Of a stretch of 35,294 bases of DNA, positions 1 to 35,294 are shown piece by piece (the stretch's first letter is position 1; each line of letters opens with the position of its first letter). The stretch comes from Natrialba swarupiae. GTDB taxonomy: Archaea > Halobacteriota > Halobacteria > Halobacteriales > Natrialbaceae. Made by a program: the position numbers and the translations under genes. The DNA is taken from positions 1 through 35,294 of the forward strand of contig NZ_VTAW01000036.1 in assembly GCF_008245225.1 (NCBI RefSeq), in the 5' to 3' direction. The notes beneath the pieces are model-generated. The model was not told where the DNA came from and searched no databases. It was given only the letters and a program-made list of their open reading frames with translations.

Positions 1-1
1 T

Positions 2-88
2 CGTCTCAAGTCGATCACCGAAACGGCGTTCGACCAGAGCCAGAGCGCGGTCGGCTCCGCCAGCGGTTCGAACCCGAGCCCCCAATAG
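2..88 (+). CDS. C-terminal end of an unidentified protein (partial)
   Basis: An open frame enters from the left edge and ends at a TAG at 86-88, giving 28 residues that finish in a Ser/Gly/Asn/Pro-rich tail. The stop is directly followed by the ATG of the CPBP protease gene with no bases between, as expected for two genes in one operon. The fragment is too short to recognise. It could also be a chance open frame, since GC-rich DNA has few stops. Confidence 0.4.
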   Translation, partial: RLKSITETAFDQSQSAVGSASGSNPSPQ

Positions 89-1015
89 ATGCCCCAGTGG
101 GTGACGTTCGTCGCGGTTACGGGCGTCGTCCTCGTCTCGTTGCTCGTTCTGTCACACCTCTCTCAGTCGGCGTTTGCCGACGGCGATTCCGAATCTGCGG
201 GCGATGGCCGTGACGATCCCCCGCGTTCGACTGATCTCGAGTCGACCGATTCGAATTCGTCGGCCGCTGAATCTGGACCGCACCGGTCCGTCCCCAAACA
301 CGGTGAACCGCACGAATCGGAGCCGTCGCGAGACGACGAGTACGGTCGCGAGGATCGAACGGACGCTCGAGGGCGACCCCCGTCCGGAGAGGGCGTCGAC
401 CCGGCGTCGCTCTCGACCGGCGCACTCCTCGCGAACGTGGCCATCTCCCAGGGGCTGTTCGCCCTCGTGTTGCTCGGTGCGGTGGTCTATACGGGTATCC
501 CGGCCGATGCGCTCGGCATCGAGTTCTCGAGGTCGTACGTCGAGCAGGGGATCCTCTGGGGAACTGTCGCGGGAATCCTCCTGTACGTCTCGAACGAAGT
601 CGGCGCGTCCGTCGCGACCCGATTCGGATTCGATCACGACGAGCAGTTGCGGGAACTGCTGGCTCCCGGGTCCGTTCAGGGGTGGATCGTCCTGCTCGTC
701 CTCGTCTTGCCGATCATCGCCGTCTTCGAGGAACTGCTCTTTCGGGCGGCGTTGATCGGCGTCGTCTCGGCGGGCTTCGACGTCTCGCCGTGGCTGCTCG
801 CCGTCGTCTCCTCGATCGCGTTCGCCGTCGGACACGGTATCCAGGGATCGGTCGGCATCGTCGTCACCGGTCTCCTCGGATTCGTCCTCGCGGCGGTGTT
901 TATCGTCACCGGCAGCTTCCTCGTCGTCGTCGTCGCCCACTACCTCATCAACGCCCTCGAGTTCGTCGTCCACGAGCGGTTCGACCTCGAGTGGGCGAGT
1001 TCCCTAGAGCGGTGA
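89..1015 (+). CDS. CPBP family intramembrane metalloprotease
   Basis: A 308-residue membrane protein of the CPBP (CAAX protease / bacteriocin-processing) family. These glutamyl/metal-dependent proteases cleave within the membrane, and their haloarchaeal substrates are mostly unknown. The family motifs are visible: EExxxR at E214-E215-R219 (FEELLFRA), a histidine at H249 (AVGHG), and H284 with N288 (HYLIN). Residues 3-28 form one membrane segment. A hydrophilic, acidic, Ser/Asp-rich linker (about 30-105) follows, and then several membrane helices carry the catalytic motifs. The linker is probably a haloarchaeal insertion facing the cytoplasm or the outside. The ATG directly follows the stop of the upstream frame, suggesting translational coupling. 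The family call is firm; the substrate is unknown. Confidence 0.9.
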   Translation: MPQWVTFVAVTGVVLVSLLVLSHLSQSAFADGDSESAGDGRDDPPRSTDLESTDSNSSAAESGPHRSVPKHGEPHESEPSRDDEYGREDRTDARGRPPSGEGVDPASLSTGALLANVAISQGLFALVLLGAVVYTGIPADALGIEFSRSYVEQGILWGTVAGILLYVSNEVGASVATRFGFDHDEQLRELLAPGSVQGWIVLLVLVLPIIAVFEELLFRAALIGVVSAGFDVSPWLLAVVSSIAFAVGHGIQGSVGIVVTGLLGFVLAAVFIVTGSFLVVVVAHYLINALEFVVHERFDLEWASSLER

Positions 1016-1074
1016 GGTCGGACGCGAAACCGACCGGTCGCCTCATTCAAGAGGGCGGGCGACGACGCACACGT

Positions 1075-1419
1075 ATGAGCGGTCTCGACGAGGCGTCTGA
1101 TGCGGTGTATCGAACGATTCTCTTCGGTATCGTTCTCTACTTCGTGCTGTTTGGCTACGGGACGATCGCGGGCGTGGGACTGGCAATTCTCGCGTCGCAG
1201 TTCGTCTTCGGCGTCGTGGCCGTCGCCGTCGGGACGCTCCTGTACACCCAGGCGGACAACGTGGAGCCGGCGATCCTCGGTGCGTCGATCTGTCTCGTCG
1301 TCGGTGGGACACTCCAGTTTGCCTTCCTGCTCGCGCCGTTTCCGGTCCTCGATCGGGCGTCGTCCATCGCCGTCTTCGTCGGCATCGGACTCTACATCCT
1401 CGCGGTCTGGCTCGAGTGA
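1075..1419 (+). CDS. Small four-helix membrane protein, unknown function
   Basis: A 114-residue protein made almost wholly of hydrophobic segments, at about residues 12-32, 38-56, 64-86 and 92-113, with a short charged N-terminus (MSGLDEASD). I recognise no catalytic motif. The ATG at 1075 is preferred over upstream in-frame positions, because the upstream frame runs through the CPBP coding region and reads as an arginine-rich shadow. The gene follows the CPBP protease by about 60 bases on the same strand, so the two may be co-transcribed. Its stop codon abuts the stop of the convergent HAD gene (TGA at 1417-1419, then the reverse stop at 1420-1422). Confidence 0.75.
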   Translation: MSGLDEASDAVYRTILFGIVLYFVLFGYGTIAGVGLAILASQFVFGVVAVAVGTLLYTQADNVEPAILGASICLVVGGTLQFAFLLAPFPVLDRASSIAVFVGIGLYILAVWLE

Positions 1420-2091
1420 TCAGACGATCCGATCGAACGTCTCGAGCGAGGGGAGTTCGTACGTCGGTTGCTGGTTCCCGCCCCGTCCGTTGCCAGTGTC
1501 GACCCAGGCCGAGTCGAGCCCCATCGCGTTCGCACCCGCGACGTCGGCGTGTAACGAATCCCCGACGTGGATCGCAGCGTCGGGTTCGACGTCGAGTGTC
1601 GCCAGCGCGTACTCGAACGGTGCAGCGTTGGGTTTCGGGTAGATCCCTTCGCTCGGCTCGGTAAAGACCCGGACGTCGAAGGCGTTCTCGATTCCCAGCG
1701 CGCGGAGTTTCTTCGTCTGGGTGGACCGTCCACCGTTCGTGATGAGCCCGACGTGGCCGCGATCACGAGCGGACTCGAGTGCGGCCGCGGCACCGGGTCG
1801 AAAGTCGACTGCCGTCGGATCCCGAACCTCGAGGTACCAGTCGGTCAGTCGCGAGGAGACCGACGGGTCGACGTTCGCCCGTTCGGCGACCTCGGTGAAC
1901 AGGTGCTCGTAGAACTCCCGGTCCGTCTCGACCGTCGGCAACGCCGGCACGGCCGCCCGCAGGTCGGCCGGCGTACAGAACTGCTCCAGCCCCGCCCGCT
2001 GGAACGTCCGCTCGAGGAGCGTCGACGCGTCCTGTGTGGGCTCACAGAGCGTGTTGTCGAGGTCGAAGTAGATCGCGTCGTAGGCGGCCAT
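1420..2091 (-). CDS. HAD superfamily hydrolase (phosphatase-like)
   Basis: A 223-residue haloacid dehalogenase-type protein, probably a cytoplasmic phosphatase acting on a small phosphorylated metabolite. Motif I is FDLDNT with the nucleophile D10 and acid/base D12. Motif II is the LITNGG stretch. A conserved lysine lies in the following KK pair, or in the YPKP motif. Motif IV is HVGDSLHADVAGA, which holds the Mg-binding Asp. The helical cap lies between motifs I and II (about 20-95), as in the phosphoglycolate phosphatase / YjjG group. Length is normal. It is convergent with the preceding membrane protein gene, with no intergenic bases. Family assignment is secure; substrate is not. Confidence 0.9.
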   Translation of the reverse strand: MAAYDAIYFDLDNTLCEPTQDASTLLERTFQRAGLEQFCTPADLRAAVPALPTVETDREFYEHLFTEVAERANVDPSVSSRLTDWYLEVRDPTAVDFRPGAAAALESARDRGHVGLITNGGRSTQTKKLRALGIENAFDVRVFTEPSEGIYPKPNAAPFEYALATLDVEPDAAIHVGDSLHADVAGANAMGLDSAWVDTGNGRGGNQQPTYELPSLETFDRIV

Positions 2092-2162
2092 CGATTGGTG
2101 GTTGGAACCCGACGGTTCTGAACGTTTCGACGAGTTCGTCGGAACGCCGGCGAGGTGACCCT

Positions 2163-2198
2163 CGCCGCGGATTCCAGGTGCGCCGCGGATTCCAGGTG
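2163..2198. repeat. Perfect 18-bp tandem duplication
   Basis: The 18-bp unit CGCCGCGGATTCCAGGTG occurs twice head to tail (2163-2180 and 2181-2198) without mismatch. It lies between the divergent HAD and HFX_2341-type genes. It could be a pair of operators or a recent slippage product. Confidence 0.9.
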
Positions 2199-2251
2199 TG
2201 TCACGGAGTCGTTTCGGTAGGTGTTATTTCGATCGCGCCGGTTGTCGGGGT

Positions 2252-3043
2252 ATGGACGTCGTCAAACGGGTACACGTCGCCCCCCTCGGGTACGAGTTCG
2301 ACCGCATCGTCGAACCGGTCCGCGACCAGCGGGCGGACCTCGTCTACCTCCTCGAGGACTCGACGACAGACGATCCGCCAGGCTACCACGAACAGCTCCT
2401 GACCGAACTCGAGTCGATCGTTCCGGAGGTCAGGACGCGGTCGTGTGACCTCTCCGACGTCTACGCCGTCCTCGGCGAGGTGACGACGATCGCGTCGAAT
2501 CACGCCGGGGACAACGTCTACGTCAACGTCTCCGGCGGCGGGACGATTCCGGCGATCGGCGCGACGATCGCGTGCATGGACGTCTCGACGGACGCACAGG
2601 CCTACTACGTCGAGCCGGAGTCGTACGCTCACGACGGATCGGTCGAACCGGCCTCGTCCGGACTCGCGGAGACGACGCCGATCCCGACGTACCCGATCGA
2701 CTCGCCGACGACCGACCAGGTAGCGATCATGGCGTTTCTCGCCGATCCGACCGCCTGGGACGGCTTTCACGAGGACCGAACTGCGCCGCCGAAGAAGAAG
2801 GATCTGATCGAGTACGCCAGGGATCGGGGACTCTCGTTTATGGCCGATCGGCGACCGCCGGCGGAACGCGGCGGCGAGGACAAGGGCGCTTTTCGCGTCC
2901 TGGATACACACGTTCTCGAGCCGCTGCTCGAGGACGGCTACGTGACGATCGAGCCCGTCGGTCGCCGTCGCGTCGTCGAACTCACCGAGCGCGGAAAGAA
3001 CGCCTACCGGGCGTTCAGACACAAGCTCGCGGCGCTCGAGTGA
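2252..3043 (+). CDS. HFX_2341-type regulator: CARF-like N-terminal domain plus winged helix
   Basis: A 263-residue protein that resembles the haloarchaeal HFX_2341 / DUF6293 family of predicted transcription regulators. The N-terminal half is a Rossmann-like domain starting VHVAPLGYEFDRIVEPV. A strand and glycine-rich turn, D87 to T98 (NVYVNVSGGGT), has the pattern seen in CARF domains (hydrophobic strand, then a Gly/Thr-rich loop) that bind cyclic oligonucleotides or other nucleotides. The C-terminal part, from about residue 150, reads as a winged helix ending in a wing and a basic helix (RVVELTERGKNAYRAFRHK). The ATG at 2252 is chosen over an earlier GTG because the conserved domain begins there and a TTATTT stretch lies about 26 bases upstream. 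No CRISPR or cas gene lies in the window. The family call rests on recall; ligand and targets are unknown. Confidence 0.8.
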   Translation: MDVVKRVHVAPLGYEFDRIVEPVRDQRADLVYLLEDSTTDDPPGYHEQLLTELESIVPEVRTRSCDLSDVYAVLGEVTTIASNHAGDNVYVNVSGGGTIPAIGATIACMDVSTDAQAYYVEPESYAHDGSVEPASSGLAETTPIPTYPIDSPTTDQVAIMAFLADPTAWDGFHEDRTAPPKKKDLIEYARDRGLSFMADRRPPAERGGEDKGAFRVLDTHVLEPLLEDGYVTIEPVGRRRVVELTERGKNAYRAFRHKLAALE

Positions 3044-3143
3044 CCGTCAGGGGCCGTAGGAGATCGTCACGGGCGTACGAGTGACCGTCACGTCCGGCTC
3101 GATAGCTGCCACGCTCCCGCGGAATCGCAGAACTCGAGGGGAC

Positions 3144-3731
3144 CTACTCTCCGCGGACGTCGTCGACGTCCGCGTACAGCAGCGTGCCCAGTCGAGCGAG
3201 TTCCAGATCGGCCTCGAGTCGTTCGACGTGAGCCCGGAGTTCGTCTTCGTCGAGCCCGCGTCGGTCGTCGTCTCGTGATTCGATCGATCGCTGTGTGCGA
3301 CCGAGCAACCAGGGGGCGGCGTCGGCGAGGTACGATCCCGGCAACTCGAGTGCGTGGAGGCGGTCGCGCTCGACCGCGTCCAGGAGTTCGTATGCGACGA
3401 TCAGCGTTCGGCGGAGGGCACGAACGTCGTCGGCGTCAGCGGGTGGGGTCAGGTAGCTCGCGATCGTCGCCTCTGCGTCGGCGACGTGCTCGGGATCGAC
3501 GTCGAAGGTGTCCGCCATCCGCTCACACGTCAGCGGTTCGCGTCGAGTTCGGCGACTCGCGAGCCGACACGCTGCGAGGGCGGCCGCAGTCGAGCCGCAC
3601 TCGAGCGCCGCCAGCTCTCCCGCACAGTCGAATGTGGCCCGAGCGACGTCGGCGACGTCCTCGGCTTCGAGGCGGCGAGTAACCTGCTCGATCGTCGGTG
3701 CGTCACCGGGTTCGACGTGGCGCTGACCCAT
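3144..3731 (-). CDS. Haloarchaeal protein with a TFB-like cyclin-box pattern
   Basis: A 195-residue helical, acidic protein with no firm family assignment. Residues about 45-95 (STAAALAACRLASRR, then a turn, then ERMADTFDVDPEHVADAEA) follow the hydrophobic spacing of the second cyclin repeat of the TFB encoded at 7194-8174 (SPVGLAAAAVYAAALL, then VSDVADISEVTIRNRYHEL). No zinc ribbon or B-finger is present. The C-terminus (about 140-195) is a charged, probably coiled helix. A TATA-like box at 3753-3762 sits about 26 bases before the ATG, supporting this start and a leaderless transcript. It might be a stand-alone cyclin-fold regulator, or simply a helical protein with similar spacing. Confidence 0.75.
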   Translation of the reverse strand: MGQRHVEPGDAPTIEQVTRRLEAEDVADVARATFDCAGELAALECGSTAAALAACRLASRRTRREPLTCERMADTFDVDPEHVADAEATIASYLTPPADADDVRALRRTLIVAYELLDAVERDRLHALELPGSYLADAAPWLLGRTQRSIESRDDDRRGLDEDELRAHVERLEADLELARLGTLLYADVDDVRGE

Positions 3732-3752
3732 ACGACCGAATCGGTTCGGAGG

Positions 3753-3762
3753 GATATTATCT
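3753..3762 (-). promoter_or_regulatory. TATA-like box for the cyclin-box protein gene
   Basis: An AT-rich island reads AGATAATATC on the minus strand, centred about 26 bases before the ATG at 3731. This is the usual archaeal spacing from TATA box to start site, so the mRNA probably begins at or next to the start codon. Confidence 0.6.
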
Positions 3763-3869
3763 ACTACTGAGAAAGTAATTCAACTATCGATACTATTTCT
3801 ACTACCCAAACAATACGGTGTCCTGTCCGATCCGCCACGTTCAAGCCACTGCCCTTCGACCGTCGAGAT

Positions 3870-5051
3870 ATGAGCCGATCCGTTTGGATTAAAGCCGACG
3901 ACGCCGTCGGCGACTGGGACGACCGCCGCGCGCGGATCACCGCCGCGCTCGAGGCGGGTGCAGACTGGGTACTGGTCGACGAGGAGGACGTCGAGCGAGT
4001 TCGCGAACTCGGCTCGATCAACGTCGCCGCGTTCCGAACCGGCGGCGACGTGACGCTCGTCGACGACGCCGAGGACGACGACCCCGTCGGCGCCATGCCG
4101 GACGCCGTCGTCGTCGGCAAGGACGGAGAGGGTGACGCGACGATCGACCTCCCGGAGGACTTCTCCGGCTCTGCCGACCTCTCGACGCTCCGACGCGACG
4201 ACGAACTCGAGCGCGGGGCGTACGTTCGCATTCTCGGCACGGAGTACGAGGCGTTCGCCGAAACCGCAGCTCAGGAAGCCGACCACACCATCGTCGTCGG
4301 CGACGACTGGACGATCATCCCCCTCGAGAACCTGATCGCCCGGATCGGCGAGGAGACGGACCTGATCGCGGGCGTGACGTCCCCAGAGGAGGCGAAGACG
4401 GCCTTCGAGACGCTCGAACTCGGCTCCGACGGCGTCCTGTTGGATTCGGACGACCCGGACGAGATCCGCGAGACCGTCGAGGTCCGCGACGCGGCCGAAC
4501 GGGAAACCCTCGAACTCGACTACGCCGAAGTGATCGAAGTCGAAGAGATCGGCAGCGCCGACCGCGTCTGTATCGATACCGGCAGCTTACTCGAACACGA
4601 CGAGGGGATGTTGATCGGGTCGATGAGCCGCGGGCTGGTGTTCGTACACGCCGAAACCGCCGAGTCGCCGTACGTCGCCTCGCGCCCGTTCCGGGTCAAC
4701 GCCGGGGCCGTCCACGCCTACGTCCGAACCCCCGACGGCGGCACCAAGTACCTCTCGGAACTCAAAAGCGGCGACGAGGTCCAGGTCGTCGACACGAACG
4801 GCAACACCCGCGAAGCGATCGTCGGCCGGGTCAAAATCGAGAAGCGACCGATGTTCCGGGTCGCCCTCGAGACCGACGACGGCGACCGCGTCGAGACACT
4901 GTTGCAAAACGCCGAGACGATCAAGGTTGCCTCCGGCGACGGACGCAAAGCCATCACCGATCTGGCGGCCGGCGACGAGCTCCTGTTGTACTACGAGGAT
5001 ACGGCTCGCCACTTCGGGGAACCCGTCGAGGAGAGCATCATCGAGAAGTAA
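3870..5051 (+). CDS. aroB': 3-dehydroquinate synthase II (AroB')
   Basis: A 393-residue protein of the archaeal type II 3-dehydroquinate synthase family (MJ1249-like). It performs NAD-dependent oxidative deamination and cyclisation of 2-amino-3,7-dideoxy-D-threo-hept-6-ulosonate to 3-dehydroquinate. This bypass replaces the DAHP/AroB route in many archaea. The N-terminus (MSRSVWIKADD), the mid-region block GSLLEHDEGMLIGSMSRGLVFVHAET, the AGAVHAYV stretch and the C-terminal LLYYEDTARHFG are typical of the family, and the length matches. Acidic patches (about residues 60-110) reflect halophilic adaptation. aroD, the next pathway step, lies 1.4 kb downstream on the other strand. The partner aldolase AroA' is not in the window. 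Confidence 0.95.
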   Translation: MSRSVWIKADDAVGDWDDRRARITAALEAGADWVLVDEEDVERVRELGSINVAAFRTGGDVTLVDDAEDDDPVGAMPDAVVVGKDGEGDATIDLPEDFSGSADLSTLRRDDELERGAYVRILGTEYEAFAETAAQEADHTIVVGDDWTIIPLENLIARIGEETDLIAGVTSPEEAKTAFETLELGSDGVLLDSDDPDEIRETVEVRDAAERETLELDYAEVIEVEEIGSADRVCIDTGSLLEHDEGMLIGSMSRGLVFVHAETAESPYVASRPFRVNAGAVHAYVRTPDGGTKYLSELKSGDEVQVVDTNGNTREAIVGRVKIEKRPMFRVALETDDGDRVETLLQNAETIKVASGDGRKAITDLAAGDELLLYYEDTARHFGEPVEESIIEK

Positions 5052-5066
5052 CGCCGAAGTCGCCGG

Positions 5067-5543
5067 TCAGCGCTTCGCTTCTACCGGCTCCGCCTCGGAT
5101 CCGGTTTCGCCCGCGGCGTTCGAATCTTCCTCCTCCGGTTCGACCGGCTCGAGTCGCGTCGTACACCAGTGACAGAACGTCAGGTCCTCGTCGAGTTCCT
5201 TCCCGCACTCGGGACAGGACGGCCCGTCGACCGACTCGTTGCTCGACCCGGGTGGGAACCCCATCGCGCGAAACGTTGCGTCGATCGCCGCGAACAGGAC
5301 GATAAACGAGAGGACGAACTGTCCCATCGTATCGATCTCGTCGCCGACCAGTTCCATCCCTTCACCGACCGACTCGATGGCGGTTATCTGCTCGATCGAC
5401 GGGAGAAAGATCACGATAGCGGAAAGATACAGGCCGGCGAACACCAGGGTTCTGAGCCAGTCCCTGATGAGGGCATGGCCTGCACCCGGCATCAGCACCG
5501 AGAGGCCAGCCGCTGCCAGCGCGCGGAGCCACGTCATGTGCAT
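5067..5543 (-). CDS. Membrane protein with C-terminal zinc ribbon
   Basis: A 158-residue protein. Hydrophobic segments lie near residues 5-20, 31-48 and 74-90. A PGAGHALIRDWLR turn between the first two resembles the glycine-rich loop of small TM2-like membrane proteins. A four-cysteine zinc ribbon follows (C110, C113, C124, C127), then an acidic tail. It is probably anchored in the membrane with the ribbon in the cytoplasm; the function is unknown. Two starts are possible: ATG at 5543, or an internal ATG two codons later. A TTAAC stretch around 5562-5570 at promoter distance favours 5543. It is convergent with aroB', with a gap of only 15 bases. Confidence 0.85.
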   Translation of the reverse strand: MHMTWLRALAAAGLSVLMPGAGHALIRDWLRTLVFAGLYLSAIVIFLPSIEQITAIESVGEGMELVGDEIDTMGQFVLSFIVLFAAIDATFRAMGFPPGSSNESVDGPSCPECGKELDEDLTFCHWCTTRLEPVEPEEEDSNAAGETGSEAEPVEAKR

Positions 5544-5606
5544 ACACTAGGGAAGCCGACTGGTTAACATTCCGATTCTGGGTGCGGTGCGTGACTCCGC
5601 CCCCCC

Positions 5607-6386
5607 TTACGGTGTGTCCTCCTTTCCCGACACGTTCTCCGTAGAGGACGTCGATTCGTGAAACAGGACGGAACCACACTGATCGCACTGGACGCGCCGA
5701 CATTCCTCGAGGCGATCGTCGGTCGAGGACGGCCCGAGAACGCCTTCGAGCGTTCCGTCGCAGTTCGGACAGCGACGGACGAACAGCCGAAGCGTTCGCA
5801 ACGCGACTCGCCGCTGCTCGCCCGACAGCGACCGCCAACGTGGCTCCACGTCCGGTATAATCGCCGTCGCCGACAGGTCCGCGAGCAACGCGGCCGCCGA
5901 CGGCCAGCAACCGACGCGCGAGCCGTCGTAGCGCGCGAGGAGGCCGTCCGGGGCAACCTCGAGAACGAGCCGATCCGGCTCCAACTCGAGTGCTCGTCCG
6001 AGCTCCACGAGACGCGTTTCCGTCTCGCGAATCTCGACGGTCCGCTCGCGCCAGGCGCGTCGGAACGTCGGCTCGAGCGTTGGCGCCCCTGGGGTATCGA
6101 GGACGACCGAGAGCGACCGGATCAGCGTCTCGGCGTCGATCTCGCCCTCGCTTCGGCTCGAGACGGTGCCGTCGCTCCCCCGTTCCTGGCTCGCAGCGGC
6201 GCTCGCTCGCGCTGTATCCGTCACGTCGTTCGTTCGTACTGTACCCATCACGTCGTGTCTTCGCGCCGATTCGGTGTCGTCTCCCCGCTTCGACTCGGTA
6301 CCGTCACGCCGGGCCGATCGGCCGACCACCGAGAGGGCGGCAGAAACCGTCCGATACATGCGACGGCGATCCACCGACTCACCCAT
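5607..6386 (-). CDS. Haloarchaeal zinc-ribbon protein, unknown function
   Basis: A 259-residue protein. Residues about 1-80 are low-complexity (Arg, Ser, Thr, Asp). A predicted helical middle region follows (about 85-135, LIRSLSVVLDTPGAPTLEP and onward). The C-terminal zinc ribbon has two CxxC knuckles (RRCPNC and VQCDQC). No enzyme motif is visible. The start is uncertain because the N-terminal part could be non-coding; internal ATGs exist at residues 10 and 47. It lies 63 bases downstream of aroD on the same strand and is probably co-transcribed, but no link in function is evident. Confidence 0.7.
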   Translation of the reverse strand: MGESVDRRRMYRTVSAALSVVGRSARRDGTESKRGDDTESARRHDVMGTVRTNDVTDTARASAAASQERGSDGTVSSRSEGEIDAETLIRSLSVVLDTPGAPTLEPTFRRAWRERTVEIRETETRLVELGRALELEPDRLVLEVAPDGLLARYDGSRVGCWPSAAALLADLSATAIIPDVEPRWRSLSGEQRRVALRTLRLFVRRCPNCDGTLEGVLGPSSTDDRLEECRRVQCDQCGSVLFHESTSSTENVSGKEDTP

Positions 6387-6449
6387 TGGTATGCGTCGGT
6401 TACTGCGGACGACGGCCGGGCCGACCGTCGGCCGAACCCCGCTACCCGT

Positions 6450-7124
6450 TCACTCGAGTTCGGAAACCAGCCGCGACAGCGTCTCGAGGTCGTACTGGCC
6501 GGGGGCGGTCGCTTCGGCGGGATCGACCGGCGCGTACCCGATCTTCGAGCCGTACACCGGGGCGACCGCACGCGTGTGACTGCCCGCTTCGCCCATCGCC
6601 ATGGTCGCGACCGTCTCCCCGTCGGAGCTGAGCAGGTGCGTCACGGCCAACACCGCGAGCGTGTCCGCGCGCGTCTCGGCCGTCACTGCGAGTTTTCCGA
6701 CGTCGGCGTACTCGCAGGCGTCGGTGAGCGTCTCGATCATCTCGATCTCGTCGGGCGTCGCCTCGAAATCGTGGGCGGACGCGACGACCGCAACGTCTCG
6801 CTCGCGAGCCGTCTCGAGGACGCCGTCGGCGTCGCCGGAGCGACACGACTCGAGTTCGACGTCGATCGCGTCGACGGCGTCGATCCCGGTCGCCTCGACG
6901 AGCGCCTCGAGACGGTCCGCGTCGTCGCCGTCCCACTCCCCGCCTTCCCACGCCGGTCGGTTCGTCGCGAGGATCGGCAACTCGCCGTCGTAGGCCTCGA
7001 GTGCCGACAGCGGCTCGTCCGCGAGATCCATCCGAAACTCGACGGCGTCTGCGTGTTCGCGGGCGGCTGGCTCTTCTGTCAGGTCGGCGACTGCGGCGGT
7101 GAGAACGAACGAGTCGAACTCCAT
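6450..7124 (-). CDS. aroD: 3-dehydroquinate dehydratase, type I (AroD)
   Basis: A 224-residue type I dehydroquinase that dehydrates 3-dehydroquinate to 3-dehydroshikimate through a Schiff base. Key residues are visible: the substrate-binding EFRMD block (about 29-33), the catalytic histidine in SAHDF (H118) and the Schiff-base lysine in YADVGKLAV (K144). The start is taken as the ATG at 7124 (MEFDSFVLTAA), which matches the usual short N-terminus. In-frame ATG at 7130 and GTG at 7139 would add two or five residues. It lies 70 bases after the tfb stop on the same strand. With aroB' nearby, two consecutive chorismate-pathway steps are encoded close together but not in one operon. Confidence 0.95.
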   Translation of the reverse strand: MEFDSFVLTAAVADLTEEPAAREHADAVEFRMDLADEPLSALEAYDGELPILATNRPAWEGGEWDGDDADRLEALVEATGIDAVDAIDVELESCRSGDADGVLETARERDVAVVASAHDFEATPDEIEMIETLTDACEYADVGKLAVTAETRADTLAVLAVTHLLSSDGETVATMAMGEAGSHTRAVAPVYGSKIGYAPVDPAEATAPGQYDLETLSRLVSELE

Positions 7125-7193
7125 ACTCATCTCTATCACAACTGACAGTCGCGATCCGAAAAACGGTATCGTTTGTGACGGCTCGTCGTCCGA

Positions 7194-8174
7194 TCAGGCG
7201 ACGCCGAGGGTCTCCTCGGCCTCGAGGAGTTCGTGATAGCGGTTCCGAATGGTCACTTCGGAGATGTCTGCGACGTCGGAGACGGCGGCCTGGGTGGTCT
7301 TCTCGTTCGTGAGAAGGGCGGCGGCGTAGACGGCGGCGGCCGCGAGGCCGACCGGCGACTTACCCGAGTGAACACCCTTCTCCTTGGCGTTCTGGAGCAG
7401 ACCGCGTGCGCGGTGTTCGGCCTCGTCGGAGAGGTCGAGTCCCGACGCAAAGCGGGGAACGTAGCTTTCGGGATCGGCCGGCTGGACCTCGAGTCCGAGT
7501 TCACGGACGACGTAGCGGTAGGTGCGGGCGATCTCGTTTTTCTCGACGCGGGAGACGTCGGCGATTTCGTCGAGACTCCGGGGGACGCCGGCCTGGCGTG
7601 CGGCGGCGTAGACGCAGGCGGTGGAGACGCCCTCGATGGAGCGTCCTGGAAGCAGATCCTCGTCGAGTGCGCGCCGGTAGATGACCGACGCGGTCTCGCG
7701 GACGTTCGTCGGGAGGCCGAGTGCGCTGGCCATCCGATCGATCTCGCCGAGTGCCTGTTTCAGGTTGCGTTCCTTGGAGTCACGCGTCCGGAAGCGCTCG
7801 TTCCACTTGCGCAGGCGCTGCATCTTCTCGCGCTGGCGCGACCCGAGGGAGTTGCCGTAGGCGTCCTTGTTGCGCCAGTCGATGTTCGTCGACAGGCCCT
7901 TGTCGTGCATCGTGTTCGTCGTCGGTGCACCGACGCGGGACTTCTCGTTTTTCTCGGCGGCGTCGAACGCGCGCCACTCGGGGCCGCGGTCGACCGAGTC
8001 CTCCTCGACGACGAGGCCACAGTCCTCACAGACGGTCTCGCCGTGTTCGTCGTCGACGATGAGGTTTCCGGAACACTCCGGGCAGGCGACGTCGCTTTGC
8101 TCGCTCTCCGTTTGTTCGTCGGTCGTTTCGTGTTCGCTACGCCGTACTCTCGTGTTCGATGGTGCGTTGGTCAT
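7194..8174 (-). CDS. tfb: Transcription initiation factor IIB (TFB)
   Basis: A 326-residue general transcription factor that bridges TBP-bound promoter DNA and RNA polymerase. The N-terminal zinc ribbon is C31, C34, C49, C52. The B-reader/linker region includes PEWRAF and SRVGAPTTNTMHDKGLSTNIDW. Two cyclin repeats follow (about 125-215 and 220-315), the second with SPVGLAAAAVYAAALL. Haloarchaea usually carry several tfb paralogues; this one is full length and looks functional. The ATG at 8174 (MTNAPSNTR) is preferred over the one at 8273, whose extra 33 residues contain non-halophilic sequence and would include the promoter region. It lies upstream of aroD in the same direction. Confidence 0.96.
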   Translation of the reverse strand: MTNAPSNTRVRRSEHETTDEQTESEQSDVACPECSGNLIVDDEHGETVCEDCGLVVEEDSVDRGPEWRAFDAAEKNEKSRVGAPTTNTMHDKGLSTNIDWRNKDAYGNSLGSRQREKMQRLRKWNERFRTRDSKERNLKQALGEIDRMASALGLPTNVRETASVIYRRALDEDLLPGRSIEGVSTACVYAAARQAGVPRSLDEIADVSRVEKNEIARTYRYVVRELGLEVQPADPESYVPRFASGLDLSDEAEHRARGLLQNAKEKGVHSGKSPVGLAAAAVYAAALLTNEKTTQAAVSDVADISEVTIRNRYHELLEAEETLGVA

Positions 8175-8250
8175 ACGATGGCATCGGCTGCCCGGACAAC
8201 GTGTCGCAAAAGCCCGGACAGATTCGTTACCTACTGGGTTCAAAGACTCC

Positions 8251-8271
8251 GGATATAAGGATTTCGAAATC
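8251..8271. promoter_or_regulatory. Promoter with palindrome between divergent tfb and DUF84 genes
   Basis: GATATAAGG at 8252-8260 is a TATA-like box that reads acceptably on both strands. It is flanked by the perfect 12-bp palindrome GATTTCGAAATC (8260-8271). On the tfb strand the palindrome lies directly upstream of the TATA element, where TFB contacts the BRE. The predicted tfb leader is about 50 nt. The same element could drive the DUF84 gene rightward. Confidence 0.55.
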
Positions 8272-8393
8272 ATCGTCGATCACCGTCCGAAAACCGGTAA
8301 TTCGGGGGAGTTGGTATGGGAAACCAAAACATTCAAGCGGTCAAAGTCACCTCGAACCGAGGACGCCAAATGACGCTCGGCCCAACGGCGAGT

Positions 8394-8915
8394 ATGCACG
8401 TCGCCGTCGGAAGCACGAACCCAGTCAAACGCGAGGCGACCGACCGAGCGCTCGAGCGGTTCGATCCGGTCGTGGTGGCGGTTTCGGTCGACTCCGGTGT
8501 CGACGAACAGCCCGGATCGATCGCCGAGACGATCACCGGCGCGGAGAACCGCGCCCGTCGGGCCTTCGAAGGCTGCGAGGTCGACTACGGCGTCGGCCTC
8601 GAGGGCGGCGTCGCTCGATTCGAGAACGCGCCCGGACTCCATCTCGTCATGTGGGCCGCGGTGACCGACGGCGACCGACTCGAGCGGGCGAGCGGTCCGT
8701 CGGTTCGACTCCCCGACCGGGTCGCCGAACGAGTCGTAGCGGGCGAGGAACTCGGGCCGGTGATGGACGACGTGCTCAGTACTGACGGTATCGCCGAGGG
8801 CGAGGGCGCCGTCGGTGCCCTCACTGACGGATTGGTCGACCGGTCTGACGCGCTTGCGAGCGCGGTCGCCTGCGCGTTCGGTCCGTTCCGAACGGACCAG
8901 TATCGAGAGTCCTGA
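8394..8915 (+). CDS. DUF84 / YjjX family inosine/xanthosine triphosphatase
   Basis: A 173-residue protein of the Maf/HAM1-like YjjX (DUF84) family. Members hydrolyse non-canonical nucleotides such as ITP and XTP to keep them out of RNA and DNA. The family opening is MHVAVGSTNPVK, followed by SIAETITGAENRARRA, the YGVGLEGGV glycine-rich loop and a GAVGALTDGLVDRSDAL block with the metal-binding acidic residues. Length is typical. The start at 8394 matches the conserved N-terminus. An alternative ATG at 8316, preceded by GGGGGAG, would add 26 residues that do not fit the fold. It is divergent from tfb across a shared promoter region. Confidence 0.9.
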   Translation: MHVAVGSTNPVKREATDRALERFDPVVVAVSVDSGVDEQPGSIAETITGAENRARRAFEGCEVDYGVGLEGGVARFENAPGLHLVMWAAVTDGDRLERASGPSVRLPDRVAERVVAGEELGPVMDDVLSTDGIAEGEGAVGALTDGLVDRSDALASAVACAFGPFRTDQYRES

Positions 8916-9128
8916 CCGCTCGTCTGTGGCTCCCACCTAACCCCGTCTTTCGCTCCAAAACTGTCATCTATCCTTGACACTCGTCAGATTGGACGCATTA
9001 GCCGGCCGTACCAACAGATCGTTTCCTTTCGATTATTGTTCCATTACTATGGCGCAAAATCGACAGACTGCGGCCTGTTAACTGCACGTACCAAACCCCC
9101 TAAGGGCGTCCCAGTCGTCTCTGGAGAC

Positions 9129-9362
9129 ATGAGCACTGCAATGGCCCCCGACCTCACGAGCAAACAACGCCAGATTCTCCAGTATCTCCGGGAGAACGCC
9201 GCGACGAAGACGTACTTCAAATCGCGGCTCATCGGCAAGGAACTCGGGATGACGGCGAAAGAAGTCGGCTCCAACATCACCGCGCTCCAGCAAGGTGACT
9301 ACGATATCGAGATCGAGAAGTGGGGCTACTCCTCGAGTACGACCTGGAAGGTCAACGCCTGA
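9129..9362 (+). CDS. Small winged-helix protein (DUF7123-like)
   Basis: A 77-residue haloarchaeal protein with a compact winged-helix pattern: a helix (SKQRQILQYLREN), a turn with TYFKSRLIGKELGMTAKEVGSNITAL forming helices 2 and 3, and a short wing ending WGYSSSTTWKV. It probably binds DNA; its targets are unknown. The ATG at 9129 is followed by another in-frame ATG four codons later. A weak CCTAAGG element at about 25 bases upstream supports 9129. It stands alone between intergenic stretches of about 210 and 190 bases in which I see no gene. The DUF number is from memory and should be treated as tentative. Confidence 0.8.
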   Translation: MSTAMAPDLTSKQRQILQYLRENAATKTYFKSRLIGKELGMTAKEVGSNITALQQGDYDIEIEKWGYSSSTTWKVNA

Positions 9363-9554
9363 TATTCCACCGGGCAAACACGAGCGCACACTCATCAGAC
9401 GCCATCGTGTGATCGGTTCGGACTGCTGTCCGGCAGTTTTTCTCCACCCGTCTACCGTGACCGGTCGTCTCCTTAACCGAGACGGCGCTCCGTATCGGTC
9501 GCCAAACGGACTCTCGACGATACCCGCATCTCTCGATACGTCTCCGGGTCGTTC

Positions 9555-10178
9555 TCACTCGTCTCCGTCGTACTCCAGGAGTTGATCGGCGTTCCGGGCC
9601 AGTGTCGTCGAGCGTTCTCCGAACGAATCCGCGTGACGAACGACGAGCAACAGGATCGTCTCCGGCCGTTCGACCGCGTAGCCGTCCTCTCGAGAGAGCA
9701 AGCCGGCATCCTCGAGTTCGCCGGCGTACTTACTGACTGTCGGTGGAGACACCTCGAGCGACGTTGCCAGATCACCGGCAGTCGCATCGGGATCGAGTAA
9801 CAGTTCGATCACCATTCCGCGTGGCGTCTCTCGACGCAGGTATCCGAGGGCGTGTTTTTCGAACTCGTCGAACCGCCCCGCGAGGACGAACCGCTTGTAG
9901 TCGCCGTCCTCGTAGCTTTCGATCGCGCCGCGGTCCTCGAGTCGGCGAAGGTGGTGTTGGGTCTCGCCGGTCCCGAGCTGGAGATCGTCCCGAACCTTCG
10001 AGAAGTGTGCGCCGGGTGTCGTCGACAGATAGCCGACGATCGCATCCCGCGCGTCGCTCTCACCCGTCTCGGCCGACGCCGATTCGGCGAAACCAGCGAG
10101 CGGGGCACCGGTGCCGATGGCTGCGAATCGGCGGAGGGTCGCCCGCTTGTCGTCGTCGACCCCGTCGGGCGTCGTCAT
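9555..10178 (-). CDS. Double winged-helix transcription regulator
   Basis: A 207-residue predicted regulator with two winged-helix units. The first is at about residues 45-110: AIVGYLSTTPGAHFSKVRDDLQ, then GTGETQHHLRRLEDRGAIESY, the standard helix-turn-helix with wing. The second is at about 115-180: PRGMVIELLLDPDATAGDLATSLEVSPPTVSKYAGELEDAGLL. The C-terminal helix carries ILLLVVRHADSFGERS. Residues 10-38 (KRATLRRFAAIGTGAPLAGF and on to SASA) look like a weak Tat-type leader, odd for a DNA-binding protein. Upstream, GGTTTTACCC near 10209-10218 may be the TATA box. No effector domain is seen. Confidence 0.88.
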   Translation of the reverse strand: MTTPDGVDDDKRATLRRFAAIGTGAPLAGFAESASAETGESDARDAIVGYLSTTPGAHFSKVRDDLQLGTGETQHHLRRLEDRGAIESYEDGDYKRFVLAGRFDEFEKHALGYLRRETPRGMVIELLLDPDATAGDLATSLEVSPPTVSKYAGELEDAGLLSREDGYAVERPETILLLVVRHADSFGERSTTLARNADQLLEYDGDE

Positions 10179-10348
10179 ATCTACCTACTGCCCGAAAGGA
10201 GACCGTGGGTAAAACCGGTTTCGCTCCGCTTCGTTCACTGAAACCTGAGAGTCGCTGCATCTTAGGAGTTCGTCCGGATGGCTCCGGGCGGATAACTCGG
10301 CCGCCGTCCTCGATAATCTCGTCGGGATCGGCGGTCGACGCGGTCCGC

Positions 10349-11395
10349 TCACTCCGTGATCGCCTGGGCTTCCCGTTCGATCGCCTCGACGTCCATCTCG
10401 TCCTCCTCGATCTCACCGATGATCTCGGCGATGTCGTCTAACCCGATCAGTTCACGAGTCTCGTCGTCGAACTCGAGACTCTCGAGTTGCTCGCCGTCTG
10501 CTTTGACGTCGCTACCAGAGAGGTGTTTGCCGTAGCGGCCGACCATCGAGGTGAGTTCCTGTGGCATAACGAACGTCGTCGACTCGCTCCCCCCAATCTC
10601 GGTCAGGGTGTCCATTCCCTTGTCGATGATGGCGCGTTCGCCCATCGATTCGGCGGATTTGGCTCGCAGGACCGTCGAGATGGCATTACCCTGGGCCTCG
10701 AGAATCTGGCTCTGTTTTTCACCCTGTGCGCGGATGATCTTACTCTGTTTCTCACCCTCTGCCTTTTCGACGGCACTGCGGCGTTCACCCTGGGCCTCGA
10801 GGATCATGGCACGACGACGCCGTTCGGCGGAGGTCTGTTTCTCCATCGCCTGCTGGACCTCCCGCGTCGGGTTAACTTCGCGGACCTCGACCGACTCGAC
10901 GCGGATCCCCCACTCGTCGGTCGGCCCTTCGAGTTCGCGGCGAATCCGTCTGTTGATCTGTTCGCGTTTGTTCAGCGTGTCGTCGAGTTCCATGTCGCCG
11001 ATCACGGCACGCAGGGTCGTCTGGGAGAGGTTCACGACGGCTCTCTTGTAGTTATCGACCTCGAGAAACGCCCGCTTTGCGTCCATCACCTTGATGTAGA
11101 TGACGGCGTCGGCCGTCACCGGCGAGTTGTCTCGGGTGATCGCTTCCTGGCGGGGAACGTCGAGCGTCTGCGTTCGCATGTCGTAGCTGTACGTTCGCGA
11201 AACGAACGGTGGGACGACGTTCAATCCCGGCTCGAGCAGTTTCCGGTACTCGCCGAGGACGGTCAACGCTTTCTGCTCGTAGGCGTAGACGATCACGACG
11301 GAGCTTCGAAGGAGGGCGATGACGACGGCCAACACCAGCAACGCAACGATCAGGCCGACGGACGTCGCGAGAAACTGAAGCGGTACGGGACCCAT
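10349..11395 (-). CDS. SPFH (stomatin/prohibitin) membrane protein, copy 1
   Basis: A 348-residue stomatin-type protein, membrane-anchored by residues about 8-32, that forms oligomeric rings or microdomains and often works with NfeD proteins. The SPFH domain (about 40-200) contains GEYRKLLEPGLNVVPPF, TLDVPRQEAITRDNSPVTADAVIYIKV, TTLRAVIGDMELDDTLNKR and the WGIRVESVEVREV block. A long charged coiled-coil follows (about 200-260, SAERRRRAMILEAQGERRS repeats). The tail is acidic. It is a close paralogue of the gene at 11550-12725. A TATA-like box at 11421-11430 is at leaderless distance, so this copy can be transcribed on its own. Confidence 0.95.
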   Translation of the reverse strand: MGPVPLQFLATSVGLIVALLVLAVVIALLRSSVVIVYAYEQKALTVLGEYRKLLEPGLNVVPPFVSRTYSYDMRTQTLDVPRQEAITRDNSPVTADAVIYIKVMDAKRAFLEVDNYKRAVVNLSQTTLRAVIGDMELDDTLNKREQINRRIRRELEGPTDEWGIRVESVEVREVNPTREVQQAMEKQTSAERRRRAMILEAQGERRSAVEKAEGEKQSKIIRAQGEKQSQILEAQGNAISTVLRAKSAESMGERAIIDKGMDTLTEIGGSESTTFVMPQELTSMVGRYGKHLSGSDVKADGEQLESLEFDDETRELIGLDDIAEIIGEIEEDEMDVEAIEREAQAITE

Positions 11396-11420
11396 ACTCC
11401 AACAGCCGTCTGCTCACACA

Positions 11421-11430
11421 ATAAGTATTT
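11421..11430 (-). promoter_or_regulatory. TATA-like box for SPFH copy 1
   Basis: The minus strand reads AAATACTTAT, preceded by a purine-rich GGAAA resembling a BRE, centred about 30 bases upstream of the ATG at 11395. It lies between the two SPFH genes and indicates a separate promoter for copy 1. Confidence 0.6.
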
Positions 11431-11549
11431 CCATCTGACATTTACTCGGAGAAAAGTCGGCGGTCCGTCCGACCGTCGAGCGACTCGGTCGGTCGAATAC
11501 GGGTTCGAAAAATCGGTCGGTTCGTCCGAATCGATGATCTGCCGGGCGA

Positions 11550-12725
11550 TCAGTCGCGCTGTGAGTCGTCGACGTCACCGAGTGGGACGTCGGAGCCGCC
11601 GTCGGTCTGTTGGAACTCCTGGTCCATCTCTTCGATCACTTCGTCGGGATCGGAGATGTTCGACGGATCCTGGCCTTCCTTGATCGCCTGGGCTTCCTGC
11701 TCCATGGCTTCGACGTCCATCTCGGCTTCCTGATCGATCTCGCCGATGATCTCGGCGATGTCGTCCAAGCCGATCAGTTCGCGGGTCTCGTCGTCGAAGT
11801 CGAGACTCTCGAGTGCGTCACTGTCGTCTTTAATATCGCTGCCGGAGAGGTGTTTGCCGTAGCGACCGACCATCGAGGTGAGTTCCTGTGGCATCACGAA
11901 GGTCGTGGATTCGCTCTGACCGATCTGCTCGAGCGTTTCCATTCCTTGATCGATGATGGCGCGTTCACCCATCGATTCGGCGGATTTCGCGCGCAGAACC
12001 GTCGAAATCGAGTCACCCTGTGCTTCGAGGATCTGGCTCTGTTTTTCACCCTGTGCGCGGATGATCTCACTCTGTTTGTCACCCTCTGCCTTTTCGACGG
12101 CGCTGCGGCGTTCACCCTGGGCCTCGAGGATCATGGCGCGGCGTTTCCGCTCTGCGGAGGTCTGTTGTTCCATCGCGCGCTGAACGTCCTTCGAGGGGTT
12201 GACCTCGCGGACCTCGACGCTCTCCACTCGAATACCCCACTCGTCGGTCGGTTCGTCGAGTTCGTGGCGGATCTTCGCGTTGATCTCCTGGCGTTTGTTC
12301 AGCGTGTCGTCGAGTTCCATGTCACCCAACACGGCACGGAGGGTCGTCTGGGCGAGGTTCGAGACAGCCTTCTTGTAGTTGTCGACCTCGAGGAACGCCT
12401 TCTTGGCGTCCATCACCTTGATGTAGACGACGGCGTCGGCCGTCACCGGTGAGTTGTCCCGCGTGATCGCTTCCTGGCGCGGGACGTCTAACGTCTGTGT
12501 GCGCATATCGAACCGGTAGGTGTTCGAGACGAACGGCGGGACGAAGTTGATACCCGGCTCGAGCAGTTTCCGGTACTCGCCGAAGACGGTGAGCGCGCGT
12601 TTCTCGTACGCGTCGACGATCTCGACCGCGCTAAACAGTGCGGCGAGAACGACGACGAGAGCGAGTGCACCGAGGAACAGCAGTGCACCGCCCAGCGCCT
12701 GCATTGGGAACAGCTCTAGGACCAT
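11550..12725 (-). CDS. SPFH (stomatin/prohibitin) membrane protein, copy 2
   Basis: A 391-residue stomatin-type protein very like copy 1 through the whole SPFH and coiled-coil region, with the same order of blocks (GEYRKLLEPGINFVPPF, DVPRQEAITRDNSPVTADAV, GDMELDDTLNKR). It differs in its membrane anchor (about 8-35) and in a 40-residue acidic C-terminal extension (DPSNISDPDEVIEEMDQEFQQ and onward) absent from copy 1. The ATG at 12725 (MVLELFPMQALGG) is chosen because the upstream extension of the frame is not membrane-protein-like and crosses the promoter. A TCAAATAAGG element at 12761-12770 implies a leader of roughly 14 nt. NfeD lies upstream on the same strand, a known pairing. Confidence 0.95.
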   Translation of the reverse strand: MVLELFPMQALGGALLFLGALALVVVLAALFSAVEIVDAYEKRALTVFGEYRKLLEPGINFVPPFVSNTYRFDMRTQTLDVPRQEAITRDNSPVTADAVVYIKVMDAKKAFLEVDNYKKAVSNLAQTTLRAVLGDMELDDTLNKRQEINAKIRHELDEPTDEWGIRVESVEVREVNPSKDVQRAMEQQTSAERKRRAMILEAQGERRSAVEKAEGDKQSEIIRAQGEKQSQILEAQGDSISTVLRAKSAESMGERAIIDQGMETLEQIGQSESTTFVMPQELTSMVGRYGKHLSGSDIKDDSDALESLDFDDETRELIGLDDIAEIIGEIDQEAEMDVEAMEQEAQAIKEGQDPSNISDPDEVIEEMDQEFQQTDGGSDVPLGDVDDSQRD

Positions 12726-12760
12726 ATATCGCTCTTGTGGCGGTGACGGGAAAAGCGTTC

Positions 12761-12770
12761 CCTTATTTGA
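12761..12770 (-). promoter_or_regulatory. TATA-like box for SPFH copy 2
   Basis: TCAAATAAGG on the minus strand stands out from GC-rich surroundings about 40 bases before the ATG at 12725, so the transcript should carry a short leader. The 200 bases between NfeD and this gene hold no other credible gene. Confidence 0.5.
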
Positions 12771-12924
12771 CAAACATATTGGGACAGTAACGGACCACGG
12801 ATGGACCGGACGGCGGGAACTCACTCGGACGAATGTTGGGGGTTTGGTGGTTGATACGGTCTGCTGTACGCTGTACAATCCAGACCGTTCTCACCTATCC
12901 GATAAACCGGTACGGTAGATCGTA

Positions 12925-13506
12925 TCAACTCGTTTTCTCGGTCTCGCGTTCGGCCGCCTCCTCGGTCGAACCGCCGCCGTCAGACGACGGCCCGGACGCG
13001 GCGTCTTCTGCAAGTGCACGATCGATCTCGTCTTCGCCGATCGCGTTGAGAGACTCGACCGTGAGTACGTTCCCGCCGCCGGGATCGAGGACGATAATCT
13101 CCTCTCCTTCCTCGATCGTTCCGCTGGTCGTTCGAGCACTGTAGTACGGCGCGAACCCGCCGTCGTCGAGTTTCACCTCGCCATCTCGAGTCGTGATCGT
13201 CTCGGTGACGTATCCGGTCGCTCCAGCGAGCGAGCCGGAATCTTTCGTCTGTGGCGTTCCTTTCCCGCCGTAAAAGTCGAACTCGCGGTAGATGTACGTC
13301 GCGACCAGACCGATCAGCAGCGTTAACCCCGCGAGGATAAACGGGCTGAGCGAGCCCGGGAAGAGGACACCGACTAACCCCGCCCCCACGAGCGCGACGC
13401 CGACGACGATCAGGTGCGCACCGGGCGATAAGGCCTCTAACGCCATCAGTATGAGTCCCGCCGACAGGAGCGCCACCGGCATGTTTTCGAGGAGGACCTC
13501 GAGCAT
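12925..13506 (-). CDS. nfeD: NfeD family membrane protein
   Basis: A 193-residue short NfeD protein (no serine-protease domain). Three membrane helices lie near residues 8-25, 30-50 and 53-72, with the EALSPGAHLIVVGVALVGAGLVG glycine-rich signature. A soluble OB-fold barrel follows (about 90-150, GATGYVTETI, VKLDDGGFAPYYSA, IEEGEEIIVLDPGGGNVLTVE). The tail is acidic and probably disordered. NfeD and SPFH proteins are commonly encoded together and are thought to form membrane complexes. Here NfeD precedes two SPFH paralogues on the same strand. An AT-rich box at 13530-13543 gives a likely leaderless start at 13506. Confidence 0.92.
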   Translation of the reverse strand: MLEVLLENMPVALLSAGLILMALEALSPGAHLIVVGVALVGAGLVGVLFPGSLSPFILAGLTLLIGLVATYIYREFDFYGGKGTPQTKDSGSLAGATGYVTETITTRDGEVKLDDGGFAPYYSARTTSGTIEEGEEIIVLDPGGGNVLTVESLNAIGEDEIDRALAEDAASGPSSDGGGSTEEAAERETEKTS

Positions 13507-13529
13507 GAGTATGGCTAGGGGCTCCCCAG

Positions 13530-13543
13530 GTTAAATGTTTATT
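13530..13543 (-). promoter_or_regulatory. TATA-like box for nfeD
   Basis: The minus strand reads AATAAACATTTAAC, centred about 29 bases from the ATG at 13506. It is the only AT-rich block just upstream of this gene. Confidence 0.55.
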
Positions 13544-13650
13544 GCAGAACGACCCTGTCACGATTTCAGCCGACACTCTCCGAGAGCGATTATCGAACTC
13601 ACGCTCACACGGCCATGCCGTACGTCCTATTCTTATTCCACGATACAAAA

Positions 13651-13662
13651 TATTAATATAAT
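13651..13662 (+). promoter_or_regulatory. Strong AT-rich promoter for the secreted Tat protein gene
   Basis: TATTAATATAAT lies in an unusually AT-rich block (about 13630-13680) and is centred some 26 bases before the ATG at 13682, the spacing expected for a leaderless transcript. Confidence 0.65.
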
Positions 13663-13681
13663 ATTGAATTAGTTTCCATAT

Positions 13682-14338
13682 ATGGGCCTAACACGACGAA
13701 CGATGTTGGCTACCGTTGCTGTACTCACAGTCGGTGCGCGGAGTACGGCCGCCTCGTCCGGGTCGGCAGAGACGAACGGCGTTCGACCGTACGGACACGG
13801 ACCGTACGGAACGTCTGTTTACCCTGCTGCGGTCCTCGATATCTCCGACGAACCATCACTGTCGCTCGAACACGTCGTCTGGACAACTGAAACGAGTGAT
13901 ACACCGTTTGACGTCACTGCGACCATCGGCAACGACGCCGAGACGACCGCCGAGGGCGACGTTACCGTGGCGGTCGTCGACGACGATGATGTGATGGTGT
14001 TTCGCGAAACGAAGTCACTCGAGATCGACGCAAACGCGAGTGAGACCGTCACGTTCGAAGATATTCTGGACGGCCTTCCCGAAGGCGAGTACGTTTTCTC
14101 CATCTCCGTCGCTGACGATCCCGGCGAGTTCGAAGCAACGGTGAAGGTCACTGACCGTGGCTACGACACAGACGAAGACGGGTGGGGGAGTGACCTCTCG
14201 AGGTACAGTATCGGCAACGACGGCGAGGTCGACAGTAACGGGCTCTCGGAGGCGTTTACGGACTGGCAGGGCGGCCAACTCCGCTCCGACGACCTTCGTC
14301 GAGTCTTTCACGCCTGGCAAGCCAGCGAAGCAATCTGA
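13682..14338 (+). CDS. Tat-secreted protein with adhesion-like domain and dockerin-like tail
   Basis: A 218-residue predicted extracellular protein. The N-terminus (LTRRTMLATVAVLTVGA) is a Tat signal peptide with the twin arginine at residues 5-6. No lipobox cysteine is seen, so it is likely released or loosely held. A YGHGPYGTSVYP stretch, common in haloarchaeal secreted proteins, precedes a beta-sandwich-like region (about 58-160) of the CARDB kind, ending EYVFSISVADDPGEFEATVKV. The last 45 residues (about 172-218, DSNGLSEAFTDWQGGQLRSDDLRRVFHAW) resemble one half of a dockerin/EF-hand unit, with Asp/Asn at calcium-ligand-like spacing. The function is unknown; binding to a surface partner is an inference. 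Confidence 0.8.
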   Translation: MGLTRRTMLATVAVLTVGARSTAASSGSAETNGVRPYGHGPYGTSVYPAAVLDISDEPSLSLEHVVWTTETSDTPFDVTATIGNDAETTAEGDVTVAVVDDDDVMVFRETKSLEIDANASETVTFEDILDGLPEGEYVFSISVADDPGEFEATVKVTDRGYDTDEDGWGSDLSRYSIGNDGEVDSNGLSEAFTDWQGGQLRSDDLRRVFHAWQASEAI

Positions 14339-14439
14339 CTGCTGCCACTGGTCGCAAGCGGCGGCCTCCGCCCGACTTCGGACGGAACCGTCACGTGGAC
14401 ACCTCGAAGTTGGACGAATCGGGTTTCGATATCCGATCG

Positions 14440-15411
14440 TTACGACGGCCCGTTCGTGATCGTCGTGTGCGCGCCGATGAGCGCGCCTGCGAGATCGAGG
14501 TCCTCGAGTCGCGTCCCCTCGTCGATGATCGATCGTCTGATATCGCCGTTCTGTACGGTGGCGTCGGGGAAGATGACTGCGTGCTCGAGATCGGTGTCTT
14601 CGAGTGTCACGTCGTCCATCACGTGGACGTTATCGCCGATCGTCGCGTTCTCGAGGACCGCCGACGCGGCGACGAGTGACTCCCCCTCGAGGTGCCAGGC
14701 GACGGCGTCGAGGTAGCTTTCGGGCGTTCCGATGTCGAACCACGCGCCCTCGAACGTGTAGGCGTACGTCGGTTCGCGGTTCTGGAGCCACTGGACGAAC
14801 CAGCCCGGTTCGTCCGGGTTGTTTCCTTCCTCGAGGTAGGTCGGGAGCAAGGAGAGTGCATCCCGTGGAAACGCATAACAGGCAATCGAGACGAGGGTAC
14901 TCTTTGGATCGTCGGGTTTCTCCTGGAAGTCGACGACGCGGTCGTCCTCGAGTTCGACCAGCCCGTAGGACTTCGCTTTCTCCCGGGAACCGACGTCGTA
15001 GGCGGCGAGGGTAGGTGCGTCCATCCGCTCGAAGTAGTCGAGAAAGTCAGAGACGGCGAAACTGATGAGGTTGTCACCGGCGATCACGAGGAGGTCGTCG
15101 TCGATTGCTTCGCGGTCGATCAGCTGAGCGAGCGCGCCGACCACGCCGAACTTGTCGTCTTCTTCGGTCGTCTCTTCGACCGAGAGCCGGGGTTTCTCGA
15201 ACTCGCTGTCCGCGAGGTGAGCCTCGAAGTCGGCGGCGAACCGTTCGTTCGTGCTGACGTACACGCCGTCGATTCGGTCGTCCGCCTCGAGTTCCGCGAA
15301 GATTCGATCGACGACGGTCGAGTCGCCGATCGGGAGGAACATCTTGGGCCGGTGTTTCGTGATCGGCCACATTCGGGTCGCGTACCCGCCCGCAAGCACG
15401 ACGGCCTTCAT
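14440..15411 (-). CDS. Sugar-1-phosphate nucleotidyltransferase
   Basis: A 323-residue enzyme of the glucose-1-phosphate thymidylyl/uridylyltransferase class, making an NDP-sugar from NTP and sugar-1-phosphate. The signature is complete: AVVLAGGYATRMWPITKHRPK with R13 and K23, then VIAGDN (metal-binding Asp), EKPDDPKS and the WFDIGTPESYLDAV block. The C-terminal part (about 235-323, VAASAVLENATIGDNVHVMDDVT) has the hexapeptide pattern of a left-handed beta helix. Products probably feed glycan or S-layer glycosylation; the sugar is not determinable. It is a single gene, convergent with the Tat protein gene about 100 bases away. A weak TATA-like element lies near 15434-15443. Confidence 0.92.
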   Translation of the reverse strand: MKAVVLAGGYATRMWPITKHRPKMFLPIGDSTVVDRIFAELEADDRIDGVYVSTNERFAADFEAHLADSEFEKPRLSVEETTEEDDKFGVVGALAQLIDREAIDDDLLVIAGDNLISFAVSDFLDYFERMDAPTLAAYDVGSREKAKSYGLVELEDDRVVDFQEKPDDPKSTLVSIACYAFPRDALSLLPTYLEEGNNPDEPGWFVQWLQNREPTYAYTFEGAWFDIGTPESYLDAVAWHLEGESLVAASAVLENATIGDNVHVMDDVTLEDTDLEHAVIFPDATVQNGDIRRSIIDEGTRLEDLDLAGALIGAHTTITNGPS

Positions 15412-15466
15412 GGCACCGCGTTCGCGAGGGAGATGTAAGTGACTTCCCCTTTCACCAACCGGAAAC

Positions 15467-15476
15467 TCGTATACGT
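15467..15476 (+). promoter_or_regulatory. TATA-like box for the HTH/Zn-ribbon gene
   Basis: CTCGTATACG sits about 28 bases before the ATG at 15500, matching leaderless spacing. Confidence 0.45.
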
Positions 15477-15499
15477 CCGCCCTCCGTCGTTCCGGACGT

Positions 15500-15793
15500 A
15501 TGCGTGAAGCCGACGAAACGACGCGACAACGACTCGCAGACGCCCTTCGTGTCGAGGCGGCGACGCCGAGCGAACTCGCGGAAACGCTCGATCTGACCCC
15601 GCACGCGGTGGTCGATCACGTCGAACACGTCGCGCGGTCGGTCAACGGCGGCGACGAACAGTTCCTCGTCGCACCGCCGACGTGTCGCGATTGCGGGTTC
15701 GACGACTTCGACCAGCTTCTCAACATGCCGTCACGGTGTCCGTCGTGTAAGAGCGAGTCGATCGCCGAGCCGACGTTCACGATCGAACAGTAA
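15500..15793 (+). CDS. HTH plus zinc-ribbon transcription regulator (COG3357-like)
   Basis: A 97-residue protein with an N-terminal helix-turn-helix (about 8-45, QRLADALRVEAATPSELAETLDLTPHAVVDHVEHV) fused to a C-terminal zinc ribbon (CRDCGFDD, then SRCPSCKS). This is the architecture of archaeal predicted regulators in COG3357, whose targets are mostly unknown. Size is typical. It is divergent from the nucleotidyltransferase across about 90 bases. Confidence 0.88.
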   Translation: MREADETTRQRLADALRVEAATPSELAETLDLTPHAVVDHVEHVARSVNGGDEQFLVAPPTCRDCGFDDFDQLLNMPSRCPSCKSESIAEPTFTIEQ

Positions 15794-15978
15794 TCCGAAC
15801 CGAACACTCACACTGGCGCACATCTCTCCGACAGATTCGACACTAATATTTACACTGGGGGATACGAACCGGTACGGACCCTCCAACGGGTGTCGTCGCT
15901 CACGTTGCGCTGACGATCTACGATTTTCGCGTTCGTTCCGGTCGTCCGGCACCCGATCGGAGGGATTCGAGGATACGA

Positions 15979-16341
15979 ATGACTACACCGTCTTACCCGG
16001 AGTTCGATCGCACCGAGTTCGTACTCGCTGTCCTCGAGTGGCTCGAGGGACGAGAGAACTCTCCCGAAGCGGTCGACGATACCCTGGACCTTCTCGCACA
16101 CAGCCGCCGCCGTTCGTTCATACGAGTGATGCGAACCTACGGCGAGGCGCTTACGCTCCCGGACGCCGCCGAGGAGGTGGCCGTTCGAGAAACGGGGACA
16201 CCGGTTGCGGAGCTATCGGCGGAACACGTCGCCAACGTCTACATCTCGTTGTACCACGATCACCTGCCACGGCTCGTCGACGCGGGCTTGCTCGAGTACG
16301 ACCAGGAGCGCGATCTCGTCTCACCGGCGGCGATCTCGTAA
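15979..16341 (+). CDS. DUF7344-like winged-helix protein
   Basis: A 120-residue haloarchaeal winged-helix protein of the kind that begins with a LLAHSRRRSFIRVMRTYGEALTL helix pair and continues with LPDAAEEVAVRE, an insert (TGTPVAELSAEHVANVYISLYHDHLPRLVDAGLLEYD) and a short wing. It is predicted to bind DNA. The ATG at 15979 is used. The frame stays open for about 130 bases upstream with no start codon. The nearest AT-rich block (TAATATTTAC, 15843-15852) would give a leader of about 100 nt, longer than its neighbours. It is followed closely by the oxidoreductase gene on the same strand. Confidence 0.85.
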   Translation: MTTPSYPEFDRTEFVLAVLEWLEGRENSPEAVDDTLDLLAHSRRRSFIRVMRTYGEALTLPDAAEEVAVRETGTPVAELSAEHVANVYISLYHDHLPRLVDAGLLEYDQERDLVSPAAIS

Positions 16342-16355
16342 GCCGCGTCTGACGG

Positions 16356-16366
16356 AGCTTTATCTT
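16356..16366 (+). promoter_or_regulatory. TATA-like box that decides the oxidoreductase start
   Basis: AGCTTTATCTT is centred about 27 bases before the ATG at 16388 and only 18 before the ATG at 16379, so a leaderless transcript favours the later start. Confidence 0.45.
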
Positions 16367-16387
16367 CGCGACCGTCCAATGCCGGCT

Positions 16388-17521
16388 ATGGTCTCCCTGC
16401 TGATCTACGGGTCCTACGGCTATACTGGAACGTTGGTCACCCGCGAAGCCGTCTCACGGGGGCTGTCCCCGGTCGTCGCCGGCCGGGACGGAACGACGGT
16501 CACACGGCAGGCGAACGAACTCGGCCTCGAGGGGCGAGCCATCGATCTCGAGTCGAGCGATCTCGTCTCCCACCTCGAGGCGTTCGACGCGGTGTTGAAC
16601 TGCGCCGGCCCCTTCGTCGATACGGCCGATCCGCTCGTTTCTGCCTGTCTCGAGGCCGAAACGGACTACCTCGACGTGACGGGCGAGTTCCCGGTGCTCG
16701 AACGGCTCCGCCAGCGCGACCGTGACGCCCGAGAAGCGGGGATAACGCTGTTGCCGGGGGTCGGGTTCGACGTCGTCCCGACGGATTGTCTCGCGGCGTT
16801 TCTCCACGACCAGCTCCCGTCGGCCGACCGGCTCACGCTTGGCGTCCGCGCCGACGCGTCGCCCTCGCGGGGGACCGCGATGACGGTGCTCGAACTGGCC
16901 GGAAACCGCGGTGTCGTCCGACGCAACGGTCGCCTTCTTCAGGTGCCACCAGCGTATCGAACCCGCGAAATCGACTTCGGCGACGGGCCGGAACACGCGG
17001 CGACGATCCCGCTCGGTGACGTCGTCACCGCCCCCTGGCACACCGGTATCGAGTCGGTCGAGGTCTACGCCGCGATGCCCTCGGTAGCCTCGACCGCGAT
17101 GCGGGCGGCCGACCCGTTCCGTGGGCTGCTCGAAATCGGGCCCGTTCGAGCCGCGTTGCGGTGGGGGATCGACGCCTTCGTGACGGGTCCTGGCGAGCGG
17201 CAACTCCGCGAGGAGACCGTCACCGTCTGGGGGGAAGTCGTCGACGAGTCGGCCGACGATGGGTCCACGCGTCGGGTGCAGGCACGACTCGACACGCCGA
17301 ACGTCTACGCGCTCACGGCCGACGCCGCGGTGTCGGCCGCCGAGTGTCTCCTGGGGGGGACGGATCGAGCCAATCGAGACGGGACTCCGACCGGGTTCCA
17401 GACTCCCGCCAGCGCGTTCGGTGCCGAGTTCGTCCTCGACCTCGAGGGAACCGACCGGGAACTGCTCGAGATGCCCAGCCAGGCGGAGTCGAACCGGACG
17501 CCGCTCGAGTCCGAGGACTAA
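16388..17521 (+). CDS. Saccharopine dehydrogenase-like oxidoreductase (trans-acting enoyl reductase type)
   Basis: A 377-residue NAD(P)-dependent protein of the saccharopine dehydrogenase NADP-binding family, the branch annotated as trans-acting enoyl reductases. It opens with a Rossmann dinucleotide loop (YGSYGYTGTLV, residues 5-15) and has a VVAGRD segment at the end of strand 2. Typical later blocks are LNCAGPFVDTADPLVSACLEAETDYLDVTGE and GVGFDVVPTDCLAAFL. The C-terminal half (about 180-350) forms the substrate domain. The substrate could be a lipid or isoprenoid enoyl group, as in polyketide-lipid reductases; this is family knowledge, not shown here. An alternative ATG at 16379 adds three residues. 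The stop is about 70 bases from the convergent MATE gene. Confidence 0.88.
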   Translation: MVSLLIYGSYGYTGTLVTREAVSRGLSPVVAGRDGTTVTRQANELGLEGRAIDLESSDLVSHLEAFDAVLNCAGPFVDTADPLVSACLEAETDYLDVTGEFPVLERLRQRDRDAREAGITLLPGVGFDVVPTDCLAAFLHDQLPSADRLTLGVRADASPSRGTAMTVLELAGNRGVVRRNGRLLQVPPAYRTREIDFGDGPEHAATIPLGDVVTAPWHTGIESVEVYAAMPSVASTAMRAADPFRGLLEIGPVRAALRWGIDAFVTGPGERQLREETVTVWGEVVDESADDGSTRRVQARLDTPNVYALTADAAVSAAECLLGGTDRANRDGTPTGFQTPASAFGAEFVLDLEGTDRELLEMPSQAESNRTPLESED

Positions 17522-17587
17522 CGATCGGCGGGATACCGAGGACGACGTCGTCGGTTCGCCGATCGTCAGTTGTCCCGTCGTCGTCGG

Positions 17588-18970
17588 TCACTTCTCGCCT
17601 GGCGTACTCCCTCGTTCGTCCATCATCGCCTGGGTCCGTTCGATCCACGCGCCGCGATAGAACCCAACTCCGACGTACGCCATCGCCCAGAGGTAGTAGA
17701 CGACGATCGAGGCGTAGATTGCCGGAACGCCGTACCCCCACTGGACGCCGACGACGTAGGACACCCCGAGCATGCCGACGAACATGCCGGTGACGCGACC
17801 GACGAGTGGCGTCCGCGTATCGCTTCCGCTCGTGAGCGCCCCCGCGAGGACGACGTACAACACCGTAAACGGAGCGGCGAGAGCGTACGCTCGAGCGAAG
17901 CCGGTCGCGTACCGAACCGTCTCCGGATCGTCCGAGAAGAATCCGACGAACCACTCGGCACCGACGAAGACGGCCGCGCCGAGTGCGCCGACGGTTACGA
18001 GGCCCAACAGTGCAGTCGCCCAGCCGTTGAACCGGGCCCCCTCGGGGTCGCCGTCGCCGAGGGTCTGTCCGACGACGATGCTCGCTCCGGTTCGATACCC
18101 TCGCGACAGCGGTGCGGTGATCTGCTGGTAGACGCGCCGCCCGATCTGGTAGGCGGCGTTGACCTCGGTCCCGAACAGCAGGAGGATCGCGTTGAACGGA
18201 AACTCCATGACGAACGTCAACAGCCCCTCGAGAATCCGAGGGGCGCTGATCGAGAGCAGTTGCTTGGTGATCGTCCATTCGCGAGGACGGACGAACGAGA
18301 GTGGCGTCCGGTGGCTCCAGATGGCGACGACGAGTACGAACGCCGAGAAGACGTTGCCGAACGCCGTCGCGAGTCCGACGCCGACGATGTGGAGTTCCGG
18401 GATCGGCCCGAGACCGAGGCCGAGAACCACCGTTCCGGCGATGTTGAACGCGTTCGAGACGGCGTTGACGTACATCGGCGTCCGCGTGTCGCCGGCACCC
18501 TGAATCGATCGAGCGGTGACGACCGCGACGTGTCGTGCGGGACTCGTCGCGAGGATAATCGCGAGATAGATCCCGCCCAGGCGGACGACTTCCGACTCCG
18601 CACCGAGGATGCGGATCCCCCACTGCCCGAACAGGACGCCGAAGACGACGAACGGAATCCCGGCAAGCGCGCCGAGTATCACCGCCTGTGTGATCGCTTC
18701 GTTGCGATTGGCGACCGCACCGCTTCCGGTGTCCTGACTCGAGAGTGCGATGACGCCGCTGCCGAGGCCGAGGCCGATTCGAAGCGGAAGCCGGGCGTAC
18801 AGATCGGCCAGTCCGACCGCCGCGACCGCCGCCGGCGAGAACAGCCCGGTTACGGCCACGTCGGTCGTCCGCATCAGCGTCCGGAGAAATTGCTCGGCCA
18901 TCACCGGCCAGGAGAGGCCGAAGACGCGTCGCCAGACGCCGAAGAGCCGTTGCCGTCCGCCCGAAAGCAC
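17588..18970 (-). CDS. MATE family efflux transporter
   Basis: About 460 residues with twelve predicted membrane helices, typical of MATE exporters that expel cationic compounds by sodium or proton exchange. The opening FGLSWPVMAEQFLRTLMRTTDV with GLFSPAAVAAVGLADLYARLP is the family N-terminal signature, and a matching second half begins ILEGLLTFVMEFPFNAILLLFGTEVNAAYQIGRR. The frame extends upstream into an Arg/Ser/Pro-rich region that does not look coding. No ATG lies at the right place, so the start is set at the GTG at 18970 (giving LSGGRQRLFGVWRRVFG). An ATG in another frame at 18980 belongs to a shadow frame. The family is certain, the start less so. Confidence 0.9.
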   Translation of the reverse strand: MLSGGRQRLFGVWRRVFGLSWPVMAEQFLRTLMRTTDVAVTGLFSPAAVAAVGLADLYARLPLRIGLGLGSGVIALSSQDTGSGAVANRNEAITQAVILGALAGIPFVVFGVLFGQWGIRILGAESEVVRLGGIYLAIILATSPARHVAVVTARSIQGAGDTRTPMYVNAVSNAFNIAGTVVLGLGLGPIPELHIVGVGLATAFGNVFSAFVLVVAIWSHRTPLSFVRPREWTITKQLLSISAPRILEGLLTFVMEFPFNAILLLFGTEVNAAYQIGRRVYQQITAPLSRGYRTGASIVVGQTLGDGDPEGARFNGWATALLGLVTVGALGAAVFVGAEWFVGFFSDDPETVRYATGFARAYALAAPFTVLYVVLAGALTSGSDTRTPLVGRVTGMFVGMLGVSYVVGVQWGYGVPAIYASIVVYYLWAMAYVGVGFYRGAWIERTQAMMDERGSTPGEK

Positions 18971-19488
18971 GGTCCGACATCCGCGACGACAGCGCTTGAA
19001 CCTACTGAACGCGGAACCCGAACCGGCGACCACTCGAGTGCACGCAGTTCCGGATCGGCGACCACTCGAGTGCGACCAACCCGGGAGCCACGGCGAACGA
19101 GGAGATCTCGGTGACCGACGCATTGGCGGTCGCGAACGCGGCCGAAGCACGCAGCGAGAGCGCGGTTCGGGGGCCGACGGCCGAGAACCGCGCCACAGCG
19201 AACGGGGGAGCCGTGAGCGAGCCGTGGGCGTCGAACGCTGTGAGAGCGTTGGAAACGCCCTCAAACCGAACGTGGCGTCTCTGAACGCGATCGGTCGGAG
19301 AGACGACAGACCCTTGGTCGCTCGAGGGAGAGTTCACTCCACGTCCGATTCATGCGAAACACGCGGCTGTCGATGCGAACTGCACGCCAGTCTACGCGAA
19401 TCGCGTTTCTGGCGACGCGGACTGTACGGCTGTCGTCGGCAGACGGTTCAGCCGACGTCGTGACGAGTGGGGTGGGTGTCGAATCGAG
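18971..19488. other. GC-rich gap without a convincing gene; contains direct repeats
   Basis: About 500 bases between divergent MATE and LysE genes. Open frames here (for example 19002-19337 on the minus strand, 111 codons) lack membrane, acidic or domain character and are rich in Arg, Ser and Ala, unlike the neighbouring genes. An 18-bp repeat with a CACTCGAGTG palindrome occurs at 19024-19041 and 19056-19073. The stretch could be a dispersed non-coding repeat or an eroded gene. Confidence 0.5.
19024..19073. repeat. Two copies of an 18-bp repeat with internal palindrome
   Basis: CGGCGACCACTCGAGTGC occurs at 19024-19041 and 19056-19073, exact in both copies, with start points 32 bases apart. 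Each copy contains the 10-bp palindrome CACTCGAGTG. The copies lie just upstream of the MATE start, so they could be operator sites. Confidence 0.85.
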
Positions 19489-20124
19489 ATGATCGACCCG
19501 ACGCTGCTCGCGTTCTACTTGCTCGCCGCGGGGGCGATGATCCTCTCTCCCGGCCCCGATACGATCTACGTCCTCACGCGGAGTTTCGGGGAGGGAAGCG
19601 CCGTCGGGGTGGCCTCGGCCGCCGGCATCAGCGCGGGAGTCGTACTCCACACGCTCGGGGCGGTCGTCGGCCTCGCTGCGCTCTTTCGGGCCTCGAGTAC
19701 CGCCTTCCTCGCTGTCACGTACCTCGGTGCGGCCTACCTCGTCTACCTCGGCGTTCGAACGATCCGCGACGACGCGCTCGCGGTCGAACCCGTCGACCGA
19801 GCGGACACCGAGGCGACCGCGACCGCCTCGAGGTCGTCTCACCCGTTTACGGAGGCGGTGACCGTCAACGTCCTCAACCCGCAGGTGGCGCTGTTCTTCC
19901 TCGCGTTTCTTCCCCAGTTCGTCGACGGCCGCTGGATCGAACTTCAGCTGTCGATTCTGGGTGGGCTGTACGCGGTGCTCACCATGCTCTACCTCGGGTC
20001 GGTGGCGCTCGTCGCGGGCCGGTTTCGGCGGCTGCTCGTCTCCCGTCCCAACGTCGCCGGTGGAATTCGGTGGGCGTCGGGACTCGCGCTGATCGCTCTC
20101 GGGCTTCGACTATTCTTGTTCTGA
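19489..20124 (+). CDS. LysE/RhtB family amino-acid exporter
   Basis: A 211-residue membrane protein with about six helices. It has the LysE/RhtB signature near the N-terminus (MILSPGPDTIYVLTRSFGEG) and the central VTVNVLNPQVALFFLAFLPQFV block after a polar loop (about residues 95-122). Family members export basic or hydrophobic amino acids or homoserine lactones; the substrate here is not evident. The ATG at 19489 gives the standard N-terminus. It is divergent from the MATE gene, so two exporters flank the same gap, and convergent with pabC. Confidence 0.93.
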   Translation: MIDPTLLAFYLLAAGAMILSPGPDTIYVLTRSFGEGSAVGVASAAGISAGVVLHTLGAVVGLAALFRASSTAFLAVTYLGAAYLVYLGVRTIRDDALAVEPVDRADTEATATASRSSHPFTEAVTVNVLNPQVALFFLAFLPQFVDGRWIELQLSILGGLYAVLTMLYLGSVALVAGRFRRLLVSRPNVAGGIRWASGLALIALGLRLFLF

Positions 20125-20210
20125 CCGTGCCGTGTGTCCGGTCGACCTGTGACCGTCAGTTATTGGCCTGAGACGTTCTCACCGGTTTATGACCTCACGT
20201 GAACGAGACC

Positions 20211-21125
20211 TCAGTAACAGGACGTCTCGACGCGCTCGTCGTACAGCCTCGAGAGTCGATCCGTGACCGGGCCGCCGCCGATTTCGGTCCCGTCTACGGT
20301 CGCGACCGGCCGCAGTTCCCAGGTCCGATTCGTGAGAAACGCCTCGTCGGCCTCGAGAACGTCCGCGAGGTCGTAGCGGCCCGCTCGAGTCTGGACGTCG
20401 GCCTCGGCGGCCAGCTCGAGGACGGTCTCGCGAGTGATCCCGGCGAGCACGTCGCAGTCGGTCGACGGCGTCAGGAGCGTTCCGTCGCGGACGAAAAACA
20501 GGTTGCTCGTCGCTCCCTCGGCGACGTTCCCCTCGAGGTCACACATGAGCGCCTCGTCGGGGAGGGGGTCGTCTGAGGTTCGCTCGTCGGTCTCGTGCTC
20601 GTTGGCCGTCGATCGAAGCTCCGTCCGCGCGATGATTCCGTTGAGATAGTTGTGGGTCTTCGCGCCGGCTGGAATCGCCTCCGTGGGGATGCGGCGGGTG
20701 TCGACCGACCGGACGACCGCCGGCTCGTTCCAGACCGGTTCGCCCTCGAGTCCGCCGCGGGGGAGCGGTTTGACGTAGATCACGACCGTCGGATCGACCT
20801 CGGGGCGGGGCGTCAGCTTCCCGGGCTGGACGCCGCGGGTGATCGACAGCCGGACGTAGGCGTCCGCGAGGTCGTTCGCCGCGAGCGTCTCGTCGATCCG
20901 CGCCCGGAGGTCGCCGGCGGCCAAACCGTGCTCGAGCGAGAGTGCGTCACAGGTTCGCTCGAGGCGCTCGACGTGGGCGTCCCAGCGGAAGATCGATCCG
21001 CCGTAGGCCCGCATCGTCTCGAAGGCGGCGTCGCCGTAGCGAAAGCCCCGGTCGTCGACACTGACGGTCGCCTCGCTCGCGGGCTCGAGGTCGCCGTCGA
21101 CGTGGTACATCGGGTCGTCGGTCAT
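20211..21125 (-). CDS. pabC: Class IV aminotransferase, probable aminodeoxychorismate lyase (PabC)
   Basis: A 304-residue PLP enzyme of fold type IV. The lysine that holds PLP is K156 in IPAGAKTHNYLNGI. The N-terminal VDDRGFRYGDAAFETMRAYGG block, the EGNVAEGATSNLFFV glutamate region and the GITRETVLELA phosphate-cup motif are present. The family includes branched-chain aminotransferase, D-amino acid transaminase and 4-amino-4-deoxychorismate lyase. Placement in line with pabB and pabA supports the lyase, which releases p-aminobenzoate and pyruvate for folate synthesis. An acidic loop (about 171-190, STANEHETDERTSDDP) extends a turn that is normally short. It is separated from pabA by about 2.2 kb of opposite-strand sequence. 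Confidence 0.85.
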   Translation of the reverse strand: MTDDPMYHVDGDLEPASEATVSVDDRGFRYGDAAFETMRAYGGSIFRWDAHVERLERTCDALSLEHGLAAGDLRARIDETLAANDLADAYVRLSITRGVQPGKLTPRPEVDPTVVIYVKPLPRGGLEGEPVWNEPAVVRSVDTRRIPTEAIPAGAKTHNYLNGIIARTELRSTANEHETDERTSDDPLPDEALMCDLEGNVAEGATSNLFFVRDGTLLTPSTDCDVLAGITRETVLELAAEADVQTRAGRYDLADVLEADEAFLTNRTWELRPVATVDGTEIGGGPVTDRLSRLYDERVETSCY

Positions 21126-21187
21126 GGATCGGGTCGTTTCTATCCGCTCGTCGGTGACAGACCACTATCAAACCACTGCTCCTGCTA

Positions 21188-21343
21188 ATGGAACTTTCAG
21201 CGACTACGATATTCGATCCCGACGCTCTAGCGACGGTTTTCGAGTCGTCCGCGGCCGTCACCGTCCGCTTCTCGTACGCCGGCTACCTGATCGTGATCGA
21301 CACCGACCCGCTCGAGGTGGCGGTGATCGACGGGGAACGCTGA
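21188..21343 (+). CDS. Small 51-residue ORF, unknown
   Basis: An ATG at 21188 opens a 51-residue frame, too short for most gene finders, divergent from pabC by 62 bases. The product has a strand-rich pattern (FESSAAVTVRFSYAGYLIVIDTD, then PLEVAVIDGER) and haloarchaeal codon bias (C/G in third positions), unlike the lower-GC island that follows. It may be a real small protein or the surviving start of a longer gene. No known motif is recognised. Confidence 0.45.
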   Translation: MELSATTIFDPDALATVFESSAAVTVRFSYAGYLIVIDTDPLEVAVIDGER

Positions 21344-21686
21344 CGACTCGGCCATCGGTATCGACGGGGAATCGTTCACTACTCCCTCGAGTCGGTAAAC
21401 TGTCCAGGGGGTGTGTCATTGGATCGGTCCCGTACCCCCTGTGTGACAATTTATTAGCGGTCGGGACGGATACCCCGGCCCTTGAGGTCTGAGTTGTTGA
21501 CCAGCCGATACGTATAGGGAAGCGTTACCGGAGCAGTTATCGATCTATCCGAGCTCTGCCGAACGTCGTCTGCTTGATATAGAGCGTGTATTCAGCAGCT
21601 TCAGTATTCACATCTCGGTAACTCACTGGTCGGTAACTCACTGGTGTTTGAAGACAACAGTTAATACTTCTCGAATATTCTAACAT
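21344..21686. other. Lower-GC intergenic region at the left edge of the pab insertion
   Basis: A 343-base stretch with no credible gene. An AATTTATTAG block at 21448-21457 looks like a TATA box with no gene at the expected distance, so it could drive a small RNA or be a relic. A 15-bp tandem duplication lies at 21616-21645, and a TTAATACTTC element at 21659-21668 probably serves the lipoprotein gene. No transposase fragment or inverted terminal repeat was recognised. Confidence 0.5.
21616..21645. repeat. Perfect 15-bp tandem duplication
   Basis: CGGTAACTCACTGGT occurs twice head to tail (21616-21630, 21631-21645), about 40-70 bases upstream of the cysteine-rich lipoprotein start, a position suitable for a regulator site. 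Confidence 0.9.
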
Positions 21687-23162
21687 ATGATTATAATGAA
21701 AAACACTACGACAACCCGCCGGGGCGTTCTTGCCACGGCTGGATTAGCCACTGTGGGCGGGCTCGCAGGCTGTATCGATCAAGTCGCTGCGAGGACCACG
21801 AACACCGGCGCATCACCCGCTGCCATGTTTGGCGGGATTCGAGACGACCAGTTAATCCCCGTTACAGCTGGAGACACCATCCGATTCTCCCCGACTGTTC
21901 GTGTCGAAGAACAGTTCCTCTCCGGAGATATCGAACTCGAAGCATGGATGACGAACGCGAAAGTCGCCCCTGCGCAGGATTACAACTCCGTACGCTCGAA
22001 TAAGTGCTGTCCTCCTGCGGTCGGTCGCATTCCCGATGAAGACGACGAAGATGACGAATCCGATGAAGACGACCAGACCAGTAATTCGACCGAACGATTA
22101 CAACGGCTAACAGGTGCGAGTGATGACGAGATACGTGGGATGTACGAGTATCTCGAAGGCGAGCCCGTGTTAGGTGAACGGTGTGTCATCACGCTTCCGG
22201 ATGCACGGGCACCACGAGGCGGACCGAGTATGGAGTCGTTGGTCACTCCGAATAGCCTGATCGAGTTCGTCACCGGTCGAGCGGATGGTGAAGGGACTGT
22301 CTACTCGTGGGGGAGTAATGAATACAAGACGGCTGTCGCCGAACAGGAAGACGATGACGACGATGAGAACGAATCGTGCACACAGCATACCGAAGGCTTG
22401 TCAAACGAGCAGTCGATATACTGCTGGGGTCATACTTCTACGACGGCGATCTCCGGACCAACCCACACGGACGGTACTCTCGACGCACTCACGTCCGACT
22501 CAGGCGTTGTCGTGGTGAATGTGACAAACAGACCCCCGACGGCTACTGACGAGAAATCGATGATTGGCGTGACCGCTGATGGACGACCGACCGACGTCGA
22601 TGGGCTGGATGATTGGGGGCGCGAAAGTGGCCCTTCGTCATCCACTTCAACCGTGGTCTGTCAAGTCCTCGTGCAACCGGCTGGGTGTCCGTGTCCGTTC
22701 CCCGCGCTGTTACACGTCCAGCGCCACAAGAACAACGACCAGTACGTCTACTCGTGTGGATGGGTAATCGATGAGGCCTGCCTCTACGAGGACTCGACGA
22801 CCGTGCTGACGGGGATTGGAAGGGGCCGCGGGAGCGGTGCAGGGAAGGTAAATATTCAGGATATCAACACATCTGGGTCTGGTGACATTAGCGGGGACGA
22901 GATTCGGCGCGTGTTGCCAGACGACGTTTCACCGGCTGGGTCACAGATGTTCTCTGGACACCTTGATCGAGCGGCTCGTTCAGGAATCATCCCCGACGGC
23001 GAGCTTGCCGAGAAAGTTGCACAAACCGTGTCCTCGGACGGTGACGTGTACTGTTCGTGTTACCCGTTCGATGGACATTGTCTGCACCTCGTGGACGACG
23101 GGAATACGTCCAACACGGTGAAGTTCAAGGCCGGAGCCGAACTCTCGAAGAGCGTCAACTAG
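21687..23162 (+). CDS. Cysteine-rich Tat lipoprotein, unknown function
   Basis: A 491-residue predicted surface protein. The N-terminus has the twin arginine (TTRRGVLATAG) and a lipobox (GGLAGC, C28 after the upstream ATG), so it is likely exported folded by Tat and lipid-anchored. Acidic Asp/Glu tracts lie near residues 116-130 and 216-230. Many cysteines follow, including NKCCPP, IYCWGH, AGCPCPFP, SCGWVIDEAC and VYCSCYPFDGHCLH, far more than usual for a halophile surface protein. They could form disulphides or bind metal. No known domain is recognised. The gene has lower GC and less biased codons than its neighbours and lies between pabA and pabC on the opposite strand. Start is ATG 21687, or ATG 21696 three codons later. 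Confidence 0.85.
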   Translation: MIIMKNTTTTRRGVLATAGLATVGGLAGCIDQVAARTTNTGASPAAMFGGIRDDQLIPVTAGDTIRFSPTVRVEEQFLSGDIELEAWMTNAKVAPAQDYNSVRSNKCCPPAVGRIPDEDDEDDESDEDDQTSNSTERLQRLTGASDDEIRGMYEYLEGEPVLGERCVITLPDARAPRGGPSMESLVTPNSLIEFVTGRADGEGTVYSWGSNEYKTAVAEQEDDDDDENESCTQHTEGLSNEQSIYCWGHTSTTAISGPTHTDGTLDALTSDSGVVVVNVTNRPPTATDEKSMIGVTADGRPTDVDGLDDWGRESGPSSSTSTVVCQVLVQPAGCPCPFPALLHVQRHKNNDQYVYSCGWVIDEACLYEDSTTVLTGIGRGRGSGAGKVNIQDINTSGSGDISGDEIRRVLPDDVSPAGSQMFSGHLDRAARSGIIPDGELAEKVAQTVSSDGDVYCSCYPFDGHCLHLVDDGNTSNTVKFKAGAELSKSVN

Positions 23163-23297
23163 CCTCCGCCCACTGGTCTTGTTCTATCTGTGAGCAGCGA
23201 GAGAATCCTGTCGGTCACGACGGGGTTCTGTCCTCGGGAAAAGATAGGTGGGCCCACATCTCAGTAGCACGTTCTCGCCCTGTATTCGTCACGACTC

Positions 23298-23948
23298 TCA
23301 CTCGATATGAGAGGCGAATCGACAGAAGTTCTCGATCATCCGTTTGCCGACTCGAAGCGAGATGCCGTCCCCGCTCGAGGTGTCGTCGTGGCCCCGCGTG
23401 AGAATCGATTCGGGGTGGAACTGGACGCCAACGTGGGGTTTCTCGCGGTGGCGAACCGCCATCAGGACGCCGCGTTCGTCGGTCGTCCGGGCCGTCTCAC
23501 AGAGCGAACCCGGCAGGTCGGCCCGGTCGACCGCAAGCGAGTGGTACCGGCCGACCTGGAACGTCTCGGGGAGCCCCGAAAAGATCCCGTCGCCGTCGTG
23601 GGAGACCGTCGACGGCTTCCCGTGGACGACCTCCGGCGCGTGGACGACGGGTGCGCCGTTTGCCGCACACAGTGCCTGGTGGCCGAGACAGACGCCCAGG
23701 ATCGGGTACTCGGTCTTGGCGAACAGCGGGATCGAGATCCCAGCCTCCTGTGGGGTACCGGGGCCCGGCGAGACGACGATTCCGGTCGGCTCGAGGCCAC
23801 GGACGCTCTCGAGATCGATCTCGTCGTTTCGCCGGACGATCACCTCGTCGGCGACCGTACCCACGTACTGAACGAGGTTGTACGCAAACGAGTCGTAGTT
23901 GTCCACTACCAGAATCCGCGTCTCGTCGGCTCCCGCAGGATCACTCAT
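23298..23948 (-). CDS. pabA: Glutamine amidotransferase subunit, aminodeoxychorismate synthase (PabA)
   Basis: A 216-residue class I glutamine amidotransferase that supplies ammonia to its partner synthase. The nucleophile is C87 in [10 protein letters not shown], and the triad partners are H178 and E180 in FHPES. The oxyanion-loop motif [11 protein letters not shown] and [14 protein letters not shown] at the N-terminus mark the TrpG/PabA family. The ATG at 23948 overlaps the pabB stop by eight bases, so the two are translationally coupled. A GTG at 23966 would add six residues. TrpG cannot be fully excluded by sequence alone. The pabC homologue nearby and the absence of other trp genes favour PabA. 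Confidence 0.9.
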
Positions 23949-25557
23949 CGGAATCACCACCGCCACGTCCCTCGAGCGAGGCCGCTTCGCTCGCCGTCAG
24001 TTCGCTCTCCACCTCGAGACCCATTCCCGCTCGCTCGCCGAGCGCGTCGTCGACGGCGGTGATGAGCGCCCGCGCCTTGTCCAGGGTCTCGTCGTACTCG
24101 CGGTAGGGCTCGGAGTCGTGGACGATGCCGGCTCCGACCCGGAGGTGGTACTCCTCGCCGTGGCGGACGAGCGTCCGGATGACGATGTTGAGCGTCGCAC
24201 GGCCGTCGAATCCGAAGATCCCGACGCCGCCCGTGTAGGGACCGCGACGCGTCGCCTCGAGTTCGTCGATGATCTCCATCGTTCGCGGCTTCGGCGCGCC
24301 GGTGATCGTCCCGCCAGGGAACGTCGCGGCGATCGCGTCGGCGAGCGTCGCCTCCGGCCGCAGCGTGCCGGTGACGTTCGAGACGAGGTGCATCACCTCC
24401 GAGTAGCGGTCGATCCGGCGATACTCGTCGACCTCGACGGAGCCGTACGCACAGACTTTCCCGAGGTCGTTTCGCTCGAGATCGACCAACATTGCGTGTT
24501 CGGCCCGCTCCTTCTCGTCTGCCAGCAGGTCCGCCTCGAGGTCGGCGTCCGCCTCGGCCGTCTCGCCCCGCGGTCTGGTCCCTGCGATCGGTTCGGTCCG
24601 GACGAAGTCGTCGTCTCGCTCGAGTAAGAGTTCGGGACTCGCGCTCACCAGGTCGGCCGCTCGGAACTCGAGCAGACACGAGTAGGGAGCGGGGTTGACC
24701 CGGCGGAGCGCGCCGTAGGCGGCGACCGGGTGGACCGCCGCGGGTGCGACCAGCCGCTGGGAGATGTTCGTCTGGAACGTATCGCCGTCCCGGACGTACT
24801 CTTTGACGCGGCGGACCCGCTCGGCGAACGCCTCCCGGCCGCAGTCGCTCTCGAAGGTCGCCTCCGAGGCGTCGACGGGCGGCCCGCCGACGGACGGGTC
24901 GCCCTCGAGCGCCCGGCGAGCGAGCTCGAGGGCCCGTTCCCGACCGCGTTCGTAGGCCGCCTCGAGCATCGCGTCGTCGATGTCTCCGTCCGTTGTGCCG
25001 CCCGATCCGGTGTGGTCGATCCGCGGACAGGCTGTGATCCGGAGGGTCACGTCGCCGTCGGTCGGCTCCGTCCAGGCCGCGAGTGCGTCGTAGACCCGAA
25101 TCTCGAGACGCGGCAGTTCGCGGTCGTCGACGGCCGACTCGGGGAGATCCTCGAACTCACGGGCGACGTCGTAGGAGAGCCAGCCGACGGCTCCACAGGG
25201 GTAGGGGACGTCACACTCGCCGCGGACGAGTTCGGTGGAATCGAGTAGCCCCTCGAGTGCGGCGAGCGTCGGCGATCCGTCGTCGCCGTCTCGGGTCACC
25301 GCGTCCGGTCCAACCGTGAGCCGATCGACGGGGTCGACGCCGAAGTACCCCCGCCCCGGCTGGCCACCGGTCGTCTCGAGGTAGGCGCCGTCGTTGCGCT
25401 CTTCGCGCGCCCGGCGATAGGCACGGAACGGGTCGTCGACGGTGAGACGGGCTTCGACGGGGGTTCGGACGTCACACACTCCGTCTCGAGGTGCTTCGAC
25501 GCCGCGAGCGGCGGCTCGGAACGACTCGAGTGTCGTGACGATCCGCGGCTCGTTCAT
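23941..25557 (-). CDS. pabB: Aminodeoxychorismate synthase component I (PabB)
   Basis: A 538-residue chorismate-binding enzyme of the TrpE/PabB family that aminates chorismate using ammonia from PabA. Conserved C-terminal blocks are visible: [97 protein letters not shown] and [19 protein letters not shown]. The N-terminal domain (about 1-230) is longer and acidic. The ATG at 25557 ([13 protein letters not shown]) is used; the upstream frame lacks family sequence. Assignment as PabB rather than TrpE depends on context (pabA overlap, pabC in line). The GtrA gene diverges from it. Confidence 0.9.
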
Positions 25558-25747
25558 ACCCGCCGAGACGAAGTGGAGGGGTAATCCTCTTGCGGTTTTC
25601 ACACTTTTCACCGCGGTCGATCTCCTCGAAACTCCGTCCTGTACTCGAGAACCGGGAGTACAGGTCGGTGTTCGACCGCCAGTCTCCGAGTCAGCACGCT
25701 TTTGCGGCGGTAGCCGGTTTACTCGAACGAACGCGACAGCTACTACG

Positions 25748-26194
25748 ATGATCGATTCCGTCGTCGAAGCCGTCCAGATGCGGACTCGAGCCCTATTGTC
25801 GGCGACGCGACTGACGCAGTTTGCTGGGGTCGGTTTCGTCGGTGCGATCGTCGATTTCGTCGCACTCTACGCGCTCGTCGAGTGGACGGTGCTCGGCCCC
25901 GTCGTCGGAAAGGCGATCTCGTGGGAGCTATCGATCGTCGTCATCTTCGCGATCAACGAACGCTGGACGTTCAGCGAGTTCGGCTCCGTCGGGCCTCGAG
26001 CGCTCGGAAGGCGATTTCTTCGCTCGAACGCGGTTCGGTTTGCCGGCTTTCTCGTGACGCTCGCGGTGCTTACGGGGCTGGTGTACGGGTTCGGAGTCTG
26101 GTATCTTGCGGCGAATGCGGTCGGTGTCGGGATCGGCTTCTTCGTCAACTACACCTGTGAAAGTCTCTACACCTGGAAGGTACACCGTGACTAG
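25748..26194 (+). CDS. GtrA family membrane protein
   Basis: A 148-residue protein with four predicted membrane helices and the GtrA pattern: [21 protein letters not shown] in the first helix, a charged INERWTFSE loop in the middle and [15 protein letters not shown] at the end. GtrA proteins are thought to move lipid-linked sugars across the membrane for surface glycan assembly, so it may serve the glycosylation pathway. The ATG at 25748 gives a normal length. It is divergent from pabB, with about 190 bases between. Confidence 0.9.
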
Positions 26195-26228
26195 CGCCAC
26201 AAACCCCCACACGGCACCCGAATCACAA

Positions 26229-26238
26229 CCCTTAACTA
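26229..26238 (+). promoter_or_regulatory. Promoter element for the initiator tRNA gene
   Basis: CCCTTAACTA is centred about 27 bases before the first base of the tRNA at 26261, the expected distance for a TATA box. No gene intervenes. Confidence 0.45.
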
Positions 26239-26260
26239 CGGTACTCGGTTACGATGATGT

Positions 26261-26335
26261 AGCGGGATGGGATAGCCAGGAGATTCCGGCGGGCTCATAA
26301 CCCGCAGACCGGTAGTTCAAATCTACCTCCCGCTA
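26261..26335 (+). tRNA. Initiator tRNA-Met (CAT)
   Basis: A 75-base tRNA with a perfect 7-bp acceptor stem (AGCGGGA with TCCCGCT), a discriminator A, an anticodon arm CGGGCTCATAACCCG with CAT in the loop, and a T arm GGTAGTTCAAATCTACC. The A1-T72 acceptor pair and the three G-C pairs beside the anticodon loop (GGG/CCC) are the marks of initiator tRNA, and the sequence looks very like the known Haloferax initiator. The CCA is not encoded. A T4 run at 26337-26340 probably ends the transcript. There is no intron. The methionyl-tRNA synthetase gene lies nearby on the other strand. Confidence 0.97.
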
Positions 26336-26466
26336 CTTTTCGACGCGAATAATAACTCCGAGCGTAGCGAGGTGTGTCGTGAGCGTCGAAAATAGCGTAG
26401 TGGTAGTTTGAACTAGACGGCACCCGAGCGAAGCGAGGGTGACGGCGTAGTTCAAATCTACCTCCC
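26312..26466 (+). repeat. Partial copy of the tRNA 3' half downstream, with hairpins
   Basis: The 20-mer GTAGTTCAAATCTACCTCCC at 26312-26331 inside the tRNA recurs exactly at 26447-26466. Between the copies, TTTTCGACGC (26337-26346) pairs with GCGTCGAAAA (26383-26392). GGTAGTTTGAACTA (from 26402) can pair with the downstream copy TAGTTCAAATCTACC, with one bulge. The arrangement resembles an att-site remnant or a mobile hairpin; there is no integrase within the window. Confidence 0.85.
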
Positions 26467-26606
26467 ACCCATAGTTCTCGTGTCGATTCACTAACGCAGA
26501 TAGCGACGCCAACCGCTCACCTCCGCTCGAGCGAACACTTGGGTTCACTCGAGCAACCGAAAAAACGTCGTCTCTCGCGATCTGATTCACAAATCTGTCG
26601 GGTCGA

Positions 26607-26759
26607 TCAGTGTGCCGCGTGGACGTGATCGCGAAGCGAGTCGCGATCGTCGAAGGCCTCGTTGCAGACGGCGCAGGTGTCGTGGTGCAACGGGAGGTGC
26701 TGGGTGAGCGCCGCGACCGATTCGAACTCTGCGTCACAGGACGAACAGGTGTGAGTCAT
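26607..26759 (-). CDS. Small double C2H2 zinc-finger protein
   Basis: A 50-residue protein with two C2H2-type fingers: C5-x2-C8 with a His pair about 12 residues later (CSSCDAEFESVAALTQHLPLHH), and a second unit (CAVCNEAFDDRDSLRDHVHAAH). It is similar in size and make-up to haloarchaeal zinc-finger microproteins, some of which are regulators. The ATG at 26759 (MTHTCSSC) starts just before the first cysteine; the earlier in-frame start adds residues of no clear character. It lies between initiator tRNA-Met and metG, oriented like metG. DNA, RNA or protein binding cannot be told apart from sequence. Confidence 0.85.
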   Translation of the reverse strand: MTHTCSSCDAEFESVAALTQHLPLHHDTCAVCNEAFDDRDSLRDHVHAAH

Positions 26760-26943
26760 TGCGATTGAACTAGCCGCGCCAGCGTACAAAAAAGGACCTT
26801 ACAACTCCGCCAGCCGGGTTGGCTCTCTCTAACAATCGGTTCGAAGAGATTGTGAAACTGCTTCGAGTGGATCGTCATCGTCGTGACCCCCTTCGCGAGC
26901 GAAACGGTGTGGATTGCTCGAGCGAGTCGTTGCGGACGTGTGA

Positions 26944-29049
26944 CTACCGGATCTTCTCGCCGATCGCGGCGTCGTCGTGGGTCGTCAGCAGATCGGCTTG
27001 CTCGCCCGCAGCGAGGATCATTCCGTTGGACTCGACGCCGAACAGTTCGGCGGGTTCCATGTTCGCGAGCAGAATACACTTCTCGCCGGGCAGTTCCTCG
27101 AGGTCGTGAAGCTGTTTGATGCCGGCGACGACCTGTCGGGTCTCGAAGCCGATGTCGACCTCGAGGCGTGCGAGGTCGTCTGCGCCGTCGATTCCCTCGG
27201 CAGTTTCGATGCGCCCGACGCGAATGTCTACGTCCTGGAACTCCTCGAAGCCGATGCGATCCTCGAGTAAGGGCTCGAGGTCGTCGGTGTCTGTCATGGC
27301 CTCGGATTCGTCCGACGGGGTGTCGTCGTTTTCGATTTCCGCTTCGTCTCCGTCCGCGTCGTCGTCGTCTGTCGCCGCTTCGACGCGTTCCTCGAGTTTC
27401 TCGGTGAGTTCGTCGACCCGGTCGTCTTCGATCTTCGCGAACAGTTCGCCGGGTTCGGCGAAGGTCTGGGGCGGCGTCTCGAGGGCGGCCTCGAGGTGGG
27501 TATCGGCGATCTCGCCGTCTTCGCCGATCTGCTCCCACAGCGCCTGTGATTTATCGGGCGTGATCGGCTCGAGCAGGACGGCGACGGCTTTGGCGATCTG
27601 GACGCAGTCGCGGATGACCTGTGCGGCCGCCTCGGGGTCCTCGTCGGTGAGCTTCCAGGGCTCGTTGCGCTGGATGTACTCGTTGCCGAACTGCGCTAAG
27701 CGGACGGCCGCCTGACCGACGCCGCGAAGCGAGTAGTCGTTGACGCTCTCTCGAACCTCGCCGATGGCACCCTCGATGCGCTCTTGAACGTCGGCCGAGA
27801 CGTCCGTCTCCGGCGTCCCCTCGTAGTTGCGGTAGGCAAAGAGCAGCGATCGGTACCAGAAGTTGCCGACCGTACCCACGAGTTCGCCGTTTACCTTCTC
27901 CTGGAAGGCGTCCCAGGAGAAGTCGACGTCCTGCTGGAGGCCGCCGGTGGTCGTCAGATAGTACCGCAGGAGGTCGGGATGGAATCCCTCCTCGAGATAC
28001 TCTTTCGCCCAGATTGCCCGGTTGCGGCTGGTCGAGAGCCCCTTCCCGTTGATCGTGATGAAACCGGTCGCGGCGACGCCACGGGGCGCGTTGTAGTCTG
28101 CGCCCTCGAGCATCGCGGGCCAGAAGATCGTGTGGTGCTGGATGATGTCGCGGCCGATGACGTGGACAATCTCGCCGTCGCCCCGCCAGACCTCCTCCCA
28201 GTCGTACTCCTCGGCCCCGACGCGCTCTGTGTACTGCTTCGTTGAGGAGATGTACTCGATCGGCGCGTCGACCCAGACGTAGAGGACGATCTCCTCGTCC
28301 TCCTCGCCGGGGTAGTCGATGCCCCAGTCCATATCGCGGGTGAGACACCAGTCTTGCAGTCCCTCTTCGATCCACTGGCGGGGCTGGTTGCGCGCGTTCG
28401 ACGTCCCCTCTAAGTCGTCTAAGAACTCGGTGAGGTAGTCGGCGAACTCGGAGACGCGGAAGAACTTGTGAGTGCGTTCGCGATACTCCGCGGGGTTGCC
28501 CGTGCGGACGCTCGTCGGGTTCTCGATCTCTCCCGGCTCTAAGTGGCGTTGACAGCCCTCGTCGCATTCGTCGCCGCGGGCTTTCGCGCCACAGTAAGGA
28601 CAGGTCCCCTCGACGTAGCGGTCGGGGAGGTAGTCGTCGGCCGTCGGATCGTAGGCGACGACGACCTCGTCTTCGTAGACGTAGTCGTTTTCGTCCAACG
28701 TCCGGACGATATCGCGGGTGAGTTCGGTGTTGGTCTCGTCGTGGGTGTGACCGTAGTTGTCGAACTCGACGTTGAACTTGGGGAACGTCTCCTCGTACTG
28801 TCGGTGCCACTCGAGGGCGAACTCGGCGGGATCGACGCCCTGTTCTTCGGCGTTGACGGCGACCGGCGTGCCGTGCATGTCGGAGCCGGAGACGTACGCC
28901 GTCTGCTGGCCAAGCGTCTCGAGGGCGCGGGAGAAGGCGTCCGCGCCGATGTATCCACGGAGGTGACCGATGTGCAGGTCGCCGTTGGCGTAGGGCAACC
29001 CGCAGGTCACGACCGCGGGGCGGTCCGTCGGAAAGTCGTCGTTGGTCAT
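26944..29049 (-). CDS. metG: Methionyl-tRNA synthetase
   Basis: A 701-residue class I synthetase that charges tRNA-Met. The HIGH motif is H26-I27-G28-H29. The KMSKS equivalent is KGLSTS at 336-341. A zinc knuckle has C150, C153, C162 and C166, and the anticodon-binding helices follow. A fused C-terminal tRNA-binding domain of the EMAP/Arc1 kind lies at about 597-701 (FQDVDIRVGRIETAEG, LANMEPAELFGVESNGMILAA), joined by an acidic linker (about 550-590). Length fits the archaeal long form. A likely leaderless promoter is noted below. Its substrate tRNA lies about 600 bases beyond its 3' end. Confidence 0.97.
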   Translation of the reverse strand: MTNDDFPTDRPAVVTCGLPYANGDLHIGHLRGYIGADAFSRALETLGQQTAYVSGSDMHGTPVAVNAEEQGVDPAEFALEWHRQYEETFPKFNVEFDNYGHTHDETNTELTRDIVRTLDENDYVYEDEVVVAYDPTADDYLPDRYVEGTCPYCGAKARGDECDEGCQRHLEPGEIENPTSVRTGNPAEYRERTHKFFRVSEFADYLTEFLDDLEGTSNARNQPRQWIEEGLQDWCLTRDMDWGIDYPGEEDEEIVLYVWVDAPIEYISSTKQYTERVGAEEYDWEEVWRGDGEIVHVIGRDIIQHHTIFWPAMLEGADYNAPRGVAATGFITINGKGLSTSRNRAIWAKEYLEEGFHPDLLRYYLTTTGGLQQDVDFSWDAFQEKVNGELVGTVGNFWYRSLLFAYRNYEGTPETDVSADVQERIEGAIGEVRESVNDYSLRGVGQAAVRLAQFGNEYIQRNEPWKLTDEDPEAAAQVIRDCVQIAKAVAVLLEPITPDKSQALWEQIGEDGEIADTHLEAALETPPQTFAEPGELFAKIEDDRVDELTEKLEERVEAATDDDDADGDEAEIENDDTPSDESEAMTDTDDLEPLLEDRIGFEEFQDVDIRVGRIETAEGIDGADDLARLEVDIGFETRQVVAGIKQLHDLEELPGEKCILLANMEPAELFGVESNGMILAAGEQADLLTTHDDAAIGEKIR

Positions 29050-29635
29050 ATGCGTGTGGTGTCGGTGGCGGGCGTAAAACCCGCCGGTTTTCGATCGCTA
29101 CTCGGTTCTCGAGCGACCTCGTCGCTCCGTCGGTTCGAGGACAGCACGCAGGGTTTCGACGCCGCGTGGGCCCGTATGACCGGGTGCGCCGCGGCGCCTC
29201 CGCCGTGCAAAACAGTCACTACGGGCGCATCGAGCGGAACCGACGAGCGGCGGCTCGAGGTGCCATATTGACTTGCTCTTGCTCGCCGATCGGTATAACT
29301 GTTGTTTCTCCGTTGTGTCTCGACTCGAGTGCCGGAACCGCACCGCAGAGATCGACGAGCAGGGATCGAACACCTCGATGCGTACGGCACCGTCCGTATT
29401 CGGATATTTCCCGTCGATGGGGACCGTCCTACTCGCGTCGACGAACGCGACCACCGGTGTGCTCGAGCAGTCCTCGAGCGTAGAGATTCGAGGTCGATCG
29501 GTTCCCGATCCGGGGCCGTTGCACGGTGGCGCCGATATCCTGAGCGGGAGTATCGTTTGACTACGACGCGAAAACAGCAATTACTCCTGGCGACAGTCAC
29601 GTGATGTTTTGACACAGTGGGTCGGTTCGCCGTCC
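29050..29635. other. Long gene-poor interval between metG and the symporter gene
   Basis: About 586 bases. Open frames exist (for example 29273-29560 on the plus strand, and 29098-29580 on the minus strand), but none shows a domain, signal peptide or strongly acidic character. The plus-strand frame from an ATG at 29378 has fair third-position GC and could be a small gene of about 60 residues. The metG promoter occupies the left end and the symporter promoter the right. Confidence 0.4.
29067..29085 (-). promoter_or_regulatory. metG promoter box inside an inverted repeat
   Basis: On the minus strand GGGTTTTACGCC is centred about 27 bases before the metG ATG at 29049. It lies within a perfect 6-bp inverted repeat (GGCGGG at 29067-29072 and CCCGCC at 29080-29085). 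A TATA element between repeat arms could be an operator. Confidence 0.45.
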
Positions 29636-31000
29636 ATGAGTTCCGTCGAGATACCACGGGAGACGTGGGCGACGCGAATCGGATTCATCTTCGCGGCCGT
29701 CGGGAGCGCGGTCGGTCTGGGGAACATCTGGCGGTTCCCGTTCCAGGTTGGACAGGAGGGTGGCGCTGCCTTTCTGGTGATGTACCTCCTGTTCATCCTC
29801 GCCGTCGGCTTCCCTGCGATGCTCGTCGAGTTCGTCGTGGGCCGGTACACCGAACGAAATCCGGTCGGCGCGCTCAGGGAGATCGGTTCCGGTGCGTGGC
29901 GATACGTCGGCTGGATCTTCATCGCGACGGGTTTCGTCATCCTCTCGTACTACAGCGTTGTCGCCGGCTGGACGATCCGATACACGGTCCTCGGCTTGCA
30001 GGACGGCTATCTCGCGGACGCCGCCGAGGCGGAAGCCCAGTTCGTCACGCTGGCGAGCGGCCTGGACGCGATCGTCCTCCACGCCCTCTTCATGGCTGCG
30101 GTCATCCTCATTGTCGGCGCGGGAATCAAACGCGGCATCGAACTCGCGGTGACCGTGATGGTCCCCGCGATTATCGTCATCGTCGTCGGGCTGGCAGTCT
30201 ACGCGGCGACGCTCGAGGGAGCGGGCGACGCCTACGCCTACTACCTCTCGCCGGACCTGGGCGTGATCGCCGCCAACTGGACGAGCATTCTTCCGGCGGC
30301 GGCCGGCCAGGCCTTCTTCACGCTCTCGCTCGGGATGGGGGTGATGATCACGTACGCCTCTTATCTCGGTGAGGATCGAAACCTCGCCGAAGACGGCGCG
30401 ATCGTCATCGGCTTCGACACCGCGATCGCGTTCGTCACCGGCCTGATCGTCTTCCCGATCCTCTTTACGGCTGGGGTCGATCCAGCCGATCCGGGGGCGG
30501 GAGCGATCTTCGTCTCGCTCGCCGCCGCCTTCGGCGACCTCACCCTCGGCTGGCTCGTCGGCGCGGTCTTTTTCGGCACCGTCGCCATCGCCGCCCTCTC
30601 GAGTGCGATCAGCCTGATGGAGGTCGTCGTCTCCTACGTCGTCGACGAACACGCTGTCGACCGGCGCGTGGCGGCACTCGCGATCGGTGGCGGGATATTC
30701 GTCCTTGGGATTCCCTCGGCGTACGACCTCGTCCTCCTCGACCTGTTCGACCTCTTCGCCGACCAGATCCTGCTGGTACTCGGCGGGCTCCTGTTGGCGA
30801 TCCTCGTCGGCTGGATTCTCTCCGACCTCGCGGTCGAGGAGCTATCGCTCGGAATCGGTGACCTCGGCGGCTACGGCACCGCCTGGATCTGGGCCGTGCG
30901 AATTCCGGTCGTCCTCGTGTTGATCGTCGCGCTCGTCCTCGGGGTTCTCGATTATCTCGAGTTCCTGACCGGACCGTTCGCGGAGTGGCTCGCCGACTGA
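29636..31000 (+). CDS. NSS family sodium-dependent symporter
   Basis: A 454-residue membrane protein with about eleven or twelve helices, of the neurotransmitter:sodium symporter (LeuT-like) family. The first helix carries FIFAAVGSAVGLGNIWRFPF, the unwound substrate and sodium site. Helix 6 carries GQAFFTLSLGMGVMITYASYL, and AIAALSSAISLMEVVVSYVVD lies in helix 8. Members take up amino acids with sodium, suited to a salt-loving cell; the exact substrate is unknown. The ATG at 29636 (MSSVEIPRETW) fits the family N-terminus. The small membrane protein gene converges on it from the other strand 32 bases on. Confidence 0.95.
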   Translation: MSSVEIPRETWATRIGFIFAAVGSAVGLGNIWRFPFQVGQEGGAAFLVMYLLFILAVGFPAMLVEFVVGRYTERNPVGALREIGSGAWRYVGWIFIATGFVILSYYSVVAGWTIRYTVLGLQDGYLADAAEAEAQFVTLASGLDAIVLHALFMAAVILIVGAGIKRGIELAVTVMVPAIIVIVVGLAVYAATLEGAGDAYAYYLSPDLGVIAANWTSILPAAAGQAFFTLSLGMGVMITYASYLGEDRNLAEDGAIVIGFDTAIAFVTGLIVFPILFTAGVDPADPGAGAIFVSLAAAFGDLTLGWLVGAVFFGTVAIAALSSAISLMEVVVSYVVDEHAVDRRVAALAIGGGIFVLGIPSAYDLVLLDLFDLFADQILLVLGGLLLAILVGWILSDLAVEELSLGIGDLGGYGTAWIWAVRIPVVLVLIVALVLGVLDYLEFLTGPFAEWLAD

Positions 31001-31032
31001 TCGCCCTCCACGAGCGATAGTCGAATCACAGA

Positions 31033-31371
31033 TTAGTTCTCCGCCGATCCGTCGGCGTCGACGCTCCAGACGTCGACGAGTACACCGAGTCGACTGCCCG
31101 CGAGCAACGCGCCGCCGACGAGCACGAACCCGCCAAACGTGACCAGAAACGTCAGCCCGGCGAGATCCAGTACGATCGTAACCGCTGCCCCGACCCAGGC
31201 GAGCCAGCCGATCGCCTCCCACGGCCGCCCGCCGTACAGCCGCCAGATCGAAATCGAGAGCAAGAGCCCGCCCGCAGCCGCCGCGACGACCGCCCCCTCG
31301 AGCGTCGTCGACGCCACTGCCAACGCCGCGAACCCGACGAACGCCGCGACGTCGATCCCGTCGATCGCCAT
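31033..31371 (-). CDS. Small four-helix membrane protein, unknown function
   Basis: A 112-residue protein of about four hydrophobic segments (near residues 8-22, 26-42, 52-70 and 72-92) with an acidic C-terminal tail. I recognise no family. The ATG at 31371 is the first in frame and leaves the N-terminus starting MAIDGID. It lies 85 bases downstream of the decarboxylase gene on the same strand, so the two may be co-transcribed. Confidence 0.75.
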   Translation of the reverse strand: MAIDGIDVAAFVGFAALAVASTTLEGAVVAAAAGGLLLSISIWRLYGGRPWEAIGWLAWVGAAVTIVLDLAGLTFLVTFGGFVLVGGALLAGSRLGVLVDVWSVDADGSAEN

Positions 31372-31456
31372 ACGTCACACTCGCGGACGCGGCGATAAAC
31401 TGGTGTCGATCGGAAAACCGACCGGGAGATCCACGAACCCCCTCCCCGTTCGACCG

Positions 31457-32539
31457 TCAGTCGCTCGGGATCGGGACGCTCGCACGGACCTCGAGTCGGT
31501 CCAGGTCGGCGACGAACGAGGCGAGCATCTCCCGGCTGACGTGGGGCATACAGACGACTCGAAGCTCACCCGTCGCGGTCCGAGAGATGCGCCACCCCTC
31601 CGCTCGCAACGCCTCGAACGTCGACTCCGGGACGTCGGCCGCGACGAGCGGAAGCGTCGGCTCGACGACCTCATACCCCCGCTTCTCGAGGACGTCTGCA
31701 AGCCACTCGGCGTTGTTCTGCGATCGCACGTACTGGCTCCGGTAGCCCGCGGGCCACAGTTCCTCCATCGCCGCGACGGCGCTCGCGACGCCCGCGCCCG
31801 ATCGGGTGCCGGTGAGCGTCGCCTGTGACGTCGACTCGAGGTACGGCGTATCGACGGCGAGTTCGTCGAGGAGGTCGGAGTCTCGGACGAGCAATCCGCC
31901 CGCGGGGACCGCGGCCTGGCCCATCTTGTGGGGGTCGATCGTCATCGTGTCGACCGGCGCGTGGCCGAAGTGCCACTCGAAGTCGGTAAACGGGAGGACG
32001 AATCCGCCCCAGGCGGCGTCGACGTGTAACAGGGCGTCGACCGAGCGGGCGATCTCCCCCAGTTCCGGGATCGGATCGACCCGGCCGTACTCCGTCGTTC
32101 CGGCTACGGCGACGACCATCGCGGTGTCGGCGTCGACTGCCGAACGGACGGCCTCGAGATCGATACGATGGGAGTCGTCGGTCGGGACGACGCAGAGGTC
32201 GACGCCGAGGACGTCCGCCGCCTTTCGAAAACTGAAGTGAGCCGACGCCGGCATGACGACGGTCGGTCGGCGCGTCTGCGCGCGCTCGCGGGCGATCCGC
32301 ACCGCCTGAATGTTCGCCTCCGTCCCGCCGCTTGCGACGTAGCCCGCCGGCTCCTCGAGACCGGCGATCTCTCCCAGCGTGGCGATGGCTTCCTCCTCGA
32401 GGGCCGAGATAGTGGGATACGTGCCGGGATCGCCGGGATTCGTCGCGAGAAATCGTTCGGCCGCCTCGCGGGCCACCGGGTGGGGTTTCGTACACATCGA
32501 CGAGAGCACCCGGTCGAACGCCTGCGGCTCGATCTGCAT
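31457..32539 (-). CDS. mfnA: MfnA-type L-aspartate/tyrosine decarboxylase
   Basis: A 360-residue PLP-dependent group II decarboxylase. The Schiff-base lysine is K205 in [10 protein letters not shown]174 in HVDAAWGG binds the pyridine nitrogen, and H101 (PASAHFSF) stacks on [18 protein letters not shown] is the phosphate-binding segment. In methanogens MfnA makes tyramine for methanofuran. Haloarchaea lack methanofuran, and homologues there are thought to decarboxylate aspartate to beta-alanine for coenzyme A, so that role is favoured. The ATG at 32539 ([12 protein letters not shown]) is supported by a TATA-like box at leaderless distance; an upstream ATG at 32572 would place the box in the coding region. 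Confidence 0.93.
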
Positions 32540-32560
32540 GTCACGTGGATAGACAGTCGT

Positions 32561-32570
32561 GCGTTTATGC
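32561..32570 (-). promoter_or_regulatory. TATA-like box for the decarboxylase gene
   Basis: GCATAAACGC on the minus strand is centred about 27 bases before the ATG at 32539, which supports that start and a leaderless transcript. Confidence 0.55.
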
Positions 32571-32676
32571 ATTACGTTTACTCGGCGTTCAGCCGATCGA
32601 ATAGCCGGTTAGATCCGTTCTCGAGCTCGGCTGGGAGCGGCAGTACCGCGTCGAAAAACCGGGTATTGACCGACCG

Positions 32677-35040
32677 TCAGCGAACCGACTCGAGTAACAG
32701 CTTCTGTTCGACCCGTTTGACTTCGTGTTGGACGTCGCGGACGGCGTCGATGTTCGCCGAGATCGAACTCACCCCCTCGTTGACGAGGAACTGGACCATG
32801 TCGGGTTTCGAGCCGGCCTGGCCGCAGATGCTCGTATCGACGTCGTGTTCGCGACAGGTCTCGATGACGTCGCCGATCAGTCGCAAGACGCCGGGGTGGA
32901 GTTCGTCGAAGCGGTCGGCGACGTGTTTGTTGTTCCGGTCGACCGCGAGCGTGTACTGGGTGAGGTCGTTCGTCCCGAAGGAGGCGAAGTCGATACCGGT
33001 GGCGGCCAGTTCGTCGGCACAGAGTGCTGACGCTGGCGTCTCGATCATGACGCCCCACTTTCGCTTCTCGGGATCGATCCCCGCCTTCGTCATCTGCCGT
33101 TTGGCGCGGTGGACGTCCTCCGCGTCGTTGACCAGCGGGAGCATGATCTCGACGTTGTCGTATCCCATCTCGTAGAGCCGGCGGAACGCCTCGAGTTCGT
33201 GGGCGAAGACGTCGGTCCGATCCAGCGATCGCCGGATGCCCCGGTAGCCGAGCATCGGGTTGTGTTCGGCGGGCTCGTCGGCGCCGCCCTCGAGTTCGCG
33301 GAACTCGTCGGTCGGCGCGTCGAGCGTGCGGACGCGAACGGGGCGGGGGTAGAACTCGTCTGCGACGCTGCGGATCCCCTGGACGAGTTCGTTCGTGTAG
33401 GCGTCGGCGCCGTTCTCTTCGATGAACTTCTCGGGTGTCTGGTTCAGCGAGAGGATCATGTGCTCGGTGCGCAGGAGGCCGACGCCGTCTGCGCCGGTCG
33501 CCGCCGCGCGTTCGGCGGCTTCGGGGATCGAGACGTTAACCTTGACCTCCGTCGCGGTCATGGGTTTGACCGGCGATTGCGGGCGGACCTCTTCGACCGG
33601 CTCCGTTTCCTCTTCGGGTTCGACCTCGGCTCCCTCGAGGACCGCGCCTCGCTCGCCGTCTAAGGTGACGACCTCGCCGTCGTTCAGGACGGTTGTCGCG
33701 TTGGTCGTCCCGACGATGGCGGGGACGCCGAGTTCGCGCGAGACGATCGCGGCGTGACTGGTCATCCCGCCCTCGTCGGTGATGATCCCCGAAGCGCGTT
33801 TCATCGCGGGCACCATGTCGGGCATCGTCATCTCGGTGACGATGACGTCGCCGTCGCTCACTTTGGCCAGATCGTCGAGTTTGGTGACGATCTTCGCCGG
33901 CCCGCTGACGATGCCGGGGCTCGAACCGAGTCCGTCGACGACGATCTCGCCGCTGTCGGTGCCCGTCGCGTCGCTTCCCTGTGCGGACTGGACGCTACCA
34001 CTTCCGTCGGTGACGCCCGTAATGGGATCGGCGGTTTCCTCGAGTGAATCGGTCGCGGCGTCTGCCCTGTCGGTCTCGTCGATCGTCGTAATCGGACGCG
34101 ACTGGAGCATGAACACCTCTCCGTCGACTATCGCCCACTCGACGTCCTGGGGTTCGTCGTAGTGGTCTTCGACGCGTTCGCCGAGGTCGACGAGCGCGTC
34201 GATCTCCGCGTCGGTGACGACGCGTTCGTCGCGTCTGTCTTCGGGAACCGCTCGCTCGACGGTTTCGCCGGTTTCGGCGTCTTTGACGTGCATCACCTTC
34301 TTCTCGGCGACGGTGACGTCGACCGACCGGTCCTCGCGCGAGACGACGTAGTTGTCCGGCGAGACGGCACCGGAGACGACGGCCTCACCGAGGCCCCACG
34401 CCGCCTCGATGATCATCGTCGGATCGCCCGTCGAGGGGTGGCTGGTGAACATCACGCCGGATTTTTTGGCGTCGACCATCTGCTGGACGACGACGGCGAT
34501 GTTGACCGTCGAGTGGTCGAACCCCTGCTCCTGGCGGTAGTAGATCGCACGCTGGGTAAACAGCGACGCCCAGCACTCTCGAACGCGCTCGAGGAGCCGA
34601 TCCTCGGTCACGTTGAGAAACGTCTCCTGTTGGCCGGCGAAGGAGGCATCCGGGAGATCCTCTGCGGTCGCCGACGAACGGACGGCGACGAACGCCCCAC
34701 CGTCGTCCGACGAGTCGTCGGTGTCCGTCCCTATCTCGTCGTACGCAGCGAGGATCTCCTCGCGTAGGTCGTCGGGAAACGGCGTTTCGAGGATCAGTTC
34801 CTGTGCCCGGTCGGCGGCCTCGGCGAGAGCGGCGGAGTCGTCGGCGTCGACGTCGACGGCGGCGAACAGTTCGTCGTCGATGCCGGCCTCCTCGATGAAC
34901 GATCGATACGTGCCGGCAGTTACGACGAATCCCGGCGGAACGGGCAGGCCCGCACCCGTGAGTTCTCCCAGGGAAGCACCTTTCCCGCCGACCGTCTCGA
35001 GGTCGTCGGCACCGATTTCGTCCAGCCAGAGTACAGCCAT
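32677..35040 (-). CDS. ppsA: Phosphoenolpyruvate synthase
   Basis: A 787-residue enzyme that converts pyruvate, ATP and water to phosphoenolpyruvate, AMP and phosphate, the first step of gluconeogenesis from pyruvate. The N-terminal ATP-binding domain (about 15-320) has VGGKGASLGEL and VRSSATAEDLPDASFAGQQ. The swivelling domain carries the phosphorylated histidine H429 (GGMTSHAAIVSRELG). The C-terminal PEP/pyruvate barrel has the catalytic C739 in SICGQAGSKPD and SFGTNDLTQYTLAVDRN. A hydrophilic Asp/Ser/Thr-rich linker (about 320-365) joins the first two domains. Length is close to the family norm. A leaderless promoter box lies just upstream. Confidence 0.96.
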   Translation of the reverse strand: MAVLWLDEIGADDLETVGGKGASLGELTGAGLPVPPGFVVTAGTYRSFIEEAGIDDELFAAVDVDADDSAALAEAADRAQELILETPFPDDLREEILAAYDEIGTDTDDSSDDGGAFVAVRSSATAEDLPDASFAGQQETFLNVTEDRLLERVRECWASLFTQRAIYYRQEQGFDHSTVNIAVVVQQMVDAKKSGVMFTSHPSTGDPTMIIEAAWGLGEAVVSGAVSPDNYVVSREDRSVDVTVAEKKVMHVKDAETGETVERAVPEDRRDERVVTDAEIDALVDLGERVEDHYDEPQDVEWAIVDGEVFMLQSRPITTIDETDRADAATDSLEETADPITGVTDGSGSVQSAQGSDATGTDSGEIVVDGLGSSPGIVSGPAKIVTKLDDLAKVSDGDVIVTEMTMPDMVPAMKRASGIITDEGGMTSHAAIVSRELGVPAIVGTTNATTVLNDGEVVTLDGERGAVLEGAEVEPEEETEPVEEVRPQSPVKPMTATEVKVNVSIPEAAERAAATGADGVGLLRTEHMILSLNQTPEKFIEENGADAYTNELVQGIRSVADEFYPRPVRVRTLDAPTDEFRELEGGADEPAEHNPMLGYRGIRRSLDRTDVFAHELEAFRRLYEMGYDNVEIMLPLVNDAEDVHRAKRQMTKAGIDPEKRKWGVMIETPASALCADELAATGIDFASFGTNDLTQYTLAVDRNNKHVADRFDELHPGVLRLIGDVIETCREHDVDTSICGQAGSKPDMVQFLVNEGVSSISANIDAVRDVQHEVKRVEQKLLLESVR

Positions 35041-35063
35041 CTCTACTTGCGTGGACAGGAGAA

Positions 35064-35072
35064 CGAATAAAG
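35064..35072 (-). promoter_or_regulatory. TATA-like box for ppsA
   Basis: CTTTATTCG on the minus strand is centred about 28 bases before the ATG at 35040, the classic leaderless spacing. Confidence 0.6.
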
Positions 35073-35217
35073 AAGGTTGCGACCGACGGTCGGAAATCGG
35101 AACTCGAAACTGAATTAGAATCCCGTGCGGGCGGAGATGTTTGTACTCGGTCTAGCAGTACTTCCGGGGTTTAGTTCCAGCAGCTGTTTTTCGGCGTAGA
35201 ACACGTCTATTGACAGA

Positions 35218-35294
35218 ATGAAAGAGACGAAACGTGCTCAGGCGGAAGGGCTACAGTTTCTCAGCAATTACTGTTCAGCATTCACGACTCGGTT
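35218..35294 (+). CDS. Possible start of a gene running off the right edge
   Basis: An ATG at 35218 opens a frame (MKETKRAQAEGLQFLSNYC) that has no stop before the window ends. The surrounding 200 bases are less GC-rich than the rest of the window and no domain can be seen in 25 residues. It may equally be non-coding. Confidence 0.2.
   Translation, partial: MKETKRAQAEGLQFLSNYCSAFTTR

Follow-up and report, generated by a model that had tools for sequence, protein, structure and literature searches.

Positions 26336–26466 of the window (the whole 35,294-nucleotide stretch of Natrialba swarupiae DNA that was analysed) are, on very good support, a single unit in a family of cassettes that contain no genes and lie behind the tRNA genes of Halobacteriales. 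Each unit follows the same plan, comprising a segment of the tRNA 3' end (D), a hairpin that starts at the tRNA end (hairpin A), an inverted copy of the T-arm (D'), a palindrome (B) and, finally, D again. The units lack genes, measure about 75–150 bp and often form tandem arrays downstream of tRNA genes, with up to five copies at 20/21 identity or better behind a single tRNA gene. It is likewise very well supported that they form a class, with an architecture that is order-wide and genome-wide, rather than a one-off instance. The class is apparently undescribed; a search of the open-access literature yielded no description of such arrays.

Viruses and plasmids classically land at the 3' ends of tRNA genes, and the reason for this is an old question. 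A structured repeat class that accompanies roughly half the tRNA genes of the counted genomes, occurs throughout an order and has arms matched to the sequence of each tRNA represents a large natural data set with which to address it. It also places the unexplained RtT repeats of Escherichia coli in a wider setting and supplies a testable candidate for a folded-DNA recombination system outside the known integrons, and it may reveal an integron-like route to DNA arrays. The class would have to be considered whenever tRNA loci, att sites and genomic islands of archaea are annotated.

The unit behind the initiator tRNA-Met gene

The initiator tRNA-Met (iMet) gene is intact (26261–26335 by Rfam RF00005; 26261–26336 by ARAGORN), as the first-pass annotation of this DNA had stated, and is the sole match in an Rfam scan of the window. 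All features of the locus lie on the forward strand. D occupies 26315–26335 and corresponds to tRNA nt 53–73, from the T-loop to the discriminator, the boundaries of this copied segment being taken from 55 exact copies in three genomes. Hairpin A spans 26332–26396 with its tip GAGCGTAGCGAG at 26360; its 10-bp arms (26337–26346 and 26383–26392) form a perfect inverted repeat, as previously described, and continue outward via GCTA/TAGC with one base skipped. Next come D' (GGTAGTTTGAACTA, 26402–26415), the inverted copy of the tRNA-iMet T-arm, which is tRNA-specific across the class as a whole, and palindrome B (GACGGCACCCGAGCGAAGCGAGGGTGACGGC, 26416–26446) with the tip GAGCGAAGCGAG at 26426; the loop type of this palindrome recurs in other genomes behind the genes for tRNA-iMet, elongator tRNA-Met, tRNA-Val and tRNA-Arg. 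The downstream D copy (26447–26466) reads GTTCAAATCTACCTCCC at 26450–26466, after which ACCC replaces GCTA.

The repeat that had drawn attention to the locus, the 20-mer GTAGTTCAAATCTACCTCCC, is indeed exact at 26312–26331 and 26447–26466 (135 bp apart), and the second arm at 26402–26415 pairs with the downstream copy as proposed; the natural repeat, however, begins with GTTC (tRNA nt 53, position 26315) and not with GTA. The D copies are 115 bp apart, and the interval consists of hairpins only. Since the downstream copy ends four nucleotides before the tRNA end, while other members copy nt 53–73 exactly, the window unit is a slightly damaged member of the class. Folded as RNA, the 139-nt stretch at this locus reaches −58.1 kcal/mol (z −4.7 against shuffles), and folded as DNA it gives z −5.0 for the tRNA-sense strand versus z −3.0 for the opposite strand.

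The locus is flanked by genes for a GtrA-like membrane protein (25442–26194, forward strand) and, further upstream, anthranilate synthase component I (23941–25611, reverse strand), and on its other side by genes for a small C2H2 zinc-finger protein (26607–26789) and methionyl-tRNA synthetase (26944–29049), both on the reverse strand. That the methionyl-tRNA synthetase gene adjoins that of tRNA-iMet may be a coincidence.

Census of tRNA loci

A search of 41 related genomes revealed extra tRNA 3'-end copies behind iMet in many of them, as well as look-alikes behind the genes for tRNA-Val, -Ser, -Pro, -Arg, -Asp, -Leu, -Gly and elongator tRNA-Met, the copied and inverted pieces of each look-alike belonging to its own adjoining tRNA. 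When the 3' region of tRNA-iMet was compared among relatives, a step that the first-pass annotation had suggested, D copies were present at 24 of 30 iMet loci. It had also suggested a search for genomic copies of the spacer; the many copies that exist have the unit plan in common and not a single spacer sequence.

The census covered all tRNA genes of three genomes from two families, namely the window genome and two sister species of another family (G035 and G096), and scored copies with at least 18/21 identities no more than 500 bp downstream; all counts were drawn from tRNA loci and from searches with patterns. A copy of the gene's own 3' end was present downstream of 16 of 42, 19 of 44 and 22 of 42 tRNA genes, respectively, whereas the 3' ends of other tRNAs were found there in 0 of 1616, 3 of 1760 and 5 of 1584 tests (8/4,960 overall). 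The tRNA's own 3' end occurred upstream in one, zero and zero cases, of which the single one is a duplicated Asp gene. Repeats of a different part of the same tRNA likewise numbered one, zero and zero. A chance origin of the window repeat is ruled out by this census.

The boundaries of the copies are sharp. Among the 55 exact copies from the three genomes, 54 begin within four nucleotides of nt 53; the copied segment starts with the G of GTTC (nt 52/53) and in most cases runs to the discriminator or to within two nucleotides of it.

Folding, covariation and strand polarity

As D' is the inverted T-arm of the tRNA to which D belongs, D'-B-D folds as a long hairpin. In a set of 50 distinct unit arms, 89.5% of cells show pairing between D and D', and 69 cells are changed on both sides as opposed to 29.9 in shuffles. 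The covariation score is 0.289 compared with 0.145 when shuffled, and it does not exceed 0.105 when the arms are slid. Furthermore, D' fits the T-stem of its own tRNA better than those of other tRNAs (2.68 of 4 against a null of 1.72, the best of 1000 nulls reaching 2.0).

The strand that folds is the tRNA-sense strand. GCGNAGC tips number 53 in the sense and 4 in the antisense orientation (25 versus 34 in an upstream control), and GNA loops with a G-C closing pair form DNA mini-hairpins of very high stability (PMC4686876). Within the B loops, mismatches are similarly one-sided, with 132 of G.A against 3 of T.C, while the wobble pair is not preferred (G.T 22, A.C 26). Selection on RNA should favour G.U; the polarity and the mismatch pattern lean towards single-stranded DNA without proving it, as base composition also contributes.

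Distribution

A strict pattern of the B hairpin matched 37 of the 295 genomes of the phylum, i.e. 37 of the 53 Halobacteriales sampled and none of the 242 others, and its reversed control gave zero matches. With a looser pattern, 40 of 41 genomes were matched, most of them from several families of Halobacteriales. A blind search of 84,980 species was performed with the loop motif and without regard to tRNAs, and among the matches listed every one with a given genus or family was haloarchaeal. Of the 84 copies among the matches listed, 78 lay within 400 bp downstream of a tRNA gene on the same strand, representing 25 tRNA kinds, and 71 had a D of at least 18/21. Of the six remaining copies among those matches, five had no tRNA upstream in the stretch examined (four of them near its end), while in the sixth a 3-kb element with an integrase-like relic separates the tRNA from the unit. 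A few loop types recur behind unrelated tRNAs and across families.

Two plasmids carry a complete iMet gene: that of Haloferax gibbonsii (NZ_CP063207.1, 145744–145952), where it is followed by a unit with an exact D copy and where no mobile gene is named nearby, and that of Natronorubrum aibiense (NZ_CP045490.1, 30504–30592). Viral collections yielded no clear source of the units: a pattern scan of IMG/VR returned 21 contigs, the majority of them bacterial prophages or ordinary coincidental tRNA matches, and a phage collection yielded tRNA matches only.

Presence, absence and exchange of units between sister species

Comparison of G035 with G096 revealed whole units that are present in one species and absent from the other, with precise ends, behind the genes for tRNA-Glu-CTC (102 bp), a Met-CAT tRNA (93 bp), tRNA-Val-GAC (119 bp) and tRNA-Glu-TTC (105 bp); the Asp array displays a tandem duplication. 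When a third species was used as outgroup for the Glu-CTC unit, the match proved to be a Glu-TTC paralogue, so that the difference may be either a gain or a loss. Arrays also exchange material. In G035 the Glu-CTC unit combines, as a mosaic, two units that stand in the Glu-TTC array of G096, yet its D is of the Glu-CTC type. Similarly, one D copy in the Leu-TAA array of G096 matches Leu-TAG at 20/21, with the foreign D proximal and the native D distal, an order that matches the product expected of a crossover in the common T-loop core.

The three copies in the Arg-TCT array of G096 agree with the end of this tRNA as it stands in G035, two of them exactly. The 3' end of the tRNA-Arg-TCT gene itself is changed in G096 (L148) relative to G035 (L113), the G096 array retaining the G035 version, and the array is possibly a fossil of a 3'-end replacement.

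The proximal D copy is better preserved in 16 arrays and the distal one in 5, with 9 ties. Orthologous units diverge by 7.2% in the interior and by 7.3% in D, and this equal divergence suggests that old units are unconstrained. Special conservation of the D copies, considered as a proof of function, was not found, D diverging like the interior.

Relation to integrative elements

Segments like D serve integrases as attachment sites, as had been surmised from the window alone, and examples are elements behind tRNA-Tyr and tRNA-Val genes and a Haloquadratum prophage (PMC3119063). In the window genome, an integrase match lies about 5 kb downstream of tRNA-Tyr, and a second exact copy of nt 53–73 occurs at +5602 within a 30-bp identity block (attR). 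The 5.6-kb integrative element at this site (G000:C95:11143–16840) has a tyrosine recombinase match and is bounded by identical 30-bp blocks, of which the tRNA 3' end forms part. A 3-kb element with an integrase relic lies behind tRNA-Val of Haloterrigena salina, and the Haloquadratum prophage in tRNA-Ala has a 22-nt tRNA duplication at its bounds (PMC3119063). Given that these elements use the same segment and that archaeal integrases prefer tRNA 3' ends (PMC8371274), D is an attachment-type site.

Comparison with known systems

The RtT repeats at E. coli tyrT (RF00391) likewise follow a tRNA gene in tandem, and a copy of the tRNA 3' end closes every unit. At the K-12 tyrT locus (L329), the inverted RtT arm GGGGAAGGAT pairs with the tRNA-Tyr 3'-end copy ATCCTTCCCC (fold z −4.2), and the tips are of the GCGAAGC type; we know of no earlier note of this arm and these tips. 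RtT differs from the haloarchaeal units in that its unit is 178 bp long, is bacterial and was found here at tRNA-Tyr only, and in that its copy comprises 19 nt including CCA. The RF00391 covariance model matches the E. coli locus but not the window unit, which is therefore no RtT member by this model, although the D'-loop-D plan is common to both.

Integron cassette arrays also consist of units lined up at one fixed location, with a palindromic site (attC) at the end of every unit, and the asymmetric unpaired bases and definite folded strand of attC (PMC2727003) are features of the haloarchaeal units as well. In contrast to integrons, the latter are gene-free, use a tRNA end instead of attI and fold on the tRNA-sense strand. 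Their core is GTTCRAATC, not the consensus of the integron R box. Neither an integron integrase (IntI) beside the units nor an attC consensus was found, and a profile search returned no PF00589 match on the window contig (C45).

The att sites of haloarchaeal elements that integrate into tRNA genes (SNJ2-type and other tyrosine recombinases; PMC8371274) share the tRNA 3' end as crossover and duplicated segment, but the units carry no genes, measure 75–150 bp, possess hairpin A and the inverted arm, and are tandemly repeated. As in CRISPR arrays and casposon insertions, a target-site repeat is copied per addition and older units are distal (16 to 5), whereas unit interiors are a few recurring hairpin types and not foreign DNA, unlike CRISPR spacers. 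Haloarchaeal PATEs and MITEs are also short, gene-free and palindromic, PATEs having been described in relation to IS605-type transposons (PMC3119063). What may set the units apart is that they are bound to tRNA 3' ends (78 of the 84 blind copies among the matches listed); terminal repeats of a known transposon were not recognised in them.

Proposed mechanism and alternative explanations

Our leading inference, which we put forward tentatively and at somewhat less than an even chance, is cassette-like recombination that acts on a folded strand at tRNA ends. Recombination at the T-loop/3'-end segment, of which integrative elements also make use, would insert, remove and exchange the units, and the recognised substrate would be the folded tRNA-sense strand of D'-B-D, possibly as single-stranded DNA. 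With such a substrate the system could work like an integron array, the tRNA end playing the role of attI and D'-B-D that of attC. The presumed recombinase would probably be a tyrosine recombinase supplied in trans, and older units, being unselected, would decay in place. The first-pass annotation had offered a small mobile hairpin unit as one of two guesses, and this was the better and came close. Several points count against the cassette model: no recombinase, circle or excision product was seen for the units, their presence or absence can also stem from D copies recombining with one another, D and the interior diverge equally and so show no present function, a recipient-specific D' needs an origin at the same tRNA type or later correction, and viral collections hold no clear source. 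A wider version, in which haloarchaea possess an integron-like system, any tRNA gene end is a potential insertion site for matched cassettes and RtT is a bacterial relic, is possible but doubtful; here, gene-free cassettes with tRNA-matched attachment hairpins of folded single-stranded DNA would be added beside the gene and later lost.

Passive array dynamics, in which homologous recombination and replication slippage, acting across D and the common 9–10 bp T-loop core, lengthen, shorten and reshuffle the tandem units with no dedicated enzyme and no function, are a serious competitor that we nevertheless consider unlikely. Every unit is flanked by D repeats, and the mosaic units, the tandem duplication in the Asp array and the equal divergence of D and interior would all follow. 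Hairpin-driven template switching, a process that perfects quasi-palindromes, would match D' to D, but such correction would also erase the strongly one-stranded G.A mismatches. Copy ends that are sharp at nt 53 and 73, and the few loop types recurring behind unrelated tRNAs across families, further weigh against passive dynamics.

Somewhat less probable is a role in RNA, whereby read-through transcripts of the tRNA would fold as trailers for 3' processing, termination or a small-RNA function. The sense-strand polarity, the T-rich first bases after the tRNA in many units, the RNA fold (z −4.7) and the classification of the similarly planned E. coli RtT as RNA in Rfam are in keeping with it. 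However, the loops do not prefer G.U (22 versus 26), distal units decay, whole units are missing from sister species, and the fold does not require an exact copy of the unpaired acceptor strand. The other guess of the first-pass annotation, that a single integrative element entered tRNA-iMet and was lost, leaving a second att core copy, accounts for the direct repeat of the tRNA 3' end in the window and for the use of the same segment by integrase elements (PMC3119063), yet it is very improbable and is abandoned here, given that the plan recurs order-wide, in arrays and behind 25 tRNA kinds (among the matches listed), that copies lie at 24 of 30 related iMet loci, that a scar explains neither the inverted tRNA-specific arm nor hairpin A at their fixed places, and that the window has no integrase and no element genes or remains between the repeats.

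D'-loop-D has an independent look-alike, likewise placed at a tRNA attachment site, in G+C-rich bacterial prophage contigs of IMG/VR (L182, L185, L187, L190, L191, L195 and L199). In these contigs, a perfect palindrome (TAGCGGGGCATGGATTTGAACC...GGTTCAAATCCATGCCCCGCTA or near variants) is built on an inverted tRNA 3' end, and in some of them it is preceded by the perfect palindrome AAGGCCGCTGATTTCGGTACCGAAATCAGCGGCC.
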